64,000 nt of DNA from Aminobacter niigataensis. GTDB lineage: Bacteria > Pseudomonadota > Alphaproteobacteria > Rhizobiales > Rhizobiaceae. Shown in pieces: positions 1-64,000 of the stretch. Under the pieces are notes generated by a model. It searched no databases. It had not been told where the DNA came from and worked only from the letters and a program-made list of their open reading frames with translations. The stretch covers positions 124,001 to 188,000 of the forward strand of contig NZ_JACHOT010000004.1 in NCBI RefSeq assembly GCF_014200015.1. The letters are read 5' to 3'. Both the position numbers and the translations under genes were made by a program. How positions within the stretch are numbered: the first letter of the stretch is position 1; each line of letters opens with the position of its first letter.

Positions 1-371
1 CGGGCCTTTTCGGCAGCCGCATCCTCGGAGAACACTAGCGGATAGAGGAAGGCGAATTCGTCGGCGCCGATGCGTGCGACCGCTGAATAGCCGTCGCAAG
101 CAGCGCGCAGTCGCATCGCCACCTGGACCAGGATCTCGTCGCCGGCGCGATGGCCGAACAGGTCGTTGATCGGCTTGAATCCGTCGAGATCGAGGATGCC
201 GACGGTGAACGGTGCCGGGTCCTCGGCGCGGTCGCCGATCAGGCGCTCGACCTTGTCGAAGAAACGGCGCTGGTTGCCGAGGCCGGTCAAGGCGTCGGTG
301 AAGGCCAGATCCGCCGTATCCCTGTCCGAATAGCTCGCGCCGAGTGACATACCTAGTCTCTGTTCTTCCAT
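1..371 (-). CDS. GGDEF-domain protein, 3' part cut by the window edge
   Basis: The minus strand is open from the ATG at 371 to the left edge, so the C-terminus is missing. The visible 123 residues hold the first half of a GGDEF (diguanylate cyclase) domain: DALTGLGNQRRFF near residue 25, the metal-binding LDLDGFKPIND near residue 60, and RIGADEF where RxGGDEF is expected. The GADEF signature is degenerate, which often means a domain without cyclase activity that serves as a sensory partner of an EAL phosphodiesterase. Whether an EAL domain follows cannot be seen. No membrane or sensor segment precedes the domain. A second in-frame ATG lies at 350. No clear Shine-Dalgarno sequence precedes either, and the frame stays open further upstream, so the start is uncertain. 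Calling it a c-di-GMP metabolism protein is safe; its activity is not. Confidence 0.8.
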   Translation of the reverse strand, partial: MEEQRLGMSLGASYSDRDTADLAFTDALTGLGNQRRFFDKVERLIGDRAEDPAPFTVGILDLDGFKPINDLFGHRAGDEILVQVAMRLRAACDGYSAVARIGADEFAFLYPLVFSEDAAAEKA

Positions 372-645
372 TGATTGCAATCGTTGCAGGACACTGGCAG
401 CAAAGCGTTTAGGAATTGTATTCAATCCGTCATTTGCGAAACCGGTTTCAATCCCTGCCGGTTGCCCCCGATCCGCCGACGTTGCGCGGTGCGCTTCCGC
501 GTCGGCGTCAGGCCATCGCGCAACGCCAAGAGGCCGCCCTGCCATTGCATAAGGCGGCCAAATTGCTACATCCTCGTCACCCAGGCGTGCGGCCGGTTCT
601 GCTTGTCCGCGCCATCACCATCGACCAGTTGCGCCGGAGACCTCC

Positions 646-1587
646 ATGCCGCTCAAGATCGCCGTCCAGATGGACCATATCTCCACCGTCAACATCGCCG
701 GCGACACGTCGTTCGCGCTGTCGCTGGAGGCGCAGCGGCGCGGCCACGAGCTCTTCCACTACACGCCCGACCGGCTGTCGATGCGCGACGGCAAGGTCTT
801 CGCGCGCATCGAGAAGCTCGAAGTGCGCGACGTCAAGGGCGACCATTTCACCCTCGGCGAGCCCATCCGCACCGACCTGTCGGAGATGGACGTGATCCTG
901 CTGCGCCAGGATCCGCCCTTCGATATGAACTACATCACCACCACCCACATCCTCGAGCGCATCCACCCGAAGACGCTGGTCGTCAACGACCCGGCCTGGG
1001 TGCGCAACAGCCCCGAAAAGATCTTCGTCACCGAATTTGCCGACCTGATGCCGGAGACGCTGATCACCAAGGACCCGGCAGAAGTCACCGCCTTCCGCAA
1101 GGAGTTCGGCGACATCATCGTCAAGCCGCTCTACGGCAATGGCGGCGCTGGCATCTTCCATCTGCACGAGGCCGACCGCAACCTGTCGTCGCTACTCGAA
1201 ATGTTCGGCCAGATGTTCCGCGAGCCCTACATCGTCCAGCGCTACCTCAAGGACGTGCGCAAGGGCGACAAGCGCATCATCCTGATCGACGGCGAGCCCG
1301 TCGGCGCCATCAACCGCGTGCCTGCCGAGCACGACGCGCGCTCCAACATGCATGCCGGCGGCCGTGCCGAGAAGACCGAGCTGACCGAGCGCGAACGTGA
1401 GATCTGCGCCCGCATCGGCCCGTCGCTGCGCGAACGCGGCTTCATCCTCGTCGGCATCGACGTCATCGGCGACTACATGACCGAGATCAACGTGACCTCG
1501 CCGACCGGCATCCGCGAGGTCAAGAAATTCGGCGGCGCCGACATCGCGGCATTGTTCTGGGACGCGGTGGAGAAGAAGCGGGCCTGA
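646..1587 (+). CDS. gshB: Glutathione synthetase
   Basis: This enzyme joins gamma-glutamylcysteine and glycine with ATP to make glutathione in the cytoplasm. The 313-residue product has the usual length. Residues 1-120 form the prokaryotic glutathione synthetase N-domain, beginning [20 protein letters not shown]. The rest is an ATP-grasp domain with the nucleotide-binding loop [13 protein letters not shown] near residue 165 and the metal and substrate site [20 protein letters not shown] near residue 275. A GGAGA element sits 7 nt before the ATG. The stop codon lies inside a terminator hairpin. The gene stands alone: the upstream GGDEF gene is divergent and the downstream exporter convergent. 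Confidence 0.97.
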
Positions 1588-1605
1588 GAGGCCCGCCTCC
1601 ACTTT
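1578..1605 (+). terminator. Terminator hairpin spanning the gshB stop codon
   Basis: An 8-bp perfect stem (GCGGGCCT at 1578-1585, AGGCCCGC at 1589-1596) with a 3-nt loop contains the gshB TGA and is followed by CTCCACTTTTC. It separates gshB from the convergent exporter gene, whose stop begins at 1609. Confidence 0.6.
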
Positions 1606-1608
1606 TCG

Positions 1609-2793
1609 CTAACGTCGTCCGAGCAGCCAGAGGCCGCCAAGGGTGACTACCGGCATGATCGTGCAGTAGGCGACGAGCGGCCAGGCCGTATCGCCGCCGA
1701 GCACGATCACCGCCACCGTGCCGATCAGGCCGACGATCAGGCTCTGGACGCAGAAATAGAGCGCCACGGCGGTGCCCGCGGCATCGCCGAATGCCTCGAG
1801 CGCGCCATTTGCCGTCACCGAACCGGCGAAGACGATGCCGACCGAGATCACCCACATCGGGACGACGAAGGTCAGCAACGACGGTTCGGCGAACAGCTGC
1901 CCGACCGTGAGCAGCACTGCCCCAAGCAGAAGCAGGACCATGCCGCGAGCGAGGCTGCCGGCAATGCCCCAGTGCGCCACGAACAGTCTGGCGAAACGTG
2001 TGGTGACGATCATCGCCACCGCCGCCGTGGCGAAGGCCATGCTGAAGCCGATCTGGGAATAGCCGGCCCCCTCGATGAGCACGCGCGGCGCCGTCGAGAA
2101 GAAGACGAAGAACGCGCCCATCGCCGCGCTGAAGCCAAGCGTGTAGACCCAGAAGGCCGGACTTTTCAGGATTTTTCGGAACACCGGCCGCGACCGCACG
2201 GTATCGGGCCGTGTCTCGTGCCAGCGCGGCAGCGCATTCAGCACGGCACCGACGGCAAGAATGCCGAGGCTCAAGAAGATCGCGCGCCAGCCCAGACCAT
2301 GGGCGATCAGCGCCCCGGCGATCGGGCCGAGTGCCGGCACGCAGGCCAGCATGGCACTGAACAGGCCATAGGTGACGGTGCCTTCCGGCCGCTCGGCATA
2401 GACGTCGCGCACCGTGGCGAAGGTGGCGACAAGGGCGGCCGACGCACCCAGCGCCTGGATCACGCGCAAGCCGACAAAGAGCGCCGCGGACGATGTGCCG
2501 GCGAGCAGGAACGAGGCTGCCGCAAACAGGACCGCGCCACCGATCAGCACCGGCCGGCGGCCGATCCGGTCGGAGATCGGGCCGAAGACGACCTGGCCGA
2601 GGCCGAGCACGATCATGTAGAGGCTCAGCGTCAGCTGGACGATGTCCGGCGTCGTGCCGAGGATGGCCGGCATCTCCGGCACGACCGGCAGGTAGATGTC
2701 CATGGCCAGCGAGGCCAGGATGTCGAAGGGCGCCATCAGCAGCAGCGCCGCAGGCAGTGAGTAGCTCCACGCGGGAGAGTTTCGATTGGGCAT
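1609..2793 (-). CDS. FloR/CmlA-like phenicol exporter (MFS, DHA1 family)
   Basis: This is a 394-residue major facilitator protein, predicted to have 12 membrane helices and to pump drugs out against protons. It closely follows the chloramphenicol/florfenicol exporters CmlA and FloR as I remember them. The N-terminal stretch PAALLLMAPFDILASLAMD, the motif-A loop GPISDRIGRRPVLIGG, VATFATVRDVYAERPEG and SPAFWVYTLGFSAAMG all match that family far better than generic Bcr or EmrB proteins. Length agrees with the roughly 400-residue family. The ATG at 2793 is preceded by GAGCGG; an in-frame TTG at 2811 is the alternative. There are no mobile-element sequences, tetR or resistance neighbours, so it looks like an intrinsic chromosomal gene. 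Phenicol transport is inferred from resemblance; the native substrate is unknown. Confidence 0.85.
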   Translation of the reverse strand: MPNRNSPAWSYSLPAALLLMAPFDILASLAMDIYLPVVPEMPAILGTTPDIVQLTLSLYMIVLGLGQVVFGPISDRIGRRPVLIGGAVLFAAASFLLAGTSSAALFVGLRVIQALGASAALVATFATVRDVYAERPEGTVTYGLFSAMLACVPALGPIAGALIAHGLGWRAIFLSLGILAVGAVLNALPRWHETRPDTVRSRPVFRKILKSPAFWVYTLGFSAAMGAFFVFFSTAPRVLIEGAGYSQIGFSMAFATAAVAMIVTTRFARLFVAHWGIAGSLARGMVLLLLGAVLLTVGQLFAEPSLLTFVVPMWVISVGIVFAGSVTANGALEAFGDAAGTAVALYFCVQSLIVGLIGTVAVIVLGGDTAWPLVAYCTIMPVVTLGGLWLLGRR

Positions 2794-3036
2794 GGCAATG
2801 CATCCGCTCAAATGAATTTCATCTGGCGGCGATCTGCCACTTCGCTTGTCTAGGGAAATGAGAGGGCAGGGCGCCGCAACAACGTCTCGGTGTTGTTGCG
2901 GCCTATCTGTCTGCGGACTCGACTGTGCCCATGTTCATTTCGCGAATGCTCGTGCTCGCTTTGATCTTTTGGTTGCAATACCAGCATGGCTTGCCCGGAA
3001 CAAGCCTGGTCGGTGGCCTGTGATGCCGGTCAACGC

Positions 3037-4173
3037 CTACGCGGCGCGATGGCCGCGCAGGCCGGCGGTATCGCCCGGCCTGAAGATGCGGAACGTGTTG
3101 CGCCCGGCCGCCTTGGCCCGATAGAGCGCGGTGTCCGCCCTGACCAGCAGTTCCGACGGCGTGCAGGCCTCGAACAGCGCGATACCGACGGACCCGCCGA
3201 GCCTGAGCGGCGTGCCGCAGTGATCTATCGGTTCGCCGAGCCTTTCAATGATTGCAAGCGCAAGCGCCGAAATCGCCTGCAGGTCGAGGTTCGGCCCCGA
3301 CAGCACGGCAAATTCGTCGCCGCCGATGCGCGAAACGAGTTGCGCGCCGCTACAGGCGCTCTCGAGCCGCCGGCCCACCTCTCTGAGGCACTCGTCGCCG
3401 ACGACATGGCCGAAGGTATCGTTGATCTGCTTGAAGCCGTCGAGGTCGAGCAGAAGCAGCGCGCCGGGGGCGGGGTGCTCGGCACACAGCTCGGTCCATG
3501 CCGCCAGCTTCGACTGGAACTGGCTGCGATTGGCAAGCCCGGTCATGACGTCGATCTCGGCGAGATAGCGCGTCTGGTCGGCGAGTATCTTCTCTTCGGT
3601 GATGTCCTGCTTCAGGCCGAAGATACGCACGGCAACGCCGTCCTCGCACTCGACGCATGCGGTGATGCGGATCCAGCGGCGATTGCCCTTGGCCGTGACG
3701 ATCTCGGCGTCCAGGCAAAAGCCGGTGCGCTCCGCGATCGCCTGGCTGCGTCTGACATGGAGCTCCGCCGCCGACTCCGGCGTATAGCACGTGACGATTT
3801 CCTGGCGTTCGAGCGCCGACCCGCGCGGAAGATCGAAGATGTCGTAGACGACGTCGGTCCATACCAGCGCCTGGTCGGCGAGGTTGCATTGCCAGACGCC
3901 GATGCGGGCGGCTGCCGAGGACCTGTCGAAGATCTTCTGGCTGTGTGCAAGCGAGGCGGCCTGCTCGCGGATCAGCGTCGCCTGCACCGCCAGACGCGCC
4001 TCGAGTTCCGCGATCCTGGCCGCGCCGCGGCGCGAAAGGGCGCCCGGCCGTCCGACTTTTCGCATAGGCAGCCTGTGGCGCATGGCGAGGTCGATCACCT
4101 TCTCTTTGATGCGCCTTATATTCGCACACAAGCATTTAAGATTCTCTATCCGGCGCCCGGCACCACGCGCCAT
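3037..4173 (-). CDS. PAS-GGDEF diguanylate cyclase
   Basis: The 378-residue soluble product has a basic N-terminus with a short predicted coiled coil (residues 45-80), a PAS domain with PAC segment (about 85-195, ending FGLKQDITEEK) and a GGDEF domain (about 205-365). The active-site motif is intact (SRIGGDEFAVLS), as are DVMTGLANR and LDLDGFKQINDTFGH, so it should make cyclic di-GMP from two GTP. The inhibitory I-site RxxD that normally lies five residues before GGDEF is absent (the position reads SGAQ), which suggests no product inhibition there. There is no membrane segment; the PAS domain presumably senses a cytoplasmic cue. The ATG at 4173 has later in-frame alternatives (4083, 4065). 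It is the second c-di-GMP gene within 4 kb but is not in an operon with the first. Confidence 0.88.
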   Translation of the reverse strand: MARGAGRRIENLKCLCANIRRIKEKVIDLAMRHRLPMRKVGRPGALSRRGAARIAELEARLAVQATLIREQAASLAHSQKIFDRSSAAARIGVWQCNLADQALVWTDVVYDIFDLPRGSALERQEIVTCYTPESAAELHVRRSQAIAERTGFCLDAEIVTAKGNRRWIRITACVECEDGVAVRIFGLKQDITEEKILADQTRYLAEIDVMTGLANRSQFQSKLAAWTELCAEHPAPGALLLLDLDGFKQINDTFGHVVGDECLREVGRRLESACSGAQLVSRIGGDEFAVLSGPNLDLQAISALALAIIERLGEPIDHCGTPLRLGGSVGIALFEACTPSELLVRADTALYRAKAAGRNTFRIFRPGDTAGLRGHRAA

Positions 4174-4315
4174 GCCCGGCAGTATCAGCTAGCGTAAACA
4201 ACGGCTGCCTATGTTCTTTAAATGTTCTTGCATCAATTTACAATCTATGCTTGTCTTTCAAGAAATCGTCCGCGACCTGATCGTGCATCTGGGGAGGCCG
4301 GGCGGAGGGGGCAGC

Positions 4316-5848
4316 ATGGTTTCGCGCGTGCGCACTGTTGCATTCCAGGGCATCGAGGCGGTTCCCGTCGACGTGCAGGTGATGGTCGCACCGGGGAAGG
4401 TCGGCATGCAGATCGTCGGCCTGCCCGACAAGGCGGTGGCCGAAAGCCGCGAACGGGTGCAGGCGGCGCTGCATGCCTCGGGCCTGTCGATGCCGGCCAA
4501 GAAGGTCACCGTCAATCTCGCACCCGCCGACCTGCCCAAGGAGGGCAGCCATTACGACCTGCCCATCGCGCTCGGCCTGATGGCAGCACTTGGTGCGTTG
4601 CCGGGCGACGCGCTCTCCGCCTATGTCGTGCTCGGCGAACTGTCGCTCGACGGCACGATCGCGGCGGTTGCGGGTGCGCTGCCGGCGGCCATCGGCGCCA
4701 ATGCCGAGGGCAAGGGGCTGATCTGCCCGGCGGCCAGCGGGCCGGAAGCCGCCTGGGCCGGCGCCAGCATCGACATCCTGGCGCCGCGCAGCCTGATTGC
4801 GATTGCCAACCATTTTCGCGGCACGCAGGTGCTTTCGCGGCCCGAAGCCGGCATCCGCGCGCCGGCCACCGGCATCGCCGATCTTGCCGACGTCAAGGGC
4901 CAGGAAAGCGCCAGGCGCGCGCTCGAGGTGGCAGCGGCCGGCGGCCACAACCTGCTGTTCGTCGGTCCTCCCGGTGCCGGCAAGTCGATGCTGGCGGCGC
5001 GCCTGCCCTCCATCCTGCCGCCGCTTTCGCCCAAGGAACTGCTCGAAGTCTCGATGATCGCCTCGGTCGCCGGCGAACTGGCCGAGGGCAAGCTCACGGA
5101 CCGGCGGCCATTCCGTGCGCCGCACCATTCCGCCTCGATGGCGGCGATGGTCGGCGGCGGCTTGCGGGCGCGGCCCGGCGAGGTGTCGCTCGCCCATCAC
5201 GGCGTGCTGTTTCTCGACGAATTCCCCGAGTTTTCGCCGCAGGTGCTCGATTCGCTGCGCCAGCCGCTCGAAACCGGCGAATGCATGATCGCCCGGGTCA
5301 ACCACCGCATCACCTATCCGGCACGGATCCAGTTGGTCGCGGCGATGAACCCGTGCCGCTGCGGCATGGCCGGGGAGCCCGGCTACCGCTGCCTGCGCGG
5401 CACGCGCTGCCAGTCCGACTATCAGGCGCGTATCTCCGGCCCGCTGCTCGATCGCATCGACCTGCGCATCGAGGTGCCTTCGGTCTCCGCCACCGACCTG
5501 ATCCGTGCCGGCAAGTCGGAGGCGAGCGCCGATGTCGCCGCCCGCGTCGCCCGGGCCCGCACGATCCAGCGCGAACGGCTGGAACGCCACGGCGTCACCG
5601 GCGCCACCACCAATGCGCAATGTTCCGCCGGCCTGATCGAGGATATCGCCATACCAGATGCCGCCGGGCTCGCGCTGCTGCGCGACGCCAGCGAAAAGCT
5701 CGGCTTTTCCGCCCGTGCCTATCACCGGGTGCTCAAGGTGGCGCGGACGCTGGCCGATCTCGACGCCAGCGAGACGGTCGGCCGCATCCATCTCGCCGAG
5801 GCGATTTCCTACCGCATCAGCTCAGAACGCATGGCGCAAGCGGCTTAG
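4316..5848 (+). CDS. comM: ComM/YifB family AAA+ ATPase (Mg-chelatase-like)
   Basis: This 510-residue protein has the three parts of the ComM/YifB family. A Lon-protease-like S5 fold spans about residues 15-140. The AAA+ core has Walker A GPPGAGKSM near 220 and Walker B VLFLDEFPEF near 300. The C-terminal Mg-chelatase domain has the Cys motif NPCRCGMAGEPGYRC and an arginine-finger region GPLLDRIDLRIEVP. In naturally competent bacteria ComM is a hexameric helicase that extends heteroduplex joints during transformation; in others its role is less clear. The frame is open 35 codons further upstream, but the ATG at 4316 carries a strong SD (GGCGGAGGGGGC) and gives the family's usual length and N-terminus. 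Confidence 0.93.
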   Translation: MVSRVRTVAFQGIEAVPVDVQVMVAPGKVGMQIVGLPDKAVAESRERVQAALHASGLSMPAKKVTVNLAPADLPKEGSHYDLPIALGLMAALGALPGDALSAYVVLGELSLDGTIAAVAGALPAAIGANAEGKGLICPAASGPEAAWAGASIDILAPRSLIAIANHFRGTQVLSRPEAGIRAPATGIADLADVKGQESARRALEVAAAGGHNLLFVGPPGAGKSMLAARLPSILPPLSPKELLEVSMIASVAGELAEGKLTDRRPFRAPHHSASMAAMVGGGLRARPGEVSLAHHGVLFLDEFPEFSPQVLDSLRQPLETGECMIARVNHRITYPARIQLVAAMNPCRCGMAGEPGYRCLRGTRCQSDYQARISGPLLDRIDLRIEVPSVSATDLIRAGKSEASADVAARVARARTIQRERLERHGVTGATTNAQCSAGLIEDIAIPDAAGLALLRDASEKLGFSARAYHRVLKVARTLADLDASETVGRIHLAEAISYRISSERMAQAA

Positions 5849-6037
5849 ACGGAGTTGAGCCGTCGCCCGAAGTGACTTGCTTGGTGCGCGGGAGCAGGTG
5901 GGCGCCGGCCTGCACCGATCGCCGCCGGCTGGCGCATGGCGCAAGGGCCGTCGCCGGATAGGACAGGCTCGATTGCTGAGAGCACGCTGGGCTGCGTCGG
6001 GTTCGGTGACGCTGCGGCTAAGGGGGTATTTGACCGG

Positions 6038-6667
6038 TTACTTGACCGAGCCGACCATCGTCGCCTGGCCTTCGCGGATCGAAACCCAGCGGCCGGTGTT
6101 CTCGCTCGACTGGCGCTTGAGATAACGATAGCCGGTCTCGTCCCACTGACGCACGGTGTCCGTCAGGTTGTCGAGCACGAAGTCGCCCTTGGAGGTGCGC
6201 ACGGTCAGCACCGCATGGCCCTCGCCGTCAGGCTTGCGCACGACGGTTATCAGCAGGTTCGCCAGCGAGACGCCTTCCTGGCTCAGCATGCGGCGCTTCT
6301 CCAGCACATAGTCCTCGCAGTCGCCCTCACCATTGGCCGGATAGATCCAGACCTCGTCGCGGCCGTAGATGTCGATATCGTTCATCGGCTTGATCGCCGC
6401 GTTGGTGGCGACGTTGACTGCCACCATCTTGCGCCACAGGGCGCCGGTCATCCGCTCGGGACCGGTGTCGCGCTGCTTGATCGAGCATTCCCTGGGGTTG
6501 AGGCGGCAGAAATCGTAGTGACCGATCGGCTGCGAGGTCAGCCCGCCGGTGACCATCGGCTGCGACGCCGCCAAGGCCGCGCCGGCAGACAGGACAACGC
6601 CCGCCACCAGCCCCAAAAACACACCGGCACGCCCCGCCGCGCACCGCACGCCTGCTGCGGAAATCAT
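6038..6667 (-). CDS. Exported transglutaminase-like cysteine peptidase (BTLCP family)
   Basis: The 209-residue product has a signal peptide (basic start, hydrophobic residues 14-33, cleavage probably after AALA) and a bacterial transglutaminase-like cysteine protease domain. The catalytic triad is visible: Cys117 in EGDCEDYV, His151 in EGHAVL and Asp166 in FVLDNL. LapG, which cuts the adhesin LapA in Pseudomonas biofilms, belongs to this family, but no LapD-like receptor or large adhesin gene is adjacent. Rhizobia carry several orphan members of unknown substrate. I therefore assign a periplasmic peptidase and leave the target open. The start at 6667 gives a good signal peptide, and the gene is monocistronic. 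Confidence 0.88.
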   Translation of the reverse strand: MISAAGVRCAAGRAGVFLGLVAGVVLSAGAALAASQPMVTGGLTSQPIGHYDFCRLNPRECSIKQRDTGPERMTGALWRKMVAVNVATNAAIKPMNDIDIYGRDEVWIYPANGEGDCEDYVLEKRRMLSQEGVSLANLLITVVRKPDGEGHAVLTVRTSKGDFVLDNLTDTVRQWDETGYRYLKRQSSENTGRWVSIREGQATMVGSVK

Positions 6668-6970
6668 CTGCCCCGCTCGCCCCTTTACATCGTTAATAAA
6701 ACGTTAAGGTCGAGGGCGGCCTGGAGTCAATCAAAGCTCGCGGCAGATTGCAGACATGGTTACCGCGGGTGCTGCGCCGCGACTATTGTGCAACAGGACG
6801 CGCCGCGCCGGCGCACACGCCGGCAAACGGCTTTCGGCATGCGCGCTGTGCGGATTCAAAGGGTTAGGGCGTCCCTTGCCTATCCAGGCGGCGCCACAAT
6901 GCAGCAAGGCCCGGCGGTTGGCGCCGGGCCTTGCTGTGGATAAGACGGGTTGGCGGCTGGCGGCCTGAAA
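6668..6970. other. Gene-free spacer with the phaZ terminator hairpin
   Basis: This 303-bp stretch lies between two minus-strand genes. I see no credible coding frame. Its right end carries the strong hairpin described separately, and its left end must hold the peptidase gene's promoter, for which I see no convincing -35/-10 pair. Confidence 0.5.
6903..6935 (-). terminator. Strong hairpin downstream of phaZ
   Basis: A perfect 14-bp stem (6903-6916 with 6922-6935, core GCAAGGCCCGGCG) with a 5-nt loop begins 36 nt after the phaZ stop. It lacks a long U tract, so it may act as a weak terminator or a 3' stabiliser. Confidence 0.55.
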
Positions 6971-8242
6971 TCAGGCCTTGCGGACTAGCTGCGGCTTGGC
7001 CGGCTTGCGCGCGGAGGCGCCGTAGCTGGTCATGAAGTCGACGATGCGCGGCACGATCTCGGCGCGGAAGCGCGAGCCGTTGAAGACACCATAGTGGCCG
7101 ACAGCCGGCTGCATGTAGTGCGCCTTCATGTCCGCGGGGATGTTGCTGCACAGGTCGTGCGCGGCCTGGGTCTGGCCGAGGCCGGAAATGTCGTCATTCT
7201 CGCCTTCGACGGTGAACAGCGCGACATTGCGGATCGCCGAGGTGTCGACCGGCTGGCCGCGGTGGGTCATCTCGCCCTTGGGCAAGGCGTGGCGCACGAA
7301 CACGGTGTCGACCGTCTGGAGATAGAACTCGGCGGTCAGGTCCATCACCGCGAGATATTCGTCGTAGAAGTCGCGGTGCTTCTCCGCGCTGTCGCCGTCG
7401 TTCTTCACCAGGTGCATGAAGAAGTCCTTGTGGGCGATGATGTGGCGGTCGAGGTTCATGGTCATGAAGCCCGACAGCTGCAGGAAGCCCGGATAGACGT
7501 CGCGGGCAAAGCCGGGCGCAGGCCATGGCACCTGCATGATGACGTTGTCGCGGAACCACTCGATGCTCTTCTTCTCGGCGAGTTCGTTGACTGCGGTCGG
7601 GTTGCGCCGGGTGTCGATCGGTCCGCCCATCAGCGTCATGCTCGAAGGCACGAAGCGATCGCCGCGCGCTTCCATCACCGCCACCGCCGCCAGCACCGGA
7701 ACCGAAGGCTGGCATACCGCCATCACGTGGGTGTCCGGCCCGAGCGCATGGAACATGTCGATGACGTAATCGATGTAGTCGTCGAGGTCGAACTTGCCCT
7801 CGATCACCGGCACCATGCGGGCGTCAGTCCAGTCGGTGATGTAGACGTCGGCATGCGGCAGCATCGCCTCGACCGTGCCGCGCAGCAGCGTGGCGTAGTG
7901 GCCCGACATCGGCGCGACGATCAGCAGCTTGGGGTCGGGACGGCGGCCCGCCGGCAGGTCGCGTTCGAAACGGATCAGGTTGCAGAACGGCCGCGACCAG
8001 GCGACCTTCTCGGTCACCGCCACCGGCTGCCAGTCGACCACCGTCTTGTCGAGGCCGAACTGCGGCTTGCCATAGCGGCGCGTGGTGCGTTCGAACAGTT
8101 CCGCCATCGCCGCCACCGAGCGGCCCAGCGGCATGTGCGAAAACGGATTGAGCGGGTTGGAATAGAACAGTTTGACCGCATCCGCATAGGCGCGCGCCGG
8201 CTGCAGCGCGGCGTGGGTCGATTCATAGAGCTGGTAAAACAT
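6971..8242 (-). CDS. phaZ: Intracellular polyhydroxyalkanoate (PHB) depolymerase
   Basis: This enzyme breaks down stored polyhydroxybutyrate granules in the cytoplasm, releasing hydroxybutyrate for use as carbon and energy. The 423-residue protein starts MFYQLYESTHAALQPARAYA, typical of the intracellular PhaZ family. It has an alpha/beta-hydrolase fold in which the nucleophile is Cys177 in the lipase-like box VCQPSVP, as in the Ralstonia-type intracellular enzymes, rather than Ser. A C-terminal His region (AVGHYGVF) is present. There is no signal peptide, which separates it from secreted depolymerases. The frame extends 63 codons upstream, but the ATG at 8242 has a GAGGA SD and matches the family start. 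No phasin or phaR gene is next to it. Confidence 0.92.
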   Translation of the reverse strand: MFYQLYESTHAALQPARAYADAVKLFYSNPLNPFSHMPLGRSVAAMAELFERTTRRYGKPQFGLDKTVVDWQPVAVTEKVAWSRPFCNLIRFERDLPAGRRPDPKLLIVAPMSGHYATLLRGTVEAMLPHADVYITDWTDARMVPVIEGKFDLDDYIDYVIDMFHALGPDTHVMAVCQPSVPVLAAVAVMEARGDRFVPSSMTLMGGPIDTRRNPTAVNELAEKKSIEWFRDNVIMQVPWPAPGFARDVYPGFLQLSGFMTMNLDRHIIAHKDFFMHLVKNDGDSAEKHRDFYDEYLAVMDLTAEFYLQTVDTVFVRHALPKGEMTHRGQPVDTSAIRNVALFTVEGENDDISGLGQTQAAHDLCSNIPADMKAHYMQPAVGHYGVFNGSRFRAEIVPRIVDFMTSYGASARKPAKPQLVRKA

Positions 8243-8578
8243 GATGTCCTCATACGGCCATTCGGGGAGGCGAGCCGGCCGGAGGCCCGTCATGCAATGC
8301 AGCGAAAGGTAGCAAACATCTGCTGCGATGCAATATGCGACTTGGTGCGAAACAGGGTCATCCTTTAGTCCAAGCTGTTGAAAAAGCGTTTCCATCGCGG
8401 CCGCCGGCTTACAAATGCCATGCCTTGACATTGTGCACCGCCGAAAGATGGCGTGGGAACGGGCAGTTGGGGTACCACGCAGTCAACCGAGCGTTTGTCG
8501 ATCCGCCGCAGAAGCCGCAGTTTGTCGGCGACGCCGGCTTGCACTAGCGTCGGTGTCGGCACGAAAATCGGGGGTTCA
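8243..8578. other. Divergent intergenic region between phaZ and the phosphoesterase gene
   Basis: This 336-bp stretch has no supportable gene. On the plus strand CTTGACATTG at about 8422 resembles a -35 element, but the matching -10 is poor. On the minus strand TTGCAT with TACCTT 16 bp away (about 8310-8337) could serve phaZ. Both are weak guesses. Confidence 0.35.
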
Positions 8579-9319
8579 ATGCGAATTGCTGCCATTGCTG
8601 ATGTTCACGGAAACGCGCTGGCGCTCGAGGCGGTCCTGGCCCACATACGGGCCTCCGCACCCGACCTCATCGTCAATCTCGGCGATCTTGTCTCAGGGCC
8701 TTTCGATCCGGCCCGCAGTACCGACATGCAGATTGACCTCGAATGCCCCACGATTGCCGGGAACCACGAGCGCCAATTGCTCCAAGGCGGCACGGGCCTG
8801 TCGGATGCCTTTGCGAGCCCCCGCCTGACCGGCGCGCATTTCGAATGGATGGCAAGCCTGCCAGGGACACTCGAACTCGCGGATGGACAGGTCTTTGCCT
8901 GCCATGGAAGCCCAGCGGGCGGCGATCTGGAATATCTTCTCGAGGACGTCAGTTCCGGCCGCCCGATGCTGGATGCGGAGGAAGCCATCCTTCCCAGGCT
9001 TGCAGGGATCGGCAAGGCGCGCCTGGTCCTGTGCGCCCACACCCATATTCCACGCATCGCTTCCGCCGGTAGCATCCTAATCGTCAACCCTGGCAGTGTC
9101 GGCATGCCTGGATATCGCGACACGACGCCCGTCCCGCATGTGATGGAGGCCGGGGCTCCCCATGCGCGATATGCAATCGTCGAAAGCCTTGCCGACGGGT
9201 GGGCGGCAGAACTGCGAGCCGTACCCTATGATTTCGAGGCCGCCGCGCGCCAGGCCGAGCAGGCCGGCCGGCATGACGTCGCCTATTCCGTCCGCACCGG
9301 CCGCATGCCTCCAGCATAG
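8579..9319 (+). CDS. Calcineurin-like metallophosphoesterase
   Basis: The 246-residue cytoplasmic protein has all the metal-binding motifs of the calcineurin-like phosphoesterase superfamily in order: ADVHGN (residues 7-12), GDLVSG near 36, GNHER near 63, a His in ACHGSP near 112 and CAHTHIPRI near 151. It resembles YfcE/MJ0936-type single-domain phosphodiesterases, which cleave small phosphodiesters with Mn or similar metals. The substrate cannot be deduced. The ATG at 8579 follows CGGGGG and begins MRIAAIADVHGN, the usual family start, although the frame is open further upstream. It converges on the DUF1330 gene with only 15 bp between the stops. Confidence 0.85.
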   Translation: MRIAAIADVHGNALALEAVLAHIRASAPDLIVNLGDLVSGPFDPARSTDMQIDLECPTIAGNHERQLLQGGTGLSDAFASPRLTGAHFEWMASLPGTLELADGQVFACHGSPAGGDLEYLLEDVSSGRPMLDAEEAILPRLAGIGKARLVLCAHTHIPRIASAGSILIVNPGSVGMPGYRDTTPVPHVMEAGAPHARYAIVESLADGWAAELRAVPYDFEAAARQAEQAGRHDVAYSVRTGRMPPA

Positions 9320-9334
9320 CGGCAGGCGTAGTGG

Positions 9335-9622
9335 TCAGACACCCTCGACCAGCATGATCTCGCCATCGGCGAATTGCTGACGGATCGATTTCGCGTGCTG
9401 GTACTCGGGCGAGAAGTAACAGTTGCGCGCGTCTTCCATCGAGGCGAATTCGATGATGACGTTGCGGGCGCGGCCGGGGCCTTCCACGGCTTCATGAGCG
9501 CCGCCGCGGGCGATGAACTTGGCGCCGAAGCGTTCGAAGGCCGGTTTCGCGGCAGCGACATAGCCCTTGTAGCCCTCGGGGTCGCGCACGTCGACGCGTG
9601 CGATCCAGTAAGCCTTGGTCAT
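9335..9622 (-). CDS. DUF1330 family protein
   Basis: A 95-residue small cytoplasmic protein of the DUF1330 family, a ferredoxin-like (dimeric alpha-beta barrel) fold. It starts MTKAYWIARVDVRDPEGY, and family features such as RGGAHEAVEG and EFASMEDARNCYFSPEYQ are present. Biochemical function is unknown for the family. The ATG at 9622 has a strong SD (GGGGAGG). It lies 22 bp downstream of pyrF on the same strand, so it may be the last gene of the FMN reductase-pyrF operon. Nothing links it functionally to pyrimidine synthesis. Confidence 0.85.
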   Translation of the reverse strand: MTKAYWIARVDVRDPEGYKGYVAAAKPAFERFGAKFIARGGAHEAVEGPGRARNVIIEFASMEDARNCYFSPEYQHAKSIRQQFADGEIMLVEGV

Positions 9623-9644
9623 CAATTTCCTCCCCGAAAAATGC

Positions 9645-10343
9645 TCAGGCCTGCGCCATTTCTTCGAGGATAGCCTGCGCCGCAGCCCGCCTGTCAACTG
9701 CGCCGACGATCGGCCGGGCGACGACGAGGTGGCTCGAGCCGTTGCGGATGGCGTCGGCAGGGGTAACGACGCGCTTCTGGTCGCCATGGTCGCTGCCCGC
9801 CGGGCGGATGCCGGGGGTGACGACCGCCATGTTTGGGCCGACGATGCGACGCACCGCGGACGCCTCGCTGGCCGAGCAGACGATGCCGCCCATGCCCGCC
9901 TTGAGTGCCTGCTCGGCACGGCGCAGCACCAGCGTGTGCGGGTCGTACTCGTAGCCAGCGTCGATCATGTCCTTTTCGTCCATCGAGGTCAGCACGGTGA
10001 CCGCCAGCAGGCGCAGGTCGCTGCCCCTGGCCGCTTCCACCGCTGCCTTCATCGCCTTGGGGTAAGCATGCAGCGTCAGCATCGCCATGCCCATCTTGAC
10101 GATGTTCTCGACGCCCTTGGCCACCGTGTTGTCGATGTCGAGCAGCTTCATGTCGAGGAACACCTTCTTGCCGTCGCTGGCAAGCTCTCGGGCGAAGTCG
10201 AGACCGCCGGCAAAGGCCAACTGGTAGCCTATCTTGAAGAAGGTGGCGGTGCCGTCGAGGTCGCGGACCACCTGTTCGGCGTCCTTCACACTGGGCACGT
10301 CGAGCCCGACGATCAGCCGGTCACGCATTGCTTCGATCTTCAT
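9645..10343 (-). CDS. pyrF: Orotidine 5'-phosphate decarboxylase
   Basis: This enzyme makes UMP from OMP, the last step of pyrimidine biosynthesis. The 232-residue TIM-barrel protein has the normal length and the active-site motif [14 protein letters not shown] with the catalytic Asp-Lys-Asp set near residue 60. It begins [15 protein letters not shown] and ends with the phosphate-binding VTPGIRPAG region and VVARPIV. The ATG at 10343 overlaps the FMN reductase stop in an ATGA junction and has a GAGGA SD, pointing to translational coupling. Confidence 0.97.
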
Positions 10344-10936
10344 GGCTCGGTCCTCGTTGACAGCAGTATCGCCCGCTGGATCAGTTCGCGGCACAGCCGC
10401 TCCATGCCCTTGCGCAGGCGTTCTTCGCGGAAATCGCCGTTCTCGTCGAAGGCCTGGCCGCCATGCGGCACCGAAACCTGCGGCGAGATCACGTCCATCT
10501 GGATGTGCGACAGCACGGCACGCAGATGGGTGGCGCTGCGGATGCCGGCGAAATGGCCGTCGGACGAAGAGCAGATGGCCACCAACTTGTCGGGGTAGGG
10601 CCGAAGCCGCGTGGTGCCGTCGCGGCTGACACGGCTGACCCAGTCGATGGCGTTCTTGAGCAGCGGCGGCATCGAGCCGTTATATTCAGGCGTGGCGATC
10701 AGCACGGCGTCATGCATGTCGATCAGGCGGGCGAGCTTCAAGGCGTTTTCGGGTACGCCTTCCTGCTCCTCGAGATCCTCGTTCATCAGTGGCAGCTCAT
10801 AGTCGGCCAGCGAGATGCGGGTCACGTCGGCGCCCTGCAGCGCCAGTTCCTTCTGGGCGCAGTCGGCGGTCCGGCCGCTATAGGCGCCTGTCCTGGTCGA
10901 ACCGGCGAAGACGAGGATCCTGGGGATTATCGGCAT
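10340..10936 (-). CDS. NADPH-dependent FMN reductase family protein
   Basis: The 198-residue flavodoxin-fold protein belongs to the NADPH-dependent FMN reductase (SsuE/ChrR/azoreductase-like) family. The FMN phosphate loop is [12 protein letters not shown] at residues 9-20, and the flavin-ring loop is [18 protein letters not shown] near residue 80. Members reduce FMN, quinones, chromate or azo dyes with NADPH; the physiological acceptor here is unknown. The ATG at 10936 is chosen because it has AGGA upstream and places the beta-strand directly before the FMN loop; an in-frame GTG lies nine codons upstream. It is co-transcribed with pyrF through a 4-bp overlap. Confidence 0.85.
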
Positions 10937-11051
10937 CAACCATCCTGTTGCGCGCGTTTCCACGCGCGCTCAGTCTCATGGCTGCGGGTATAGAGCAAAT
11001 CGGGCAAACGTGAAGCGGTTTTCGACCCGGATTTGCGCCGGAAAGGCAAGG

Positions 11052-11657
11052 TCAGTGCTTGCCGCGGCGATAGACCCAAAGCTGCGTCGGCGGGATGTTG
11101 CGGATGACGAAGTCGAAATGCTCGACCGTGTAGTTGCCCAGCCCCGGCGGGATCGGCGACTTCGGCCCGTAGGTGAGCTGGATCACCGGACGGCCGGCGG
11201 GAATGCGCTTGAGCAGGCCTTCGAGATAGGCGACGCGGCTGGCAACGGGAAAGTTGAGCAGCGGCACGCCCGAGATGACCGAATCGAAGACCAGCCCGCT
11301 CTTGTCGCCGAGCGTGGCATCGAGCGCGAAGGCGTCGCCCTCGATGACGTTGACGCCGGGAAAGTTGCGGCGCAGGTGCTGGACGAAATCGGCGGAGTAT
11401 TCGACCGTGTAGAGGTCTTCCGGCTTCACGCCGTGGGCCAGGATCGCCTTGGTGATGACGCCGGTGCCGGGACCGACTTCGAGGACCGGCAGGCCCGATT
11501 TGGTGTCGATGACCGAGGCCATGCGCTTTGCGGTGAACGAGCTCGTCGGCACGATCGAGCCGACGGCTTTCGGCTTGTCGATCCAGCCCTTGAAGAACTT
11601 CAACTCGTCGTCGAACTTGGCCGCAAGGGTTTTGCGCAATCCGGAACCGCGTGGCAT
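11052..11657 (-). CDS. pmtA: Phospholipid N-methyltransferase PmtA
   Basis: A 201-residue SAM-dependent methyltransferase of the rhizobial/Agrobacterium PmtA type, which methylates phosphatidylethanolamine three times to phosphatidylcholine at the inner membrane. The amphipathic N-terminus FDDELKFFKGWIDKPKAVG and the segment GSIVPTSSFTAKRMASVI are typical. The SAM loop is LEVGPGTGVITKA near residue 70, and EGDAFALD is motif II. The ATG at 11657 has a GAGGAG SD. The fold and N-terminal signature support the assignment, but related membrane-lipid methyltransferases cannot be fully excluded. It is followed by pyrF-side genes after a 115-bp gap and preceded by dnaJ, with no evident functional link. 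Confidence 0.8.
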   Translation of the reverse strand: MPRGSGLRKTLAAKFDDELKFFKGWIDKPKAVGSIVPTSSFTAKRMASVIDTKSGLPVLEVGPGTGVITKAILAHGVKPEDLYTVEYSADFVQHLRRNFPGVNVIEGDAFALDATLGDKSGLVFDSVISGVPLLNFPVASRVAYLEGLLKRIPAGRPVIQLTYGPKSPIPPGLGNYTVEHFDFVIRNIPPTQLWVYRRGKH

Positions 11658-11756
11658 CACTTTGATCTCCTCACCCCTGCTGCCGGAGAAATAACAGCAA
11701 AGTGGCTCAAGGCAAGCGGAAAGCTGGCTCAATTTACGTTACGGCAGAAACAATTC

Positions 11757-12890
11757 TCACTTGTCCCCGAAGGACTCGAAAAAGTCCTTCATGCGCGAGA
11801 AGAAGCCGCTCGATTGCGGCGAATTCTCGGTCGAGGACAGCTTTTCGAATTCTTCGAGCAGTTCGCGCTGGCGCCGCGTCAGGCTCTGCGGCGTCTCGAC
11901 CGCTGTCTGGATGTAGAGATCGCCGATCTGCGGCTGGCGCAAAATCGGCATGCCCTTGCCCTTGAGCCGGAACTGGCGGCCGTTCTGGGTGCCTTCAGGC
12001 ACCTTCACCCGCGTCTGGGTGCCGTCGAGCGTCGCCACCTCGAACGAGCCGCCCAGGGCGGCCGTGGTCATCGAGATCGGCACCTTGCAATAGAGGTCGG
12101 CGCCGTCGCGCTGGAAGAACTCATGCGGCTTGACCGACAGGAAGATGTAGAGGTCGCCCGACGGGCCGCCGCGCAGGCCGGCTTCGCCCTCATTGGCAAG
12201 ACGGATGCGGGTGCCGTCCTCGATGCCCGAGGGAATGTTGACCGACAGCGAACGCTCTTCGGTGACGCGGCCCTGGCCGGCGCACTTGCCGCACGGGTCC
12301 TTGATGGTCTGGCCGCGGCCCTGACACTGCGGGCAGGTGCGTTCGATCGAGAAGAAGCCCTGGCTGGCGCGCACCTTGCCGTGGCCGGCGCACATCGAGC
12401 AGGTTACCGGCTGGGTGCCCGGCTTGGCGCCGGAGCCGGCGCATTCGGTGCACAGGATCGACGTCGGCACGCGGATTTGCGCGGTCTTGCCGGCAAAGGC
12501 CTCCTCGAGCGTGATCTCCATGTTGTAGCGCAGGTCGGCGCCGCGCTCGCGACCGTTTGAGGAGCGACGCCGGCCGCCGCCCATCATGTCGCCGAAGATG
12601 TCCTCGAAGATGTCGGCAAAGCCGCCCGAACCGAAACCGCCGCCGCCGCCATTGCCCATGCCGCCATTCTCGAAGGCGGCGTGGCCGAAGCGGTCATAGG
12701 CGGCGCGCTTCTGCGGGTCCTTCAGCGTCTCGTAGGCTTCGTTGATTTCCTTGAACTTGTGCTCGCAGGCATCGTCGCCAGGATTGCGGTCGGGATGGAA
12801 CTGCATGGCGAGCTTGCGGAAGGCCGACTTCAGCTCCTTCTCGTCAGCGCCCTTCTGGACGCCCAGCGTTTCGTAGAAATCAGCTTTCAT
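11757..12890 (-). CDS. dnaJ: Chaperone DnaJ (Hsp40)
   Basis: This co-chaperone stimulates the DnaK ATPase and delivers unfolded proteins. The 377-residue product has the full class I layout: J domain (1-70) with the HPD motif in [10 protein letters not shown], a Gly-rich linker (about 75-105), a zinc domain with four CxxCxGxG repeats ([32 protein letters not shown], about residues 145-215) and the C-terminal substrate-binding domain. The ATG at 12890 has GGGAAG upstream. dnaK lies upstream on the same strand, but a strong terminator separates the two, so dnaJ probably has its own promoter in the 190-bp gap. Confidence 0.97.
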
Positions 12891-13026
12891 ATCTTCCCGC
12901 TGCCGGTTGCCCAATGTCTTGTGGCATTGTTTGCCGGTGTTCTGGCGACAGGCTTCGATTTAGTGAGCCTGAGGCCGCGATGCCAGAGTTTGCGCGGCTT
13001 TCGCCGCACTTTTTCGCTTCAGGTTG

Positions 13027-13056
13027 CAAAAAAGCCCGGCCAAACCGCCGGGCTTT
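13027..13056 (-). terminator. Rho-independent terminator of dnaK
   Basis: An 8-bp GC-rich stem (AGCCCGGC at 13033-13040, GCCGGGCT at 13047-13054) with a 6-nt loop is followed on the minus strand by six U residues. It lies 26 nt after the dnaK stop and would uncouple dnaK from dnaJ transcription. Confidence 0.85.
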
Positions 13057-13081
13057 CTTGTCAGAGCCTCGAAATGGGCAC

Positions 13082-14998
<1,917 letters not shown>

Positions 14999-15119
14999 TT
15001 TAAAGTCTTCTCTCCGCTAAGCAGGCTCTCTGGACCCATAAAGGCGTTCCGACGAAAGCCCCTGTTCACTCAGAATGCCGCTCCGGATACCGGTTTTCCG
15101 GGCCGAAGCGGTGTTGCGG

Positions 15120-15151
15120 CGTATATAAGAACAGGCTTCTGGCAGCGCAAG
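15120..15151 (-). promoter_or_regulatory. RpoH (sigma-32) heat-shock promoter of dnaK
   Basis: Reading the minus strand, CTTG (15151-15148) is followed after 18 bp by CTTATATACG (15129-15120). This matches the alphaproteobacterial RpoH pattern CTTG-N17/18-CYTATNTNNG as I remember it. It lies 122 bp upstream of the dnaK start. The same intergenic region drives the divergent protease gene, but I see no equally good element on the plus strand. Confidence 0.8.
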
Positions 15152-15213
15152 CGTTCTGCAAATTTCATGCGCCGGGACTCGGCAAAAGCCTGTGGCAAGC
15201 TCATATTTGGGGC

Positions 15214-16326
15214 ATGAGCGAACCGCATTCCATCAACCTATTCGAGCATCGGCGCAACCGCACGCTGAATATGCTGCAAACCTGGCTGCTCGGGGCCGGC
15301 AGCCTGCTGCTGCTCGGCATCACGGCATGGGCCTTCGCCGGCAGCACCGGCCTGCTTTATGCGCTGATCTTCGGTGCCGTCTCGATGTGGGCGGTGCGGC
15401 GCATCAGCCCGCAAATGGTGCTGTCGATGTACAAGGCGCGTCAGGTCGGCGCCGCCGACTTTCCCGCCGGCTTCCGCATCGTCGAGGAGCTCGCCCGACG
15501 GGCCGAGCTACCGGCAGTCCCCAAGCTCTACGTCATCCCGTCCAAGATGATGAACGCGTTTGCCGTCGGCCGCCGCGACGATGCGGCCATCGCCGTCACC
15601 GACGCGCTCGCCCGCAACCTCACCCCGCGCGAGCTGGCCGGCGTCCTGGCCCACGAAATCAGCCACATCGCCCATGAAGACGTGAAGGTCATGGCCTTCG
15701 CCGACATGGTGTCGCGCTTCACCTCGTTCATGTCGACGGTCGGCCTGTTTTCGCTGTTCTTCAACCTGTTCGGCTTTGCCGGCGGATTCCGCGCCCAGGT
15801 GCCGTGGCTGGCGGTGCTGGTGCTGCTGGCAGCCCCCACCGTCGGCGGCCTGCTGCAGATGGCGCTGTCGCGCACCCGCGAATTCGATGCCGACCTTGGC
15901 GCCGCGGTTTTGACCGGCGATCCCGATGGGCTGGCCTCGGCGCTGACCAAGCTCGAACGCGCGCAAGGCAAGCTGTGGGAAAACATCATCCTGCCCAGCG
16001 GCCGCATTCCCGACCCTTCGGTTCTGCGCAGCCACCCACTGACCGCCGACCGCGTCGCCCGGCTGCGGGCGCTGAAGGGAGCGGAGGTCGCCGATGAACT
16101 TGCCGTCGCCGGCGCACCGGACCTGCCGCGCGCGCCACGGCCCTCGATGATCCCGAAGATCCGTGCGCATCCCGGCACTTACCTGCCGGGCGGCGCCCGC
16201 GGCTTCATCAACGCGGCCAACAGCGACTTCGCCGACGACACCCGGCCGGCCAGCGACATATCGATCAACCCGCCCGATGGCGGGCGCCCGCGCATCCGGG
16301 TGACGCGAGGCGGGGTGTGGTGGTGA
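15214..16326 (+). CDS. HtpX-like M48 family zinc metalloprotease
   Basis: The 370-residue inner-membrane protein has two N-terminal membrane segments (about residues 22-42 and 46-64), an M48 peptidase domain with the zinc motif HEISH (His147, Glu148, His151) and the third-ligand region TREFDADLGAA near 220. A hydrophobic pair lies between these, around 172-207. It belongs to the HtpX group that degrades damaged membrane proteins, but it is longer than classical HtpX (about 290 residues) because of a Pro/Arg-rich C-terminal tail after residue 290. The tail's function is unknown. It is divergent from dnaK, fitting a stress role. The ATG at 15214 has only a weak SD (GGGG). Confidence 0.85.
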   Translation: MSEPHSINLFEHRRNRTLNMLQTWLLGAGSLLLLGITAWAFAGSTGLLYALIFGAVSMWAVRRISPQMVLSMYKARQVGAADFPAGFRIVEELARRAELPAVPKLYVIPSKMMNAFAVGRRDDAAIAVTDALARNLTPRELAGVLAHEISHIAHEDVKVMAFADMVSRFTSFMSTVGLFSLFFNLFGFAGGFRAQVPWLAVLVLLAAPTVGGLLQMALSRTREFDADLGAAVLTGDPDGLASALTKLERAQGKLWENIILPSGRIPDPSVLRSHPLTADRVARLRALKGAEVADELAVAGAPDLPRAPRPSMIPKIRAHPGTYLPGGARGFINAANSDFADDTRPASDISINPPDGGRPRIRVTRGGVWW

Positions 16327-17073
16327 TTTTGGTGCCGGGGGCGGGGAGAGAGTTCCACCGTTTTTGCGTTTTTTGAACATTAATCGCCACGCGGGAAGTC
16401 TTGCAACATCTCCTCAGTCGCGATTGGCTGTCACCATCTGTCAGCAGCCCGCGTGGATAGACCGTCCCCGTTTTTCCACCCCCTCTCCACCTCCCGTATC
16501 ATTCACCTTGCGATCTTCCACGGGACCCCGGTGCGCACCGGGCAGCGGGAGGAAGCGCCGGTGCCGGGCTGGCAGGAGGTCGGTTCTCCTGCTGGGTGAT
16601 GAGCCCCCAAGCCCGGGCCTTGCGGCGGCTGGCGGTGAAAGCCGAGGCGACTGAGCGGGGCAAGCAACCGGGCGGGGCGCGAACGTCGCGCCACATACTA
16701 ATTATCGGAAGGCACGGCCTCGCGCCCCGCTTCCCGAACTACCTCCCGGCAAGGGAGCGCTCTTTGACAATGGTCAGGCGCGAAAGCGAGCGTGGCAAGG
16801 CGAGCACTTGCCTTCTCCCCTTGTGGGGTGAGGAGTGGTGGCCGAAGGCCAGGAAAAGCCAACGATTTGGCTTTTCCAACGACGAACGCCCGGAGCCATA
16901 GCGGAGGGCCGGGTGGCAGCCGAGCGAAGCGAGGTCGGATGAGGGGTGTTGGAAGGAGTGAGAGGGTGGAGAAATGGATGTCGTCGGGAGGTTCGGAAGT
17001 GTGGCACTCCGTCCAGCACCCCTCATCCGCCCCTTCGGGCACCTTCTCCCACAAGGGAGAAGGGAAGAGCGCC
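16327..17073. other. 747-bp gene-free region with hairpins and a mosaic repeat
   Basis: No frame here looks coding on either strand. The left half (16380-16740) holds several perfect inverted repeats: CCACGCGGG at 16387-16395 pairing with CCCGCGTGG at 16448-16456, the 16-bp palindrome CCCGGTGCGCACCGGG at 16527-16542, and GCAGGAG/CTCCTGC at 16572-16592. It also has a direct repeat of CTGTCA near 16430. This could be a structured non-coding RNA, but it matches no family I can name. The right half is the mosaic repeat listed separately. Confidence 0.5.
16807..17063. repeat. Intergenic mosaic repeat (RIME-like palindromic element)
   Basis: This element is built from nested inverted repeats. A CCCCTTGTGGGG hairpin lies at 16817-16828. 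GGAAAAGCC/GGCTTTTCC lies at 16852-16877. A 13-bp pair CGGATGAGGGGTG (16936-16948) and CACCCCTCATCCG (17017-17029) follows, then a 9-bp hairpin CCTTCTCCC/GGGAGAAGG (17042-17063). The outer arms carry CCTTCTCCC-TTGTGGG sequences in opposite orientation. It resembles the intergenic mosaic elements known from rhizobia. Its right end is only 10 bp from the stop of the downstream minus-strand gene, so the last hairpin may also terminate that transcript. The 30-kb repeat shares the CTCCC-TTGTGGGG core. Confidence 0.65.
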
Positions 17074-17772
17074 CTACCTCCGGCCCTTCGCCTTGGGCAC
17101 TCCGCCACTGGCGGCGACCCAGACGACATGGCGGGCCCCGCCGCCCCTGGTGCTGGCCCGGACCTTGACCTCGTCGACGACGAAACCGCTCTCGTGCAAG
17201 CGCCGCGAAAACGACTTGTCCGGCCCTTGCGACCAGACCGTCAGCACGCCGCCCGGCTTCAGCGCGGTCTTCGCCGCATGCAGGCCGGCATAGTTGTAGA
17301 GGCTGTCATTGGCGTCGCGCGACAGGCCTTCGGGGCCGTTGTCGACATCGAGCAGGATGGCATCATACGCACCGGCGCCATCGCGGATCAGGCGACCGAC
17401 ATCGCCCTCCAGGATCTCGACGCGCGGGTCGTCGAGGCAGCCGCCGAATACCTCGGCCATCGGCCCGCGCGCCCAGGCGATCACCTCGGGCACCAGTTCG
17501 GCGACGACGATGCGGGCGTCCCTGCCGAGCAAGGCGAGCGCGGCGCGCAGGGTGAAGCCCATGCCGAGCCCGCCGATCAGGATCGTCGGCTTCGAACGGC
17601 CGCCGATGCGGTCGCAGGCCAGTTTCGCCAGCGCTTCCTCGGAGCCGCTCAGGCGGCTGTTCATCAGCTCGTTGGTACCGAGCATGATCGAGAACTCGGT
17701 GCCGCGCTGCTTGAGGCGCAGTTCGCCACCACCGGGAATCTTCGCGGTATCGAGTACGGTCCAGGGAATCAT
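17074..17772 (-). CDS. Spermidine-synthase-like (SpeE-fold) protein
   Basis: The 232-residue protein has the Rossmann fold of the spermidine synthase/methyltransferase group: the glycine loop ILIGGLGMGFTLRAAL near residue 65, the acidic strand end VVAELVPEVIAWAR near 90, and YDAILLDVDNGPEGL near 135. It lacks the full spermidine synthase N-terminal beta domain and is shorter than SpeE (about 280). It is best called a spermidine-synthase-like aminopropyl- or methyltransferase of unknown substrate. The ATG at 17772 gives a sensible N-terminus. It lies 90 bp downstream of the Gfo/Idh/MocA gene on the same strand. Its stop abuts the mosaic repeat. Confidence 0.75.
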   Translation of the reverse strand: MIPWTVLDTAKIPGGGELRLKQRGTEFSIMLGTNELMNSRLSGSEEALAKLACDRIGGRSKPTILIGGLGMGFTLRAALALLGRDARIVVAELVPEVIAWARGPMAEVFGGCLDDPRVEILEGDVGRLIRDGAGAYDAILLDVDNGPEGLSRDANDSLYNYAGLHAAKTALKPGGVLTVWSQGPDKSFSRRLHESGFVVDEVKVRASTRGGGARHVVWVAASGGVPKAKGRR

Positions 17773-17862
17773 CGCACCAAGCTCGTCGAACAGGTCATGC
17801 CGTGCTCCCTAGCACACGGCCCGCCCTTGGTCACATCTCGACAAGCATACCGGATCCGGTGA

Positions 17863-18849
17863 CTACACAGCCTCCCAGCCGTCATGCTCGCCGGCGCGGA
17901 AGATGGCGTCGATGACCTTCTGGTTGAGCACCGACTCCTCCAGCGAAAAGACATGGTCGGAACCGCCTTGTGCTGCGCGCACGAAGGCCTCGACCTCGAG
18001 CCGGTACTGCTTGGCGCCGGAGAAATGGAACACCGTCGTTTCATTGTGGCCGGCATTGTGCAGCTCGACGCGCTCCTGCTCGTAAAGCCCGGCATTGAAG
18101 GGGGAGCGCACCTCGATGAAGCCCTTGTCGCCGTGGAAGACCATCAGCTGGCGGTTGGCAAGCTGGGTCGAGAGGTAGAAGGACAGCTCGAACCCGCCGA
18201 AGTCGGCGCGTACGCTGGAATAGATGTCGGTGCCGAATTTCGGGTCGCGCTCGATGCTGGCCTGGACGCGCAGCGGCTCCTTGCCGGTCGAAAACCGCGT
18301 CGACACGGTCGGATAGACCCCGATGTCGGGCAAGGCGCCGCCGCCAAGGTCGAGCTGGTTGCGCATGTTGTTGGGGTCGACGTTGAAATAGGAAAACGCG
18401 CCCTGGACATGCCTGAGCTTGCCGATGGCGCCCGACGCGATCAGGTCGCGCACCTTGAGCCATTGCGGATGGTAGGTGACCATGAAGGCTTCGGAGACGA
18501 TGACCTTGTTGCGCTTGCGGATCTCGATCAGCGGCGCGATGTCGGCCGCGTTCAGCGCCAGCGGCTTTTCGACCAGCACATGCTTGCCGGCCTCGGCGGC
18601 CTTCGCCGCCCATTCGAGATGCTGAGAGGTCGGCAGCGGAATGTAGACGCCGTCGACTGCGTCCGAAGCGAGCAGCTCGTCATAGGAGCCGAAGGCATAG
18701 GGTGCGCCGAAACGGTCGGCCAGCGCGCGGGCCTTGGCGACATCACGGCTGGCGATCGCAGCGACCACGCCGTTGGTGGAATCGGCGATCGCCGGCAGCA
18801 GCTGCTCGCGGCCGATCTTGGCTGTCGAAAGTACGCCCCAGCGAAACAT
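17863..18849 (-). CDS. Gfo/Idh/MocA family NAD(P)-dependent oxidoreductase
   Basis: The 328-residue protein has an N-terminal Rossmann domain ([19 protein letters not shown]) and the family motif [10 protein letters not shown] near residue 95, followed by the C-terminal alpha/beta substrate-binding domain. The active-site stretch [12 protein letters not shown] and the segment [13 protein letters not shown] are typical. Relatives oxidise or reduce sugars, inositols and trans-dihydrodiols using NAD(P). No sugar transporter or isomerase is adjacent, so the substrate is unknown. The ATG at 18849 begins directly at the Rossmann strand. The gene may be transcribed together with the spermidine-synthase-like gene downstream. 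Confidence 0.87.
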
Positions 18850-18945
18850 CTGACCTCTCCCGAAATGGACTGCGCGCCAGCCCGGCCGCGTGGCCGAGCT
18901 TGGCGGAAGCAGCAGCGAAATGCCAGAGGTTTCAGGCGACGGCGC

Positions 18946-19524
18946 TCAGCCGCGGCGGCCGCTGAACTCCATGTCGAAGGCGACGATGTTGGAATAGATC
19001 GGCGTGCCGACATCCATCTGGTAGCGCGACCGGAACACCTTGCCGCTGACATGGAAGCGGATCTGCCCACCCTTCATGCCCTGCAGCTCGACGGCGAACT
19101 TTTCGGAGAAGGTGTGGCCGCGCGCCGTCAGTTGTCCGGTGATGACGGCCGAATTGTCGCCGGTGCGCTGCACCGACGTCGAGCGGAAGATGATCTGGCG
19201 CGAATTGGCGACGTCGAAGACAGCGTCCGACTTCAGGAAGGCATCGATGCGGCCCTGGCCGGTGCCGACGCTGTCGGGGAAGATGGTCAGGTCGACGCGT
19301 GAACGGCCGATATCGCCGCCATCGATGCGGATCGTGCCCTTGAACTGGCCAAAGGCGCCGTTCAGCCCGCCACCGCCGATCTTGCCGATGGCAAAGCGGA
19401 TGCTCGAACCGTTGTTGGAAATGGCATACCGGCCGGCGGCATCCGACAGCGCCACCGCCGAGGCGGTGCTGTCGACCAGGCCGAAGGCAACGAGGGCTGC
19501 TACGCCAAGAACACGCAAAGACAT
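18946..19524 (-). CDS. yceI: YceI family periplasmic protein
   Basis: The 192-residue product has a Sec signal peptide (about residues 1-24) and a YceI lipocalin-like beta-barrel domain. Typical features are SIRFAIGKIGGGGLNGAFGQ near residue 40, RIDAFLKSDAVFDVANSRQI near 95 and GQLTARGHTFSEKFAVEL near 130. YceI barrels bind isoprenoid quinones or other amphiphiles in the periplasm. The ATG at 19524 has an AGGGAG SD. It lies 69 bp downstream of a cytochrome b561 gene on the same strand, the same pairing as yceJ-yceI of E. coli, which supports a role with membrane electron carriers. Confidence 0.9.
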   Translation of the reverse strand: MSLRVLGVAALVAFGLVDSTASAVALSDAAGRYAISNNGSSIRFAIGKIGGGGLNGAFGQFKGTIRIDGGDIGRSRVDLTIFPDSVGTGQGRIDAFLKSDAVFDVANSRQIIFRSTSVQRTGDNSAVITGQLTARGHTFSEKFAVELQGMKGGQIRFHVSGKVFRSRYQMDVGTPIYSNIVAFDMEFSGRRG

Positions 19525-19593
19525 GTCACCATACTCCCTGAGGGCACGGCCCATATGAGCCGCGCACCGAGACCAACGAATCGGCCTCGGCTG

Positions 19594-20172
19594 CTATTCC
19601 GGCTTTCGCGCCCGTCTTGCGATAAGGGGCGAAATCATCCTGACCAACACGACATCGCGCAGCCAGAAATGGTGTCTCAGCGCCGCGAGAATGTGCAACA
19701 CGACCAAAGCGATACCGGCATAGGCGAGCCATTTGTGGCCGAAGATCCAGAAGTCCTCAGCCTGCTCGGAGACGCCGAGCGGCAGATGCGGCATGACGAA
19801 GAGATTGAACGGAACGGATGGGATTTCGAGCACCGAGACGGAAACCAGCACCCAACCCGACAACGGCACCACAAGCTGCGCCGCATAGAGCAGGAAGTGC
19901 ACCGAGGGAGCCGCCAGCCGCTCCATCGGCCCGACCTCTTCGGGCAGTTCCGGACTCAGATTGGCGAACCGCCAGCCGATGCGGATGAGCACCAGCCCGA
20001 GCAGCAGGAAGCCAAAGGATTTGTGCAGCTGGATCAGCTCAAAGGCGGTGCGCTGGCTGGCAATGCGGACCATCGTCCAGCCCAGCGCGAACTGGCCGAT
20101 GAAGATCAGCCCGATCAGCCAATGAAGGATGATGGCGGCCCAGCCGTAGCGGGTTGTCGTGTTGCGCAGCAT
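19594..20172 (-). CDS. Cytochrome b561 (YceJ-like)
   Basis: A 192-residue inner-membrane di-heme cytochrome b561 with four predicted transmembrane helices (about residues 12-36, 46-68, 88-112 and 142-168). Candidate heme-ligand histidines are present in AIILHWLIG, LIQLHKSFGF, PSVHFLLYA and FGHKWLAYA. The family moves electrons across or within the membrane, often to or from quinone. The ATG at 20172 is chosen over an in-frame TTG at 20214 because it starts directly before the first helix; its SD is weak. The YceI gene follows, so the two probably form one operon. Confidence 0.88.
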   Translation of the reverse strand: MLRNTTTRYGWAAIILHWLIGLIFIGQFALGWTMVRIASQRTAFELIQLHKSFGFLLLGLVLIRIGWRFANLSPELPEEVGPMERLAAPSVHFLLYAAQLVVPLSGWVLVSVSVLEIPSVPFNLFVMPHLPLGVSEQAEDFWIFGHKWLAYAGIALVVLHILAALRHHFWLRDVVLVRMISPLIARRARKPE

Positions 20173-20217
20173 CGCTGGCTTCAACGTGCGGGAAGGGCGA
20201 ATGTTTCCCGGCAACGA

Positions 20218-20249
20218 GCAAGGCCGGGCGCCAGGCCCGGCCTTTTGTT
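20218..20249 (-). terminator. Terminator-like hairpin downstream of pheT
   Basis: A perfect 10-bp stem (AAGGCCGGGC at 20220-20229, GCCCGGCCTT at 20235-20244) with a 5-nt loop lies about 25 nt after the pheT stop. The U tract is better on the plus strand (TTTTGTTC) than on the minus strand (TTGCTCG), so its efficiency for pheT is uncertain. Confidence 0.6.
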
Positions 20250-20269
20250 CGTATTTGGCTACCCGGAGG

Positions 20270-22675
20270 TCAGCTGCGCAGCGCGCCGCCGGTCTGCTTC
20301 TTGACGTTCTCGACGATACGGGCCGCGAGCGCCTCGAAATCCTGGTCGGTCAGCGTCTTTTCGACCGGCTGGATCGACACCTCGATGGCGACCGACTTCT
20401 TGCCTTCGCCGAGCGACGCGCCTTCGAAGATGTCGAACACCGACACAGCAGTGATCAGCTTCTTGTCGGCAGCGAGTGCCGCGCGGGTCAGGGTGCCGGC
20501 CTCGACGGCCTTGTCGACGACAAAGGCGAAGTCGCGCTTGACCGCCTGGAAGGCCGACAGATCGAGCCTCGGCTTGGTCTTGGTCGGCTTGGCCTTGGGC
20601 TCGGGCACGGCGTCGACGTAGACCTCGAAGCCGCAGAGCGGGCCCGACACGTCGAGGCCTTCGAGCGTCCTCGGATGGAACTCGCCGAAGGTGCCGAGCA
20701 CGACCTTGGGGCCGAGCTTGATGACGCCGGAACGGCCAGGATGGTACCACTCAGGCGAGCCGGTTTCGATCTGCAGCCGGTCGACGGGCGCGCCGCAGGC
20801 TTCGAGTGCGGCGATGGCATCGGCCTTGGCGTCGAAGACGCCGACATTGCCCGCATTGCCCGACCAGCTACGGCCCGAACCCTCGAGCTTGGCGGTGCCG
20901 CGGCGGACGCCGGCGGCGACGCGACGCTGGCCCTCGGCCGTGTCGCTCTCATAGGTGCCCGAGACTTCGAACAGCGCGACGTCGCCGACGCCGCGGTCGG
21001 CATTACGCTGGGCGGCAGCGATCAGGCCCGGCAGCAGCGAAGGCCGCATGTCGGACATGTCCGCTGCAATCGGGTTCGACAGCTTGAGGCTGGGCTGGCC
21101 GCCGCCGAACAGCTCGGCGTGCTTCGCCGGGATGAACGACCAGGTGACGGCCTCCATCATGCCACGCACGGCAAGCGCGCGCCGCGCCGAGCGGGTGCGT
21201 ATCTGCAGCGTGGTCAGGATCTTGCCGTTGACGGCGTCATGGGCGCCCAGCGGCTGCGGCGCGATGTTGTCGACGCCGTGGATGCGCATGACCTCTTCGA
21301 CGAGGTCGGCCTTGCCGTCGACATCGGGGCGCCAGGACGGCACGGTGACATCGACGACGTCGCTGCTGCCGTTCACGCCGAAGCCGAGGCGGGTGAGGAT
21401 GTCGAGGCTTTCGGCCTTCGCCACCTCGATGCCGGTCAGGCGCTTGATCTCCGAAAGCGGCAAGGAAACGACCTTGGCCTTGTGGCCGGCATAGCCGACA
21501 ACATCGGTCTTCGTCGGCTGGCCGCCGCAGAGCTCCAGCACCAGCTTCGTCGCCAGCTCGACGCCGGGAACCATGAATTCAGGGTCGACGCCACGCTCGA
21601 AGCGGTAGCGCGCATCGGTGATGATGCCGAGCGTGCGGCCGGTGCGGGCCGTGGTGATCGGGTCCCAAAGCGCCGATTCGATCAGCACGTCGGTGGTGTT
21701 CTCATCGCAGCCGGAATGCTCGCCGCCCATGATACCGGCAATCGACTCGACGCCGTTGTCGTCAGCGATGACACACATCTCGGTGGTCGGGGCATATTCG
21801 CGGCCGTCGAGCGCCATGACCTTGTCGCCCTCGCGGCCACGGCGGACAACCAGATTGCCGGCGACCTTCCTGGCGTCGAAGACGTGCAGCGGCCGGCCGC
21901 GGTCGAAGGTGACGTAGTTGGTGATGTCGACCAGCGCGTTGATGGGGCGCAGGCCGATGGCGAGCAGGCGCTGCTGCATCCACTTTGGCGAGGGGCCGTT
22001 CTTGACGCCGCGCACAAGGCGCAGCGCGAAGCCCGGGCAGAGCTCCGGCGCCTCGATCGAGACCTTGACCGGGCAATCGCCTTCGCCGGCGACCGGCGTG
22101 ACAGCGTCGCCCTTGAGCGTGCCGAGGCCGGACGCCGCGAGGTCGCGCGCGATGCCGTGGACGCTGGTGGCGTCGGGGCGGTTGGGCGTCAGGTTGATCT
22201 CGATCATCGGGTCGTCGAGATGAGCATAGGCGGCGAAGGACGTGCCGACAGGCGCATCGGCCGGCAGGTCGATGATGCCGTTGTGCTCGTCCGACAGCTG
22301 CAGCTCGCGCTCGGAGCACATCATGCCGTGGCTTTCGACACCGCGGATCTTGCCGACCGACAGCGTGACGTCGATGCCGGGAACGTATGCACCCGGAGCG
22401 GCGAAGGCACCGACCAGGCCGGCGCGCGCATTGGGCGCGCCGCAGACGACCTGGACCGGCTTGCCGTCGCCGGTGTCGACGGTCAGCACTTGCAGCTTGT
22501 CGGCGTCAGGATGACGCTCGGCCGTCAGCACCTTGGCGATGACGAAGGGCTTGAGGGCCGCCTTGTCGTCGACGGATTCGACTTCGAGGCCGATCGAGGT
22601 CAGCCGCTCGACGATCTGGTCAAGCGTGGCGTCGGTGTCGAGATGATCCTTGAGCCAGGAGAGGGTGAATTTCAT
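20270..22675 (-). CDS. pheT: Phenylalanyl-tRNA synthetase beta subunit
   Basis: The beta subunit of the alpha2-beta2 enzyme recognises and edits tRNA-Phe. The 801-residue protein has all domains: N-terminal [13 protein letters not shown], an EMAP-like tRNA-binding domain (about 40-150, [20 protein letters not shown]), B3/B4 editing domain (about 210-380, [13 protein letters not shown]), B5 domain (about 405-475), a catalytic-like module, and a C-terminal FDX-ACB anticodon-binding domain (about 705-800). It starts inside the stop of the ASCH gene (ATGA overlap at 22672-22675), so its translation is coupled to that gene. Confidence 0.97.
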
Positions 22676-23103
22676 GGGTTCACTCGTTTCGTGTCGTTGC
22701 GGTCGAGCACTTCCACCACGCGGAACCGCTCACAAACCAAAATCATGTCAGGCGCATAACCGCCGTTGCGGGCGAAATAGGCCTCGTGGGCCTCTCGCCA
22801 ATAGTCGTAGGACAGGTCGCCCTCGCCTTCCGCGGCGGCAAAGGCGGCATCGACCTCGTCGAAGCGCTTGTGCTCGACCGATACCGTCTCGATGACCGCA
22901 GCGCGCCGGCCCTGGCTATCGAGCACGACATCCCTGCGGCCAACCTCGGGCACCGGCTCGGCGCCGCCAAAATCGCGCAAGGCACCGCAGGTCGCGGTCT
23001 TGCGGCCCGACAGCACCAGCGCCAGCAACTCGTCAGCCAGTTCGGGACTGTCGCCGAAAGCGAAGGTCACCGCACCGGCATATCGGTCGGCGGCGTCGAT
23101 CAT
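22672..23103 (-). CDS. ASCH-domain protein between pheS and pheT
   Basis: The 143-residue protein is an ASCH domain, a PUA-like fold thought to bind RNA. Recognisable parts are [25 protein letters not shown] (shown as [20 protein letters not shown], the usual Gly-Lys-Lys/Arg-Thr ligand region), [20 protein letters not shown] and the C-terminal [14 protein letters not shown]. Some relatives act as ribonucleases or amidohydrolases on modified nucleosides. The ATG at 23103 overlaps the pheS stop, and its own stop overlaps the pheT start; both are ATGA junctions. It is therefore translated as part of the phenylalanyl-tRNA synthetase operon. A role in tRNA-Phe handling is inference from position only. 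Confidence 0.85.
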
Positions 23104-24185
23104 GCGCTCAGGCCACCGAACAAGGTCGGCATGTCGAGCGGGCGGAAGCCGTAATGCTGGAGCCAGCGGACATCGGCGTCGAAGAAGGCGCGCAGGTCGG
23201 GCATGCCGTATTTCAGCATGGCGATGCGATCGATGCCCATGCCCCAGGCGAAGCCCTGGTATTCGTCGGGATCGAGGCCGCCATGGCGCAGCACGTTCGG
23301 ATGGACCATGCCGCAGCCGAGGATCTCCATCCAGTCGTTGCCCTCGCCGAAGCGCACTTCGCCGGGACGCGAGCGGTCGCACTGGATGTCGACCTCGAGG
23401 CTCGGCTCGGTGAACGGGAAGAAGGACGGGCGGAAGCGCATCTTGACGCTAGGCACCTCGAAGAACGCCTTGCAGAACTCCTCCAGCACCCACTTCATGT
23501 TGGCGATGTTGGCGGTCTTGTCGATCACCAGGCCCTCGACCTGATGGAACATCGGCGAGTGGGTGGCGTCGGAATCCTGGCGATAGGTCTTGCCCGGAAT
23601 GACGATGCGGATCGGCGGCTTCTGCGTCTCCATGGTGCGGATCTGCACCGGCGACGTGTGGGTGCGCAGAAGCTTGCGCTCGCCATTCTGGTCGGGCGGG
23701 AAGAAGAAGGTGTCGTGCATCTCGCGCGCCGGATGCCCCTCGGGGAAGTTCAGCGCGGTGAAATTGTAGTGGTCGGTCTCGACATCGGGACCTTCGGCGA
23801 TGGCGAAGCCGAGATCGCCGAAGATCGCCGCGATCTCGTCAATGACCTGGCTGATCGGGTGGATACGGCCGCGCTCGGCTGGCGACTGGCGCACCGGCAA
23901 GGTGACGTCGACCTTTTCGGCGATCAGGCGTGCATTGATGGCAACGTCGCGCAGCTCGCTCTTGCGGGCGGACAGCGCATCGGTGACGCGGTTCTTGAGG
24001 CCGTTGATCGCCGGGCCCTTGGTCTGGCGCTCTTCGGGGCTCATCGCGCCGAGGGTCTTCAGCATCTCCGAGACCGAGCCCTTCTTGCCGAGGGCTGCGA
24101 CGCGCACCGCCTCGATCGCCTGCTCGTCGACGGCGGAAGCGATGTCGCTCAGCAGCGACTGTTCGAGAGTTTCAAGATCGCTCAT
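23100..24185 (-). CDS. pheS: Phenylalanyl-tRNA synthetase alpha subunit
   Basis: The catalytic alpha subunit charges tRNA-Phe with phenylalanine. The 361-residue protein has an N-terminal coiled coil (about 1-90) and a class II synthetase core: motif 2 in the [17 protein letters not shown] segment near residue 205, the phenylalanine site [16 protein letters not shown] near 255, and motif 3 [20 protein letters not shown] near 315. The start at 24185 has no strong SD in the short leader. It lies just past the rplT terminator, so it either has a promoter in the 43-bp gap or depends on read-through from infC/rplT, as in the E. coli gene order. Confidence 0.97.
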
Positions 24186-24226
24186 GGTCCAGTTCCGTTG
24201 CGGCCCTAGCGGCCCTTCGTTGCTGC

Positions 24227-24263
24227 AAAGAAAAACCCGCGCCAGCCGTGCCAGCGCGGGTTT
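24227..24263 (-). terminator. Terminator or attenuator between rplT and pheS
   Basis: A perfect 10-bp stem (AAACCCGCGC at 24233-24242, GCGCGGGTTT at 24254-24263) with an 11-nt loop is followed on the minus strand by TTTTTCTTTG. It begins 37 nt after the rplT stop and 42 nt before the pheS start, leaving little room for a separate pheS promoter. Confidence 0.8.
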
Positions 24264-24299
24264 CCCAAATCAAGTCTGTGATGCTTGGGAAGGCGCTGG

Positions 24300-24701
24300 T
24301 TAAGCAACAGCGCTTTCAAAAGCATTCGGGGTGGTGTTCTTGAGGTACTCAAGAGCAACCTTGGCCTTGGCCACGAGCGCGGCGAATGCCTGCGGCTCAT
24401 GGATGGCCATGTCGGAGAGGATCTTACGATCGATCTCGATGTTGGCCTTGTTCAGGCCGTCAATGAAGCGGCCGTAAGTCAGGCCGTGCTCGCGAACCGC
24501 GGCGTTGATGCGCTGGACCCACAGGGCGCGGAAGTTGCGCTTGCGGTTCTTACGGTCGCGGTAAGCGTACTGCTTCGACTTTTCCACTGCCTGCTTGGCA
24601 ATGCGGATGGTGTTCTTGCGGCGGCCGTAGAAGCCCTTGGCAGCCTGCAGAACCTTCTTGTGCTTGGCGTGGGCGGTTACGCCCCTTTTTACACGTGCCA
24701 T
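24300..24701 (-). CDS. rplT: 50S ribosomal protein L20
   Basis: L20 binds 23S rRNA early in large-subunit assembly. The 133-residue basic protein starts [18 protein letters not shown] and has the family pattern [19 protein letters not shown], the [17 protein letters not shown] region, and [20 protein letters not shown]. The C-terminal tail after residue 115 is slightly longer than in E. coli L20 (118). It lies 37 bp downstream of rpmI, forming the standard rpmI-rplT pair. Confidence 0.98.
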
Positions 24702-24738
24702 GTCATGATCTCCTTAAAACGCTATCCAGGCCGAGTGC

Positions 24739-24942
24739 TCAGAGGCCGTTCGGCAGAAAATTCTTGATGACCTTCTTGCCGTCCGGTTCAGCCAGAACCA
24801 TCGTGCCACGGGCATCGCGAATGAACTTGTTGGAACGCTTGATCATGCCATGGCGCTTGCCGGCGGCAGCCGCCAGGACCTTGCCGGTCGCGGTGATCTT
24901 GAACCGCTTCTTGGCAGCGGATTTGGTCTTCATCTTGGGCAT
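24739..24942 (-). CDS. rpmI: 50S ribosomal protein L35
   Basis: The 67-residue basic protein matches L35: [20 protein letters not shown] at the start, [18 protein letters not shown] in the middle, and a C-terminus ending IKNFLPNGL. The ATG at 24942 gives the invariant family N-terminus. It is preceded by its own sigma-70-like promoter and a leader hairpin. Confidence 0.97.
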
Positions 24943-25043
24943 TTTGCTACTCCGTTCTTCAGGATCCCGTTGCACCCGAAAGCGCTGTCGAAATCCCTTC
25001 ATGTTGTTGTTTTCAGGCCGACCAAAGCCCGAAAAGCAAATGA

Positions 25044-25073
25044 AACCGCCACGGCATGCCCTGCCGGGCGGTT
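25044..25073 (-). promoter_or_regulatory. Leader hairpin at the 5' end of the rpmI-rplT transcript
   Basis: AACCGCC (25044-25050) pairs with GGCGGTT (25067-25073), extended by CGGCA/TGCCG inside, giving a 12-bp stem around one bulged A and a short loop. On the minus strand it ends in GGTTTCATTTGCTTTT. The predicted transcript start is only a few bases upstream, so this stem sits at the 5' end and could act as an attenuator or stabiliser. Confidence 0.5.
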
Positions 25074-25085
25074 CTGGGACGCGGC

Positions 25086-25114
25086 TATATACGCGGAAGT
25101 TTGGCGCAGTGCAA
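25086..25114 (-). promoter_or_regulatory. Sigma-70-type promoter of rpmI-rplT
   Basis: On the minus strand TTGCAC (25114-25109) is followed, after exactly 17 bp, by TATATA (25091-25086). Distance to the rpmI start is about 144 bp. This is the clearest housekeeping promoter in the window. Confidence 0.75.
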
Positions 25115-25152
25115 CACCCTGAAAGGGGCGCAAGAGCAATGAACCCGCGGCC

Positions 25153-25779
25153 TCAGGGGAGGCGGAACAGCACCGGCAGAGCGCCGGTGACCTGGGCGTG
25201 GTCGATCAGCTCGAACACAGGAAGGGCCACCAGAAAGACGAGACCGTCAAGCAACGTGTTCAGCAACAGCTTCGGCTTGAAGCGGCCGGTGTCGCCCTCC
25301 TTGTAAAGGGAGATGTCGGGAACGAAACGCGGAACCCGGGCGACATAGGCAGCGTATTCGGGGCCGAAGAGGTGTCCGAGGTGCTTTTCCTCGCGCAGGA
25401 TGACGACGTGGAAGGCAAGGGCACACATGAGCGCAAAGCCGATGCTGACGACGATCGAGCCCATCTGCGCGCCGACGCCGGCGGCAGCCAGCGTCGAGAA
25501 GACATAGAGCGGATTGCGGGTCATCGAATAAGGTCCGCCGGTAACGATCTCGCCCGACTTGCGCCCCCCGATGTAGAGCGTGCACCAGAGCCTGCCGACG
25601 ATGCCGAGGAAGATCATCAGGATGCCGGCCATTTCGACGACTTCATGGATCGTCGTGTCGGGCGGGAAGGAGGACTGGCCGAACAGCAACGCTGCGAACA
25701 GCGCCACGATCAACGCGGCAAGCACGATGCGGCGCCTGTGCTGGTAGCTGCCCAGGCCCTTGTATTCCGGCTCGCTCAT
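25153..25779 (-). CDS. Isoprenylcysteine carboxyl methyltransferase family membrane protein
   Basis: The 208-residue integral membrane protein has about five hydrophobic segments and the ICMT/phospholipid methyltransferase signature: GGRKSGEIVTGGPYSMTRNP near residue 75 and the C-terminal EEKHLGHLFGPEYAAYVARVPRF near 135. Bacterial members methylate lipids or other small membrane substrates with SAM; prenylated proteins are not expected here. The ATG at 25779 has GGAAAG upstream and gives a short cytoplasmic N-terminus before the first helix. It lies between infC and rpmI, interrupting the common infC-rpmI-rplT order. No functional link to translation is evident. Confidence 0.83.
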   Translation of the reverse strand: MSEPEYKGLGSYQHRRRIVLAALIVALFAALLFGQSSFPPDTTIHEVVEMAGILMIFLGIVGRLWCTLYIGGRKSGEIVTGGPYSMTRNPLYVFSTLAAAGVGAQMGSIVVSIGFALMCALAFHVVILREEKHLGHLFGPEYAAYVARVPRFVPDISLYKEGDTGRFKPKLLLNTLLDGLVFLVALPVFELIDHAQVTGALPVLFRLP

Positions 25780-25861
25780 TGCTTTCCACTCGCCAGCCGC
25801 TCGCTTGTGGCGAGTTTGTCGCTCGGCGCCTTGCAGGAGAAATGGCCTCGTTCCGGCAGGG

Positions 25862-25919
25862 CTGCCGGAAGCCGCGGAGCGCTGCGCGTCCTTTCGGACG
25901 CGCAAAAACGCTCCGGCAG
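25862..25919. repeat. Nested palindrome between infC and the ICMT-family gene
   Basis: Three nested inverted repeats lie here: CTGCCGG/CCGGCAG (25862-25868 with 25913-25919), CGGAGCG/CGCTCCG (25875-25881 with 25909-25915), and a central perfect stem GCGCGTCC/GGACGCGC (25884-25891 with 25896-25903) with a TTTC loop. The form is typical of small intergenic palindromes scattered in rhizobial genomes. It lies close to the ICMT gene start on the minus strand, so it would form in that gene's leader. Confidence 0.65.
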
Positions 25920-25938
25920 TGTCAGTCGCGCCGAGAAC

Positions 25939-25964
25939 CCCGAAAATCTATGTCGATTTTCGGG
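25939..25964 (-). terminator. Hairpin 18 nt downstream of infC
   Basis: A perfect 10-bp stem CCCGAAAATC/GATTTTCGGG (25939-25948 with 25955-25964) with a 6-nt loop follows the infC stop. There is no clear U run, so it may be an RNA-stabilising or weak terminator element. Confidence 0.5.
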
Positions 25965-25982
25965 CGGCTCTCGCACCAGGCG

Positions 25983-26519
25983 TCAGCGCGGCGCGAGCAC
26001 CATCATCATCTGGCGGCCTTCGAGCTTGGGCTCGGCCTCAACCTTGGCGATGGCGGCAGTTTCCTCACGGACCTTGTTGAGGAGCTGCATGCCGAGTTCC
26101 ATATGCGCCATCTCGCGGCCACGGAACCTGAGCGTCAGCTTGACCTTGTCGCCTTCCTCGAAGAAGCGGCGAACCGCCTTCATCTTGGTCTCGTAGTCGT
26201 GGTCGTCGATGTTCGGGCGCATCTTGATCTCTTTGATCTCGATGACCTTCTGGTTCTTGCGCGCCTCGGCCGCCTTCTTCTGGTTGGCGTATTTCAGCTT
26301 GCCGAGGTCAAGAATCTTGACGACGGGCGGCTGGGCGTTGGGGGAAATTTCTACGAGATCGAGGCCTGCCTCTTCGGCGGCCAGGAGTGCGTCGTTGATG
26401 GAAACATCGCCACGGTTGGAACCGTCGACGTCGATCAACTGGACCCGGGGAACCCGGATGTCACGGTTAGCGCGCGGGCCGTCCTTGGTGGGTGCGGCTG
26501 CTTTAAAAGGTCTGCGAAT
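25983..26519 (-). CDS. infC: Translation initiation factor IF-3, ATT start codon
   Basis: IF-3 prevents premature subunit joining and checks the start codon on the 30S subunit. With the ATT at 26519 as start the protein is 178 residues, the normal length, beginning (M)[19 protein letters not shown] and leading into the IF-3 N-domain [19 protein letters not shown]. The linker and C-domain follow ([36 protein letters not shown]). The first ATG-like or TTG alternatives downstream (TTG at 26438) would delete the conserved N-domain start. A strong GAGGAG lies 9 nt before the ATT. A non-AUG start allows IF-3 to repress its own translation, as known for E. coli infC. Confidence 0.93.
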
Positions 26520-26534
26520 GGTCGTTGTCTCCTC
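26517..26534 (-). promoter_or_regulatory. RBS and ATT initiation codon of infC
   Basis: GAGGAG with 9-nt spacing precedes ATT (26519-26517) on the minus strand. The site decides the infC start and is the expected target of IF-3 autoregulation. Confidence 0.85.
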
Positions 26535-26719
26535 GAGCCATTGACGTTGTCATGTTTGCGGACGCGCCAATGTGGGGAGCGCGCGGGCGAAGTCAATAAC
26601 ACAGCACTCGCAACAAATCACCTGCTTCCGCACATGCGAACTGCCCCAAAAGAACGATTCTTGCGGCACTTTCCGCATCGGGCCGGCTGTGCCACAAGTC
26701 CGTGCCGAGGGGATTTGAC

Positions 26720-27493
26720 ATGACTGCCAGCACACCGGACTTCATCGAGGTCGACAACACCCGCATCGCCGTAAGGTATCAGGACGGCGCAGCACCCGGC
26801 GTTGTCTGGCTCGGCGGCTACAAATCGGACATGCTGGGAACCAAGGCGGAGACGCTGGCCACCTGGGCCGCAGGCGAGGGGCGCTCCTTCCTGCGCCACG
26901 ACTATTCCGGCCACGGCGAAAGCGGCGGCGCCTTTGCCGACGGCACGATCTCGAAATGGCTGGCCGAGAGCCTGGCGGTATTCCGCCAATTCACGAAGGG
27001 GCCGCAGGTGCTGGTCGGCTCGTCGATGGGCGCCTGGATTGCGCTCAGGATGAACGACGAACTCAACAAGGCAGGCGAGGGCGACCGCGTCGCCGGCCTC
27101 GTGCTTCTGGCACCGGCGCCCGACTTCACCGCAGAGCTGGTCGAACCGGCGCTGACCGAGGCGCAGCGGAAAGACCTCGCCGAGAAGGGCTATTTCGAGG
27201 AGCCGTCGGAGTATTCGCCGGAGCCCTACATCTATACCCGCGCCCTGATCGAGGACGGCCGCCAAAACCTGGTCATGACCGGACCGATCCACACCCATTG
27301 CCCCGTCCACATCATTCAGGGCCTTGCCGATCCCGACGTGCCACACAGCCACGCGCTGAAGCTGATGAGTCTTCTGCCCGCCGACGATGCGACGCTGTCG
27401 CTGGTGCCCAACGGCGACCACCGGCTGTCACGGCCCGAAGACCTCGATCTGTTGACCCGCGCGGTCAGCGAAATGAATAGCCGGGTGGGCTGA
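26720..27493 (+). CDS. Alpha/beta hydrolase (serine hydrolase, ABHD10-like)
   Basis: The 257-residue cytoplasmic protein has an alpha/beta-hydrolase fold. The oxyanion region is VWLGGYKSDMLGTKAE, the nucleophile elbow GSSMGAW near residue 102, an acid in IQGLADPDVPHSHA near 205, and the His in PNGDHRLSRPEDLD near 238. The GxSxG elbow reads GSSMG, as in ABHD10/YbfF-type thioesterases and esterases. The substrate is unknown. The ATG at 26720 has a GAGGGG SD; a GTG lies six codons upstream. The BenE-type transporter starts 4 bp after its stop, so the two form an operon. Confidence 0.85.
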   Translation: MTASTPDFIEVDNTRIAVRYQDGAAPGVVWLGGYKSDMLGTKAETLATWAAGEGRSFLRHDYSGHGESGGAFADGTISKWLAESLAVFRQFTKGPQVLVGSSMGAWIALRMNDELNKAGEGDRVAGLVLLAPAPDFTAELVEPALTEAQRKDLAEKGYFEEPSEYSPEPYIYTRALIEDGRQNLVMTGPIHTHCPVHIIQGLADPDVPHSHALKLMSLLPADDATLSLVPNGDHRLSRPEDLDLLTRAVSEMNSRVG

Positions 27494-27497
27494 GCGC

Positions 27498-28640
27498 ATG
27501 CGCATCTCGATCCCGATCTCGGCCTTCGTTGCGGCAATCGTCGGCTTCGGCGGCACGCTGGCGATCATCATCGCCGCCGCCGACGCCGTCGGCGCGACGC
27601 AGGTGCAGACGGCGAGTTGGGTGACCGCCATCTGCCTTGCCATGGCGCTGGAGACCGCATGGCTGTCGTGGCGGACGAAGATGCCTGTCATCACCGCCTG
27701 GTCGACGCCGGGCGCGGCACTGATCGCGGCGAGCAGCGGCTTCACCATCGGCGAGGCGGTCGGTGCCTTTCTCGTCACCGGCGTGCTTCTGGTGCTGACC
27801 GGACTGATCAAGCCGCTGACGCAGTTGATCTCGCGCATCCCGGCCTCAGTTGCTTCTGCCATGCTGGCCGGCATCGTCGTGACCTTCGCCATCAATGCGG
27901 CAAAGACCGTGCCGTCCGACCCATGGCTGATCCTGCCGCTGATTGCCGCGTTTTTCCTGATCCGGCTCTACAATCCGGCGCTGTCGGTTCTGGTCGTGCT
28001 GGTCGGCGGCGGGTTGGCGGCGTTCCTCACCGGCCGCGTCGGCGGCCTGCCGGCACCGGAACTGTCGACACTGACGCTGATCGCGCCCGAGTTCACCGCC
28101 ACCGCCATCATCGGCCTGGCCGTGCCGCTCTACCTCGTCACCATGGCTTCGCAGAACCTTTCCGGCCTCGCCGTGCTGCGCGCCGCCGGCTACCACCCCG
28201 AGCCCGGCCCGCTGATCGGGGTAACCGGGCTGTTCTCGGTGCTGTCTGCGCCGTTCGGCGCCTCGACCACCAATCTCGCGGCAATCTCGGCGGCGATATG
28301 CACCGGCCCGGACGTGCATCCCGACATGAAGGAGCGCTGGAAGACGGGACCGTACTATGCGCTGGCCTATGTCGTCTTCGCCGCCTTCGGCGCCTCGCTG
28401 GTGGCGATCTTCGCGGTGCTGCCGCCGAGCCTGATCGTGCTGGTGGCGGGGCTGGCGCTGATGGCCTCGCTGGCCAATGCGCTGGCGATCGCGCTCAAGG
28501 ACGAGCACCATCGCATGGCCGCGACGACGGCTTTCGTCGTCACAGCCTCGGGGCTGACGCTGCTCGGTGTCGGCTCGGCTTTCTGGGGACTGGTTGCCGG
28601 ATTGGTCGTTCTGGTGCTGGAAAACTTGAAAAAGGGCTAG
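27498..28640 (+). CDS. BenE family benzoate/proton symporter-like transporter
   Basis: The 380-residue integral membrane protein has about 12 hydrophobic segments and matches the BenE family. Marks include the conserved TKMPVITAWSTPGAALIA near residue 60, PLYLVTMASQNLSGLAVLRA near 210 and APFGASTTNLAAISAAICTG near 250. BenE proteins import benzoate with protons in aromatic degradation clusters, but no benzoate genes occur here. Many BenE relatives are orphans that may carry purines or other aromatics. The linked gene is the alpha/beta hydrolase 4 bp upstream. Confidence 0.87.
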   Translation: MRISIPISAFVAAIVGFGGTLAIIIAAADAVGATQVQTASWVTAICLAMALETAWLSWRTKMPVITAWSTPGAALIAASSGFTIGEAVGAFLVTGVLLVLTGLIKPLTQLISRIPASVASAMLAGIVVTFAINAAKTVPSDPWLILPLIAAFFLIRLYNPALSVLVVLVGGGLAAFLTGRVGGLPAPELSTLTLIAPEFTATAIIGLAVPLYLVTMASQNLSGLAVLRAAGYHPEPGPLIGVTGLFSVLSAPFGASTTNLAAISAAICTGPDVHPDMKERWKTGPYYALAYVVFAAFGASLVAIFAVLPPSLIVLVAGLALMASLANALAIALKDEHHRMAATTAFVVTASGLTLLGVGSAFWGLVAGLVVLVLENLKKG

Positions 28641-28757
28641 GATTCGCAAGGCCTTGTCCGGTTTTGCCCGGCACCGTCTTGAATCGCCATTTTTGTCTTC
28701 CCATCTCGATTCCAAGCAGCCGACCTGGCTGCCACCGATAGAAGGAACGGGAGACAG

Positions 28758-29198
28758 ATGAACACGACTGCACTGATCCGTCCGGCCTGGACGCCGGCGA
28801 CCATCGCATTGATGGTGATCGGCTTCATGGTGTTCTGGCCGCTCGGCCTCGCCATGCTTGCCTACATCATCTGGGGCGACCGGCTTGACGGTTTCAAGCG
28901 CGACGTAAACCGTGCGACCGACGGCGTCTTCGCCGGCTGCCGCCGGGCTTCCTACCGGGCCAGCGCCCAGACCGGCAACGTCGCCTTCGACGACTGGCGC
29001 GAGAAGGAACTCGAGCGCCTCAACGAAGAGCGCCGCAAGCTGGACGAGATGCGCGACGAGTTCGACACCTATGCCCGCGAACTGCGCCGGGCCAAGGACC
29101 AGGACGACTTCGACCGCTTCATGGCCAAGCGCAACAAGCCGACGGCACCCACGGTCACGCCCAAGAAGGGCGGCAAGTCAGGCCTGCTTGACGACTGA
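28758..29198 (+). CDS. DUF2852 domain membrane-anchored protein
   Basis: The 146-residue protein belongs to the alphaproteobacterial DUF2852 family. One hydrophobic segment (about residues 12-40, TIALMVIGFMVFWPLGLAML) is followed by the family's IIWGDRLDGFKRDV and a charged, probably coiled-coil stretch (FDDWREKELERLNEERRKLD) that ends with TYARELRRAKDQDDFDRFMA. The C-terminal 20 residues are Lys/Pro/Thr rich. Function is unknown for the family; membrane anchoring with a cytoplasmic helix is inferred. The SD is GGAACGGGAG. A good terminator follows 25 bp after the stop. Confidence 0.87.
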   Translation: MNTTALIRPAWTPATIALMVIGFMVFWPLGLAMLAYIIWGDRLDGFKRDVNRATDGVFAGCRRASYRASAQTGNVAFDDWREKELERLNEERRKLDEMRDEFDTYARELRRAKDQDDFDRFMAKRNKPTAPTVTPKKGGKSGLLDD

Positions 29199-29223
29199 GG
29201 CCGCACCCACGCGATGAACGCCA

Positions 29224-29256
29224 ACGGCGCCGTGCATGCGGCGCCGTTTTCTTTTG
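29224..29256 (+). terminator. Rho-independent terminator after the DUF2852 gene
   Basis: A 9-bp stem ACGGCGCCG/CGGCGCCGT (29224-29232 with 29239-29247), a 6-nt loop and the run TTTCTTTTG. Confidence 0.85.
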
Positions 29257-29290
29257 CTCCGATTTCCCTCGAATCATCTAGTCTCGCCCC

Positions 29291-30049
29291 ATGTCCTTTG
29301 GCTTCTTCCGCAAGCTGACAAAGCCAGCGCCTGCTCCCGTCCAGGAGCGGGATCACGTCGTCGCGGGCCGCACGCTGCCGCTCAGGATCGTCGAGAACGA
29401 CCGGGCGCGGCGGCTGACGCTGCGCATCGACGCCGGCGGCCGCGGCCTGCGCATCACCGTGCCGCCCGGCCTGCGCCAGGGCGAGGTCGACCGGTTTCTC
29501 GACCGCCACCAGGGCTGGTTGGAACAGCGCCTCGCCAAGGTGCCTGACAGGCCGCAGGTGCGCCCGGGCATCAAGATCCCGATCCGCGGCACCCCGCATC
29601 TGATCGTCCATGAAGGCGGAACGCGCGGAACGGTGCGCCAGTCGCAGGACGAAAGCGGACCGACGCTTGTCGTTCATGGCGACCGCACGCATCTGGCGCG
29701 ACGCGTCGCAGACTTCCTCAAGCGCGAAGCCAAGCGCGACATCGAGGCGATGGTGGCAAAGCACTGCGAGGCCGCCGGCCGCCGCGCCAAGGCGATCCGC
29801 TTCCGCGACACGTCGAGCCGCTGGGGCTCGTGCACCTCGGACGGAACCCTGTCGTTCTCATGGCGGATCATGATGGCGCCGGCGCCGGTGATCAACTACC
29901 TCGTCGCCCACGAAGTGGCGCATCTCAGGGAAATGAACCACGGCCCGAAATTCTGGAAGCTGTGCGAGGAGCTTTGCCCCGACACCGAGCGCTGCAAAGC
30001 CTGGCTCAAGCGCAATGGCGGAGCGCTGCAGGCGATACAGTTCGAATGA
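29291..30049 (+). CDS. YgjP-like (SprT-related) zinc metallopeptidase
   Basis: The 252-residue protein belongs to the YgjP/DUF45 M48-related metallopeptidases. The zinc motif is HEVAH in VAHEVAHLREMNHGPKFW near residue 202, with the third ligand His in NHGPKFW. The preceding RDTSSRWGSCTSDGTLSFSW signature is diagnostic. The N-terminal half is a Lys/Arg-rich beta domain (residues 20-140). The family is widespread and poorly studied; some members sit beside restriction systems, but none is adjacent here. There is no signal peptide, so it is cytoplasmic. The stop is followed at once by the 141-bp palindromic repeat. Confidence 0.87.
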   Translation: MSFGFFRKLTKPAPAPVQERDHVVAGRTLPLRIVENDRARRLTLRIDAGGRGLRITVPPGLRQGEVDRFLDRHQGWLEQRLAKVPDRPQVRPGIKIPIRGTPHLIVHEGGTRGTVRQSQDESGPTLVVHGDRTHLARRVADFLKREAKRDIEAMVAKHCEAAGRRAKAIRFRDTSSRWGSCTSDGTLSFSWRIMMAPAPVINYLVAHEVAHLREMNHGPKFWKLCEELCPDTERCKAWLKRNGGALQAIQFE

Positions 30050-30053
30050 GCGG

Positions 30054-30194
30054 CTTACCCTCCCCCTTGTGGGGAGGGTCGACGCGAAGCGGCGGGGTGG
30101 GGGTCAAAGGACGACTTGCTTATAACCGGCCGTACGCCTCACTACCCCCACCCCGGACCTGCGGTCCGACCCTCCCCACAAGGGGGAGGGTAAG
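30054..30194. repeat. 141-bp palindromic intergenic repeat upstream of trpF
   Basis: The ends are perfect 27-bp inverted repeats (30054-30080 and 30168-30194, core CCCTCCCCCTTGTGGGGAGG). A second perfect 12-bp pair CGGGGTGGGGGT/ACCCCCACCCCG lies inside (30093-30104 and 30144-30155), leaving a 39-bp AT-richer centre. It would fold into a very stable cruciform or RNA hairpin. It begins 4 bp after the YgjP-like stop and ends 51 bp before the trpF start, so it probably also separates the two transcripts. Confidence 0.9.
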
Positions 30195-30245
30195 GCATTC
30201 GCTCTTTTCCTCGACTTCGCCGCCTTTTCGTGCCACTCCCCAGCC

Positions 30246-30905
30246 ATGGCTTTCGACATCAAAATCTGCGGCCTCAAGACCGATGAGGCGCTGGCAACTG
30301 CGCTCGACAATGGCGCGAGCCATGTCGGCTTCATCTTCTTCGCCAAGAGCCCGCGCAACGTGTCGCCCGAAGACGCCGGACGGCTGCGCGAGGCAGCGCG
30401 CGGCAGGGCCAAGGCGGTCGCCGTGACCGTCGATGCCGACGATGCCTTCCTCGACGAGATCGTCGCCGCCATGGCGCCCGACATGATCCAGCTGCACGGC
30501 AAGGAAAGCCCGGCGCGGGTGGCCGAGGTCAAGGCGCGCTACGGCCTGCCCGTGATGAAGGCTTTCTCCATTCGCGAGGCAGCCGATTTCGAGGCGATCG
30601 CACCTTATGCCGGTGTCGCCGACCGCCTGCTTTTCGACGCCAAGCCGCCCGCCGGCTCCGAATTGCCCGGCGGCAACGGCGTCTCGTTCGACTGGCGGCT
30701 GCTCGCGGGCCTTGACGCCTCCGTCGATTACATGCTTTCGGGTGGGCTGAACGCCGTCAACATCGGCGACGCCATCAAGCTCGCAAACCCGCCCGGCATC
30801 GACATTTCCTCGGGCGTGGAAAGCGCACCGGGCGTCAAGGATGCGGCGCTTATCGAGAATTTCTTCAGGGCCGTCAGGGCAGCTAGCGACCGCAGCGCCG
30901 CCTGA
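30246..30905 (+). CDS. trpF: Phosphoribosylanthranilate isomerase
   Basis: TrpF converts N-(5'-phosphoribosyl)anthranilate to CdRP in tryptophan synthesis. The 219-residue TIM barrel starts [17 protein letters not shown], with the catalytic Cys in KICGLK, and has [13 protein letters not shown], the LHGKE motif near residue 80, and the phosphate-binding [15 protein letters not shown] near 160 with [14 protein letters not shown] near 185. No Shine-Dalgarno sequence is visible before the ATG (upstream reads CACTCCCCAGCC), which is odd for the first gene of the run. trpB follows after 29 bp. Confidence 0.97.
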
Positions 30906-30934
30906 TCGAGCCTCCAGCCGCAAGGAGATCGGCC

Positions 30935-32155
30935 GTGAACAAGCCGACTGAGCCCAATTCTTTCCGTACCGGACCCGACGAGCAGGGCATGTTCGGCATT
31001 TTCGGCGGACGGTTCGTTGCCGAAACGCTGATGCCGCTGATCCTCGAACTGCAGCGTCACTGGGACGAGGCCAAGAACGATCCGGCCTTCAAGGCGGAGC
31101 TGAACGACCTGTCGACCCATTATGCCGGGCGGCCCTCCAAGCTCTATTATGCAGAAGGCCTGACCCGGCATTTGGGCGGCGCGAAAATCTACTTCAAGCG
31201 CGAAGACCTCAACCACACCGGCTCGCACAAGATCAACAATTGCCTCGGCCAGATCCTGCTTGCCAAGCGCATGGGCAAGACCCGCATCATCGCCGAAACC
31301 GGCGCCGGCCAGCATGGCGTCGCATCGGCGACGGTCGCTGCACGCTTCGGCTTCCCGTGCTTCGTCTACATGGGCGCCACCGACGTCGAGCGGCAGAAGC
31401 CCAACGTCTTCCGGATGAAGCTGCTCGGCGCCGAGGTTCGACCCGTCAACGCCGGGCACGGCACGCTCAAGGACGCCATGAACGAGGCGCTGCGCGACTG
31501 GGTCACCAACGTGCACGACACCTATTACCTGATCGGCACGGCCGCCGGCCCGCACCCCTATCCCGAACTGGTCCGCGACTTCCAGTCGGTGATCGGCACC
31601 GAGGCGCGCGCCCAGATACTCGAGCAGGAGGGACGCCTGCCCGACGTGATCGTGGCCGCCGTCGGCGGCGGCTCGAATGCGATTGGCCTGTTCCACCCCT
31701 TCCTTGACGACCGCAGCGTCAAGATCGTCGGCATCGAAGCCGGCGGCCGCGGGCTCGACGGCATCGAGCACTGTGCCTCGATGAATGCCGGCAGCCCCGG
31801 CGTGCTGCACGGCAACCGCACCTATCTGTTGCAGAACGCCGACGGCCAGATCCTCGACGGTCATTCGATCTCGGCAGGCCTCGACTACCCCGGCGTCGGC
31901 CCCGAACATAGCTGGCTACGCGACACCGGCCGCGTCGAATACGTGCCGATCCTCGACGACGAGGCGCTGGACGCGTTCCAGCTCACCACCAAGGTGGAAG
32001 GCATCATCCCGGCGCTGGAATCGGCCCATGCCATCGCGCATGCCGTCAAGGTCGCGCCGACCATGGGCAAGGACAAGGTGATGATCGTCAACCTGTCAGG
32101 CCGCGGCGACAAGGACGTGCATACGGTCGCACAAATGCTGGGCATGGAGATCTGA
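30935..32155 (+). CDS. trpB: Tryptophan synthase beta subunit
   Basis: TrpB joins indole and serine to make tryptophan using PLP. The 406-residue protein has the usual length. The PLP lysine lies in [15 protein letters not shown] near residue 95, and the phosphate-binding [13 protein letters not shown] near residue 245. The [17 protein letters not shown] signature is intact. The start is a GTG at 30935 with a strong AAGGAGAT SD. trpA starts 2 bp after its stop. No trp leader peptide or attenuator is visible. Confidence 0.98.
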
Positions 32156-32157
32156 TC

Positions 32158-32997
32158 ATGACGACCCGCATCGACCGCCGCATGGCGAAGCTCAAGGCCG
32201 AAGGCTGTCCCGCACTCGTCACCTATTTCATGGGCGGCGACCCGGACTACGAGACGTCGCTGTCGATCATGAGGGCGCTGCCCAAGGCCGGCAGCGACAT
32301 CATCGAGCTTGGCATGCCGTTTTCCGACCCGATGGCCGACGGCCCGGCGATCCAGGCCGCCGGCCTGCGCGCGCTGAAGGCCGGCCAGACGCTGGGCAAG
32401 ACGCTTCAGATGGCGCGCGAGTTCCGCAAGGACGACAACGAAACGCCGATCGTCATGATGGGCTACTACAACCCGATCTACATCTACGGTGTCGACCGCT
32501 TTCTCGAGGATGCAATCGCCTCCGGCATCGACGGGCTGATCGTCGTCGACCTGCCGCCGGAGATGGATGCCGAACTGTGCATCCCCGCACTCAAGGCCGG
32601 CATCAACTTCATCCGCCTGGCGACCCCGACGACCGACGACAAGCGCCTGCCCAAGGTGCTCGAGAACACGTCCGGCTTCGTCTACTACGTGTCGATGACC
32701 GGCATCACCGGTTCGGCGCTGGCCGACACGAGCAAGGTGGCCGAAGCGGTGCAGCGCATCAAGGCCCATACCGACCTGCCGGTCTGCGTCGGCTTCGGCG
32801 TCAAGACCGCCGAGCAGGCGAAGACCATCGGCGCATCGGCCGACGGCGTGGTCGTCGGTACCGCGATCGTCAATGCGGTTGCCAATGTCATCGGGCCGAA
32901 GGGCGAGAAAACCGCCGATCCGGCCGAGGCTGTCGCGACGCTGGTCAACGGCTTGTCCCAGGGCATTCGTGCTGCACGCCTTGCTACCGCCCAATAA
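32158..32997 (+). CDS. trpA: Tryptophan synthase alpha subunit
   Basis: TrpA cleaves indole-3-glycerol phosphate and channels indole to TrpB. The 279-residue TIM barrel has the catalytic Glu and Asp in [19 protein letters not shown] (about residues 48-66), the SMTGITGS loop near 180 and [15 protein letters not shown] near 210. Length is slightly above E. coli TrpA (268) owing to a longer C-terminus. It directly follows trpB. Confidence 0.98.
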
Positions 32998-33033
32998 ATA
33001 CCCCATGTCCCCGGGACGAAGAGGACCGCTGTC

Positions 33034-33957
33034 ATGAACTGGATTACCAACTACGTCCGCCCCAAGATCAACTCGATGCTGGGCCGCCGGGAAATACCCG
33101 ACAATCTCTGGATCAAGGATCCCGAGAGCGGCGAGATGGTGTTCCACAAGGACCTTGAAGAGAACCAGTATGTGATCCCGTCGTCGGGCCATCACATGAA
33201 GATCTCGGCCAAGGAACGGCTGCGCTTCTTCTTCGACGACGGCCGATACGACCCGATCGACAATCCGAAAGTCGTCACCGACCCGCTGAAGTTCCGCGAC
33301 GAGAAACGCTATGTCGACCGCCTGAAGGATGCCAAGGCCAAGACCGGCATGGAAGACGCGATCCTGTCGGGATCCGGCAAGATCGAGGGCCTTCCCGTCG
33401 TCGTCACCGTGCAGGACTTCGCCTTCATGGGCGGTTCGCTCGGCATGGCGGCGGGCGACGCGATCATCCGCGCCTTCGAGGTCGCACTGGAGAAGAAGCG
33501 CCCGCTGATCCTGTTTGCCGCCTCGGGCGGCGCGCGCATGCAGGAAGGCATTTTGTCCTTGATGCAGCTCCCCAGGACGACGGTGGCGGTCGACCGGCTC
33601 AAGGAAGCTGGCCTGCCCTATATCGTGGTGCTGACCAACCCGACGACCGGCGGCGTGACCGCGTCCTATGCGATGCTGGGCGACGTTCACATTGCAGAAC
33701 CCGGTGCGCTGATCGGCTTCGCCGGCCCGCGCGTCATCGAGCAGACGATCCGCGAGAAGCTGCCCGAAGGCTTCCAGCGCTCGGAATACCTGATGGACCA
33801 CGGCATGGTCGACATGGTGGTGTCGCGGCTTGAGCTCAAGTCGACGATCGCCAGCCTGCTCAAGATCCTGACCAAGGCGCCGGTCGCGGCCAAGGCCACC
33901 GAGGCCGAGATCCTGCCGCCTGTCGTGCCGGTTCCGGAACGACGCCCGCAGGCCTGA
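33034..33957 (+). CDS. accD: Acetyl-CoA carboxylase carboxyltransferase beta subunit lacking the zinc ribbon cysteines
   Basis: AccD forms the carboxyltransferase of acetyl-CoA carboxylase with AccA, making malonyl-CoA for fatty acid synthesis. The 307-residue protein has the crotonase-like core: [20 protein letters not shown] near residue 130, [16 protein letters not shown] near 168, [18 protein letters not shown] near 200 and [16 protein letters not shown] near 230. E. coli AccD has a four-Cys zinc ribbon at its N-terminus. Here the equivalent positions are Asp29, Ser32, Ile48 and Ser51, and the whole protein contains no cysteine. The flanking residues ([21 protein letters not shown]) still align, so the fold remains but metal binding is lost. 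It sits between trpA and folC. Confidence 0.96.
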
Positions 33958-33994
33958 CCACACAGACACGGCCCTTGGCCCCGGGGGATTTGCC

Positions 33995-35326
33995 ATGACC
34001 ACGCTCGAAGCCGATCTCGAAATCGAGCGCCTTTTGGCGCTGCATCCGAAGGGTTTCGACCTTTCGCTCGACCGTATCACGCGGCTGCTCGAACGCCTCG
34101 GCAATCCGCAGGACCACATGCCGCCGGTGATCCATATCGCCGGCACCAACGGCAAGGGCTCGACCGCCGCGTTTTCACGCGCGCTGCTCGAGGCCTCCGG
34201 CCGGCTGGTCCATGTCCACACCTCGCCGCATCTGGTGAACTGGCACGAGCGCTATCGCCTCGCCGCACCCGGCGGCGGCAAGCTTGTCGCCGACGACGTG
34301 CTGGCCGATGCGGTCCGGCGCGTCGGCGAAGCCAATCGCGGCGAGAAGATCACCGTCTTCGAGATCCTCACCGCCGTCACCTTCGTCCTGTTTTCCGAAC
34401 ATCCGGCCGACGTCTGCATCATTGAGGTAGGGCTCGGCGGGCGCTTCGACGCGACCAACGTCATCAAGCGGCCGGCGTGCTCGGTCATCATGCCGGTGTC
34501 TATGGATCACGAGGCCTATCTCGGCGACAAGGTCGAGCTGATCGCCGCCGAAAAGGCCGGCATCATCAAGCGCGGCTGCCCGGTCGTCATCGGCGCCCAG
34601 GAAACCGAAGCGGCACAGCAGGTGCTGATCGACACCGCCGAGCGGCTGAACTGCCCGCTCGAGGTCTACGGCCAGGACTTCGTCGCCTTCGAGGAAAACG
34701 GCCGCATGGTCTACCAGGACGAGAGCGGGCTGATGGACCTTTCGCCGCCACGGCTGCCGGGGCGCCACCAGTTTGCCAACGCCGCTGCGGCCATTGCCGC
34801 GGTCAAGGCAGCAGGCTTCCCCCTCACCGAACGTGCCATCGACAAGGCGATGACGTCGGTGGCGTGGCCGGGGCGGATGCAACGCATGCCACAGGGCGCG
34901 CTGACCGAGCTGGCTCCGAAAGGAGCTGAAGTCTGGATCGACGGCGGCCACAATCCCGGCGCCGGCACCGTGATCGCCGAAGCGCTTGCCGAGCAGGAAG
35001 AGAAGTCCCCGCGGCCGCTTTTCCTGATCTCCGGCATGATCAACACCAAGGACCAGGCCGGCTATTTCCGTCCGTTCCACGGCATGGCGCGCCATGTCTA
35101 CACCGTGCCGGTGACGATGAGCGAAAGCGGCGTGCCCAATGAGGAACTGGCGGTGCGTGCTACCGAAGCCGGGCTTTCGGCCGAACCGGTGAGCTCGGTC
35201 GCCAACGCGCTGATGCTGTTGCGCGATACCTGGAACGAGAACGAGCCGGCGCCACGCATCCTGATCGGCGGCTCGCTCTATCTCGTCGGCGAGGTGTTGG
35301 CCGCGAACGGCACGCCGCCGACCTGA
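33995..35326 (+). CDS. folC: Bifunctional folylpolyglutamate/dihydrofolate synthase
   Basis: FolC adds glutamate to dihydropteroate and tetrahydrofolate using ATP. The 443-residue Mur-ligase-like protein has the P-loop HIAGTNGKGSTAAFSRA near residue 50, the TSPHLVNWHERYR loop near 75, the metal-site EVGLGGRFDATNV near 148, AEKAGIIKRGCPVVIG near 185 and DGGHNPGAG near 315. Its start has CCGGGGGA upstream and lies 37 bp after accD. It ends at a bidirectional terminator. Confidence 0.97.
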   Translation: MTTLEADLEIERLLALHPKGFDLSLDRITRLLERLGNPQDHMPPVIHIAGTNGKGSTAAFSRALLEASGRLVHVHTSPHLVNWHERYRLAAPGGGKLVADDVLADAVRRVGEANRGEKITVFEILTAVTFVLFSEHPADVCIIEVGLGGRFDATNVIKRPACSVIMPVSMDHEAYLGDKVELIAAEKAGIIKRGCPVVIGAQETEAAQQVLIDTAERLNCPLEVYGQDFVAFEENGRMVYQDESGLMDLSPPRLPGRHQFANAAAAIAAVKAAGFPLTERAIDKAMTSVAWPGRMQRMPQGALTELAPKGAEVWIDGGHNPGAGTVIAEALAEQEEKSPRPLFLISGMINTKDQAGYFRPFHGMARHVYTVPVTMSESGVPNEELAVRATEAGLSAEPVSSVANALMLLRDTWNENEPAPRILIGGSLYLVGEVLAANGTPPT

Positions 35327-35342
35327 GCCATCGACTGACCAA

Positions 35343-35375
35343 CAAAAAAAGCCCGGCAGTGCCGGGCTTTTTTGT
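35343..35375. terminator. Bidirectional terminator between folC and trxA
   Basis: The stem GCCCGGC/GCCGGGC (35351-35357 with 35361-35367) is flanked by seven A residues on the left and six T residues on the right. It therefore terminates folC on the plus strand and trxA on the minus strand. Confidence 0.93.
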
Positions 35376-35392
35376 ATCCAGACTGGCTCGGC

Positions 35393-35713
35393 TCAGACGT
35401 TGCCGGCGATCCAGTGCGAAAGGGCGGTCTTGGGGGCGGCGCCAACCTTGATGTCGGCCACTTCGCCATCCTTGAAGATCATCAGCGTCGGGATCGAGCG
35501 CACGCCGAACTGGGCGGCGATCTCGGGATTCTCGTCGATGTTGACCTTGGTGATCTTCACCTTGCCGGCGAGCTCGTTGGAAATCTCTTCCAGCGACGGA
35601 CCGATCATCTTGCAGGGACCGCACCATTCGGCCCAGAAATCGACCACGACGGGCTCCTTGGCCTCGAGCACGCCGGTCTTGAAATTGCTGTTGTCGATCT
35701 TGACGGTGGCCAT
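35393..35713 (-). CDS. trxA: Thioredoxin
   Basis: The 106-residue thioredoxin reduces protein disulfides in the cytoplasm. The active site WCGPC lies in [20 protein letters not shown] near residue 30, and the conserved cis-Pro is in [14 protein letters not shown] near 75. The ATG at 35713 has a GAGGA SD and gives the standard length; the frame is open 21 codons upstream. It is the 3'-most gene of the minus-strand block after addA, 75 bp away. Confidence 0.98.
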
Positions 35714-35788
35714 GATGCCGATCCTCTTGCGGTTAGCTGTCGCGCCATATGTGGTAGTGCGCGGACCCTTGGTCAAGCACCCGTTGTG

Positions 35789-38700
35789 TCACGCTTGGGT
35801 GAGTCGAACAAGGGCGGCGTCCATGGCAGCAGGGGGCAACGGGATCAGCCGCGGCGCCTCGGTGAACAGCAAGGCGGCCGAAACGGCCTTGCCGGGATAG
35901 AGCGGCTGGAGCAGCGCCCGGTAGAGCGCAAGCTGCACGACATAGGCATGGGGTACTTCGTCGAGCGAGGCCGGCGGCGAGGCGTTGGTCTTGTAGTCGA
36001 CGATCAAGACCTCGTCATCGGTGACCGCCAGCCGGTCGATCTTGCCTGACACCGAGCGTGGCTTTCCACGCACATCGAGACTGCCCATGACCGCCACTTC
36101 GGCACGCGAGGCGGGTGCAAACAGCAGTTCGAAATCATGGTCCTCGAGAACGGAGAACACCGAGGCGAGAGCGGAGCTTCGCTGCACTTCGTCCCAGTCC
36201 CTGCCGGCACGGGCGAGATAGCGTTCGGCGGCCTGGCGCCGCTCCGAAGGATCGAGACGCGGCAGCATCTGCAGCAGCCGGTGCAGCGCCGAGCCGCGGG
36301 CAATGGCAAAGGCAGGCTCGCTATCGGCATCCAGCACCGGCGAGCGGCCCGAGATGACAGGCTCCTCGATTTCCTCGATCAGCGCGGAAGCACCCGACGG
36401 CGACAGCGGCCGCGGCAGGTCCTCCAGGGGTGGCGGCCGGTCGAACAGGCTGCCCGGCAGCGGCGCCGGGGCGGCCAACCCGGCTGCCTCGCGCTCAGGC
36501 GCTATTTCTGGCGCACCCGACAAGGGCGTTACGCGGAAACGATGGACCTTGAGATCGGCGACGACGGGATGGTCGCGCAGTTCGCTCTCGGGTGCGGCCG
36601 AAAGTGCCCGCGAGACGATCGAATGCCAGGTGTTGCCGCCCGGCGCGCGCTTGCCATGATAGCCGCAGACGATGAGGCGATCCTCGGCGCGGGTCATGCC
36701 GACATAGAGCAGGCGGCGATACTCGTCGTCGGCCAGTTCGCGGGCGGTCAAGGCAGCACCCTTGGAGAAGGCGTTGGCGACATCGGCGCCGGCGCGCCAG
36801 AGGTAACCCTTGCCGTGCCAGTGCCTGGCCTTCGGCAGGAACGGCATGAGCCGTGGCAGGTGCTGGTCACTGAACGGCGCCGAGCCGCTGTCGACGAGGA
36901 ACACCACAGTCGCCTCCAGCCCCTTGGCGGCGTGCGCCGTCATGATGCGGACCTCGTCGCGGGTCTGGTCCATCTCGCGCTTGATCTCGGGGCCGGCGTT
37001 TTCCAGCGTCGACAGGAAGGCTTCGAGCCCGGGCAGGCCGGTGCGCTCTTCCGCCAGGCAGAAGTTGAGGAACTCGTCGAGAATGTCGCCGGCTTCCTGG
37101 CCGAGGCGCGAGATCATCTTCTTGCGCACGCCGTCGCGATCGCGGCCGCCCGAGAGAACGCCTGAATAGAACTCGAAGACCGGCCGGAACGCGGCTTCGT
37201 TGGCCCAGACATCGAGCTGTTCGGCGACCGATTTCAGCACCGCATCCGTTTCGGCCGCAGTGCGCAGCGAGGCAACCAGCGAACGGCTGCCGGGGCGGCC
37301 CGAAGCGAGCGCAAACAGCGCCTCCTCGGAGAAGCCAAAGATGGGGCTGCGCAGCACGGCGGCGAGGGACAGATCGTCCTCGGGCTGGATGAGGAAACGG
37401 CCGAGCGCAATCAGATCCTTGACCGCGATGTGGCCGGGCAGGCTGAGCCGGTCGGCACCGGCGACGGGGATGTCGCGGCGCTTGAGGGCGCGGGAGAGCG
37501 CATGGACGAAGCGGTCGCGCTTGCGCACCAGCACCATGACGTCGCCGGCGCGCAGCCGCTTGCCGGTGCCTTCGACGATCTCGCCGTCGTCGAGCCATTT
37601 GCGGATCGTCGCCGCCACCTGCTCGGCCACCACCACGGCGGGCGCGTGGGCATGGTCGATGGGCTTGCGCCAGTCGTCAGGCTCGTCGACCACATCGGTG
37701 CCGACAGAAGGCCAGACCTCGACATAGCCGGGGGCGCCGGCGCGGATGGCCTTGTGGCTCGGCGGCGCCGGCGCGCGGGTGACGCCGCGACGCACAGTCG
37801 GATCCTCGAACACGCGGTCGACGGCTGACAGCACGTCGTCGGTGGAACGGAACGACCAGGTCAGCGTGACATCCTCGAAGCGTGCCTCGGCGGCCCGGAT
37901 ACGGGTGGCGAATTCGTGCTTCGAATCGTCGAAGGATTCGGGTGCCGCGCCCTGGAACGAGTAGATCGACTGCTTCTCGTCGCCGACGGCGAAAACAGTG
38001 CGGTGGACATGGTCGCGCGCGCCGGAGCCGGCGAAGAATTCCTCGGCCAGGCGCTTCACCACCTCCCACTGGTCGGGGCTGGTGTCCTGGGCCTCGTCAA
38101 GCAGGATATGGTCGATGCCCTTGTCGAGCTTGTACTGGACCCAGGGTCCGGCATCGGGGCGGGCGAGCAGGTTGACCGTGCGGGTGATGAGGTCGTTGAA
38201 GTCGAGGAAGCCACGGCCCGTCTTCAGCCGCTCGTAGCGGGCGATCAGCCAGTCGGCGATGGTGAGTGCGGCGCGCGTCGCCTCCAGCATGCGGAAATGG
38301 GCGAGTCGGTCGGAGGCGTGCATGATCGCATCCGAAGTCGCCTGGTAACGCTCGGGCAGGTCGGGCAGACGGTCGAGCAGCGCCTTCTTGAAGGCGCTCT
38401 GCGTGTAGGGATCGCCATCGGCCTTGAGAAAGCCATCGGCCAGAAGAGCGAGACGCCGGATCGGGTCGGGCTCGGCATAGGCCAGCCTGGCATGGGGCAG
38501 GATGTTGTTGAGCACGCTGCGCGCGTCGGTGGCGTCGGCCGCCGCGGCAAAGGCGTTGAAGAAGGCGGGCTCGAAGCCGGGCAGCGGCCAGATCGAGCTG
38601 GCTATGGCTTCGGCGCTGTCGCCCTGTGCAAAGCCGAACTCTTCGTAGAGCGCTCCGAACGGCCTGGCAAAATCCATGATCTGGCCGATGAAGGCGCGCA

Positions 38701-39319
38701 GGCCGTCGCGCTTGGCGACGATCTCGGAAAGCAGCGCATCGAGGCCGGCCTCGCCGCCGCGTTCCAGCACCATGGCGAAGGCTTCGGCGAGTTCGGGATT
38801 GGCCGCGCCGCCCGTCACCATCTCGCGCCGCGCGGTGGCGAACAGCGTCGCCTCCATCTGCGGATCGAGCATCTCGAAATGGGCGGCGATGTTGGCCTCG
38901 AGCGGGAACTGGTGCAGCACCGACTCGCAGAAGGCGTGGATGGTCTGGATCTTGAGGCCGCCCGGCGTTTCCAGCGCCTCGGCGAAGAGGCGGCGCGCCC
39001 GGCGCAGCATGGCCCGGTCAGGCCGCGCGCCGTCGAGGGCGGTGATGCGCTCGGCCAGCTCTACGTCGGGCAGCATGGTCCACTCGGACAGATTGGCGAA
39101 GACGCGGTTCGACATGTTGGCGGCGGCGGCGCGCGTATAGGTCAAACACAGGATCTTCGACGGGTCTGTGCCGCGCAGCAGCAGCCGCATGACGCGCTGC
39201 GACAGCACGTGGGTCTTGCCCGAGCCGGCATTGGCCGACACCCAGACGGAGTTGCCGGGATCGGAGGCGCGCGCCTGGCGATCTGCCGTTTCCTGGGGAA
39301 CGAAGAACTTCTTCTTCAT
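35789..39319 (-). CDS. addA: Double-strand break repair helicase-nuclease AddA
   Basis: AddA is the helicase and nuclease subunit of AddAB, which resects double-strand breaks for RecA-dependent recombination, the alphaproteobacterial counterpart of RecBCD. The 1176-residue protein has UvrD-type motifs: Walker A SANAGSGKTHVLS near residue 30, CLTYTRAAAANM (motif Ia), LLDEAQDTSPDQW (Walker B) near 400 and VFAVGDEKQSIYSFQGA near 445. A C-terminal PD-(D/E)XK nuclease follows: GSALHRLLQ near 1010 and VSGKIDRLAVTDDEVLIVDYKTN near 1095. The ATG at 39319 overlaps the addB stop by 4 bp, indicating coupling. Length matches rhizobial AddA. Confidence 0.96.
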   Translation of the reverse strand: MKKKFFVPQETADRQARASDPGNSVWVSANAGSGKTHVLSQRVMRLLLRGTDPSKILCLTYTRAAAANMSNRVFANLSEWTMLPDVELAERITALDGARPDRAMLRRARRLFAEALETPGGLKIQTIHAFCESVLHQFPLEANIAAHFEMLDPQMEATLFATARREMVTGGAANPELAEAFAMVLERGGEAGLDALLSEIVAKRDGLRAFIGQIMDFARPFGALYEEFGFAQGDSAEAIASSIWPLPGFEPAFFNAFAAAADATDARSVLNNILPHARLAYAEPDPIRRLALLADGFLKADGDPYTQSAFKKALLDRLPDLPERYQATSDAIMHASDRLAHFRMLEATRAALTIADWLIARYERLKTGRGFLDFNDLITRTVNLLARPDAGPWVQYKLDKGIDHILLDEAQDTSPDQWEVVKRLAEEFFAGSGARDHVHRTVFAVGDEKQSIYSFQGAAPESFDDSKHEFATRIRAAEARFEDVTLTWSFRSTDDVLSAVDRVFEDPTVRRGVTRAPAPPSHKAIRAGAPGYVEVWPSVGTDVVDEPDDWRKPIDHAHAPAVVVAEQVAATIRKWLDDGEIVEGTGKRLRAGDVMVLVRKRDRFVHALSRALKRRDIPVAGADRLSLPGHIAVKDLIALGRFLIQPEDDLSLAAVLRSPIFGFSEEALFALASGRPGSRSLVASLRTAAETDAVLKSVAEQLDVWANEAAFRPVFEFYSGVLSGGRDRDGVRKKMISRLGQEAGDILDEFLNFCLAEERTGLPGLEAFLSTLENAGPEIKREMDQTRDEVRIMTAHAAKGLEATVVFLVDSGSAPFSDQHLPRLMPFLPKARHWHGKGYLWRAGADVANAFSKGAALTARELADDEYRRLLYVGMTRAEDRLIVCGYHGKRAPGGNTWHSIVSRALSAAPESELRDHPVVADLKVHRFRVTPLSGAPEIAPEREAAGLAAPAPLPGSLFDRPPPLEDLPRPLSPSGASALIEEIEEPVISGRSPVLDADSEPAFAIARGSALHRLLQMLPRLDPSERRQAAERYLARAGRDWDEVQRSSALASVFSVLEDHDFELLFAPASRAEVAVMGSLDVRGKPRSVSGKIDRLAVTDDEVLIVDYKTNASPPASLDEVPHAYVVQLALYRALLQPLYPGKAVSAALLFTEAPRLIPLPPAAMDAALVRLTQA

Positions 39320-42300
39320 TCTTCGCCCTCCGAGCCGCCGTCGCCGCCAGCCGACCATTCGAGGACACGGGCGAGATGGTCGTAGTCGCCGTCGGTTTCG
39401 CCCTCGCGGAAGGGCAGTGCGCGCGAGAGATAGCCGGTGGCGGGATCGTCGTAATGCTGGAGCAGCTGCTCCAGCCGCGTCCAGGCCTCTTCCGAAAGCT
39501 CCGCCGCCGACTTGGGCTTGCGGTTGTGTTCGAGGATCGATTCCTCGAACACCTCGCCATTGGGCTTCAGACGGACGAAGGCGAGCTGCGACGGTTCGCG
39601 CTTGCCGAGTTCGCGGAAGGCGCCACGCCGAAGCAGGGCGCCTTCGAGCGCCAGCTGCGGCGCGATCAGTGTGTGGGCCTGCGCCTTGGACGGCGACGAG
39701 CCGGTCTTGTAGTCGATGATGTCGGCCATGCCGCCGGCGAGCAGGTCGATGCGGTCGGCGCGGCCGGACAGCGTGACGCCGGTCCGGCCGACCTCGGTGG
39801 CGGAAGCACTTTCTTCAGCATGGCGGCTGGCGACGGCGGCCGCGCGGCTGCGCTCCCATTCGAGGATGCCTTCGGCCATGCGCTCGAAGCGCGGCCACCA
39901 GACCGCCTCGACATCGGCGGGCAAGGCAGCCTCGGCAAAGCAGTGGCGACCGGCGGCGATGAGCACGTCGAGCGCCTGCGGTGCGCGCGGATCGCCCACC
40001 GTTGCCGAAAACAGGTGCAAGATGTCATGGAACAGCGTGCCGCGCTCGGCGGCACCGGGATCGCGAACCAGCGGGTCGACCGGCATCAGCCTCAGGATGC
40101 GGCGCGCATAGACCGCATAGGGATCACGGCGCAGCGTCTCGATCTCGGTGACCGAGAAGCGGCGCGGCCGCACCGCGACGGGCGGCTTGGGGTCCGGGCG
40201 GGCGGCGAAGTCGGTCTTCTCGCCGGCGTCGAGCTGGCGCGCCCAGCCGAGCAGCGTAGCACCACGCTTGCGCAGCACGGCGGCGTGGTCGGGGCCGACA
40301 TAGGTCAGCAGGCGCTGCAGCCAGCGCGACGGCACTGCAGGTGCATCGCCCGAGCGGGCCGAGCGCGACAGCACCACGTTCCTGGCGCCCATCGCCATCT
40401 GGAAATCGTGGGCGGCGAGGCCGATGCGGCGCTCCGGCGGTTCGAGATCGATGCCCGTCTTCATGACGCGTGACATGAAGCGGTCGGCCTCGGCCTTGCG
40501 CGGCCAGCTGCCCTCGTTGAGCGCGCCGATGACCAGCGTGTCGACCGTCTGCAGGCGCGCCTCGAGCGCACCCCAGATCGAGATGGCCCGGTCGGCACCT
40601 TGCGACGGCTTGACCGCGTCGGGGGCGACGAGCGCGTCGAGCACGTCTGGCCATTCGGCTACGGCGAAGCTGAAGCTCGCCTGGGCCGAGACCAGCCCGC
40701 GCAGCGATTCCGCCAGCTTGGCGCCGGCATCGCCGTCATAGAGGGTTGCCAGTCCGCCAAGCTCGTCTCGGCCGAGATTTTCGAACGCCTCGACGGTGGC
40801 GCGCACGACCATGCCGAGCTCGATGGCCTCGTCGCCACGAAGGGCGGCGAGCGGCGCAACTGCGGCGACCAGCCTGACCGCAACGTCGCGCGCCTCCTCG
40901 ATGCGCCGGGCGTTGATGCGGTCGAACCAGAAAGGCTTGCGCGACGCATCGCCGATGCCGGTGAGGCGCGCGTCGAAATCTTCGGCGAGCCGGGCGACAT
41001 CGGGTCGGCCGACGCCGCCACGCAGCACCACCAGCTCGATGGTCTCGGCGGCCCGCCTGACGACGTGGCGCTCTAGCCCGAGCCGCAGCAGCGGGTGCTT
41101 GAGCAGCGACAGCACGGCGACGGGATCGCCGGGGCGGATGGCCGCCTCGACCATGGTACGCAACAGGGCGGCCGGCGGGGTGTTGGCCAGCGGCACGCCG
41201 CCGGAATCGTCGGCTTGGATGCCGAAGCGACGCAGTTCGGCGGCAACGCGGCGAGCGAGGTTGCGGTCGGAAGTGACGAGGGCGGCGCGATGGCCTTCCT
41301 GTGCGACCGCCTCGCGCAACGCGATGGCAATCGCCGCAGCCTCGTCGCGCTCGTGGGCTGCTTCGAGCAGAGTGACCCCGGCGAGTGCGTCGGCGATTTC
41401 GGCATCGCTGACGCTGCCGCGCTTTTCGGCCCAGGCGTCGGTGGTTTCGGCCGGGCGCAGCGCTTCGCCGACGATTGCAGCGCGGCGCACCAGCGCCGGC
41501 GACGGGACACCCAGTTCTTCGACGTCGCGGCGCAGGATGCCGATCTTACCGATCAGCTTGGCCAGGCCGTATTGCGGGTGGCCGAGCACCGAAGCGCGGA
41601 GGTCGGGCGCGGTGATCGCATCGTAGGCGACCTCGTCGAGCGCGGCATCGAGCCCCGGAAGCACGACGGCACCGCGCGGCAGGCGCGCAATCGCCGCCAA
41701 AAGCTCGGCGGTGGCCGGAATCGAGCCTGTGGAACCGGCGGCGATGACCGGACCTGCCGGCGGGTTGCGCCTGAGGCGCTCGGCCTCGAGCCGGATCAGG
41801 GCGCTGCGGTGGGCGGCGGGGTTGGACTGGTCGCGCTCGGCGAGCAGGTCGGGCCAGACCGAAGTGACGATGGACAGGAAATCGAGCGTGACCTGCCACC
41901 AGCCGGAGAGTTCGCCCGAGACAAGGCCGGCGAGCTTGGCCCAGTCGGAACCTTCGGTCTCGATCTCGTCCATCAGGCCAGAGAGATCGCGCGCCAGCCA
42001 GATAGCGTCGGCGGCGGAAGCCGGCACCACAACCTCCTCCTCGAACAGGGCGGCGACATGGGCGGGCAGGCGGCGCTTCCAGGCGCGCACCAGCGGCGCG
42101 AGCGTCAGCAGGCGGTCAATGGACGAAATCGGCGGTGCCAGGTCGAGCGCGGCTCCGCCCTCGGCCTCGAAGGCAGCCTCGTCCTCGTCGAACTCGCCAA
42201 GCGGCTTGATGACAGGCAGGATGGCCGAGCGGCCGCCGGCGGCGTCGACGAAGACCCCACGCAACGCCCGCGCGGCACGGCGCGTCGGCACGTAGATGGT

Positions 42301-42441
42301 GACGTCGGCCAGTGCCAGCGGGTCGCCGTCGAAGCGGAAGTCGGGGATCAGGGTGCCGTCGAGCAGGGATGCCGCCAGCGTCGGCAGGAAGGGAGCGCCG
42401 GGCGGGATGGAAAGGACGCGTGGCGACGCGCGGCCGCTCAT
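39316..42441 (-). CDS. addB: Double-strand break repair protein AddB
   Basis: AddB partners AddA, binds Chi-like sites and supplies the second nuclease domain. The 1041-residue protein has a degenerate helicase-like N-terminal part (RVLSIPPGAPFLPTLAASLL, ADVTIYVPTRRAARALR) and a clear C-terminal nuclease domain: TLFHDILHLF near residue 800, GRADRIDLLAGGMADIIDYK near 905, with D and DYK catalytic residues. No Walker A motif is evident, in line with other alphaproteobacterial AddB. It overlaps the MurU-like gene upstream and addA downstream in ATGA junctions. Confidence 0.94.
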   Translation of the reverse strand: MSGRASPRVLSIPPGAPFLPTLAASLLDGTLIPDFRFDGDPLALADVTIYVPTRRAARALRGVFVDAAGGRSAILPVIKPLGEFDEDEAAFEAEGGAALDLAPPISSIDRLLTLAPLVRAWKRRLPAHVAALFEEEVVVPASAADAIWLARDLSGLMDEIETEGSDWAKLAGLVSGELSGWWQVTLDFLSIVTSVWPDLLAERDQSNPAAHRSALIRLEAERLRRNPPAGPVIAAGSTGSIPATAELLAAIARLPRGAVVLPGLDAALDEVAYDAITAPDLRASVLGHPQYGLAKLIGKIGILRRDVEELGVPSPALVRRAAIVGEALRPAETTDAWAEKRGSVSDAEIADALAGVTLLEAAHERDEAAAIAIALREAVAQEGHRAALVTSDRNLARRVAAELRRFGIQADDSGGVPLANTPPAALLRTMVEAAIRPGDPVAVLSLLKHPLLRLGLERHVVRRAAETIELVVLRGGVGRPDVARLAEDFDARLTGIGDASRKPFWFDRINARRIEEARDVAVRLVAAVAPLAALRGDEAIELGMVVRATVEAFENLGRDELGGLATLYDGDAGAKLAESLRGLVSAQASFSFAVAEWPDVLDALVAPDAVKPSQGADRAISIWGALEARLQTVDTLVIGALNEGSWPRKAEADRFMSRVMKTGIDLEPPERRIGLAAHDFQMAMGARNVVLSRSARSGDAPAVPSRWLQRLLTYVGPDHAAVLRKRGATLLGWARQLDAGEKTDFAARPDPKPPVAVRPRRFSVTEIETLRRDPYAVYARRILRLMPVDPLVRDPGAAERGTLFHDILHLFSATVGDPRAPQALDVLIAAGRHCFAEAALPADVEAVWWPRFERMAEGILEWERSRAAAVASRHAEESASATEVGRTGVTLSGRADRIDLLAGGMADIIDYKTGSSPSKAQAHTLIAPQLALEGALLRRGAFRELGKREPSQLAFVRLKPNGEVFEESILEHNRKPKSAAELSEEAWTRLEQLLQHYDDPATGYLSRALPFREGETDGDYDHLARVLEWSAGGDGGSEGEE

Positions 42442-43172
42442 TGCGCTCCCGCCAATGCCCTTTTCACCACGGCTTCGGCGGGCGCGATGGCATCGGGGGT
42501 GCCGACCGTGATCCAGCTGCCCTGCATCTGCATGCCGAACAGGCGCCCGGCCGATATCGCCTGGTCGAAATAGCGGTTGAGCGAGGCTGGGGTGGCGGTC
42601 GCGCCTTCAAAGATGCGGGGATGGATGATGGCAGCACCGGCATAGATCAGCCCCTCGGGCGCACCCTTGGCACGGCTCAGCCGGCCGTCGGACGCGACGA
42701 GGAAATCGGTGCCGCCGGAATGGCCGGTCGCCTGAGGGAGAGCCGCGAGCATGATCAGAATATCCATGCGCGCATCGTCCCAGGCAAGGGCGAGGCGGGC
42801 AAGGTTAGGCGCGCCCTCATCAATCCAGAAGGTGTCGGCATTGACGATGTAGAACGGAGCTGTGCCCAGCTCGGGCAGCGCCTTGACGATTCCGCCGGCG
42901 GAATCCAGCAGGCCGTCGTGTTCGTCGGAGATGAGCACATGCGGCTGCTTGCGGTTCGCGACATGCGCGACGATTTGGTCGGGCAGATAGTGGACGTTGA
43001 CCACGGCCCGTTCGACGCCTGCTACAGCCAGGCTGTCGAGGCCCCAGTCGAGCAGGGTCTTGCCAGATATCTCCACCAGCGGTTTCGGCATCGTCTCGGT
43101 GATCGGCCGCATGCGCTTGCCGAGACCGGCTGCGAGAACCATGGCGACTGACGGGATCTTCGCTCCACTCAC
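42438..43172 (-). CDS. murU: MurU-like sugar-1-phosphate nucleotidyltransferase
   Basis: The 244-residue Rossmann-fold nucleotidyltransferase has the substrate loop MVLAAGLGKRMRPITETMPKPL (seen as LAAGLGKRMRPITETMPKPL), the metal Asp in IVNADTFWID near residue 115, and a C-terminal NRYFDQAISAGRLFG. In Pseudomonas, MurU makes UDP-MurNAc from MurNAc-1-phosphate in the cell-wall recycling route that bypasses de novo MurA. The next gene upstream encodes an AmgK-like kinase domain, the enzyme that supplies MurNAc-1-phosphate, so the assignment is supported by context. The start is a GTG at 43172 overlapping the upstream stop as GTGA; an ATG ten codons later is possible but would remove the first beta-strand lead-in. 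Confidence 0.85.
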   Translation of the reverse strand: MSGAKIPSVAMVLAAGLGKRMRPITETMPKPLVEISGKTLLDWGLDSLAVAGVERAVVNVHYLPDQIVAHVANRKQPHVLISDEHDGLLDSAGGIVKALPELGTAPFYIVNADTFWIDEGAPNLARLALAWDDARMDILIMLAALPQATGHSGGTDFLVASDGRLSRAKGAPEGLIYAGAAIIHPRIFEGATATPASLNRYFDQAISAGRLFGMQMQGSWITVGTPDAIAPAEAVVKRALAGAQ

Positions 43173-44680
43173 GTGTCAAATTCCTCGAGCAGGCGGTTGT
43201 CGCGGTAGAAGTCGCGCAGTTCGGCCAATGCCGGATGCGCCAGCGCCCGGTGAAGATAGTCGCGGATGCGCGGCAGGTGCCTGAGATATTGCGGCTTGCC
43301 GTCGCGGCGGTCGAGGCGGACAAAGATGCCGAGGATCTTCGAATTCCGCTGCGCCGCCATGATGGCATAGGACTCGCGGAAGGCGGCCTCATCGAAGCTG
43401 CCGGCGGCGTGGCGGGCGGCGACATAGGCGTTGACCGTGTCGTGCTCGATCCCGGGTGACACGGTGACGCGCGCGTCCATGGCGAGCGAGGCGACGTCAT
43501 AGGCGACCGGGCCGATCAGCGCGTCCTGGAAGTCGACGATGCCGAGCCTGTCGAAACCCTTCTTGTCTGCGCGCCAGATGATGTTGGGCGAGTGGTAGTC
43601 GCGCAGCACCAGCCCGTACTGCTTGTCGGCGAGGCGGTCGAAGACGGCGTTCCAGGCGGCATGATAGCCGTCGCGCAGCGTGTCGGATGCGGGCGCTCCG
43701 GTGACGGCCGGCACATACCAGTCGACCAGCAGGTCGACCTCGATCATCATCGCATCGCGGTCAAAGGGAGGAACCTGGTGAACGACGCCGGGCGCAGCTT
43801 CGAGCCGGGCGTCCCAGTGTTTCCCGTGAATCATCGCCAGCAGTTCAGCCGCCGCGGCATAGCGCTCGGCGATGGGCTTGCCCTCGGGGTCGAGGAAAGC
43901 ACCGGTGCCGAGATGTTCGAGCAGCAGAAAGCCCTGGTCGAGATCCTGTGCGACGATGCCGGGCACGGTGACGCCGCCCGCTGCAAGCGCCCGGTCGATG
44001 GCGACGAAGGCAGCAACCGTCTGCGCGGTGTGCGCGATCTCGGCATAGGGCTTGCCGTCGCGGACGGGTGGACCGAGTACCAGCCTTGGCGAGTTCATCA
44101 GCACCAGTGATGCCCGGCCTTCCGGGCTGACGGTTTCGTAGCCCCGCGCCGAGGCGTCGCCGGTGAAGCGGGCGCGGCGCGCCTCGCCAAAATCGGCTGA
44201 GATGAGGAAATCTCGCATGGCGAGCGATCGGGCGACGCGGTCGAAGGCCGGGCCATCGCCCGAGATGATGATGCGGCGGCCATCGCCCTCGTGCTCGATA
44301 GCGAGCCGCAGGCTGGCAGCGGTCATCGCGTCGGCGGCGCGCTCCGGCCACTCCACCAGAGCCACACCCGAGGCGACGGCTTCATCGAAGCCGAGTTCCT
44401 GGAGCTCCTCGGAAGAAGACAGACGGTAGAGGTCGAAATGATGGACGGGGACAGGCGTGTCGTAGCTCTGGACCAGGGTGAAGGTCGGGCTCGGCACTTC
44501 ATGCCAGGGATCACCCGCCAGCGCCCGGATCAGGCCACGCGCCAGCGTCGACTTGCCAGCGCCGAGGTCGCCGTCGAGCAGCAACACGTCGCCCGGCTTG
44601 ACCGCCATGGCAAGATCTTCGCCCAGCCGCGTGGTTGCGGCCTCGTCGGGCAAGAATCGCTCCAGCGATCTGGCCGCCAT
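43169..44680 (-). CDS. tsaE: TsaE ATPase fused to an AmgK-like aminoglycoside phosphotransferase-fold kinase
   Basis: This 503-residue protein joins two enzymes. Residues 1-150 are TsaE, the ATPase of the complex that makes the threonylcarbamoyl-A37 tRNA modification, with Walker A LDGDLGAGKSTLARGLIRAL near 35, VPSPTFTLVQSY near 63 and HFDLYRLSSSEELQELG near 80. Residues about 165-500 are an APH-family kinase with LLEHLGTGAFLD, the catalytic loop VLRDYHSPNIIW near 360 and the metal-binding GIVDFQDALIGP near 383. It resembles AmgK, which phosphorylates MurNAc and GlcNAc at the anomeric position. The fusion is known in Rhizobiales. The stop overlaps the MurU gene by GTGA, which links the kinase domain to cell-wall recycling. 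Confidence 0.92.
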   Translation of the reverse strand: MAARSLERFLPDEAATTRLGEDLAMAVKPGDVLLLDGDLGAGKSTLARGLIRALAGDPWHEVPSPTFTLVQSYDTPVPVHHFDLYRLSSSEELQELGFDEAVASGVALVEWPERAADAMTAASLRLAIEHEGDGRRIIISGDGPAFDRVARSLAMRDFLISADFGEARRARFTGDASARGYETVSPEGRASLVLMNSPRLVLGPPVRDGKPYAEIAHTAQTVAAFVAIDRALAAGGVTVPGIVAQDLDQGFLLLEHLGTGAFLDPEGKPIAERYAAAAELLAMIHGKHWDARLEAAPGVVHQVPPFDRDAMMIEVDLLVDWYVPAVTGAPASDTLRDGYHAAWNAVFDRLADKQYGLVLRDYHSPNIIWRADKKGFDRLGIVDFQDALIGPVAYDVASLAMDARVTVSPGIEHDTVNAYVAARHAAGSFDEAAFRESYAIMAAQRNSKILGIFVRLDRRDGKPQYLRHLPRIRDYLHRALAHPALAELRDFYRDNRLLEEFDT

Positions 44681-44685
44681 GAAGC

Positions 44686-47235
44686 CTACTCCGCCGCCAC
44701 CCGCACGCCGGCTGGCGCATCGGGGAACAGGCAGACGACCGTGGTGCCACGGTCCTTGCCGCTGTCGATGCGGACGGTGCCGCCATGCAGCTCGACGAAG
44801 CTTTTGACGATGGACAGGCCAAGGCCGGCACCACGCTTGCGGCCGCCGTTGACGCGGGATTCGAAGCGCTGGAACATCGTGTCGAGAACCTCCGACGGCA
44901 TGCCCGGTCCGTCGTCATGGACGGAGAATTCCACGCCCTCGGCGCGCTGGCGGCAGGCCAGCGTGATGGTGCTCGCGGACGGCGCGTAGTTCACCGCATT
45001 GCTGAGCAGGTTGTAGAGGATCTGGCGCACGCGCGTCTCGTCGCCATTGAAGCTCTTCGGCGCGCTGGCGGTATCTATGGCGAGGCTGATCGAGTGCTCT
45101 TCCAGGCGGTCGGCGATAAGTTCGGCGGCAGCCTCGATGGCGCGGTCGATACGCACCTCGGCGATTTCGAGCTGCATGATGCCGGCATCGACGGTTGCGA
45201 GATCGAGGATGTCATTGACGATGGTCAAAAGCACGCCCGAGGACGAACCGATGTGCTCGACATATTCGCGCTGGCGCTGTGACAGCGGGCCGGTACCGGG
45301 CAGCGACAAAAGCTCGGTGAAGCCGATGATGTTGGTCAGCGGCGAGCGCAGCTCATACGAAACGTGCTGGACGAACTCGTTCTTGATCTGGTCGGCACGC
45401 TGAAGCGCCTCGTTCTTGTCCTTGAGCGCGCGCTCCATGTTGACGCCGTCGGTGACGTCGACAAAGGTCAGCATCACCTGGCCGTTGGGCAGGTGGATTA
45501 CGGCGTGCTGGAGCACCGAACCGTTCTTGAGTTCGGTCTGGCCATGGCGGTCGCTACGCTCGTCGAAGCCGGTGACGGCGGCGACGAAATCGGCCCATGG
45601 GCTCTCTTCGGCACGCATGTCGCATTCAGCGCGGATCGCCGAAATATGCGTGCTCTGCCGGAGGGCCTCGGGCGACACACCCCAGAGCTGGCCGAAGGCC
45701 GGATTGAACAGGCGGATGCGGCCGTCGGGGCCGAAAACGACGACGCCTTCGGCGAGATTGTCGAGGGTTTCACCCTGGACACGCACCGCCGTGGTGTAGC
45801 GGCTTTCGAGGTCGATCTTCTCGGTCAGGTTTTCGAACACCCAGGTGACGCCGCCCTTGGGCTGGGGATTGGCGACGACGCGGATGGTGCGGCCGTCGGG
45901 CAGATGCCAAAGATGCTCCTGCGGCTCGACGGCGCGATATGCGCCGAGCAGGCTCTCCTTCCAGCGCCGCCATTCCGGCTGCTCCGGCAGCTTGCGTTCG
46001 CTGCGCAGGCGGTCGAGCAAAAGCGCATTGTCGGGTGCGCTGGAGAGATAGCCGGCGTCGAGTTCCCAGAGCTTCTGGAAAGCATTGTTGTGGAAACGCA
46101 GCTTCTGGCTGGCGTCGAAAGTGGCAACGGCGGTCGCCACCTGGTCGAGCGTGTCGGCGTGGCTGCGCACGACCCGGCTGTACTCTTCGCGGATGGCATC
46201 GGCCGCGCTCATGTCGGTGGCGATGCCGGCCGAACCTTCCCTGCCGACAACGTCGGTCACGGCGAACATGCGACGGTCGCCGTCGATGACGGTCGACAGT
46301 GTCTGCTGGAATACGGGACGCGACAGGTGCTGCTGGACGATCGCTTCGCGCGATTGCGTGCCCAGGAACTCCTTGCCGTCGCGGATGGCTGCGGCGGAAT
46401 CGGCTGCTTCGACGGCCCTGGCGAAGGCCTTGTTGACCCATTTCAGCCGGCCATCGGAATCGCGCATCCAGAACGGCATGTCGACGGCGTCCATCAGGCC
46501 GACAAGCGTTTCGTATTCGGCGCTGAGGCGCTGGTTGTCGAGCGTCAGCCGCGCCTGGCCGCGCTGGGCCTCGGAGATCGAGACAAAGCGGACGATGACG
46601 TGGGCGCCGCTCTTGCGGCCGTGGACTTCGAGGACCGCACCGGCATGGGTCTCCGCCACCAGTTCGAAGGCAGTGCCTTTGTCACGCAACGCGGCAATGG
46701 CATTTTCGAGCGCTGCGGCCGAACGCGGCATCAGCCAGCGACCGAAACCGAGGAAGGCGGCGCGCTCGTCCGGCGCGCCTGTTTCGATCGGCAGCGAACC
46801 GATCAGCTCCGGCTTCTTGTTCTCGTTGGCCCAGATGATGACGCGCTGGTCGCGCAGGTTGAGCAGGGCCTCCGAACGCTGCAGCGATGCATTGAGGTCG
46901 GCGACGCGGCCGCGCAGCTCGACGTTCTCGGCGGCGATGCGTACCTTCTCGCGGATCAGCGCAATGGCGGAAATGAGCGCCGCTCCCATGACGCCGACGA
47001 GCACGGCGAGTTGGATGACTTCGGCCGTGCTGACGGGCAGGCCGACGGCGGCGGCCTGCTGGGCATGGGCATATCCGAAAGGCGTGCAGAGCGCCGTGGC
47101 GCCAAGCATGACTGCGGCAGAACGGCTGCCGAGCCGGCGCACGGCCTGCCACATACCGCCTGGAAGGGGCATCTGCGAATCCTGTCGGCCGCCGGAAACG
47201 GCCTGTCCCGCTGAAAGCGGGTATTCCCCCGGCAT
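44686..47235 (-). CDS. divL: DivL-like PAS histidine-kinase homolog with Tyr at the phosphorylation site
   Basis: The 849-residue protein has an N-terminal membrane segment (about residues 58-78), multiple PAS domains (about 250-350, 380-460, 505-600), a HisKA dimerisation domain and a HATPase_c domain (about 720-840, with LLSNAVNYAPSAS, DDGPGMPSEV, and RGAGLGLSIVKSFVELHGG). The H-box reads FVQHVSYELRSPLTN: Tyr627 (codon TAT at 45357-45355) replaces the phospho-accepting His. This is the hallmark of DivL, which tunes CckA and so CtrA in the alphaproteobacterial cell cycle. An earlier membrane or signal-like stretch at residues 20-60 is also possible. The ATG at 47235 has GGAGAGGAAC upstream. 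It lies 5 bp upstream of the tsaE fusion, as a probable operon, and downstream of ahcY. Confidence 0.92.
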   Translation of the reverse strand: MPGEYPLSAGQAVSGGRQDSQMPLPGGMWQAVRRLGSRSAAVMLGATALCTPFGYAHAQQAAAVGLPVSTAEVIQLAVLVGVMGAALISAIALIREKVRIAAENVELRGRVADLNASLQRSEALLNLRDQRVIIWANENKKPELIGSLPIETGAPDERAAFLGFGRWLMPRSAAALENAIAALRDKGTAFELVAETHAGAVLEVHGRKSGAHVIVRFVSISEAQRGQARLTLDNQRLSAEYETLVGLMDAVDMPFWMRDSDGRLKWVNKAFARAVEAADSAAAIRDGKEFLGTQSREAIVQQHLSRPVFQQTLSTVIDGDRRMFAVTDVVGREGSAGIATDMSAADAIREEYSRVVRSHADTLDQVATAVATFDASQKLRFHNNAFQKLWELDAGYLSSAPDNALLLDRLRSERKLPEQPEWRRWKESLLGAYRAVEPQEHLWHLPDGRTIRVVANPQPKGGVTWVFENLTEKIDLESRYTTAVRVQGETLDNLAEGVVVFGPDGRIRLFNPAFGQLWGVSPEALRQSTHISAIRAECDMRAEESPWADFVAAVTGFDERSDRHGQTELKNGSVLQHAVIHLPNGQVMLTFVDVTDGVNMERALKDKNEALQRADQIKNEFVQHVSYELRSPLTNIIGFTELLSLPGTGPLSQRQREYVEHIGSSSGVLLTIVNDILDLATVDAGIMQLEIAEVRIDRAIEAAAELIADRLEEHSISLAIDTASAPKSFNGDETRVRQILYNLLSNAVNYAPSASTITLACRQRAEGVEFSVHDDGPGMPSEVLDTMFQRFESRVNGGRKRGAGLGLSIVKSFVELHGGTVRIDSGKDRGTTVVCLFPDAPAGVRVAAE

Positions 47236-47367
47236 GTGTTGTTCCTCTCCGCCGCCTGACTGCAAGACCGCCTTGAAGCGCCCCAAAAAGTTCCGCCGAG
47301 AACGGGCGCGTGGCGAATCACGCCACAATAGCCGTTAGGCGAATCGCCGTGAAGAAGGCGTTCGCGC

Positions 47368-47402
47368 AAAAAAGAAACCGGGCGAAAGTCAATCGCCCGG
47401 CT
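47368..47402 (-). terminator. Rho-independent terminator of ahcY
   Basis: An 8-bp stem CCGGGCGA/TCGCCCGG (47378-47385 with 47393-47400) is followed on the minus strand by TTTCTTTTTT. It lies about 30 nt after the ahcY stop. Confidence 0.88.
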
Positions 47403-47431
47403 TCAATATGTTGTATGTATTTGCGCTATGG

Positions 47432-48832
<1,401 letters not shown>

Positions 48833-48896
48833 GGCTTGCTCCGATTCCTGTTTGCTTCGCGCCGCCGCGGGAGGGCTGCGAGGGCGCGCGAAAGAT

Positions 48897-48920
48897 CGGC
48901 CTGACTACCAGATCAGGCCG
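48897..48920 (-). terminator. Hairpin between ptsH and ahcY
   Basis: A perfect 8-bp stem CGGCCTGA/TCAGGCCG (48897-48904 with 48913-48920) with an 8-nt loop lies 65 nt after the ptsH stop and is followed on the minus strand by ATCTTTCG. It is probably a weak terminator; it is also inside the ahcY leader region. Confidence 0.55.
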
Positions 48921-48984
48921 TTATCGACAATGGGACATAAAGAAATCTTTATTCGTGCATGTCGCACAAGACTCAGTCCGGCGA

Positions 48985-49287
48985 TCAGGACTCCTCGCCG
49001 AAGCGCGCCGCGACCAGTGTCGCAAGCGCATCCATCGCTTCGACGGCCTCGGGGCCGCTCGCGGTAACGCGGATGGTGCAACCGGGGCTGGCGGCGAGCA
49101 TCATCAGGCCCATGATCGACGTGCCGCCTACGGAAATGCCGTCCTTCTCTACGCTGACATTGGCCTGGAACTCGCCGGCAATCTGGACAAACTTGGCCGA
49201 GGCGCGGGCATGCAGGCCACGCTGATTGACTATGGTGAGATCGCGGACGATGTGGCCCTTCTCGGGCGAGTAGGGCATGCCGCTCAT
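48985..49287 (-). CDS. ptsH: HPr family phosphocarrier protein
   Basis: The 100-residue HPr carries phosphate on His26 (QRGLHARASA). The regulatory region GGTSIMGLMML places Ser57 where HPr kinase phosphorylates. It is typical of the regulatory PTS of alphaproteobacteria, which lacks sugar-specific permeases. The ATG at 49287 overlaps the stop of the EIIA gene in an ATGA junction. The kinase HprK is encoded two genes upstream, so phosphate from both an EI and HprK would meet on this protein. No EI (PtsP/PtsI) gene is in the window. Confidence 0.95.
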   Translation of the reverse strand: MSGMPYSPEKGHIVRDLTIVNQRGLHARASAKFVQIAGEFQANVSVEKDGISVGGTSIMGLMMLAASPGCTIRVTASGPEAVEAMDALATLVAARFGEES

Positions 49288-49685
49288 TTGCCGCTCAACA
49301 CCTGACTAGCAACGTTGATATATTTGCGGCCAGCAGCCTGTGCCTCGTCGAGCGCGGCGGCCATGTTGTCGGCCTTGCGTACGCTCGTCAGCTTGATGAG
49401 CATCGGCAGGTTCATGCCGGCGATGACTTCGACCCGGCCGGCTTCCATCACCGAGATGGCGAGGTTGGACGGCGTGCCGCCGAACATATCGGTGAGCACG
49501 ACCACACCATTGCCGGTGTCGGCGCTGGCGACGGCGTCGATGATGTCGCTGCGACGCTGCGCCATGTCATCGTCTGCTCCGATCGAAACAGTCTCGAAAT
49601 TGTCCTGCGGTCCGACGACATGTTCCACGGCATGGCGGAACTCTTCGGCCAGCTGACCGTGCGTCACAAGCACGAGTCCGATCAT
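49284..49685 (-). CDS. PTS EIIA of the mannose family
   Basis: The 133-residue protein is a mannose-type EIIA with phospho-accepting His9 in VLVTHGQLAEEF and the motif VVVLTDMFGGTPSNLA near residue 63. It has no EIIB, EIIC or EIID partners here, as usual for the regulatory PTS in Rhizobiales, where it probably relays phosphorylation state instead of importing sugar. It has an ATG at 49685. It overlaps ptsH and lies 163 bp downstream of hprK. Confidence 0.93.
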   Translation of the reverse strand: MIGLVLVTHGQLAEEFRHAVEHVVGPQDNFETVSIGADDDMAQRRSDIIDAVASADTGNGVVVLTDMFGGTPSNLAISVMEAGRVEVIAGMNLPMLIKLTSVRKADNMAAALDEAQAAGRKYINVASQVLSGK

Positions 49686-49848
49686 TCTGATTTGGCTCCC
49701 GTCATGGCCTCTTCACAGCCGCGCAGTACTCTTGCCGCCTTCGCGGAGGGCGGGAGCGCTATCTTGTCGACGGCGAAGGCGTTTACAAGCCCCAATCTGC
49801 TGCTCGCCACGCCATTTTGACGCAATGCAGCAAAAATAATGTGCAGCT

Positions 49849-50295
49849 TCAGGCGAAGAGGGTGATGCCGAGTCGGACCAGAATTGTGGGGATGGCTGCG
49901 GCAATTTCACGTTCTGCGAGCAACAATCGCTGCGTCATGCAACCAAGAATCAGTTCACTGTCCTGTCCGGGCAGCCGTTCCACCTCGCTTGCCGGAACAA
50001 GCCTGACCAGCAGGTCGACCGCAGCCGCCGCCTCATGTTCGACCGGAACCGGCCCGACGCCGCGGACCTCTGCCAGGCCGGCAATGACTGCCGGCGCATG
50101 GCACAAAAGCCTGCCGTGGTGCACCGACAGGAAGACCTGGTCGTCGGAAACCAGCCGGGCGAACCGGCCTGCGGCGCGAAATTTCTCGACGAGGGCCAGG
50201 GCAAGAGCCGTCTTGCCCGACCCGGACAGCCCTGCAACCAGTACACAGCGATCGCCGAGAACAATCGCCGTGGCATGCATGTTGGCTGGCGCCAC
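49849..50295 (-). CDS. hprK: Short HPr kinase/phosphorylase
   Basis: The 148-residue protein is the C-terminal catalytic half of HPr kinase/phosphorylase only, the form usual in alphaproteobacteria. The P-loop is AGLSGSGKTALALAL near residue 22, followed by LVSDDQVFL. The N-terminal domain found in Gram-positive HprK is absent. It phosphorylates or dephosphorylates the regulatory Ser of HPr. The GTG at 50295 lies 3 bp after the chvG stop and is the chosen start; an ATG at 50280 (MHATAIVLGDR) matches other short HprK proteins but has no SD. Linkage with chvG suggests co-expression with acid/envelope sensing. Confidence 0.92.
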   Translation of the reverse strand: MAPANMHATAIVLGDRCVLVAGLSGSGKTALALALVEKFRAAGRFARLVSDDQVFLSVHHGRLLCHAPAVIAGLAEVRGVGPVPVEHEAAAAVDLLVRLVPASEVERLPGQDSELILGCMTQRLLLAEREIAAAIPTILVRLGITLFA

Positions 50296-50298
50296 GGA

Positions 50299-52083
50299 TC
50301 AGCTTTCGGCCGGCAGGGCAACGACGAAGCGCGCGCCCTTGAGTTCGCCAGGCTTGGTGCCGGCGATGTTTTCGGCGCTCAGCGTGCCGCCATGGGCCTC
50401 GACGATCTGGCGGCTGATCGACAGGCCGAGGCCGGAATTCTGGCCGAAGGCTTCGCCCGCCGGACGGTCGGTATAGAAACGCTCGAAGATGCGGTCGATG
50501 TTTTCGGCGCGGATGCCGGGGCCGTTGTCCTCGACCGTGATGACATTGAACTTGCCGACGCGCGCCAGCGAAATGGCAATGTGGCCATGGTCGTCGGGCA
50601 CGAAGGAGCGGGCATTCTCTATCAGATTGGTGATGACCTGGCCGATGCGCAGGTCGTGGCCGACCACGTTGTAGTTCTTCGCCCCAGCCGGCAGCTTCGC
50701 AACGGTGAATGCGATCTCGACCGCCTTCTTGTGGCGGCTGGCCTCGCGCGACACCGAAACCAGATCGCCGATGAACTTCTTGAGATCCACCTTGCCGGCG
50801 TCCTCGCGCGCGAGCTCGGCATCGAGACGGGATGCGTCCGAAATATCGGTGATCAGCCGGTCGAGGCGCTTCACGTCGTGCTGGATGACCTCCATCAGCC
50901 GTTCGCGCGAGCTCTCGTTCCTGGCAAGCGGCAAAGTCTCGACTGCGCTGCGCAGCGAGGTCAGCGGGTTCTTGAGTTCGTGGCTGACGTCGGCGGCAAA
51001 ACTCTCGATCGCCTCGATACGGGCGTAGAGCGCCTTGGTCATGTCGCGCACGGCAACCGACAGGTTGCCGATCTCGTCCTGGCGGTCCGAGAAATCGGGA
51101 ATTTCCTCGCGGCTCTTGCCGCCACGACGGACGCGGTTGGCGGCAGCCGACAACCGACGCAGCGGGTTGGCGATCGTCGACGCCAGCAGCATCGAAAGGA
51201 TGGCCGTGACCAATGCAGCGACACCGAACACGCGCAGGATGGCCTTCTGTTCGGCGGCGACGATCTTGTCGATGTCGCCACCTTCGGTCGACAGCATCAG
51301 CACGCCGAGCACGGCACGGAAGCGCTGGATGGGGACGGCGACCGACACGATCTGCTCGCCCTGTTCGCTGACCCGGACGATCGGCGCCGGGCGGCCGGTC
51401 AATGCCTGCACGACCTCGGGGAAGGCCGCGCCATTGCCACCGGGCTGTTCCTTGTAGACCGGAAGCGCGCTGTCGCGGAAAAAGTCGAAGACGAACTTCT
51501 GCGCCCGCTCGAAGACGGTCGGCTCGTCTTCCTCGACCGGCGGAAGGTCGTAGCGCAGGATCTGGCCGCGCGAATAGAGATGCCGCGAATCGAGCAGCAG
51601 ATTGGCGTCGCGGTCGTAGATACGGGCGCGCGTCCTTGTCGGCGAGATCAGCCGGCGCAGGACCGGCGCCACGCGCTCCGGATTGATCGGAAAATCAAGG
51701 CTGTCGAGCTGGTCGGAGCCGGGGCCAAGCGTCTCGCCGGCCTGCAGCTCGAGCAGCTTCTCGGGGTCGATGCTGATCGAATCCGTCTCGACGGTTGCCG
51801 AGGCGGCAATGGCGCCGGCAATGATCTCGCCCTGCGTCATCAGGCTTTCGACACGGGCGCCGATCAGGCCGTCGCGAAAGGTGTTGAGATACAGGATGCC
51901 GGCGACCAGTACCGCCAACCCGGCAAGGTTGAGGAACAGAATGCGGCGCGTCAGGCTGGAGAAGAAATAGTGGCCGAGGAACCGGCTCAGCCGGATCCTC
52001 GAGCGGTCGAGCAACAGCGACAGGCGACCGCGCGACCGCTTCGTGGCGGCCGCGGGTTTCCTGATCTCTGCTTCCATCGCCAT
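50299..52083 (-). CDS. chvG: Sensor histidine kinase ChvG
   Basis: ChvG (ExoS in Sinorhizobium, BvrS in Brucella) senses envelope and acid signals and phosphorylates ChvI. The 594-residue protein has two membrane helices (about 48-68 and 285-305) around a periplasmic domain, a HAMP linker (about 305-360), HisKA with the H-box FAADVSHELKNPLTSLR near 385, and HATPase_c (about 470-590: NLIENARSFVPD, VEDNGPGIRAENIDRIFERF, NSGLGLSISRQIVEAHGG). The basic N-terminal 45 residues are typical. ATG at 52083 or 52077 are both possible. It follows chvI by 22 bp. Confidence 0.96.
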   Translation of the reverse strand: MAMEAEIRKPAAATKRSRGRLSLLLDRSRIRLSRFLGHYFFSSLTRRILFLNLAGLAVLVAGILYLNTFRDGLIGARVESLMTQGEIIAGAIAASATVETDSISIDPEKLLELQAGETLGPGSDQLDSLDFPINPERVAPVLRRLISPTRTRARIYDRDANLLLDSRHLYSRGQILRYDLPPVEEDEPTVFERAQKFVFDFFRDSALPVYKEQPGGNGAAFPEVVQALTGRPAPIVRVSEQGEQIVSVAVPIQRFRAVLGVLMLSTEGGDIDKIVAAEQKAILRVFGVAALVTAILSMLLASTIANPLRRLSAAANRVRRGGKSREEIPDFSDRQDEIGNLSVAVRDMTKALYARIEAIESFAADVSHELKNPLTSLRSAVETLPLARNESSRERLMEVIQHDVKRLDRLITDISDASRLDAELAREDAGKVDLKKFIGDLVSVSREASRHKKAVEIAFTVAKLPAGAKNYNVVGHDLRIGQVITNLIENARSFVPDDHGHIAISLARVGKFNVITVEDNGPGIRAENIDRIFERFYTDRPAGEAFGQNSGLGLSISRQIVEAHGGTLSAENIAGTKPGELKGARFVVALPAES

Positions 52084-52105
52084 GTGATCTCAGCCCCCGC
52101 CGATC

Positions 52106-52807
52106 TCACGCTTCGCGGAATCTGTAGCCGACACCATAGAGCGTTTCGATCATCTCGAAGTCGTCGTCGACGGCCTTGAACTTCTTGCGCAGGCGCTTGA
52201 TGTGGCTGTCGATGGTACGGTCATCGACATAGACCTGCTCATCATAGGCCGAATCCATCAAAGCGTCTCGGCTTTTGACGACGCCCGGGCGCTGGGCCAG
52301 CGAGTGCAGGATCAGGAATTCGGTGACGGTCAGGATGACCGGCTCGCCCTTCCAGGTGCAGGTGTGGCGCTCCTGGTCCATCACCAGCTGACCGCGCTCC
52401 AGCGAGCGCGACTGCGGGCTCGGCGTCTTGGCCGCGGCCTCGCGGGCACTTGCCCGGCGCAGCACGGCGCGCACGCGCTCGACCAGCAGACGCTGGGAGA
52501 ACGGCTTGCGGATGAAATCGTCGGCACCCATCTTGAGGCCGAAGAGCTCATCGATCTCGTCGTCCTTCGACGTCAGGAAAATCACCGGCAGGTCAGTCTT
52601 CTGGCGCAGCCGGCGCAGCAGTTCCATACCGTCCATGCGCGGCATCTTGATGTCGAGGATGGCGAGGTTCGGCGGCCGCGCGGCCAGCCCTTCAAGTGCC
52701 GAGGCACCGTCGGTGTAGGTCTCGACACGGTAACCTTCGGACTCGAGCGCGATCGAAACCGATGTCAAAATGTTGCGGTCGTCGTCGACAAGCGCGATCG
52801 TTGCCAT
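52106..52807 (-). CDS. chvI: Response regulator ChvI
   Basis: ChvI is an OmpR/PhoB-family transcription regulator for virulence, symbiosis and envelope genes. The 233-residue protein has a receiver domain (1-120) with Asp52 in [13 protein letters not shown] and Lys near 105 ([11 protein letters not shown]), and a winged-helix DNA-binding domain (about 140-230) with [15 protein letters not shown] and the C-terminal [13 protein letters not shown]. The ATG at 52807 is chosen because the family starts directly with [10 protein letters not shown] and a GGAG lies 10 nt upstream; an ATG at 52825 would add six residues. No promoter is clear in the 449-bp upstream region. Confidence 0.96.
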
Positions 52808-53256
52808 TTCCAGCGGCTCCCTCATGAGCGGGTGTCCCTTCCTGCTTCAGAGCAGGGCTTGTGCAGGACAAATTAGGTACAAAATGTGGCATACCCCCCG
52901 ATGAAGGGGAGCGCAACCACCACAACCAGTCCGCTTTCTATATGGGGCGCCTCAAGAAAAGCTCGAACAAAAAGGTTTTGTTGCAAGATTTTGACCAGCG
53001 TCATGGGAGGAAACCCCTGACAAGTCATCGGCGTATCAAATGTTCAAGAACCGCCAGTTCGCTTGCAATATCGCTCCCGGCGCCGGCGTAAACATCGGCA
53101 TCAGGCCACGATTGAACCGACGAACATGCAACCGACGAAGTATGCAGCCATGCGCCAGCCCAGGCGGGTCCGTCTTGTCGATTGCAAGCAACTGAGGTGC
53201 CGGTTCGATGACGTCCTTGCCAATCGCCTTCTCTCTTCCATCGCGTCGCGAGCGAA
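52808..53256. other. Gene-free region upstream of chvI, synteny boundary
   Basis: This 449-bp stretch contains no supportable gene on either strand. It is noticeably richer in A and T around 52860-53050 than its flanks. I looked for pckA, which lies beside chvI in Sinorhizobium, Agrobacterium and Brucella as I remember them, and found no trace of it. A chvI promoter must lie here but I could not fix it. No inverted repeat or att-like site was obvious. Confidence 0.5.
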
Positions 53257-53775
53257 TTACTGGCCCAGAAAGGCCGCGGCCGCCGACTGACCGCCGATGA
53301 CCGCCACCACTTCGGCCTCGATCAGGAAGCCCTCATACATCAGGCCGGCAACACGCACGGCGGTGGCCGCGGGGCCTGGATCGGAAATGTAGCGCAGACG
53401 CACTCGCGTCATCTTCTCCCAAAACTCCTGGATCTCCTCGCCCTGACCGTCGAAGACGTAGTAGGTGTTGAGCTTGACGACATCCTTCCAGGTCGCGCCG
53501 GCGCTGGCCAGCACGCGGGTGATGTTGTCGAAGACGTTCTGCGTCTGCAGTTCGATGTCGCCCTCTCCAACGACATTGCCATGTTTGTCGGCCGATAATT
53601 GCCCCCCCACGAACACCATCGGACCGATCCGCCAGCCTTGCGAGAACGGCGTGGGAATGTGCCAGTCCCAATGGTTAGCAGGCGACAGGCGCTGACGTCC
53701 GGTATCAAGGATAGGCTGGCTGGACAAAATTCTTTTCCTACTGCTGTTGGCGGCACGCAAGCCGTCGGCCCTCAT
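53257..53775 (-). CDS. Rid (YjgF/RidA/UK114) family protein
   Basis: The 172-residue protein contains a Rid fold from about residue 45: HIPTPFSQGWRIGPMVFVGG, then LQTQNVFDNITRVLASAGAT and VVKLNTYYVFDGQGEE, and the Arg in the ligand site GPAATAVRVAGLMYEG near 145. RidA hydrolyses reactive enamine/imine intermediates from PLP enzymes; other Rid subfamilies act in nitrogen-compound catabolism. This one has an N-terminal extension of about 40 residues. The ATG at 53775 has a GAGG; in-frame ATG (53793) and GTG (53823) lie upstream. It is divergent from a LysR gene, which may control it. Its position with a ureohydrolase suggests a catabolic Rid role. Confidence 0.85.
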   Translation of the reverse strand: MRADGLRAANSSRKRILSSQPILDTGRQRLSPANHWDWHIPTPFSQGWRIGPMVFVGGQLSADKHGNVVGEGDIELQTQNVFDNITRVLASAGATWKDVVKLNTYYVFDGQGEEIQEFWEKMTRVRLRYISDPGPAATAVRVAGLMYEGFLIEAEVVAVIGGQSAAAAFLGQ

Positions 53776-53823
53776 ATCTGCGGCCTCATGCATTAGGACT
53801 TGCAAGAATGCATCGATAAACAC

Positions 53824-53849
53824 CTATCTTTCTAAATTCTTTTCGATAG
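53824..53849. promoter_or_regulatory. Candidate LysR operator between the Rid gene and lysR
   Basis: The inverted repeat CTATC-N16-GATAG (53824-53828 with 53845-53849) is centred in the AT-rich 103-bp divergent region. It lies 30 bp upstream of the LysR start codon. LysR proteins often bind such an interrupted palindrome between their own gene and the target. Confidence 0.4.
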
Positions 53850-53878
53850 TTTCGATGTGATCGGAGAGGGAGGTCAGC

Positions 53879-54790
53879 ATGCGGTTTTCGCCGTCGGATT
53901 TGCGCGGTCTCGCCGTGTTCCGGTCGATCATCGACAATGGCGGCTTCGGCGGCGCCCAGTTGGCCCTCGGCATGAGCCAGTCGACGTTGAGCTTTCATCT
54001 GAAGGCGCTGGAAGATCGTGTCGGCTTCGAATTGTGCCGCCGAGGCCGCCGCGGCTTCCAGCTCACCGAAAAGGGCCGGGAAGTGTTCGAGGCCTCCAAG
54101 AGCCTCGTCGCAGCCGTTTCAAGTTTCGAAAGCAAGCTCGGCGAACTGAAGAAGGAGATCGTGGGGACACTCCGTGTCGGCGTGGTTGCCAACACTGTCA
54201 GCGATCCGAATCTGCCCATCGACGCGGTGATGGAAGCATGCCTGCGGAAGGTGAAGGACGCCGACATCGAGCTTCTGGTCGCACACCCGCAGGCGCTGAT
54301 AGACGAATTGGGAAGAGACGGCATCGATATTGCGCTGACGCCGCCGATGCGTATCAGTGCGGATTTTCGCGAGAAGGTCTTCTACCACGAGATGCACTCG
54401 CTCTACTGCAGCCACCGCCACCCCCTGTTCAAGGTTGGCAAGGCGGCGCTGACACGAGAGGAAATCGCCCGCCACGACTTCATTGTGCGGTCTTACGCCA
54501 ACAAGGCCGAGATCAGCTTCTATCCGGGTGCCCAGGTACGGATTCAGTCATCCACCATGGAGGCGCAGGCGATCTTGGTCCTGAGCGGCAGCGTGATCGG
54601 CTATCTGCCCGAACATTTCGCTCGCCAGTGGGAGCAAAGCGGCCAGATGCGGCGGCTGAATTCACCGGCCGAGCGCTATGCCTCGCCGTTGGTGATCGTC
54701 TCGAAGCTGGATCAGAGAATTTCCGCGATCCAGCGCATGTTCATCAAGGAACTGACGAGCCGGTGCGTTCTGGATGGAACCGGCCCGTAG
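53879..54790 (+). CDS. LysR family transcriptional regulator (first of two paralogs)
   Basis: The 303-residue protein has an N-terminal winged helix (residues 6-65: RGLAVFRSIIDNGGFGGAQ, MSQSTLSFHLKALEDRVGF) and a periplasmic-binding-type effector domain (about 95-300). A GAGGGAGG SD precedes the ATG. It is divergent from the Rid gene and convergent with the ureohydrolase gene (75 bp between stops). Its recognition region closely resembles that of the second LysR protein at 59.3 kb (both read FRxxxDNxGFxGAQxAL, KALExRxGF, GFQLTEKG), and both share the effector-domain segment SSTMEAQAILVLSG/VSNMEAQAILILSG. The two probably arose by duplication and may sense related molecules. Confidence 0.93.
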   Translation: MRFSPSDLRGLAVFRSIIDNGGFGGAQLALGMSQSTLSFHLKALEDRVGFELCRRGRRGFQLTEKGREVFEASKSLVAAVSSFESKLGELKKEIVGTLRVGVVANTVSDPNLPIDAVMEACLRKVKDADIELLVAHPQALIDELGRDGIDIALTPPMRISADFREKVFYHEMHSLYCSHRHPLFKVGKAALTREEIARHDFIVRSYANKAEISFYPGAQVRIQSSTMEAQAILVLSGSVIGYLPEHFARQWEQSGQMRRLNSPAERYASPLVIVSKLDQRISAIQRMFIKELTSRCVLDGTGP

Positions 54791-54865
54791 GCCTTCATCG
54801 TTGTCTGCTTGCCAGACCCAAGCCAGCCTCCAAAGGCCCCCCAGGTCCGGCTCGCATTTAGGCCG

Positions 54866-55879
54866 TCACGAAGAAGGCTGCCATTTCCACTTACGGCCGC
54901 AACCGGCCTTGCGCGCGGCCATGGCGGCGAATGCCTCGGCCATCAGTCGAGCGGCAAGCGCCGAGGTGATGTGCGAGGCGCTGTCATGCTCGGGAGCAAC
55001 CTCGACGACGTCGAAACCGACAAGGCCGTTCTCGCAGACCAGCCTTACGGCATCGATGGCCTCCCTGGCCGTCAGTCCGCCGGGCTCGATGCTGTTCGTG
55101 GCCGGCGCGAAGGCCGGATCGACACCATCGATGTCGAAGCTGACATAAGGGGCCTGCCCGTCAGGAGAAGCCACCTGAAGCGCCTCGATGGCGACCTCAG
55201 AGATCCCGCGCGCCTCGATTTCCGACATTCCATAGATGCGGATTCCAAGCTCACGTGCGATGGGCGTCCACTCCTGGACGTTGCGCGGGCCGCGCGCGCC
55301 GATGATCGCGACGCGACGCGGATCGATATTGGGAAGCTCGCAGATGCGCTTGAGCGGCGAGGCGCGGGTCAGGCGGTCCTCACGATAGCTCTCGGCGAGA
55401 TCGAGATGGGTATCGAAGATGACCATGCCGGCCTTGTAGTCAATATCCCGGACGGCCTCTTTCACCGCCGGATATGTAACGCCATGATCGCCGCCGATCA
55501 TGAAAGGAACGGCCGACGCCTTCTTGACGGCAGCAATTCGCGCCTCGAGACGCTCGTAGCTCCTGGCATTGTCACCGGGCACGATATCGACATCGCCGGC
55601 ATCGAGCACCTTGATGTGGTTGAAGACTTCGAGATCCCAATCGAAGTTGTATGACCCATAGAGAAGCGACAGCTTGCGAACCCAGGCCGGTGCCAGGCGC
55701 GTAGCACCGCCGCGCAGTGTTGCAATGCCGTCGTAGGGCATGCCGACCACGATCGCGTCGGCTTCGACGTCCGACAGATCGGGGCAGTATGGCGTTGCCA
55801 TGAAGCTGGGCGTGTCGCCATAGATCAGCTTGACCAGCCGGGGATTCTCGAAGGCGCTTTCAGTCATCATCATTTCCAT
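54866..55879 (-). CDS. Divergent ureohydrolase (arginase/agmatinase superfamily), catalytic His replaced by Arg
   Basis: The 337-residue protein has the binuclear Mn ureohydrolase fold. All six expected metal ligands are present: His132 (GGDHG), Asp156, His158 and Asp160 (FDTHLDL), Asp249 and Asp251 (SFDIDGVDP); the conserved Glu293 (VVEVAPEHD) is too. The His that shuttles protons in arginase and agmatinase (usually HGxPxRR) is Arg172 here (LTRASPLKRI, codon CGC). The usual GTGTPEPGG loop reads ATNSIEPGG. Canonical family members hydrolyse guanidino groups of arginine, agmatine or guanidinobutyrate to urea. With this active-site change, the substrate or reaction may differ, so I do not name it SpeB. 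The ATG at 55879 has two further in-frame ATGs just after it (55873, 55867 region). It lies 136 bp downstream of the ABC ATPase gene on the same strand. Confidence 0.9.
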   Translation of the reverse strand: MEMMMTESAFENPRLVKLIYGDTPSFMATPYCPDLSDVEADAIVVGMPYDGIATLRGGATRLAPAWVRKLSLLYGSYNFDWDLEVFNHIKVLDAGDVDIVPGDNARSYERLEARIAAVKKASAVPFMIGGDHGVTYPAVKEAVRDIDYKAGMVIFDTHLDLAESYREDRLTRASPLKRICELPNIDPRRVAIIGARGPRNVQEWTPIARELGIRIYGMSEIEARGISEVAIEALQVASPDGQAPYVSFDIDGVDPAFAPATNSIEPGGLTAREAIDAVRLVCENGLVGFDVVEVAPEHDSASHITSALAARLMAEAFAAMAARKAGCGRKWKWQPSS

Positions 55880-56015
55880 TCTTGCAGTTTAGAATAGTTG
55901 CCCGAAGGCACGCCCAGGCCCTGGAACCGGATCGTACCGATCCGGTTCCGCTGGCGTGACCTGCAGGTTGGGAAGAACTCGTGGACTAAGTCGCCGGACT
56001 TGCGCTGACCTTCCG

Positions 56016-56834
56016 CTAGAAGGAGCGCGTCCTCCAGGTGTCGAGGAATTGCTTGAGGCGGTCGTTACGAGGGTTCTTGAAGATCTCGTCCGGACTGCCT
56101 TGTTCAAGGATCACGCCTCGATCCATGAAGACGACCGTGTCGGCCATCTGTGCGGCAAACCCCATTTCGTGTGTCACAATGGCCATGGTCATGCCTTCGA
56201 CGGCAAGCTGGCGCATCACGCCAAGCACCTCGCCCACCAACTCGGGATCAAGCGCCGAGGTCGGTTCGTCAAACAGGATGACGTGCGGCTTCATCGCGAG
56301 TGCCCGGGCAATGGCCACCCGTTGCTGCTGTCCGCCGGACAATTGCGACGGGTAGTTGCCAGCCTTGTCGCCCAGGCCGACCTTGGAGAGTGCTTCTCGG
56401 GCCTCCCTTTCGGCCTGATCAGCCTTCAGCTTGCGCGTGACGCGAAGCGCCAAAGCGACGTTTTCCAGAGCCGTCATGTGCGGCCAGAGATTGAAGTGCT
56501 GAAAAACCATGCCGACGTTGCGGCGCACCTTGGCGAGCTCGCGATGCCCCTGCATGAGACGGCGCTCGCCCTGTTGCTTGTAGCCCAGCAGTTGCCCCTC
56601 GATGCTGACCCTGCCGCCGGTATAGGGATCCAGGAAGGCAAGGCATCGGAGCAGCGTGCTCTTGCCGGACCCCGACGGGCCGATGATGCAAACGACTTCC
56701 GACCTTCGGATCTTCAGATCGATCCCATTGAGAACAGGCACCGGACCAAAGGTCTTGGTGAGTTCCTCGACCTCGATGACAACCTCCCGGTCGGAGGCAG
56801 CCAATTCAACCCGGGGCTGACCATTAAGCGCCAT
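56016..56834 (-). CDS. Polar amino acid ABC transporter, ATPase subunit
   Basis: The 272-residue ATPase is a GlnQ/HisP-type subunit. Motifs are Walker [19 protein letters not shown] near residue 60, the Q-loop [10 protein letters not shown], the signature [19 protein letters not shown] near 165, Walker [20 protein letters not shown], and the H-loop [10 protein letters not shown]. The start at 56834 is inside the end of the permease gene upstream (ATG overlap of 11 bp), which supports co-translation. It has a 30-residue N-terminal extension before [13 protein letters not shown]. It is the last gene of the SBP-permease-permease-ATPase operon. Confidence 0.95.
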
Positions 56835-57477
56835 GACTAAACCTCCGCTCCAGGAACAGGCCACACCGGGCGACGGCCTCAATGATGACCCAGTAGATGA
56901 CTGTGACCGCGATGTATGGTTCGATTATCGACGACGTCTCGTTGACGATCTGGGTCGCGACCTTCGTCAACTCGCTGACGGTGATGATGGAAAGCAGCGC
57001 CGACTCCTTGAACATCATGACGATCTGACCAAACAGGGCGGGAATGATGAGCCGCAGCATCTGCGGAATCTTGATACGCAGGACGATGCTGGTCCGCGAA
57101 AGACCGAGCATTTCTCCCGCCTCGATCTGTCCGCGCGGGATCGACTGAAAGCCGGCGCGGAATATCTCCGCAAAATAGGCTGCCCCGTAGATCCCCAGTC
57201 CGAGAATTCCTGCGGGAACCGGGTCCACAACGAGCCCGATGGAGGGCCCGCCGTAGTAGAGCATGAACAGCACGATCAGGACGGGCGTGCCGCGCATGAT
57301 CTCGACATACGTCCTGACCATCCATCGGACCGGCGCCAAAGAGCTTCCGTTGAGAAGTTCGAGGACGAGACCAAGACCGAGCGCCAACACTGTCGCCAGC
57401 GATGTCACGTAAAGAGTGGCCCAGGCTCCCGATAGGAGCAGTGGCAGGAATTGGCTGATTGTATCGATGACCGTCAC
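56824..57477 (-). CDS. Polar amino acid ABC transporter, permease subunit 1
   Basis: The 217-residue membrane protein belongs to the HisMQ/GlnP permease family with about five helices. The coupling motif is [20 protein letters not shown] near residue 108, where the ATPase docks, and [16 protein letters not shown] near 62 is typical. The GTG at 57477 overlaps the stop of the other permease (GTGA junction). Confidence 0.94.
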
Positions 57478-58133
57478 GCCCGGGCTCCACGTGCAAGTCG
57501 CGCCTCGGCACGACGCCCCAACTGCGCAATGACCAGATTCATGACGATGTAGATGATGGCGATCAGCCCGTAGACCTCGAGTGGCCGATAGGTAGCGGAG
57601 ACAATCTGCTGCCCGGTCCGCAGAAGTTCTGTCACCGAGATGACCGAAATAATCGACGAGTTTTTCAGGATGCTTATGAACTCATTGGTGATGGCGGGCG
57701 TCACTAGACGCAGCAGCTGCGGGATGACGATACGCCGGCGGATGGTGATGGGCGCTATGCCAAGCATCTGCGCCGCCTCCACCTGTCCCTTGGGAACGGC
57801 GCTCAATCCTCCGCGGAAGATTTCTGCCTGGAAAGCCGATGTGTTCAGTATCAATGCGAGCACCGCGGCGGTGACCGGCGAGAGATCCAGCCCGATCGAC
57901 GGCAGCAGATAAAAGACGAGCAGAATCTGCACGAGCAACGGCGTGCCACGCCAGAAACTCCGGTAGACCGCGCAGAACAGGCGGATCGGCCGGTTATGTG
58001 AGACGAGGCCAAAAGCGAAGGCCAGTCCCAGCGGCATGCCGAGCAGGATGGAGGCGCCTGAAATGACTGCCGTCGTTGCCGCGCCCACCAGCAGCATCTC
58101 CTTGTAGGCCCATGCAATGTGCAGAAATTCCAT
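57474..58133 (-). CDS. Polar amino acid ABC transporter, permease subunit 2
   Basis: The 219-residue HisMQ/GlnP-type permease has about five helices, the RGTPLLVQILLVFYLLPSIG segment near residue 65 and the EAA-type coupling loop FRGGLSAVPKGQVEAAQMLG near 108. The ATG at 58133 has a very strong SD (AGGAGGAGCGG). It is followed by the second permease gene, with which it should form a heterodimer. A stable hairpin lies between it and the substrate-binding protein gene. Confidence 0.94.
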   Translation of the reverse strand: MEFLHIAWAYKEMLLVGAATTAVISGASILLGMPLGLAFAFGLVSHNRPIRLFCAVYRSFWRGTPLLVQILLVFYLLPSIGLDLSPVTAAVLALILNTSAFQAEIFRGGLSAVPKGQVEAAQMLGIAPITIRRRIVIPQLLRLVTPAITNEFISILKNSSIISVISVTELLRTGQQIVSATYRPLEVYGLIAIIYIVMNLVIAQLGRRAEARLARGARA

Positions 58134-58171
58134 CCGCTCCTCCTCCTGGCGCGACTCGTACGGGATTGCTC

Positions 58172-58199
58172 GTCGGCGCCGCCGTTTGGCGGCGCCGAC
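58172..58199 (-). promoter_or_regulatory. Intercistronic hairpin between the binding-protein and permease genes
   Basis: A perfect 12-bp stem GTCGGCGCCGCC/GGCGGCGCCGAC (58172-58183 with 58188-58199) with a GTTT loop lies in the 96-bp gap. There is no U run. Such stems often protect the upstream message, allowing the binding protein to be made in excess over the membrane parts. Confidence 0.7.
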
Positions 58200-58229
58200 A
58201 GTTCGGGACGGCCTGGTGGCCGATGTGCC

Positions 58230-59096
58230 TTATTGCGGTGCTGGGAGCGTCAACGGCAGATCGACGGAACTGCCGATCCATTTTTTCTGGAGTTCCGCCA
58301 GGACACCGCTCTTGTTCAGTTCCTGCAGACGCTCGTCGATCTTGCGGATCAGAGTGGCACTGTCTTCGTCCCTGCGTGCCGCCCAGGTGATATAACGGCT
58401 GGGTCCGAAGGCGGGCTGAACGACCTCGAAATCATCGGGGCGCTTCTGTTTCAGCATGAACAAAGCCGGCAGCGTATTGGCCACGGCATCGATACGACCG
58501 ACCATCAGGTCAGCGTAGGCCTCCTCGAAGCCGACATAGGTCTTGACTTCCTTGACCGGGATTCCCTGCGCCTTGAGCTGCTCGGCAAATGCATTTATGT
58601 CGCCGAGCGGAACCGAACCGGCCTGCGTGCCGACAATCTTGCCGGCGATGTCCTCGGACACGTTGAGCGATGTGTCGGATTTGCGCTTGATCAGAGCGAC
58701 GGTGGCGTCCGCAATCGGCGCGCTCAACGCGAACTTCTCATAGCGCGCCTTGTCGGCCACGATCGAGGTGACGACATAATCGAACTTTTTCGCCTGAAGG
58801 CCAGGAAGAATTCCCTGGAAAGGCAGGTCCATCCGGTTCAGCTTGACGTCGGGGAAAACCTCCATGACGCGAGCGATGACATCGGCCGAATAGCCGACGA
58901 TCTCGCCGTTTTCGACGAACTCGAACGGCGCATAACGCGCCTCCGTCCCAACCACGAATTCGCCGCGCGTCTCGATCGACGCAAGCAGGTCCTGCTCTCC
59001 GGCATGTGCTGGCACCGCAGCAAGAGCGGCCGCGCAACAGCCCAGCGTCAACGACAAAAGGCGCGAAATAAATGCCGACTTGACCTTACCACCCAC
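58230..59096 (-). CDS. Periplasmic substrate-binding protein, polar amino acid type
   Basis: The 288-residue protein has a signal peptide (cleavage likely after AVPAHA near residue 33) and an SBP_bac_3 (family 3) ligand-binding domain: FVVGTEARYAPFEFVENGEI near residue 48, ADVIARVMEVFPDVKLNRM near 70 and VGTQAGSVPLGDINAFAEQL near 155. The ligand Arg/Asp pattern in these positions fits amino-acid-like or guanidino ligands but is not specific. The GTG at 59096 has a GGGAGG SD; a TTG ten codons upstream is less likely. It is the first gene of the operon and is divergent from the second LysR gene. Confidence 0.93.
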   Translation of the reverse strand: MGGKVKSAFISRLLSLTLGCCAAALAAVPAHAGEQDLLASIETRGEFVVGTEARYAPFEFVENGEIVGYSADVIARVMEVFPDVKLNRMDLPFQGILPGLQAKKFDYVVTSIVADKARYEKFALSAPIADATVALIKRKSDTSLNVSEDIAGKIVGTQAGSVPLGDINAFAEQLKAQGIPVKEVKTYVGFEEAYADLMVGRIDAVANTLPALFMLKQKRPDDFEVVQPAFGPSRYITWAARRDEDSATLIRKIDERLQELNKSGVLAELQKKWIGSSVDLPLTLPAPQ

Positions 59097-59244
59097 AAGC
59101 CACCTCCCTGATTTTTTCCACCCCAAGCTTCGGCCTCATGGCACGAGCCGTAGGGACAGGGGCGACTGATAGACAGTATTTTACATCACATACATCTCAA
59201 TTTTGCGATGCTGACATTCAATTTCCAAATACTTGATCGCTGAT

Positions 59245-59250
59245 TATAAT
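59245..59250 (+). promoter_or_regulatory. Candidate -10 element for the second LysR gene
   Basis: A perfect TATAAT lies 86 bp upstream of the LysR start in the AT-rich divergent region (59160-59255). The matching -35 at 17-bp spacing (TTTCCA) is poor, so the promoter may need an activator. Confidence 0.4.
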
Positions 59251-59335
59251 GCGGTTCTGGAACGCGCTGAACGCGGGCGGAATGTTGCACATCCGCCTGG
59301 GAGCGGCGGGCAAAAACGTGCAAAAAGGGGTAACG

Positions 59336-60232
59336 ATGCGATTTTCGGACATGGATCTGAAGTCGATCCGCGTCTTTCGTGCTGTGGTCGATAACCATGG
59401 TTTCGCGGGCGCCCAGATCGCCCTCAACATAAGCCAGCCTGCCGTAAGCGCTCACATCAAAGCCTTGGAGGAACGACTCGGCTTTACCCTGTGCCAAAGA
59501 GGCAAGTCGGGCTTCCAGCTCACGGAGAAAGGCGAGCGCGTCTATGACAGCATCAAGACGCTGCTTCATGCGGTCGAACACTGCGAGACGGCAATTGGCG
59601 AACTGCGCCACCACCTGACCGGCGTACTGCGCCTGGGGCTTGCGGCCAACACCATCACCGACAGGAATTTCTCCATCCGCGAAGCCATGGAGAGATTCAA
59701 CCTGCGCGACCACGACGTCTCGCCCAACATTCTGATCGGAACGCCGGACCTTCTGGAGAAGGAGCTATTGAACGGATCGCTTCATCTGGCGGTGGGAAAT
59801 TTCACGAGCAATTTCGATGTTTTGCGCTACCGAAAGCTCTATGACGAAAAGAACACGATCTATTGCAGCGCTCACAGCCCCCTCTTCACGATAGACGATG
59901 CGGAAATTTCGCCGACGAAGGTTCGGAATGGCAATTTCGTCACCCGCGCCTATCTGAACCAGATTGAGCTGTCGCACCTTCCCGGCACGCGCCCATGCGC
60001 CGTCGTCTCGAACATGGAGGCGCAAGCGATCCTGATCCTCAGCGGCAACTATATCGGCTATCTTGCGGATCACTATGCCGCGGGGTGGGTGGAAACGGGC
60101 GAACTCCGACCGCTGTCCCATCCCGAGCTCGACAGGCTCATCCCGTTCCATCTGGTGACCCGGAAGGGGATGCCGCCGTCGCAGGTGGTAGAAGTGTTTA
60201 TTGCAGATTTGTGCGCAGCCATGCGCGTCTGA
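59336..60232 (+). CDS. LysR family transcriptional regulator (second paralog)
   Basis: The 298-residue protein has a winged-helix domain (residues 6-65: KSIRVFRAVVDNHGFAGAQ, ISQPAVSAHIKALEERLGF) and an effector domain. The ATG at 59336 has AAAGGGG upstream; the frame extends 29 codons further but without SD. It is divergent from the amino-acid-type ABC operon and convergent with the spermidine-type ABC operon, so it is well placed to control the first. It resembles the LysR protein at 53.9 kb along its whole length. Confidence 0.93.
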   Translation: MRFSDMDLKSIRVFRAVVDNHGFAGAQIALNISQPAVSAHIKALEERLGFTLCQRGKSGFQLTEKGERVYDSIKTLLHAVEHCETAIGELRHHLTGVLRLGLAANTITDRNFSIREAMERFNLRDHDVSPNILIGTPDLLEKELLNGSLHLAVGNFTSNFDVLRYRKLYDEKNTIYCSAHSPLFTIDDAEISPTKVRNGNFVTRAYLNQIELSHLPGTRPCAVVSNMEAQAILILSGNYIGYLADHYAAGWVETGELRPLSHPELDRLIPFHLVTRKGMPPSQVVEVFIADLCAAMRV

Positions 60233-60456
60233 GGGTCCAATCCTGGCGGCTCAGGCCCGCGCCGCGCTGACCATCTGCCCGATGGAAACCAACGGCTTGC
60301 GGCCGCCCCCCAAAGCTCTGCGGCAGACACTCGACGAGTTAGTCCTGACCTTCCAATTGCGACGGGCTCTGGCCCTGCGCCGATGCCCGTCGCTTCCCGT
60401 ACTCAAGCCCAACACCGGAACGAACTCAGAATTGGACAGATTCTGCAGGCAACGAC

Positions 60457-61266
60457 TCAATGAGAAGTGCTCAGTTCGTTGCTACGCATTTTGCGTATGG
60501 TCCATTCAATAACCAACGCAACAATCGTCATGGCGATGAGCAAGCTGCTGACCGCGGCAATGGTGGGTTCGACCTCAAGCAAGAGGCTGTTCCAAATACG
60601 CACGGGCAACGTTTCCGCGCGAATCCCTGCGAGGAAAAGCGAGATGAGCAATTCATCGAATGAAGTCAGAAACGAGAACAGCAGTGCGGATATCAGGCCG
60701 GGCATTGCGAGCGGAAGGACAACGTGGCGAAGCACACCAGCGCGCGAGCAGCCGCTGATCATCGCCGCACGCTCAAGATTTGGATCGATGGTCTTCAAGG
60801 TCGACTGCAATATGATCAGAACGACAGGGAGTGCCACGACACTGTGCGCCAACGCGATCCACGGTTTGAACCCTACCAGGCCGAAGCGCGCGGAAAGGAA
60901 GTACATGGCAACCGCAGTTACTATGTGCGGCACAATCAGTGGCATCAGAAGCAAGGCGACAACGGCATTGCGGAAGGCGAAAGCGCCGCGTGCGATTGCA
61001 TAGGCTGCCAGAAACCCCACCGCAGTCGAAAACACGCAGGCCATGAGGGCTATGACGAAGGAGTTCCACAACGACGCGAGCCACCGAGCGTCCCCGAGGA
61101 AGCGGAAATACCACTGCAGCGAAAGGCTTTCCGGCGGGAACTTTAGGTATCCGCCACCGCTGAACGATGCCACGACCACCACGGCGATCGGAGCAAGCAT
61201 CCCGCCGCAAAGCAGAACGACGAGCGCCTGTAGTATCCAGCTTCGGAGTGAATTACCGGCCATCAT
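60457..61266 (-). CDS. Spermidine/putrescine-type ABC transporter, permease PotC-like
   Basis: The 269-residue permease has six predicted helices and the PotC-type coupling loop ERAAMISGCSRAGVLRHVVLPL near residue 180, read as LERAAMISGCSRAGVLRHVV. The start LRSWILQALVVLLCGGMLAP is typical. Its ATG at 61266 overlaps the PotB-like stop. It is the last gene of the operon. The 224 bp beyond it, up to the second LysR stop, contains no gene. Confidence 0.93.
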   Translation of the reverse strand: MMAGNSLRSWILQALVVLLCGGMLAPIAVVVVASFSGGGYLKFPPESLSLQWYFRFLGDARWLASLWNSFVIALMACVFSTAVGFLAAYAIARGAFAFRNAVVALLLMPLIVPHIVTAVAMYFLSARFGLVGFKPWIALAHSVVALPVVLIILQSTLKTIDPNLERAAMISGCSRAGVLRHVVLPLAMPGLISALLFSFLTSFDELLISLFLAGIRAETLPVRIWNSLLLEVEPTIAAVSSLLIAMTIVALVIEWTIRKMRSNELSTSH

Positions 61267-62102
61267 ACGAATCTTTCCCCGGAACGATCCGCAAATCGGC
61301 CGTAGAGCGCATAGAGAGTGAGCGTGATGGCCAGCAGCGCGATCGTCATCAGGGCGGCGACAGGCCAGTTTTGCGAAACCTCGATCTCACGCTCGATGAG
61401 CGTCGCCATCATGATGTCGCCGGTCCCGCCCATGAGGGCAGGCGTTATGAAAAATCCGATCGCAAGGATAAAGACGATCAGCGATCCGGCCATGACTCCG
61501 TGCAGGGTCAACGGCAGGAAGACCTTTGCAAAGATCGTAAGCGGCCTTGCGCCCATTCCCTCGGCGGCCTGGAGCAGCCGGGAATCGACGGCCTTCATCG
61601 CACCAAACAGTGTCAGCACCATATATGGAAGCAGAACATAGGTCATGCCAATGACCACCCCGAGCCGGTTGTACATCAGGTTCAACGGCTCATTGATCAA
61701 CCCGGTCGAAAGAAGAACCTGATTGACGATGCCGTTGCGCCCCAGAATGACCATCCAGGCGTAAGTGCGAACCACAACACTGGTGAAATAGGGAACGACG
61801 ATGCAAATGAGAATGAGGGAAAAGGCGAGTCCCTTTGCTCTCGAGAGCGCGTAGGAAAGTGGGTATCCGATGATCAGCGCGGAAATCGTCACGACCAGAG
61901 CGATCACATTCGTCGTCCAGATTGCCCCAAGGATAGCGCGGGAGCCAAGGACGGACTTCGCCTCCGACCAAATTGCGTCAATGCTGCCAAGCTCCGCCAG
62001 CGAGGCGCCGACAAACCAGGCGATCGGCATCATGAACAGCGCGATCACCAGGACAAGGGCTGGCGCGATGAGCGCCCATTGGCTGATGCGGTAAAGGGGC
62101 AT
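61263..62102 (-). CDS. Spermidine/putrescine-type ABC transporter, permease PotB-like
   Basis: The 279-residue permease has six helices, with PYFTSVVVRTYAWMVILGRN near residue 105 and the EAA loop LQAAEGMGARPLTIFAKVFL near 178. It matches the PotB/PotH group. The start lies 4 bp after the ATPase stop, and its stop overlaps PotC by ATGA. It should form a heterodimer with the PotC-like permease. Confidence 0.93.
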   Translation of the reverse strand: MPLYRISQWALIAPALVLVIALFMMPIAWFVGASLAELGSIDAIWSEAKSVLGSRAILGAIWTTNVIALVVTISALIIGYPLSYALSRAKGLAFSLILICIVVPYFTSVVVRTYAWMVILGRNGIVNQVLLSTGLINEPLNLMYNRLGVVIGMTYVLLPYMVLTLFGAMKAVDSRLLQAAEGMGARPLTIFAKVFLPLTLHGVMAGSLIVFILAIGFFITPALMGGTGDIMMATLIEREIEVSQNWPVAALMTIALLAITLTLYALYGRFADRSGERFV

Positions 62103-62106
62103 CTAA

Positions 62107-63177
62107 TTACTTTCCCAGGAAACGTGCATCAGCCGACTGCCAGGAAAGGAGCACTTTGTCCCCCGGGCTAAAAGTCGAGCTGCTTGAGCCATTTGCCGCG
62201 TCGCACAGGACGGTCTGATCGTTCACGACGGAGACTTCGTAGCGAATGATGTTTCCGAGGAAGGAAACGCGCCTGACCTCACCGGGCAGCTGATTTACGT
62301 TTGGCGGTGCGTCCGACGGCAAGAGGGTCACTTTTTCAGGTCGAACGAACAGTTTCCCATCGTTCAGGTCGCCGATGTCTTCAGCGGTCTGGAATTGCGA
62401 TCCAGTGGCGCTTTGCAGAACACCGTTGACACGTCTCGCCTCGATCAGGTTTGCCTCACCCAGAAATTTGGCGACGAAGGAGCTTTCGGGACGCTCATAG
62501 ATCGCACGCGGTGAGCCCATTTGTGCAATCACGCCCCGGTCCATGATCGCGATGCGATCCGACATGGTGAGGGCTTCTTCCTGATCGTGCGTCACGTAGA
62601 CGACCGTCATACCCAACCGCCGGGAGATCTCCTTGATCTCGACCTGCATGTGGTAGCGCAAGTTCTTGTCGAGAGCTCCCAGAGGCTCATCCATAAGGAC
62701 GACCGAAGGATGCCCGACGATAGCACGCGCCAATGCCACGCGCTGTTGCTGGCCGCCGGAAAGCTGCCGCGCGAAGCGGCTCTCAAACCCTGTAAGCTTG
62801 ACCATCTCCAGTGCTTTTTTTACCCGTTCCGCAATCTCTGCCTTCGGCAGTTTTCGGATGGTCAATGGAAAGGCCACATTCCCGAAGACATCGAGGTGCG
62901 GAAAGATCGCATAGTTCTGGAAAACCATGCCGAGCCCCCGCTCTCGCGGGGGCGCAAAGGTGGCATCGGTGCCATTGATGTGGATGCGGCCCTGGTCGGG
63001 TCGGATGAACCCCGCGAGCAGGGACAAAGTCGTTGTCTTGCCGCTGCCTGAAGGACCCAAAAGACTGAAAAACTCACCTTGCGGGATGGTCAAGGATATA
63101 TCCTTGACCACGGTTTCCCGACCGTAGCTCTTTCTGAGGGCGCTAAGTTCGACGCTTGGAGGAGTGCTCGGTTTCAT
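62107..63177 (-). CDS. Spermidine/putrescine-type ABC transporter, ATPase PotA-like
   Basis: The 356-residue ATPase has Walker [20 protein letters not shown] near residue 38, Q-loop [10 protein letters not shown], signature [15 protein letters not shown] near 135, Walker [22 protein letters not shown]-loop [11 protein letters not shown], and a C-terminal TOBE domain (about 280-350, [12 protein letters not shown]). That domain makes it PotA/FbpC/CysA-like and not GlnQ-like. The ATG at 63177 overlaps the binding-protein stop (ATGA) and is chosen over upstream in-frame ATGs. Substrate assignment to polyamines follows from operon type only. Confidence 0.93.
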
Positions 63178-64000
63178 TGGAGAATCCAGTTCGACCATTC
63201 GCGATTGACCAGTTCCCGATTGTCCTCCCACCAATCAATGTTCGGCAAGAACCCGACCGCCCTCGATGCGGGGCTGCCTGGCAGCTGGGCGGCCTGTTCA
63301 GCGGTCAGGATGCCGAAGGCTTTCTGATTGGTAGGTCCGTATTGGAGGTCGGCCGAATACCTCGCCTGAACCTCAGGCTGCAACATGAAGTCGATCAGCA
63401 TCTGGGCGTTCTTGGCGTTCGGCGCGCCCTCGAATACGCCGAGCGACTGGAGTTGCTGCATGTGCTGGTTCCAGACGAAGCCGAGCGGGACACCCTGATC
63501 GATCAGCGGCTGGACGCGACCATTCCAGATCGAGCCAAGCAACACTTCCTGGTCAAGCATCATCTGGCTGGATAGTGCCCCGGTGTCCCAGAACTTGCGG
63601 ATATGAGGGCGCAGCCTGCTCATCGCTTCGAACGCTCTCTTGATGTCCAGCGGATAAAGCTGATCCATCGGCACTCCATCCGCGAGCAGAGCGAATTCCA
63701 GGTTCGGATGGCCCGTGGCCATGTCGGCGAGCATTCTCGGACCCGCGAATTTCTCGGAGTTCCAGAAGTCGGACCAGTTCTGCGGATGCTGTCCATCCGG
63801 GAAGCTGTTCGTATTGTAGGCGAGCACGCTCGCATAGACGTAGTGCCCGACATGCTTGTCCTGGCGATAATCGACCATGACGTCATCGGGCTTGGACCAT
63901 TTCCAACTTCCATAGTCGATCGGAGCCAGGACGCCTTCGCGCTGCAATGTCACGAGCGGACCGATGGCCGCGTCGATAAGGTCCAGCTCGACATTCCGAG
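63174..64000 (-). CDS. Periplasmic substrate-binding protein, PotD-like, cut by the window edge
   Basis: The frame is open from the stop at 63174 to the right edge, so the N-terminus, including any signal peptide, is missing. The visible 274 residues match the family 1 binding proteins of spermidine/putrescine and iron(III)-type systems: VLAPIDYGSWKWSKPDDVMV, ASVLAYNTNSFPDGQHPQNW, WSDFWNSEKFAGPRMLADMA and the C-terminal NIDWWEDNRELVNREW. The polyamine-binding residues cannot be confirmed without the full N-domain. It heads the second ABC operon and overlaps potA. Confidence 0.9.
   Translation of the reverse strand, partial: RNVELDLIDAAIGPLVTLQREGVLAPIDYGSWKWSKPDDVMVDYRQDKHVGHYVYASVLAYNTNSFPDGQHPQNWSDFWNSEKFAGPRMLADMATGHPNLEFALLADGVPMDQLYPLDIKRAFEAMSRLRPHIRKFWDTGALSSQMMLDQEVLLGSIWNGRVQPLIDQGVPLGFVWNQHMQQLQSLGVFEGAPNAKNAQMLIDFMLQPEVQARYSADLQYGPTNQKAFGILTAEQAAQLPGSPASRAVGFLPNIDWWEDNRELVNREWSNWILQ

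Follow-up and report, generated by a model that had tools for sequence, protein, structure and literature searches.

The window, a stretch of 64,000 nucleotides of an Aminobacter niigataensis contig (C4), ends within a low-GC island of 15.8 kb (15,835 bp in all). The island runs from position 52974 of the window to C4:192808, beyond the window edge. The following features lie in the part of the island that is inside the window.

52974..64000, no strand: in-window part of the apparently acquired island (empty site, terminal repeats, GC)
52974..52984, plus strand: left terminal inverted repeat of the island, the sole copy in that 20-kb stretch
53257..53823, minus strand: Rid-family (YjgF/L-PSP) protein, scoring under the TIGR00004 cut-off
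53879..54790, plus strand: LysR1 regulator, 85% identity to a LysR protein of 'Roseateles' XES5
54866..55879, minus strand: UreoU, ureohydrolase of a distinct clade, with Arg172 for the active-site His and the loop T261-N262-S263
56016..56882, minus strand: ATPase of an amino-acid-type ABC importer (profile and identity comparison)
56824..57477, minus strand: permease 2 of the amino-acid-type ABC importer
57474..58133, minus strand: permease 1 of the amino-acid-type ABC importer
58230..59126, minus strand: binding protein of the amino-acid-type importer, with the Arg of amino-acid binding proteins kept and the Asp absent
59249..60232, plus strand: LysR2 regulator, 75% identity to a Paenochrobactrum LysR protein encoded beside importer and UreoU genes
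60457..61266, minus strand: PotC-type permease
61263..62102, minus strand: PotB/PotH-type permease
62107..63234, minus strand: PotA-type ATPase, over the TIGR01187 cut-off
63174..64000, minus strand: spermidine-type importer binding protein, truncated at the end of the window and scoring just 57 bits against PotD, for which the cut-off is 582

The Rid protein, divergent ureohydrolase, two importers and two LysR regulators named in a preliminary description of this DNA are all present, with the coordinates and strands listed. Pfam profiles identify Ribonuc_L-PSP (76 bits), Arginase (PF00491; 238 bits, cut-off 22), SBP_bac_3, two BPD_transp_1, ABC_tran and two LysR domains. The two regulators are paralogous, as had been proposed, each matching the closest orthologue of the other at 38-40% identity. 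The rule that transport and enzyme genes occupy the minus strand and regulators the plus strand holds inside the window and fails beyond it, because an M20 amidohydrolase past the edge is encoded on the plus strand. The gene for the spermidine-type binding protein is complete at C4:187174-188340. It is followed by genes for an M24 protein (minus), an XRE and cupin domain regulator (plus), HutD (minus) and the M20 amidohydrolase (plus), and then by pckA. The M24 protein was considered as a creatinase and rejected, as it scores 53 bits to creatinase 1chm versus 88 bits to ectoine hydrolase.

This block of ~16 kb looks horizontally acquired. The genes that flank it, chvI and pckA, are separated by ~0.3 kb in the eight congeners examined, and comparison with the empty site of congener G1285 shows that both island flanks meet at one base. 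The GC content of the island is 59.3% (versus 65.0%), and a perfect 11-bp inverted repeat (GGTTTTGTTGC) is found at both of its ends. No target-site duplication is evident by eye at these ends, and no tRNA gene was found near the left end in the 20 kb scanned.

UreoU belongs to a rare and sharply bounded clade, of which 13 sequences were found. The six metal ligands (H132, D156, H158, D160, D249 and D251) are kept in all 13 members. At the position of the usual active-site His, which we take to correspond to arginase H141, every member has Arg (Arg172), whereas 51 of the 54 non-clade sequences that bear a letter there have His (57 were compared, three being gapped at this position). The specificity loop reads TNS in place of the usual TGT. 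The score of UreoU against the agmatinase model TIGR01230 (167.9) does not reach the equivalog cut-off (174.3). Judged by its sequence, UreoU is a predicted di-metal ureohydrolase of a new subfamily, an undescribed branch with an altered active site. It has the same fold as the guanidinopropionase GpuA of Pseudomonas aeruginosa (3nip, the best Foldseek match), and structural alignments give 34% identity to GpuA and 29% to the guanidinobutyrase GbuA; relative to these two enzymes, UreoU has the exchanges of His for Arg and of TGT for TNS.

Genes of the amino-acid-type importer family adjoin UreoU in six of the 13 clade loci (window included) and in none of 35 control ureohydrolase loci, which form a weak control because they come from distant taxa (archaea and soil MAGs). 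Six partial-match loci (L056-L061) were left out of this survey, and several of the query proteins were taken from UreoU loci themselves. The importer is kept with UreoU in lineages as distant as Paenochrobactrum, Mesorhizobium and G055. The link between ureohydrolase and importer supports the earlier suggestion of a cluster for uptake and hydrolysis of a guanidino compound. The expected conservation in relatives is borne out in part: the module of ureohydrolase and importer occurs in some other Hyphomicrobiales, but UreoU is absent from the nine congeners searched.

The importer family is also found in other settings. On a Klebsiella plasmid it adjoins an authentic creatinase gene (604 bits to PDB 1chm), and in Paraburkholderia its neighbour is a GpuA-like ureohydrolase gene. 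It is also near two ureohydrolase genes and glyA/gcvTHP in XES5, where the gene for the LysR1-like regulator adjoins a related importer and the glycine-cleavage operon. Creatinase, which has the M24 fold, would resemble UreoU in the reaction type proposed below and in its association with this importer, but the two folds are unrelated. The Asp of amino-acid binding proteins is expected for an alpha-amino acid ligand. It is missing in all ten members of the binding-protein family, in which the Arg is kept. That it is also lost in a more distant binding protein of the same genome (37% identity) weighs against the model given below.

Several genes near UreoU in other genomes concern creatine and related acids. 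In both G092 and G004, a creatininase gene (over the TIGR04448 cut-off) is divergent from UreoU at a distance of ~300 bp; in G038 the distance is 6.9 kb (measured between matched stretches). GpuA-like genes (60-67% identity to PDB 3nip) adjoin UreoU in five loci. Creatininases over the cut-off are encoded by five UreoU genomes, four of which (G055, G092, G004 and G1046) have no authentic creatinase. Real creatinases are encoded by G079 and G038, and in G092 an M24 gene resembling creatinase (109 bits, 34%) lies ~9 kb from UreoU, so UreoU is not simply a creatinase replacement in these genomes. The window genome has no creatininase over the cut-off (best 108.5 bits versus 235), and its best match to creatinase, at 51 bits, is not a real one; both absences count against the model given below. 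DUF1989, which we considered as a presumed carboxyguanidine deiminase, scores below the UAAP1 and UAAP2 cut-offs.

The island is probably catabolic, carrying genes for import and breakdown of a small guanidine-containing acid, creatine or a close relative. The model that we favor, with a probability of roughly 0.6, is as follows. A short guanidino acid would be taken up by the amino-acid-type ABC importer under LysR control and split by UreoU into urea and an amino acid. The likeliest substrate would belong to the creatine class of short N-substituted guanidino acids, with conversion of creatine to sarcosine or of guanidinoacetate to glycine. The clade-wide Arg172, standing in place of the usual His, may bind a carboxylate near the guanidine. 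The M20 amidohydrolase, XRE-cupin regulator, M24 protein, Rid protein and spermidine-type importer may have parts in the same system. For UreoU, the first specific candidate reaction would be the release of sarcosine from creatine. That UreoU is a creatine amidinohydrolase with a ureohydrolase fold, in which the exchange of His for a carboxylate-binding Arg lets an N,N-disubstituted guanidino acid fit, is a tentative proposal that we hold to be possible rather than probable. If it is true, UreoU would be a second, unrelated solution for creatine hydrolysis and would close the creatinine breakdown route of bacteria equipped with creatininase but lacking creatinase. With creatine or guanidinoacetate as the substrate, UreoU would supply the missing enzyme for the four genomes named above, and would bear on the evolution of ureohydrolases toward metformin and other N,N-disubstituted guanidines. 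No precedent for a creatine-hydrolysing ureohydrolase was found in the titles and abstract openings of the open-licence literature, which mostly excludes subscription papers. Annotation of ureohydrolases cannot be relied on (clade members in Mesorhizobium are labelled only 'agmatinase family protein'). This clade, with its clear bounds, altered active-site residue and coherent gene context, offers a list of substrates that can be tested directly.

It is unlikely that UreoU acts on an N-alkylated guanidine (methyl- or dimethylguanidine, for example) or another guanidino compound outside the short acids, and that the importer serves a different amino acid. The relatives of UreoU are what recommends this alternative. 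UreoU joins a dimethylguanidine-hydrolase-type (DmgH-type) pair of its own genome in the tree (98/87; the tool warns of long branches joining them) and groups weakly with the guanidine hydrolase GdmH (84/58). The first of these groupings also counts in favor of the main model, the pair likewise lacking the His. The substrates of GdmH and DmgH are uncharged small guanidines, as given in PMC11410670 and PMC11399263. DmgH and the metformin hydrolase MefH (MetCaCb, MfmAB) belong to the ureohydrolase superfamily and, according to PMC11399263, have specificity changes in what our mapping places as the same loop. The alpha subunit of the DmgH-type pair also lacks the active-site His (Asn is found there), but it is only 27% identical to UreoU. 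DmgH and MefH are heteromers encoded by tandem genes for an alpha and a metal-free beta subunit with hypA/hypB adjacent, whereas UreoU is a single gene: the island has one Arginase-family match, and the ORF listing contains no hypA/hypB nickel chaperone gene among the island ORFs. GdmH is the best PDB sequence match of UreoU (163.5 bits) and shares its metal ligands. A tryptophan (W305 in Synechocystis) is important for guanidine specificity in GdmH, according to PMC11410670. By our mapping this position is Ser263 in all 13 UreoU members, and the active-site His that is present in GdmH is lost. The window genome already has its dimethylguanidine-hydrolase-type pair, and the neighbouring genes, for creatininase, GpuA-like enzymes and the creatinase-linked importer, all relate to guanidines that are carboxylated or of the creatine type.

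Slightly less probable again is a role for UreoU downstream of D- or L-arginine oxidation, acting on 2-ketoarginine or guanidinobutyrate, with imines cleared by Rid and dehydrogenases. In three genomes UreoU has D-amino-acid-dehydrogenase (DadA-like) genes as neighbours, and in a fourth (G079) a gene for a flavin amine oxidase, all of which point to other chemistry. Rid genes are present in the window and in G038. However, no DadA relative was found in the six loci that carry the importer (amine oxidase was not among the queries), and the binding protein lacks the Asp noted above.

The whole layout is not a conserved unit, because the Rid and spermidine-type genes are not kept with UreoU; the island is an assembly of modules, and the single integrated layout first envisaged has to be given up. 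The Rid protein scores 62.5 against TIGR00004, short of the subfamily cut-off of 106.25. Among the 12 other UreoU loci, none yielded a relative of it at E <= 1e-15, leaving the window itself as the one locus of 13. The closest relative, Paenochrobactrum, has importer and UreoU genes without a Rid gene of the window type or spermidine-type genes. The PotA-type ATPase scores over its cut-off (367 versus 355.6) and the binding protein far under that of PotD (57 versus 582). The spermidine-type importer was rejected as part of a conserved unit, being missing from the Paenochrobactrum stretch and having a binding protein with 21-30% identity to counterparts in the other loci compared. The link of both to UreoU is weak, as neither is conserved with it. 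Alternatively, ordinary transport and enzyme genes, each with its own substrate, could have come together by chance, UreoU being an ordinary agmatinase. This would suit these absences and an insertion missing from the congeners examined, but is improbable given the agmatinase score below cut-off (168 versus 174), the separate clade with its changed active site, and the importer retained across Paenochrobactrum, Mesorhizobium and G055.

G038 has another Rid-family gene ~5 kb from UreoU. In both G079 and G038, spermidine-type importer genes lie beside the real creatinase genes. The window potA is 46-48% identical to theirs, and at this level of identity the pairing of creatinase with a spermidine-type importer is treated as a lead only.

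All the genes that the preliminary description had placed in these eleven kb were found: a Rid protein, a ureohydrolase (UreoU), a complete amino-acid-type ABC importer, a spermidine-type ABC importer and two LysR regulators. The remainder of the gene for the spermidine-type binding protein was found beyond the window edge, where further genes follow.
54866 to 55879, minus strand: UreoU
56016 to 59126, minus strand: amino-acid-type ABC importer adjoining UreoU
Past the spermidine-type binding protein, in order: M24 protein, XRE-cupin regulator, HutD protein, M20 amidohydrolase (allantoate/carbamoylase group), pckA

An extra 15.8 kb separates chvI and pckA in this genome. Among the nine congeners that have chvI, the spacing to pckA is 310-340 bp in all eight examined (G1287 was left out of this count). 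The intergenic sequence of genome G1285 matches the insertion flanks over 219 bp on the left (95.9%) and 232 bp on the right (94.0%), and the two matches abut at one base. The inserted block opens with GGTTTTGTTGC, and the exact reverse complement of this sequence closes it; both copies are unique within their own 20-kb stretches. This terminal repeat may resemble the ends of IS6-family elements. The GC content of the island is 59.3%, compared to 65.0% for the remaining window and its continuation. None of the nine congener genomes searched has UreoU.

This genome contains seven Arginase-family matches. The 13 distinct UreoU members (53-82% identity to the window's protein) form one clade with 100/99 support, and score 529-647 bits against the clade profile (next ureohydrolase: 229). 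The clade is rare: it occurs in 5/296 other genomes of an order sample (E-value ≤ 1e-60) and, by profile (E-value ≤ 1e-85), in 3/296 of a family sample, 3/384 of a class sample and 0/397 of a phylum sample, all of which may overlap. Two further records, both Mesorhizobium ciceri plasmids, match over identical stretches and were counted as one.

At the active-site His position (172), all 13 members have Arg. Of 57 sequences compared, 54 have a residue at this position, and in 51 it is His; the three exceptions all come from the window's own genome. In that genome, a dimethylguanidine-hydrolase-type pair has Asn (alpha subunit) and Ala (beta subunit) at this position, and a very divergent, long-branched paralogue on contig C6 (L013:7849-9075) has Leu. 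Positions 262-263 are Asn-Ser in 13/13 members (comparison sequences: Gly in 54/57 and Thr in 53/57), and Thr157, flanked by two metal ligands, is likewise invariant. For dimethylguanidine hydrolase (DmgH), published mutations indicate that specificity is set by a loop and by the residue preceding a metal-binding His (PMC11399263); by our own mapping between the proteins, this loop corresponds to the one that holds UreoU 262-263. The AlphaFold model of UreoU (mean pLDDT 89, pTM 0.90) best matches guanidinopropionase (GpuA), metformin hydrolase, proclavaminate amidinohydrolase and guanidinase.

Neighbouring genes were compared across all 13 UreoU loci (between 10.8 and 46 kb of sequence each, partly overlapping; E-value ≤ 1e-15 over at least half of the query).
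Neighbour families, by number of UreoU loci (of 13)
Related importer: 6
DUF1989; GpuA-like ureohydrolase (at least 60%): 5 each
Creatininase; BMP-type binding protein; deiminase/amidinotransferase-like protein; DadA-like dehydrogenase; M20: 3 each
XRE-cupin: 2
Relative of the window's Rid: 1 (the window alone)

Another Rid-family gene lies ~5 kb from UreoU in genome G038, and the UreoU locus of G079 has none of the counted families. Among 35 control ureohydrolase loci, M20 and LysR relatives each occur in one and the remaining families in none, if one disregards the control ureohydrolases, which reach 57% to the GpuA-like query. The contrast is supportive rather than statistical: the control loci come from distant taxa, and clade loci supplied most of the queries. 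In Paenochrobactrum gallinarii, LysR2, the importer and UreoU keep the window's order without the spermidine-type genes. G055 groups M20, XRE-cupin, importer, DUF1989 and UreoU, and a Paraburkholderia plasmid record carries an importer, M20, a DUF1989-type gene, a cupin and a GpuA-like gene; these two loci link the island genes for M20 and XRE-cupin to the importer/ureohydrolase theme. At three loci (L078, L079, L082), ureohydrolases of the V, UreoU and GpuA-like types share a stretch of under 10 kb with DUF1989, LysR and a single importer. At three others (L074, L075, L076), UreoU adjoins D-amino-acid-dehydrogenase genes, one per side in L074 and L075, where a TauD-type dioxygenase is also nearby.

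Relatives of the importer's binding protein occur on 323 plasmid records, every one below 60% identity; gene contexts were read in five, the Paraburkholderia record among them. Two Rhizobium records have an importer relative accompanied by a ureohydrolase. In the 'Roseateles' XES5 record, two ureohydrolases accompany a BMP-type importer and glyA/lpd/gcvTHP; the LysR of this record is 85% identical to the window's LysR1. Klebsiella accounts for 272 records and Raoultella for 11; the one examined, from Klebsiella pneumoniae (L092:5524-10957), has LysR, a complete same-family importer and an adjoining authentic creatinase (604 bits to PDB 1chm), which suggests that creatine use can be carried on a plasmid. 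All ten aligned importer-family binding proteins keep the Arg and lack the Asp of amino-acid binding proteins. Given the roles that we presume for these residues, this fits a ligand that has a carboxylate but no alpha-amino group, although a more distant own-genome binding protein also lacks the Asp.

The best-supported explanation is that a short guanidino acid would be imported and then hydrolysed (probability 0.6). That this acid is creatine is a bolder and rather doubtful guess. Creatine is an N,N-disubstituted guanidine, as is the DmgH substrate, and the active-site His is lost in both the DmgH group and the UreoU clade. Against creatine are the DadA and amine-oxidase neighbourhoods of UreoU, a long-branch warning on the ureohydrolase tree and the coexistence of UreoU with real creatinases (unrelated, M24-fold) in two genomes. 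Creatininase exceeds the TIGR04448 cut-off in 5 of the 12 UreoU genomes, and lies ~300 bp from UreoU, divergently transcribed, in G092 and G004. Among these 12, authentic creatinase (>500 bits) is found only in G079 and G038, so four of the five creatininase genomes are without it. In G092, an M24 gene with a weaker likeness to creatinase (109 bits, 34%) lies ~9 kb from UreoU. Neither a creatinase nor a creatininase over the cut-off occurs in the genome of the window. Besides the proposed uptake and hydrolysis of a guanidino acid, the spermidine-type importer, M24 and Rid proteins may act on the same compound or on others.

Spermidine-type ABC importer genes directly adjoin the authentic creatinase genes of G079 (L125:8528-14490, which also has an XRE-cupin regulator) and G038 (L126:8760-14891); the cargo of these importers may be creatine, not polyamines.

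The dimethylguanidine-hydrolase-type pair is encoded beyond the window, on contig C5 (L010:8855-11411), by two adjoining genes next to hypA. Compared with structure 8x3g, a metformin hydrolase of Aminobacter, its alpha subunit differs at 22/357 positions; at positions 184 and 288-290, published as specificity positions (PMC11399263), it has the dimethylguanidine-hydrolase letters.
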